Shown here: piece after piece, positions 1 to 11,493 of the stretch
How the letters are laid out: each line of letters opens with the position of its first letter
How positions within the stretch are numbered: position 1 is the first letter of the stretch
Source: Bacteroidia bacterium
Lineage (GTDB): Bacteria > Bacteroidota > Bacteroidia > AKYH767-A > OLB10
Assembly (NCBI GenBank): GCA_025450095.1
Contig: JANWID010000053.1
Coordinates: 1 to 11,493, forward strand
Direction of reading: 5' to 3'
Length of the DNA: 11,493 nt
Notes under the pieces: model-generated
Told to the model about the DNA's origin: nothing
Seen by the model: the letters and a program-made list of their open reading frames with translations, nothing else
Databases searched by the model: none
Made by a program: the position numbers and the translations under genes

Positions 1-214
1 CCCTACATTACCACAATACCAATTTTGTTAATCACTAACTGAGTTCCAGGATAACACGGATACAAAAAAGCCCGGTTGGTGCAGCAAATTATTGCTTTTG
101 TCCTGTAGAAATGGTTCAACACACACCTGTTTGAATCTTTCACCAAAAAAGCAGCTTATTAATTTGGTTCTTATGGCTTTTTTCTTAATTTAGTGTTACC
201 TAACCCAACCAATC

Positions 215-1240
215 ATGAAAAGACTATTACCCCTCCTGCTCGTCTTGTGTCTTGGTTTTATTCCCGCTTTTTCGCAGCGTTCCTTCGAAGTGGGTCTTTC
301 CGGTGGCATTACCAATTATTTTGGTGACCTGGGCAATGAAGCCTGGTATCAGACTGCAAGCACTCAACCAGGCATGGCAGTTACCTTCCGCAATTTCCTT
401 GGCTCGTCAGCTTATTCAGGAAATTTGTATCGTCCTCTGTCCATGGAGGTCCGAATGTCATGGAACCGGTTGCAGTATGATGAAACGAAACCCATCGGAA
501 GTCGCGAGGGTTGGGAACTGCGGAATTATGGACGCGGTTTAAGTTTCAGAAATGATTTATTCGGCTTAGCAACACATGTTACCTATACGCTTTACAGCAA
601 TCCGCGAATGCCGTTGTACAAACAACATGCGGCATTTTTTGTATTCACAGGAGTAGGTGTTTTCTATGGCACACCTAAAGCAGACCTCTTCCGTGGAGAA
701 ATTGACCAGGCTAACCGCTATTATTTCTGGTCAGATGGCACCGTGCGCGATGCTCCGGATGAAGGCCTGGGTTCCGCCGGTAATATCATTGAGAAAGATG
801 GTGAGTATGAAACCACACTTGCTGACTGGTACACCGAAGGAAACGACTACAAAGGTGAAGTCAGCAAAAAAAACATGTACAATTTTGTTAATGTAGCAGT
901 ACCAATGGGAATTGGTATCCGGTATGGTATCAGCAAAAAAGTTACTATTTCAACCGAATTCGGGTATTATATGTTCTTCACCGATTACCTGGATGATGTG
1001 AGCGATGAATATCCAACCTATTCTGAAATCAATGCAAACTTCCCTAATGATCCGGTGAAGCAGGAACTGGCGCTGTATATTTCCGATCCAACAGGATTTG
1101 GTAACAGCGGTTACCCTGGTCCCGCAACAAGCCCGAGAGGAAATCCATCTAAGAATGACGGTTTCAGCTTTATTAATCTGGAAGTTGCATATAAATTTGA
1201 ATTCCATAAAGGAATACCCAGGCTCTGGGGCAGAAAATAA
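215..1240 (+). CDS. DUF6089-like outer-membrane beta-barrel protein
   Basis: This 341-residue protein is probably an outer-membrane beta-barrel of unknown function. It begins with a signal peptide: Lys2-Arg3, a Leu-rich core at residues 4-16, then Ala-Phe-Ser before Gln21, the likely first mature residue. Residues 25-40 (EVGLSGGITNYFGDLG) match the opening strand I associate with the Bacteroidota DUF6089 family. The rest alternates aromatic and polar residues and ends in barrel-type strands (GFSFINLEVAYKFEF, about 318-332) and a short basic tail, without the usual terminal Phe. The middle (about 155-215) is acidic and rich in Gly, Asp and Tyr, probably an extracellular loop. The ATG at 215 is the only start that keeps the full signal peptide. 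A weak promoter-like TTAATTTG lies at 159-166. An intrinsic terminator follows directly, so it is probably monocistronic. The family call rests on pattern recognition. Confidence 0.72.
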   Translation: MKRLLPLLLVLCLGFIPAFSQRSFEVGLSGGITNYFGDLGNEAWYQTASTQPGMAVTFRNFLGSSAYSGNLYRPLSMEVRMSWNRLQYDETKPIGSREGWELRNYGRGLSFRNDLFGLATHVTYTLYSNPRMPLYKQHAAFFVFTGVGVFYGTPKADLFRGEIDQANRYYFWSDGTVRDAPDEGLGSAGNIIEKDGEYETTLADWYTEGNDYKGEVSKKNMYNFVNVAVPMGIGIRYGISKKVTISTEFGYYMFFTDYLDDVSDEYPTYSEINANFPNDPVKQELALYISDPTGFGNSGYPGPATSPRGNPSKNDGFSFINLEVAYKFEFHKGIPRLWGRK

Positions 1241-1259
1241 ATTGACCTAACACCTTGAT

Positions 1260-1295
1260 AAGGCCAGAACATTAATAACGTTCCGGCCTTTTTTT
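1260..1295 (+). terminator. Rho-independent terminator after the DUF6089-like gene
   Basis: The arms at 1260-1270 and 1280-1290 pair over 11 positions with one A-C mismatch (1266/1284), around a 9-base loop. Seven T residues follow at 1289-1295. It starts 20 bases after the stop codon at 1240. No T run lies on the other side, so it works only for plus-strand transcription. Confidence 0.85.
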
Positions 1296-1350
1296 ATGTT
1301 GGAATGAAAGTAATGCTGATGACTGATAATATGTCAAATTCTCCTCTGAA

Positions 1351-1382
1351 TTTCCCCAAATGGCATAGGAATATTAAATTTG
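1351..1382 (+). promoter_or_regulatory. Bacteroidota-type promoter of the DUF481-like gene
   Basis: TAAATTTG at 1375-1382 is a perfect match to the Bacteroidota -7 element TAnnTTTG. A -33-like TTTC lies at 1351-1354, 20 bases upstream. The predicted transcript would start near 1387 and leave a leader of about 25 bases before the ATG at 1413. The site lies downstream of the preceding terminator. The -33 element is imperfect. Confidence 0.5.
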
Positions 1383-1412
1383 AAGGGAACCTGGAATTAA
1401 CTAATTTCACTT

Positions 1413-2423
1413 ATGCGATACATCGCATTTCTTATCATCCTGTTTTTTCCGCTGACTGTCTTTTCACAAAAAGATACTTTGTTTTTCAATAATGGGACAA
1501 TCGTAATTGGTGAAATTAGTAAGATACAGCTCGGCGTAATTACATTCGATCCGGATGATGCTAATGATATTACTGTTCAGCTCCGGAAGCTGAAACATAT
1601 TGTTGGATCACGAAATTTTCGAATTGAAACAGTCGATCTCCAGGTAATTTTCGGGAAGCTGAATAAAAGTCCGCATGCCGGTTTTGCAAATATCACATAT
1701 GGCAGCGACACCACAATAGTAGCGTTGAGTAATATTTCCAATCTCTATCCTATCGAGAAAAATTTCAGCAAAAGGATTACAGGTTTCATTTCAGCCGGAT
1801 ATAGTTATACCCGATCCAGTGACCTGGGAAGGATAAATCTGGATGGCTCTGCATCATATCTTGCGAAAGAATTAGAATTTAAGATAAACGGCTCAGCAAT
1901 TTCTACTATTGAAAACGATGTTTTCAGCAGGGAGAACGAAAATCTGGGAATTAAAGTCAATTATTATTACCATCCTGTCTGGTTTGTTGCAGGTATGTTG
2001 AATTACCAGCGCAATGAGGAACTAGGTATAAAAAGCAGATTCCAGGAAGGAGGCGGTGTTGGAAACAAGCTACTCCTTACCCGGTATGTACGGATGCTGG
2101 GGTTCGGGGCTATTGTTGTAAACCAGGAAACCAGCTTTGAAAGTGATAAAAGCCTGCTGCTAACTGAAGGTATGCTGGGATTTAGTTTTAATGTTTTCCG
2201 ATTTGAAAAACCTGAGCTGGATATACAGACAACACAGTATGGTTTCTTCAGCTTCTCACAAGATAGGATGCGTTATGAAGGTGACATCAGTGTGAACTGG
2301 GAAATGATTGAGGATTTTGATCTCAAACTAAGCTTTTACACCGATTACGATAGCAATCCTCCAGGTAGTGTTCAGGCCAATATTGATTATGGTACGGTGA
2401 TCAGTTTAGCTTACGAGTTCTAA
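1413..2423 (+). CDS. DUF481-like outer-membrane beta-barrel protein
   Basis: This 336-residue protein looks like a Bacteroidota member of the DUF481 (YdiY-like) outer-membrane group. The signal peptide covers residues 1-18 (Arg2, hydrophobic core, Val-Phe-Ser) with Gln19 as the expected mature N-terminus. Residues 22-115 form a soluble domain that opens with DTLFFNNGTIVIGEI, a beta-rich fold often found ahead of DUF481 barrels. From about residue 120 (ITGFISAGYSYTRSSDLGRINLDG) the sequence becomes alternating amphipathic strands, and it ends YGTVISLAYEF with the terminal Phe typical of barrel insertion signals. The function of the family is not well defined; I see no sign of substrate specificity. 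The ATG at 1413 fits both the signal peptide and the promoter just upstream. It converges with the porin gene at 2568, and the space between holds only an inverted-repeat element. Confidence 0.75.
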   Translation: MRYIAFLIILFFPLTVFSQKDTLFFNNGTIVIGEISKIQLGVITFDPDDANDITVQLRKLKHIVGSRNFRIETVDLQVIFGKLNKSPHAGFANITYGSDTTIVALSNISNLYPIEKNFSKRITGFISAGYSYTRSSDLGRINLDGSASYLAKELEFKINGSAISTIENDVFSRENENLGIKVNYYYHPVWFVAGMLNYQRNEELGIKSRFQEGGGVGNKLLLTRYVRMLGFGAIVVNQETSFESDKSLLLTEGMLGFSFNVFRFEKPELDIQTTQYGFFSFSQDRMRYEGDISVNWEMIEDFDLKLSFYTDYDSNPPGSVQANIDYGTVISLAYEF

Positions 2424-2425
2424 GA

Positions 2426-2565
2426 GGTACGGATTACGGATGGGTACGGATTACGGATTCAAGTCATAGCGGAACGGATGTACGGATTACAGATAAGTCA
2501 CATAAGTTATGATCTGTAATCTGTACATCCGATTCCGCATCGATAAAGAATCTGTAATCCGTACC
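2426..2565. repeat. Nested inverted-repeat element between convergent genes
   Basis: A unit close to GTACGGATTACRGATT occurs three times on the plus strand (2427-2442, 2444-2459, 2480-2494) and twice inverted (2512-2526, 2549-2564). The outer arm GGTACGGATTACGGATTC at 2443-2460 matches the reverse complement of 2548-2565 at 17 of 18 positions. The inner arms, 2469-2494 and 2512-2538, form a stem of about 26 bp with one bulged base and one G-U pair, around a 17-base loop. The element occupies nearly the whole space between the stop codons at 2423 and 2568. Neither side has a T tract, so it is not a canonical intrinsic terminator. It could still stop or stabilise both converging transcripts, or be a REP- or MITE-like dispersed element. 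Confidence 0.85.
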
Positions 2566-2567
2566 TG

Positions 2568-3764
2568 TTACAGAATTCCCAGAGGTGAAATAAATCCGAT
2601 ATTAATTCTTCCGGTATCATAATCTCTGGCACCGAACCGTGATTTTGCATAATCGGAGTATTGGTAAACTCTTCCTACATAATTTACAAAAAATCGCAGA
2701 TTCAGAGTAGACCACGGATAATATTCAACGACCGGAATAAATCCATATGCAGTACGGATATTATTTTCGTCGGTAATATTCTCCGGATCCTGATCACTGT
2801 TGTTCCATTCTGCAATATCCATCATACCAAATAATGCAACATTAATTTTCGGGGAAACCCGGTAATGCAAATGCACCCAATGTCCGATATAGAGTGTATT
2901 TGCCAAAGAGAACGGATAGAGGCTGTCAGGTACCGTTTCACTAACAATAGTTGTTCTGTCCAGATCTTCATCGCTCCATTTAAAATCATAGGCAACCACA
3001 AATTTGCCGAGCGTTAATTCTGTACCCAAAGCAATGTAGTGCATGTTGGCATTTTCAGCTTCATTGAAAAGCGAATAAGACCAGATTGTTTTGACTTTAT
3101 TGTTGAACAAGCTGCCTCGCCAGTTGGCTACAAATGCCAAAGGAGTTTTCGACTCGGTGAAATTAGGTTGATCGCCATACAATTCATTGAACGATTTTGT
3201 TCGCGAGTCTAATGCCTGAACGGTAAATTGATTTTTGGGACCCGGAGTATAAGTAAATCCGACACCAGTCAGAAAGTTATCGGCAAATTCAATTATGTCT
3301 GAATACTCATAGATATCAATCGGGTTGTAATCAAATTCAAATGCACCCCAATCGGCACACATTTTACCTCCGGAAATGCTGAATTTTTTACTGATATCAA
3401 ACCGGAGAAATGCAAGATCCACGGAGCGGCTCAGGTTCTCAATTGATTCAGATGTTTGTGCCCTGGTATAACGATCGCGGAAACGGAAATATACTTTTTC
3501 GTGGACCTGTCCGCGAATCTCCAGTCTGAACTGCTCATTTTTAAACCTGCTTTGCGTATACTCACCATCTACGAATTCATTTCTCAACCCAAACTGCATA
3601 TTAGCAATTACACTTACATTTTTAAGTAGTCCCTGCTTTGCTTCCGGAATAATCGATGGGTAGTATGTGGTATCACCTGCCTGGCGCTCTGTTTTTTGTG
3701 CCATGAGCAGGCAGGGAAGACTAACCAATACCAGTATCCAAAGTTGATATTTATATCCGTTCAT
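2568..3764 (-). CDS. Outer-membrane porin, porin O/P-like
   Basis: This 398-residue protein is an outer-membrane beta-barrel, probably a porin of the phosphate-selective porin O/P type common in Bacteroidota; the substrate cannot be told from the family name. The signal peptide spans residues 1-22 (hydrophobic core about 8-20, Leu-Met-Ala) before Gln23. Residues 76-110 (FRLEIRGQVHEKVYFRFRD and following) and 115-180, with WGAFEFDYNPIDIYEYSD near 139-156, are the stretches I recognise from this family. The C-terminus is a run of strands ending GFISPLGIL, so the last residue is Leu rather than Phe. The start lies 22 bases after the asparaginase stop, so the gene is the last of a three-gene operon (aspartase, asparaginase, porin). 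The context suggests it admits asparagine, aspartate or other dicarboxylates into the periplasm; that is inference. Confidence 0.75.
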   Translation of the reverse strand: MNGYKYQLWILVLVSLPCLLMAQKTERQAGDTTYYPSIIPEAKQGLLKNVSVIANMQFGLRNEFVDGEYTQSRFKNEQFRLEIRGQVHEKVYFRFRDRYTRAQTSESIENLSRSVDLAFLRFDISKKFSISGGKMCADWGAFEFDYNPIDIYEYSDIIEFADNFLTGVGFTYTPGPKNQFTVQALDSRTKSFNELYGDQPNFTESKTPLAFVANWRGSLFNNKVKTIWSYSLFNEAENANMHYIALGTELTLGKFVVAYDFKWSDEDLDRTTIVSETVPDSLYPFSLANTLYIGHWVHLHYRVSPKINVALFGMMDIAEWNNSDQDPENITDENNIRTAYGFIPVVEYYPWSTLNLRFFVNYVGRVYQYSDYAKSRFGARDYDTGRINIGFISPLGIL

Positions 3765-3786
3765 ATGGTTTTTGATTTACTTATAA

Positions 3787-4863
3787 TTAATATTCTATAA
3801 ATAATTTCTGTAATTCATCCCTGTTGGTTTTGTTTTTCGCAAGTGCCAACATCAAAAGCACCCTGGCTTTCTGAGGATTCAATTCATCTGAAGATACGGT
3901 TCCAAAGTCGGCATCAACAATTTCTCCTTTAATTAAAACTGCACCTATTGGAACGCGGGATGCTCTGACAACCGGTACTCCTGCTTTGGTTGCCTTCTGA
4001 GCAGCTTCCAGTGTACCCGCTGTCATATTACCATCGCCTACACCGGCAATCACGATTCCTTTTGCCCCAGCCTTAACCATTAAGTCAATCAAATCAGGTG
4101 ACATATCGGCGCAAGCATAAACGATATCAACACGTGGCAGTGATGTTAATCCAGTTACAGAAAATTCACTGTTCATTGTGTGACGACCGCTGGGTTTATG
4201 AAAAAATAACACATCGCCAAAAATTACTGTGCCAATCATTCCTTCTTGTGGAGACTGAAAAGTTTGCACCGGCGTAGTGATCATTTTCTTAACGTCTCTT
4301 GCTGCATGAATTTCATCATTCATTACCACCATCACACCATATCCTTTTGCATCCGGATGTGCTGCAAGAGCAACTGCATTATACAAATTCAATGGGCCTT
4401 CAGCACTTAATGCTGTAGAAGGGCGCATGGATCCTGTCAAAACAACAGGCTTATCACTCTTTACGGTCAGATTAAGGAAATAAGCAGTTTCTTCCTGGGT
4501 ATCGGTACCGTGTGTGATCACAATACCATCACAATCAGCTTGAGCCAGCAGGGTATTGATTCGATTAGCCAGATCGAGCCAAACTTTCACACTCATATCC
4601 TGGGAACCCACATTTGCAATCTGCTCACCTTTCAAATTTGCGAGTTTCCTGATATTGGGAACGGCATCTATCATAGCATCAATTTTAACCTGTCCCGACG
4701 TATATGCGGAGCCGGTAGAACTAACACCTGCACCGGCGATAGTACCACCTGTCGCCAGGATCGTAATGTTTTTCATTTTGCCTGTCTGTCCAAATCCGAG
4801 TGTACAGATAGTTAAGCCCGTGGCTAAAAGAATACTTCTTAAATAATAGGCATTTGCTTTCAT
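3787..4863 (-). CDS. ansB: Type II (periplasmic) L-asparaginase
   Basis: It hydrolyses L-asparagine to L-aspartate and ammonia. The 358 residues align through their whole length with E. coli AnsB after a signal peptide of about 25 residues (hydrophobic core 9-24, Gly-Phe-Gly before Gln26), so the enzyme should be periplasmic. Catalytic residues, with the E. coli mature numbers in brackets: nucleophile Thr41 (T12) in ILATGGTIAG at 36-45, Tyr54 (Y25), Ser87 (S58) in NVGSQDM, Thr120-Asp121 (T89-D90) in THGTDT, and Lys193 (K162) in RDVKK. MRPSTALSAEGPLNLYNAV (146-164) and LNPQKARVLL near the C-terminus are also typical. All key residues are present. It lies 41 bases after the aspartase and 22 bases before the porin, all on the minus strand. 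Its product, aspartate, is the substrate of the neighbouring aspartase. Glutaminase side activity is possible and cannot be judged from sequence. Confidence 0.95.
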   Translation of the reverse strand: MKANAYYLRSILLATGLTICTLGFGQTGKMKNITILATGGTIAGAGVSSTGSAYTSGQVKIDAMIDAVPNIRKLANLKGEQIANVGSQDMSVKVWLDLANRINTLLAQADCDGIVITHGTDTQEETAYFLNLTVKSDKPVVLTGSMRPSTALSAEGPLNLYNAVALAAHPDAKGYGVMVVMNDEIHAARDVKKMITTPVQTFQSPQEGMIGTVIFGDVLFFHKPSGRHTMNSEFSVTGLTSLPRVDIVYACADMSPDLIDLMVKAGAKGIVIAGVGDGNMTAGTLEAAQKATKAGVPVVRASRVPIGAVLIKGEIVDADFGTVSSDELNPQKARVLLMLALAKNKTNRDELQKLFIEY

Positions 4864-4904
4864 AGCTTTAGTTGTTATAAGAATATTTGAATTTAGGTTA
4901 AATA

Positions 4905-6407
4905 CTATTGAGGACTGGTCATTTTAGCCGGATCCATCAGATCTTTGATCTGTTGTTCGGTCAGAAGTTTTTTCTCGCGAATGAGCTCAAGAATACCCTT
5001 ATTGGTTTCCAGTGCCTCTTTTGCAAGCTCAGTTGTTTTGTCATATCCCAATACCGGGTTCAATGCTGTTACAATACCAACACTTCTTTCCATATAGTTT
5101 TTCAAAATTGCCTCATTTATGGTTATGCCTTCAATACATTTTGTCCGGAATATCGGTAATGTTTTATACAACAAAGCTTGTGATTCAAAAATGGCCACAG
5201 CAACAACGGGCTCGTATGCATTAAGCTGAAGCAATCCATCCTGTGAGCCCATGGTGACCGTCGCGTCATTACCAATTGCTTTATAGCATACCAGGTTCAT
5301 CAGTTCAGGCATTACCGGGTTAACCTTCCCGGGCATTATAGAGGAACCAGGTTGCATTGCAGGTAAGTTGATTTCGAATATCCCTGCCCGTGGTCCTGAG
5401 GCCAGGAAAATGAGATCACTGCTGATCTTTGATAAAGTGATTGCAAAATTTTTCAATGCCGAAGAATACATTACAAAACCCTGCATGCTGGAAGTAGCTG
5501 CAATCAGATTAGATGATAGTTTCATTGGTTTGCCTGTGATTTTTGCAAGGTGTGTAGCACACTTCTCGGCATAACCTGGTGATGCTGTAATTCCGGTCCC
5601 GATCGCTGTGGCACCCATATTCTCCTCATAGAGGTATGACTCAGCATGCACCAGTGCTTCGATAGCTGCATCCAACTGCGCACCGAAACCATGAAATTCC
5701 TGGCCAACAGTCATGGGTACTGCATCCTGTCCTTCCGTACGACCCATTTTAAGAATTTTGCTGTAATCATCTCCCTTTTTATGAAAGGCTGCAGATAACG
5801 CTTTTGCCTCTTTTATCACCTTATCATTATGAAGCAGGATAGCAACGTGAATCGTAGTTGGATATACGTCATTAGTCGATTGACCCATGTTGAGATCATC
5901 GTGAGGCTCGATGAATTGATACTCACCTTTCTTTTTTCCCATCATTTCCAATGCAATGTTTGCCAGCACTTCATTGGCATTCATATTAGCTGACGTTCCT
6001 GCTCCTCCCTGGTAGAGATCTGTTAAAAACTGGTCATGGTATTTCCCATCCATCACTGCCAGACAGGCTTTCTCAATAGCATCATACCGCTCTTTTTTCA
6101 TCCGTCCGATATCCGTGTTAGCGCGTGCAGCAGCAAGCTTAACCATTGCATAAGCTCTTACATAATCCGGATAAAAATTTGTTTTTACTCCGCTCACCTG
6201 GAAATTCTCAAGGGCGCGTGCAGTCTGTACACCATAATAGGCTTCATTCGGAATTTGTTTTGTTCCTAGTAAATCCTTTTCAGTTCTTGTCTGGGCAATA
6301 CTAGTTCCAGTAACAGCAATCAAAACAATTGATAAAACATTTCTTGCGAATTTCACCGGATTCATGCCCGGTAACATAAATAGATAGGGTTTGTTTCTCA
6401 TGATCAT
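4905..6407 (-). CDS. aspA: Aspartate ammonia-lyase with N-terminal signal peptide
   Basis: It converts L-aspartate to fumarate plus ammonia. The core from about residue 42 (EKDLLGTKQIPNEAYYGVQT) aligns with E. coli AspA. GAGTSANMNANEV (136-148) marks an aspartase rather than a class II fumarase. Active-site residues by Bacillus AspB numbering (offset 37): Thr138, Ser177-Thr178-Asn179, Thr224, catalytic Ser355, Lys361 and Asn363 in GSSIMPGKVN (354-363). Glu225 sits where AspB has His188 and E. coli has Gln in GRTQLQDAVP. The first 38 residues have no counterpart in cytoplasmic aspartases. They read as a Sec signal: Lys19 and Arg22, hydrophobic core 23-34, Ser-Ile-Ala before Gln39. Met1, Met3 and Met15 (ATG at 6365) could each start it, and Met15 gives the most compact signal peptide. 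It is first in the operon with asparaginase and porin. The enzyme family is very secure; export is a strong prediction. Confidence 0.93.
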   Translation of the reverse strand: MIMRNKPYLFMLPGMNPVKFARNVLSIVLIAVTGTSIAQTRTEKDLLGTKQIPNEAYYGVQTARALENFQVSGVKTNFYPDYVRAYAMVKLAAARANTDIGRMKKERYDAIEKACLAVMDGKYHDQFLTDLYQGGAGTSANMNANEVLANIALEMMGKKKGEYQFIEPHDDLNMGQSTNDVYPTTIHVAILLHNDKVIKEAKALSAAFHKKGDDYSKILKMGRTEGQDAVPMTVGQEFHGFGAQLDAAIEALVHAESYLYEENMGATAIGTGITASPGYAEKCATHLAKITGKPMKLSSNLIAATSSMQGFVMYSSALKNFAITLSKISSDLIFLASGPRAGIFEINLPAMQPGSSIMPGKVNPVMPELMNLVCYKAIGNDATVTMGSQDGLLQLNAYEPVVAVAIFESQALLYKTLPIFRTKCIEGITINEAILKNYMERSVGIVTALNPVLGYDKTTELAKEALETNKGILELIREKKLLTEQQIKDLMDPAKMTSPQ

Positions 6408-6442
6408 TATTATTAAAAATTAAATATGAATTTCATAAGGGG

Positions 6443-6476
6443 TCAGGTTTCTCATGAAATAAAACATGAGCCCTGA
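6443..6476 (-). promoter_or_regulatory. Hairpin in the aspartase leader
   Basis: CTCATG (6451-6456) pairs with CATGAG (6465-6470) around an 8-base AT loop. TCAGG (6443-6447) pairs with CCTGA (6472-6476) beyond a small internal loop. The structure ends about 36 bases upstream of the aspartase ATG at 6407. It could affect translation or mRNA stability. No T run follows on the minus strand, so it is not an attenuator of the usual kind. Confidence 0.35.
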
Positions 6477-6496
6477 ATCATTGTTATTCAAAGGCT

Positions 6497-6507
6497 ATTG
6501 GCTATTG
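6497..6507 (-). promoter_or_regulatory. CAATAGCCAAT motif, copy 1
   Basis: Reads CAATAGCCAAT on the minus strand. The same 11 bases occur on the plus strand at 6891-6901, so each operon has one copy oriented with its own direction of transcription. This copy overlaps a tandem duplication of GGCTATT (6493-6499 and 6500-6506). It is a possible shared regulator site; chance is not excluded. Confidence 0.3.
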
Positions 6508-6697
6508 CCAGGAAGCGAATAGGGATAATGTTTAGCAGATTCCGGATATTATAGATAAAACTCTTTTCATATCATCTATGTTTAAGAATTCCGTTTTCCG
6601 ATTGAAGCAGTATTGTTTCCTCTCATAAAAAATGAATTTTCCCGGTGTTAATTCTGTCTCAATTAATAATGAGGATGTAAAAGCAATATGATTATAT

Positions 6698-6705
6698 CAA
6701 ACGTA
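6698..6705 (-). promoter_or_regulatory. Possible -7 element for the aspartase operon
   Basis: The minus strand reads TACGTTTG, a perfect TAnnTTTG. I find no clear TTG at the usual 17-23 base spacing upstream (6723-6732). If used, transcription would start near 6693 and give a leader of about 285 bases before the aspartase ATG. It is the only perfect -7 match I found on the minus strand in this region. Confidence 0.35.
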
Positions 6706-6890
6706 TAAATAATTAATCAAAAAAAGAAGCATTTAGAGCGCTTTGTATATATAGTTGATTATCAATTCTATGAATTTATGCCCGATTTAAAAACACATAT
6801 TCCCAACATTTAGGACTAAAATTAAAAGTGCAATTTTCTAATTCTTTTGGCTGACAAACTAACTCATAACAAATCATAACTTAAACTTCA

Positions 6891-6901
6891 CAATAGCCAA
6901 T
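6891..6901 (+). promoter_or_regulatory. CAATAGCCAAT motif, copy 2
   Basis: Plus-strand copy of the 11-base motif found inverted at 6497-6507. It lies about 90 bases upstream of the -33 element of the transporter promoter. Confidence 0.3.
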
Positions 6902-6940
6902 CAGGATTTAATAATTTTATTTTGCTCTGGTAACTTTATC

Positions 6941-6958
6941 ATTACAGATCAGTGTAAT
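6941..6958 (+). promoter_or_regulatory. Palindromic operator candidate ATTACA-N6-TGTAAT
   Basis: The arms ATTACA (6941-6946) and TGTAAT (6953-6958) are exact reverse complements around GATCAG. The spacing fits a dimeric helix-turn-helix regulator binding one face of DNA, such as a CRP/FNR-family or GntR-family protein. Its centre is about 67 bases upstream of the predicted start of the transporter transcript, a usual distance for an activator site. The regulator is not encoded in the window. Confidence 0.45.
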
Positions 6959-6982
6959 TATTGAGTGGAATGGAAAGTGATT

Positions 6983-7013
6983 TTTGAATTGATTGAGTTT
7001 TATTATACTTTTA
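6983..7013 (+). promoter_or_regulatory. Bacteroidota-type promoter of the transporter operon
   Basis: TTTG at 6983-6986, a 19-base spacer, then TACTTTTA at 7006-7013. This matches the TTTG-N19-TAnnTTTG pattern at all but the last base. Transcription should start near 7017 and leave about 50 bases of leader before the ATG at 7070. It lies directly downstream of the palindrome at 6941-6958. Confidence 0.6.
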
Positions 7014-7069
7014 GATTATTAATACCTGGTTTTTAATCTGCCGATTCCATTTTAATAACGGTCCCCGCC

Positions 7070-8458
7070 ATGGAAGAAAAAAAAGTGACAGGAAATAAGG
7101 CAAGGATCCGGTCACTATTATTATTTCTTTTGTGCATAGGTATAGCCCTGGGGTTGGTGTCGATCATTCGTGTTCCTGAATTCACCACATCTCAATTGTA
7201 TGTTTTATTTCTACTTTTCTTTGCGATTGGCTTGTGGGCCACGGAAGTGATTCCACCTTTTGCTACCGGGTTGCTGATAATTGCATTCCTGGTTTTCTCA
7301 CTTGGTAATCCGAATTTTAACCCGGAACCACAGGATATCGCAAAATATGCAAATACATTTTCCAGCAGCGTAATCTGGCTCATGTTGGGCGGTTTTTTCC
7401 TGGCTTCTGCAATGAGCAAAACAAAACTTGATGAAGCATTATTCTCGTTTACAATCAGGCTTTCTGGAACAAACCCGCGCAACCTGGTTATCGGGCTCAT
7501 GACAACAACAATGGTAGCATCCATGTTGATGTCCAATACTGCTTGTACTGCTATGATAATTGCTGCAATCACGCCTTTACTCACTTCTGTTGGGGCAAAA
7601 TCCGGAATCGGTAAAGCAGTTTTGCTGGGCGTACCCATTGCTGCATCTACCGGTGGGATGGCAACCCTGATCGGTACAGCCCCAAACGTAATTGCCGCAG
7701 GGGCTTTGGAAAATGCGGGCATTCCAATTAGTTTTCTGGAATGGATGGTATATGGTTTACCAATTGCTTTAATCATTACAACTGTTTGTTGCACCACGCT
7801 GCTCCTGGTTTATGTCAGAGATAAAACTCCAATTTCCCTGGAGTTTATGAATAGTGCAAAAGAAGTAATGTCAGCTGAGATAAAATACCAGAGAAACATT
7901 GTACTGGTCATTATAGTTGTAACTGTTTTGATGTGGCTCACCGGATCACTGCACGGAATAAGTGTAGCTGGTGTTTCGGCAATTCCAATTGTCTTTCTGA
8001 CGCTGTTCAGGGTTCTCACCGGAAAAGACGTACGTGCGTTACCGTGGGATACGCTCTTTCTCGTGGCAGGCGGACTTTCACTCGGAGTGGCACTGAAGTA
8101 TAACGGGTTATTGGATTATTACGGAGCACAGTTAACAGCGTTACATGTTGGAAAGGTTGCAACCATGTTCATATTTGCATTTGCAACAATGGCAATTTCA
8201 AATGTTATGAGTCATACAGCAACGGCTACTGTATTAATTCCATTAGGCATTTCAATTCTGCCAAATGTTAAAACTGAAATGGCAATGACCATAGCTCTAG
8301 CCTCATCAACCGCCATGCTGCTTCCTGTTTCTACTCCACCAAATGCAATTGCATTCAGCACCGGGTTAATAAGGTTAAAAGATTTTCGTATGTGTGGAAC
8401 GCTTACCGGTATTTTAGGTCCGATTATGATTGTGCTTTGGGTCTTGTTGTTAAACTGA
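7070..8458 (+). CDS. DASS/SLC13-family anion (dicarboxylate) transporter
   Basis: This 462-residue inner-membrane protein belongs to the divalent anion:Na+ symporter family, which imports C4-dicarboxylates such as succinate, fumarate or malate, or in some members sulfate. It has about 11 hydrophobic segments after a short positively charged N-terminus. Diagnostic motifs are: LWATEVIPPFATGLL (55-69); the first SNT motif, Ser155-Asn156-Thr157, in MLMSNTACTAMIIA; STGGMATLIGTAPNVIAAG (193-211); WDTLFLVAGGLSLG (326-339); the second repeat's Ser381-His382-Thr383 in NVMSHTATATVLIP; and LLPVSTPPNAIAF (417-429). The second SNT motif reads SHT, so a substrate- or Na+-contacting Asn is replaced by His. 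The gene is first in an operon with the Dcu-type carrier 61 bases downstream and is divergent from aspartase, which points to a C4-dicarboxylate substrate. Cation coupling (Na+ or H+) cannot be settled from sequence. Confidence 0.9.
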   Translation: MEEKKVTGNKARIRSLLLFLLCIGIALGLVSIIRVPEFTTSQLYVLFLLFFAIGLWATEVIPPFATGLLIIAFLVFSLGNPNFNPEPQDIAKYANTFSSSVIWLMLGGFFLASAMSKTKLDEALFSFTIRLSGTNPRNLVIGLMTTTMVASMLMSNTACTAMIIAAITPLLTSVGAKSGIGKAVLLGVPIAASTGGMATLIGTAPNVIAAGALENAGIPISFLEWMVYGLPIALIITTVCCTTLLLVYVRDKTPISLEFMNSAKEVMSAEIKYQRNIVLVIIVVTVLMWLTGSLHGISVAGVSAIPIVFLTLFRVLTGKDVRALPWDTLFLVAGGLSLGVALKYNGLLDYYGAQLTALHVGKVATMFIFAFATMAISNVMSHTATATVLIPLGISILPNVKTEMAMTIALASSTAMLLPVSTPPNAIAFSTGLIRLKDFRMCGTLTGILGPIMIVLWVLLLN

Positions 8459-8519
8459 TTTACCTGATGATATTTATTGAATCAAAAAAATTGCGATTAA
8501 CAAATAAACAGATTTCATT

Positions 8520-9875
8520 ATGATATTTACACTACAACTTGTCGTATTACTGATCTGCATTTTTATCGGAGCGCGTATGTCGGGCATCGGCCTGGGTGTG
8601 ATGGGCATGATTGGATTACTGATCCAGATCTTCGTATTCGGCATGCAGCCTGTTGATCCGCCACTTGAAGTGATGCTGATCATACTCAGTGTTGTTACTT
8701 CAGCTGCAGCATTGCAGGCAGCAGGAGGAATGGATTACCTGGTTGGCATTGCAGGTAAATTACTTCGCCAGCATCCGGGACAAATCACTATTCTCGGACC
8801 CATAGTAACATATCTCTTCACCTTGTTCGCAGGCACTGCACACATTTCCTATTCCATATTACCGATTATTGCTGAGGTTTCTACCAAAGCCAGAATTCGT
8901 CCTGAAAGGGCGCTGAGTATGAGTGTAACAGCCGCGCATATGGGAATTACGGCAAGCCCGGTTTCGGCTGCCTCTGCCGCGTTACTAACGGTACTGGCAG
9001 CTTCAGGAATAGGCCTTTCCGATATTCTCACTGTTTGCATTCCATCGACTTTAATCGGAGTAATTGTAGGTGTACTGGTGGTAATGAAAAAAGGAAAAGA
9101 TCTGGATAAGGATCCTGAATTTCTTGAAAAAATGCGTGACCCGGATTTTGCTGCAGCAATAAACGGAACATCGGGGTCCTCTGAAACGCAGCAGAAAAAA
9201 GGCGCCGTGAAATCAGTTTTCTTTTTTGCACTGGGTGTTGCAACGGTTGTTGCAATGGGATCGTTTCCGCAATTGCTTCCTGATTTTTCAGAAGTAGAAA
9301 ATTTCAAACCTGGTTTTGCTGTTAACGACTCCGGCAATGTTCAAATGCCATCCATGATCATGATTGTAATGCTGGCGGTTGTTGCATTGATAATACTATT
9401 CGCTAATACCAAGGCCAGTGATGTTACTAAAGCGAGTTTATTCAGCTCCGGTGGACAGGCAACCATTTCTGTTTTTGGAGTGGTATGGATGAGCGGAACT
9501 TTCATGAATCACAATTTTGCATTGATCGAAGGAACACTAGGATCCATCGTAGCATCGTATCCGTGGCTTTTTGCATTGGCATTATTCACACTAAGCATTT
9601 TACTTTTCAGCCAGGCTGCAACAGCAAAAGCACTTATGCCATTGGGTTTAGCACTTGGGTTATCGCCGGCATACCTCATCGCGATTTTCCCTTCTGTAAA
9701 TGGCCATTTTTTCATACCGGGTTACCCTACATTACTAACTGCTATACAATTCGACCGGACCGGTACAACTAAAATCGGCAAGTATGTGCTTAATCACAGT
9801 TTCATGTTACCAGGTATAGTCACTGCAGCTGCAGCAGTAACTGCCGGATTGCTGATCACCTCATTTATTAATTGA
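8520..9875 (+). CDS. dcuB: DcuA/DcuB-family anaerobic C4-dicarboxylate transporter
   Basis: It is an inner-membrane carrier that exchanges fumarate, malate or aspartate for succinate. Its 451 residues align end to end with E. coli DcuB (446). The N-terminus MIFTLQLVVLLICIFIGAR closely follows DcuB, and further conserved blocks are QPVDPPLEVMLII (43-55), LQAAGGMDYL (65-74), AGTAHISYSILPII (104-117), IRPERALSMS (126-135), MGITASPVSAA (141-151), IPSTLIG (174-180), KGKDLDKDPEF (191-201) and the C-terminal AIQFDRTGTTKIGKYVLNHSFMLPG (408-432). The cytoplasmic loop around 190-230 is hydrophilic and precedes a long hydrophobic half. The family assignment is secure; DcuA versus DcuB is less so. It follows the DASS gene by 61 bases and is separated from the next gene by 56 bases with an internal promoter. 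In this setting it probably imports fumarate made by aspartase and exports succinate. Confidence 0.92.
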   Translation: MIFTLQLVVLLICIFIGARMSGIGLGVMGMIGLLIQIFVFGMQPVDPPLEVMLIILSVVTSAAALQAAGGMDYLVGIAGKLLRQHPGQITILGPIVTYLFTLFAGTAHISYSILPIIAEVSTKARIRPERALSMSVTAAHMGITASPVSAASAALLTVLAASGIGLSDILTVCIPSTLIGVIVGVLVVMKKGKDLDKDPEFLEKMRDPDFAAAINGTSGSSETQQKKGAVKSVFFFALGVATVVAMGSFPQLLPDFSEVENFKPGFAVNDSGNVQMPSMIMIVMLAVVALIILFANTKASDVTKASLFSSGGQATISVFGVVWMSGTFMNHNFALIEGTLGSIVASYPWLFALALFTLSILLFSQAATAKALMPLGLALGLSPAYLIAIFPSVNGHFFIPGYPTLLTAIQFDRTGTTKIGKYVLNHSFMLPGIVTAAAAVTAGLLITSFIN

Positions 9876-9876
9876 A

Positions 9877-9909
9877 TTTGGAATTCCCGATTAATATTAA
9901 CTAAGTTTG
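9877..9909 (+). promoter_or_regulatory. Internal promoter upstream of the second porin
   Basis: TTTG at 9877-9880, a 21-base spacer, then TAAGTTTG at 9902-9909, a perfect TAnnTTTG. Predicted transcription starts near 9913, leaving a leader of about 18 bases before the ATG at 9932. The porin may thus be expressed apart from the transporters as well as by read-through. Confidence 0.55.
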
Positions 9910-9931
9910 AAGTTCAGCTAAAATAACTCCA

Positions 9932-11200
9932 ATGAAATACCTTAATTATTTAATATTTGGTTGTTTTTTATTTTCTCCTATGGTGGGGTTCACTCAAGTA
10001 GAAAAGCCTCCCGTTCCGGATGGTACACAGGGTGAAGTTTTTCGTCCAAAGGATACGGATTCAACCGGAAAGGAAATTCCATCAATGCGTCTCAATGAGT
10101 GGGACGGCCCGCTATGTTCCATGAAATTTGGAGGTGGAATTTTATATGAATATGCGGGGTTCGTTCAGGATGACATCGCGAAAGAACAGGTTAAAGCAGA
10201 ATCAAATTTCAAATTACGCGATGCCCGTTTTACCTTATCGGGAAAGTTTAAGACTAAACGGGAGATTACGTTCAAGATGGGTATCATGTACGATGGAAAC
10301 GACAAATCGTGGTATATGCGTGAAACCGGGATACTGATTAAAATGCCTGAAATGTCAGGACATATTTTTATCGGCAGAACAAAAGAAGGATATTCACTTA
10401 GTAAAATTATGGTTGGTTATGCGATCTGGAATACGGAACGATTGGCTGCAATTGATATAATTCCAATTCTTGCAGACGGAATTAAATATATGGGATATCT
10501 GCCAAAACAGCGCATATTATGGAATGTTGGCGGATTTATTGACTGGATTTCAGACACACAAGCGTTTTCGACTTTTGAATACCAGGGTTCCGGAAGAATA
10601 GCATATCTTCCGTTTTATAGTGGCATTTATAAAACTGTTTTACATATAGGCGGTAATTATCGTTATGGAAAAGTTAAAGACGGACAACTCAAAGTCCGGT
10701 CGAAACCTGAAGTTTCTGGAGGTCCTTATTTTGTTGATTCAGGAACAATGAATGTAGATTATACAAATAGCGTGGGTGGAGAACTTTATTACCGCTCGGG
10801 TAGATTTTTATTCGGTTCCGAATTTCATGCTCACATGATGCACTCCCCTGAAAATGACAATCCTGTTTTTAAAGGAGGAGAAGCTTTTGTTGCCTGGACG
10901 TTCACCGGGGAAGTAAAACCTTACTATACTTCCAGTGGCATTTTCGGATTTATCAAAGTTAAAAGATCAGTATTTGACGGTGGCTTCGGAGCTTGGGAAG
11001 GAATATTGCGTTTCTCCAACCTGGACCTCCAGGATCAATTAGTAACAGGGGGTGATTTCTGGAGAATTACGCCTGCTTTAAATTGGTTTCTTTCCAATAA
11101 TATAAAATTGTTTTTATCGTATGGTTACTGCGTTCTTAACAGGTATGAAAAAGAAGGCACAACCAATATATTCCAGGCCAGGATGATGTTTTCATTATAG
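9932..11200 (+). CDS. Porin O/P-like outer-membrane protein
   Basis: This 422-residue protein is probably an outer-membrane porin of the porin O/P type. The signal peptide covers residues 1-21 (Lys2, hydrophobic core 5-19, Gly-Phe-Thr) before Gln22. A proline-rich, charged linker follows (about 23-60), then a barrel that starts near FGGGILYEYAGFVQDD (67-82). Family-like strands include FKLRDARFTLSGKFKTKREITFKMG (93-117) and the C-terminal GAWEGILRFSNLDL, GGDFWRITPALNWFLSNNIKLFLSYG and FQARMMFSL. The protein ends in Leu. It is about as long as the other porin in this window (398) but shares little visible sequence with it, so they are not a recent duplicate pair. It sits 56 bases after dcuB and is the third gene of the transporter operon, with its own promoter. 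A role in letting dicarboxylates or amino acids into the periplasm is inferred from context only. Confidence 0.75.
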   Translation: MKYLNYLIFGCFLFSPMVGFTQVEKPPVPDGTQGEVFRPKDTDSTGKEIPSMRLNEWDGPLCSMKFGGGILYEYAGFVQDDIAKEQVKAESNFKLRDARFTLSGKFKTKREITFKMGIMYDGNDKSWYMRETGILIKMPEMSGHIFIGRTKEGYSLSKIMVGYAIWNTERLAAIDIIPILADGIKYMGYLPKQRILWNVGGFIDWISDTQAFSTFEYQGSGRIAYLPFYSGIYKTVLHIGGNYRYGKVKDGQLKVRSKPEVSGGPYFVDSGTMNVDYTNSVGGELYYRSGRFLFGSEFHAHMMHSPENDNPVFKGGEAFVAWTFTGEVKPYYTSSGIFGFIKVKRSVFDGGFGAWEGILRFSNLDLQDQLVTGGDFWRITPALNWFLSNNIKLFLSYGYCVLNRYEKEGTTNIFQARMMFSL

Positions 11201-11209
11201 ATTTTGCTG

Positions 11210-11302
11210 ATTCGATGGTTAATTCGATAGAGATTCAATGGTAATTCGATAGTTAATTCGGTAGTGGATTCAATAGTAATTCGATGGTTAATTCGATAAC
11301 GG
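11210..11302. repeat. Minisatellite of ATTCGATRGTTA-like units
   Basis: Eight adjacent copies of an 11-12 base unit begin at 11210, 11222, 11233, 11244, 11256, 11268, 11279 and 11291. All begin ATTC and most continue GAT. The array starts 10 bases after the porin stop codon and ends about 34 bases before the glycyl-tRNA synthetase promoter. No stem or T tract is evident. Confidence 0.85.
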
Positions 11303-11335
11303 ATTATACTGATATAAGTAGCGTAAAAACTTTTG

Positions 11336-11343
11336 TATCTTTG
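11336..11343 (+). promoter_or_regulatory. -7 promoter element of glycyl-tRNA synthetase
   Basis: TATCTTTG is a perfect TAnnTTTG that ends only 7 bases before the ATG at 11351. The predicted start point leaves a leader of just a few bases, so the mRNA would be nearly leaderless. I see no clear -33 TTG at the normal distance. Confidence 0.5.
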
Positions 11344-11350
11344 CGCCCCT

Positions 11351-11493
11351 ATGGCAACAACGAACGAAGATCTGTTTAAAAACCTTATTTCTCATTGTAA
11401 AGAATATGGTTTTATTTTTCCTTCCAGTGAAATTTATGACGGCCTCAGCGCGGTTTATGATTATGGTCAGTACGGAGCTGAATTAAAGAAGAA
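11351..11493 (+). CDS. glyS: Glycyl-tRNA synthetase, 5' part (cut by the window end)
   Basis: The 47 complete codons visible encode the start of a class II, homodimeric-type glycine-tRNA ligase, which charges tRNA-Gly in the cytoplasm. The opening block, [16 protein letters not shown] then [16 protein letters not shown] and [15 protein letters not shown], follows the conserved N-terminus of this family (FPSSEIYGG... DYGP.G.ELK in well-known members). There is no signal peptide. The frame stays open to the window edge, where the last codon is incomplete. It is a housekeeping gene with its own promoter directly upstream and is probably unrelated to the asparagine cluster. The frame was translated by hand from 11351; the symbol glyS is used in the sense of the single-chain enzyme (also called glyQS). 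Confidence 0.88.

Follow-up and report, generated by a model that had tools for sequence, protein, structure and literature searches.

Published clusters of aspartase and Dcu genes treat the aspartase as a cytoplasmic enzyme and read the adjoining Dcu protein as an aspartate carrier (PMC10634366, in the portions available). According to the same portions, Asuc_0140-0142 of Actinobacillus succinogenes (AnsB-AspA-DcuA) combines a periplasmic asparaginase II, an aspartase and a Dcu protein to obtain fumarate from asparagine, the aspartase being cytoplasmic and the carrier importing aspartate (PMC10634366). The L-asparagine operon of Corynebacterium glutamicum also runs asparaginase and aspartase in sequence to fumarate, but there uptake of the amino acid comes first (PMC9145765, in the portions available). 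In the E. coli arrangements aspA-dcuA and dcuB-fumB, aspartase adjoins Dcu; the AspA of E. coli is leaderless, with Gln in the motif GRTQLQDA, and asparaginase, porin and DASS genes are absent from the stretch examined. Among Bacteroidota, a Dcu-AspA-AnsB run (L106) comprises the same three families, and its aspartase is also leaderless and of the Gln type (GRTQLQDA; L099, from the same genome region). No report of an exported or periplasmic aspartase occurs among the open-licence literature matches listed, which does not imply absence from print.

The window, by which we mean the whole stretch of 11,493 nucleotides analysed here, contains the gene content of an AnsB-AspA-Dcu fumarate-respiration cluster, with two porin genes and a DASS gene in addition (Table 1). 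An aspartase that works in the cytoplasm on substrate brought in by an aspartate carrier, however, is at odds with the predicted leader and codon structure of the window aspartase, and fumarate would here be formed ahead of import. All six open reading frames were confirmed at the positions first assigned to them, with strong family matches, and the six-gene content of the original prediction is thus real; from their coordinates, genes within an arm are spaced by 22-61 bases and the divergent gap measures 662 bases. The locus quite probably encodes an extracytoplasmic module that strips asparagine and aspartate, a reading drawn from sequence, namely from family identities, the leader, gene linkage, the clade and a residue signature.

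Table 1. Features of the locus, in window coordinates.
Feature	Position	Strand	Details
Porin_O_P porin A	2568-3764	minus	398 aa; outer-membrane
Type II L-asparaginase, predicted exported	3787-4863	minus	358 aa; TIGR00520
Aspartate ammonia-lyase, predicted exported	4905-6407	minus	500 aa; NF008909
Intergenic region between arms, divergent	6408-7069	no strand	
DASS-family inner-membrane anion symporter	7070-8458	plus	462 aa; TIGR00785
DcuA/DcuB-family C4-dicarboxylate carrier	8520-9875	plus	451 aa; TIGR00770
Porin_O_P porin B	9932-11200	plus	422 aa; outer-membrane; PF07396

The window aspartase, whose PDB relatives are 6wng and 1j3u, passes the subfamily model NF008909 (647.1 bits, cut-off 510) but falls below the cut-off of the equivalog model TIGR00839 (603.2 bits, cut-off 681.2), which counts against the stripping module. 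A hydrophobic leader occupies approximately residues 15-39. Possible starts lie at codons 1, 3, 11, 15, 18 (GTG) and 29 (TTG), the next being at codon 71; because codons 30 to 70 hold no start codon and the catalytic domain begins at about residue 40, the end of the leader is translated from any start, and a start at codon 18 or earlier gives a complete signal peptide. Translation of the aspartase has to take in its leader, or at least the end of it, and the location of the enzyme is presumably periplasmic. In a plasmid collection, 363 records match the aspartase, all below 60% identity, so that it has no close plasmid relative. The asparaginase passes TIGR00520 (429.7 bits, cut-off 314.3), has 1wsa and 6rud as its best PDB relatives, and bears a leader (MKANAYYLRSILLATGLTICTLGFGQ) that by eye resembles a signal peptide, although it lies just below the hydrophobicity cut of our crude script. 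Leaders and aspartase codon structure thus agree with the original prediction that both enzymes are exported, and family matches and co-localisation support its proposal that they act in sequence, from asparagine to aspartate to fumarate.

A single residue distinguishes the exported type. In the window aspartase, Glu225 (motif GRTEGQDA) replaces His188 of Bacillus AspB, which contacts the substrate amine according to the portions of PMC11744663 available, our source for AspB residue roles; E. coli AspA and 6wng have Gln at this position. Glu occupies the position throughout when the best aspartase is taken from each source, the window and 80 loci alike (81/81). The crude signal-peptide rule is passed by 79 of 84 Glu-type aspartases versus none of 34 of the Gln/His type, and in a quick tree the two types are divided by one branch (SH-aLRT 100, 84 versus 19 rows), the Glu group in both comparisons being defined by the motif itself, so that they test the leader and the tree rather than the motif. 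Four of the five Glu-type failures show a leader by eye, and the letters of the leader vary among Glu-type enzymes while its form is kept. One relative of this type, L040, is without a leader, which counts against the stripping module. The tree leaves out L046, whose aspartase is of insufficient length; its genome has an in-frame TGA within the matched aspartase stretch. By tree and motif, the putative exported aspartase forms a lineage of its own, with Glu at the site of amine contact as its hallmark.

The gene neighbourhood was compared across an exported set of 83 loci (the window, L001-L080, L089 and L092, with L090 and L091 left out), 80 loci having been kept of 113 confirmed. The loci are not independent, since 28 of the 80 come from Flavobacterium. 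Neighbours were counted in the 58 of the 83 that have 6 kb or more of flank, a length that the window falls short of, so that it was not counted. Controls were 22 of 25 cytosolic-aspartase loci, for which 5 kb of flank sufficed, a less strict limit than for the exported loci (L102, L108 and L128 were dropped, and L070, L010 and L066 lie outside the control set). Asparaginase lies within 6 kb of the aspartase in 58/58 exported loci versus 1/22 controls, which excludes chance association; it is on the aspartase's strand in 77 of the 83 exported loci and adjacent in 74. Porins are near in 53/58 versus 0/22, Dcu or DASS in 23/58 versus 1/22, and a glutaminase-like gene in 14/58 versus 0/22, the recurrent glutaminase family having leaders by eye (PF04960 was tested on one representative). 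Several loci count against the stripping module: neither Dcu nor DASS is nearby in 45 of the 83, some contigs being short; a cytosolic-type aspartase lies near asparaginase in L106 and a cytosolic-type copy beside it in L070; and Dcu adjoins the cytosolic aspartase in L102, one of those dropped for short flanks. In L010 and L066 both aspartase types stand side by side. The co-localisation test proposed with the original prediction, run here on other genomes, thus found enzyme and porin content conserved, and the recurrence of the porins fits their proposed membership. Judged by this co-occurrence, these genes make up a module whose content is conserved. It is also present in Acidobacteriota, Ignavibacteriota and Krumholzibacteriota, and is rare, being found in 7 of 395 genomes sampled from the window's phylum.

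Layout is another matter. The locus had been described as a mirror-image divergon, and gene orientation in the 83 exported loci rejects that divergent layout as a conserved unit: both carriers lie opposite the aspartase in the window only, Dcu is on the aspartase's strand in every other Dcu-bearing locus, and the loci with DASS on the opposite strand are the window, L078 and L079 alone. Within the order of L001, the match at E 1e-180 or better in 149 sampled genomes was one, the starting genome itself, so the layout is not traceable in near kin. Promoter scans speak neither for nor against co-regulation of the arms, there being no co-regulation signal in the divergent gap: sigma-70-like sites in the window number 34 versus 33.0 in shuffles, which is no excess, positions 6408-7069 lack a well-spaced Bacteroidota-type promoter, and the sole well-spaced example of that form is at 9902, ahead of porin B. 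Neither an Rfam nor a tRNA scan of the whole window gave a match.

Both outer-membrane proteins exceed the PF07396 gathering cut-off of 20.9 bits (porin A, 107.3; porin B, 67), and their predicted structures match solved porins. The AlphaFold2 model of porin B (pLDDT 76.6) is closest in fold to OprP and OprO, with a profile match to OprO at E 7.8e-8. Porin A has no PDB match by sequence or profile search; in its modelled fold, DcaP is tied with OprO, BpsOmp38, Omp32 and OmpF-type porins. Among the porin families that recur as partners in exported loci is one for which the representative tested is DcaP. Fumarate, aspartate and succinate are absent from the main text of the DcaP paper (PMC12338516), which thus gives no support for fumarate or aspartate as DcaP substrates.

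Of the two carriers, the DASS protein passes TIGR00785 (244.8 bits, cut-off 198.6), aligns to VcINDY across residues 36-447, and is likely to mediate sodium-coupled dicarboxylate uptake. The Dcu protein passes TIGR00770 (477.8 bits, cut-off 331.35) and shares 40.4% identity with E. coli DcuA and 40.0% with DcuB, its type not being separable on such long branches. A DcuA-type carrier would take aspartate, which counts against the stripping module.

In that module, with its presumed direction of flow, asparagine and aspartate, as putative porin substrates, would pass the outer membrane through the porins. In the periplasm, the exported asparaginase would release ammonia from asparagine to leave aspartate, from which the exported aspartase would form fumarate and a second ammonia. 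The DASS and Dcu carriers would then import fumarate, their putative substrate, across the inner membrane, and the C4 skeleton alone would reach the cytoplasm. In this way, asparagine appears to be degraded extracytoplasmically to fumarate and ammonia in certain Bacteroidota and a small number of other bacteria, by means of an exported form of an ordinarily intracellular enzyme. Chances seem even for a more specific account, in which a dedicated periplasmic aspartase lineage has its amine site re-tuned by Glu in place of His or Gln, all asparagine and aspartate deamination takes place outside the cytoplasm, nitrogen is shed as ammonia, fumarate alone is imported, and most hosts examined have no other aspartase. 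In a survey of 44 genomes, drawn from 44 of the 80 exported loci, a cytosolic-type aspartase was not found in 30.

The same outside steps could serve a different purpose, with Dcu swapping periplasmic fumarate for succinate and fumarate acting as terminal electron acceptor, as the original prediction had suggested. Dcu is present in the window and adjoins the exported aspartase in 31 of the 83 loci, and in A. succinogenes fumarate respiration is the role of AnsB-AspA-Dcu clusters (PMC10634366, portions available), which points the same way. In a tree, 24 Bacteroidota Dcu proteins linked to the exported aspartase separate from 7 linked to the cytosolic type, to both or to none; on its exported side, however, this split has support of no more than 80/93, and 3 Dcu proteins from other phyla that are linked to the exported aspartase are placed elsewhere on long branches. 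The surveyed genomes weaken the suggestion: a COX1-family protein exceeds the cut-off in 43 of the 44, and Dcu does so in only 22, lying beside the exported aspartase in 18 of these. All 44 have at least one Dcu, DASS or SDF carrier over cut-off. The SdhA model TIGR01811 is matched in all 44 as well (43 over cut-off), but cannot tell fumarate reductase (QFR) from succinate dehydrogenase (SQR). We regard fumarate respiration as unlikely to be the purpose of the module, while Dcu exchange of this kind is possible in some hosts, the window's included. In general, the module most likely lets bacteria that respire use fumarate as a source of carbon and energy.

More doubtful still is the idea that the exported lyase acts on another amino-dicarboxylate, Glu225 having altered the amine site, with the asparaginase supplying or accompanying the substrate. 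Glu at the amine contact could alter the substrate, a point that counts against the stripping module, and the substitution is fixed and the stem branch between the aspartase types long (~1.1 changes per column). Against this idea, the residues of the alpha-carboxylate pocket and catalysis are kept in the window enzyme in ungapped alignment stretches (AspB Thr187, Met321, Lys324, Asn326, Asn142 and the catalytic Ser318), asparaginase linkage is near-universal, and the carriers belong to C4-dicarboxylate families. The window aspartase presumably deaminates L-aspartate. It is very improbable that only cytoplasmic catalysis matters, the leader being uncleaved, the enzyme not exported, or its presence outside a matter of moonlighting, for although L040 has no leader and a moonlighting surface aspartase is reported in Haemophilus, leaders pervade the Glu-type enzymes, their form is kept while their letters vary, and the gene is linked to exported partners and porins.

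If the aspartase is exported, fumarate is the imported compound and both nitrogens of asparagine remain outside. With the Glu signature, the exported type can be recognised easily from sequence, and there is a specific residue at which to probe for kinetic change. Given such export, the annotation of 'aspA-dcu' clusters would change, as would the carbon and nitrogen bookkeeping of these bacteria, with ammonia released to their neighbours.

The window contains eight long genes, six of which match, at their coordinates, the cluster described in the original prediction. Two of the six (porins A and B) encode Porin_O_P porins and two (DASS and Dcu) encode inner-membrane dicarboxylate-type carriers. 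Beyond them, a gene cut by the window end (11351-11493) bears a by-eye likeness to glycyl-tRNA synthetase and is a candidate only.

Genes assigned in the window and the basis of each assignment
Feature	Coordinates	Strand	Placement	Basis
Porin A	2568-3764	minus		ORF coordinates and family match
Asparaginase	3787-4863	minus		ORF coordinates and family match
Aspartase	4905-6407	minus		ORF coordinates and family match
DASS carrier	7070-8458	plus		ORF coordinates and family match
Dcu carrier	8520-9875	plus		ORF coordinates and family match
Porin B	9932-11200	plus		ORF coordinates and family match
PorG-like gene			upstream of the six-gene set	family match
DUF481 gene	1413-2423		upstream of the six-gene set, convergent with porin A	family match

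The leader of the aspartase, MNPVKFARNVLSIVLIAVTGTSIAQ, is built like a Sec signal peptide, and alignment to solved aspartases places the start of the catalytic domain near residue 40. Possible start codons occur at codons 1, 3, 11, 15, 18 and 29, the next not until codon 71, where initiation would remove the beginning of the aspartase fold. By a crude signal-peptide rule, used in place of a dedicated signal-peptide program, 79 of 84 distinct Glu-type aspartases (Glu at the position of residue 188 in Bacillus AspB) qualify, versus none of 34 Gln/His-type enzymes. Together with the leader on the window enzyme, this count supports the claim that the aspartase is exported. Among the five failures, four appear leader-like by eye and that of locus L040 (7461-8918) genuinely has no leader; this sole leaderless Glu-type aspartase adjoins an asparaginase at a contig end. 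A similar crude rule is satisfied by 74 of 76 asparaginases, the remainder being one sequence with a missing stretch and the window's own enzyme, just below the cut.

Genome contigs were scanned with the aspartase, and 80 of 113 confirmed loci were kept, mainly from Bacteroidota (28 from Flavobacterium); a small number belong to Acidobacteriota, Ignavibacteriota and Krumholzibacteriota. In each of the 80 loci and in the window (81 of 81), the top-matching aspartase carries GRTE[GML]QDA; GRTQLQDA occurs in leaderless copies of the same loci, in extra copies from 16 regions and in E. coli, and GRTHLQDA in one. The window Glu (residue 225) aligns with AspB His188, which contacts the amine group together with Asn142; the carboxylate pocket is lined with Thr187, Met321, Lys324 and Asn326, and the catalytic residue is Ser318 (PMC11744663). 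Of these residues, only His188 differs in the window enzyme. In a 104-row tree (quick method, no bootstrap, type groups set by the motif itself), 84 Glu-type rows fall together across one branch (SH-aLRT 100, length ~1.1). Families are intermingled: Prolixibacteraceae and Lentimicrobium, for example, are mixed with Chitinophagaceae and Hymenobacteraceae, a pattern compatible with transfer from lineage to lineage. In L010 and L066 (8.5-16 kb in each), GRTQ cytosolic-type and GRTE exported-type aspartases are adjacent, in the same run as asparaginase, Dcu and porin. Separately, in the ~625-residue aspartases at L093:732-2606 and L094:1212-3095 the lyase is preceded at the N-terminus by a fused cyclic-nucleotide-binding domain (PF00027), a Pfam-type domain test having been applied to these two; the L095 enzyme resembles them by eye. 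At least 20 aspartase matches in the phylum sample (47-53% identity, open frames of 615-655 codons) may be of the same kind.

The neighbourhood was counted at 58 exported loci flanked by 6 kb or more on either side and at 22 control loci centred on aspartases of the cytosolic type; the loci share kinship, and the counts are not independent. Asparaginase lies within 6 kb at 58/58 exported loci versus 1/22 controls, and a porin (either Porin_O_P kind or DcaP) at 53/58 versus 0/22, in line with the predicted co-localisation. Dcu or DASS is present at 23/58 versus 1/22, DcaP at 35/58 versus 0/22 and a glutaminase-like gene at 14/58 versus 0/22, the DcaP and glutaminase families being named via Pfam from single representatives. 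Across 83 loci, asparaginase shares the aspartase strand in 77 and adjoins it in 74; the carriers nearby are Dcu without DASS in 23, DASS without Dcu in 7 and the two together in 8, while 45 have neither one. This conservation supports well the core reading, in which asparagine would be converted to fumarate in the periplasm before C4 uptake.

Other genes recur near the pair. Neighbouring glutaminases have leader-like N-termini, and at L047 (12.6-14.8 kb) and other loci an exported glutaminase, a leader-bearing Amidohydro_2 protein and an outer-membrane-like protein occur together. A TPR-repeat regulator-like gene lies upstream in 21 loci (L047:6712-8289 and 20 others), frequently divergent and chiefly in Flavobacterium. 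DUF481 genes lie within 6 kb in 12/83 loci (9/58 with full flank) versus 0/22 controls.

The mirror-image divergon proposed as a unit is not conserved; the window's arrangement is the exception among the 83 loci. Dcu occupies the aspartase strand in 30 cases and the opposite strand in the window only, and DASS the same strand in 13 and the opposite in three (window, L078, L079). In L001, the nearest relative, Dcu, aspartase, asparaginase, porin A and DASS all run in one direction. The divergent layout is, on this comparison of loci, incidental.

The window Dcu shares 40.4% identity with E. coli DcuA and 40.0% with DcuB. A tree of Dcu sequences separates 24 Bacteroidota carriers that go with exported aspartases (support 80/93) from seven that go with a cytosolic aspartase, with both types or with neither (100/99), and three exported-linked carriers from other phyla stand elsewhere on long branches. 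By alignment, the window DASS has SHT in place of the second SNT motif of VcINDY; SHTA is common to the window and L001, and SNTA occurs in several other loci. The predicted model of porin B resembles OprP/OprO, and that of porin A a tied set of porins, DcaP first.

Among described systems the closest is the AnsB-AspA-DcuA cluster of Actinobacillus succinogenes, which has gene content of the same kind; there aspartate is imported by a carrier and the aspartase is placed in the cytoplasm (PMC10634366), whereas the second enzyme here bears a leader and is predicted to be exported. A search of the open-licence literature found no paper on an exported aspartase.

Forty-four host genomes were reached via the loci, several being incomplete metagenome assemblies. 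A cytosolic-type aspartase (47-52% identity) is additionally present in 14 and, in this partly incomplete set, was not found in 30. Dcu exceeds the cut-off in 22, adjoining the exported aspartase in 18 of them, DASS in 35 and SDF carriers in 43, with at least one of these three families in all 44. An SdhA-type flavoprotein matches in all 44 (43 over cut-off). A COX1-family protein exceeds the cut-off in 43, and most of the hosts therefore seem capable of oxygen respiration; the COX1 family includes nitric oxide reductases too. The exported type (at least 65% identity) occurs in 7 of 395 sampled phylum genomes, three being starting genomes, and in the order of L001 the one positive among 149 is the starting genome itself. 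As a trait the module is accessory and rare, and use of its fumarate as an electron acceptor is one possibility among others.
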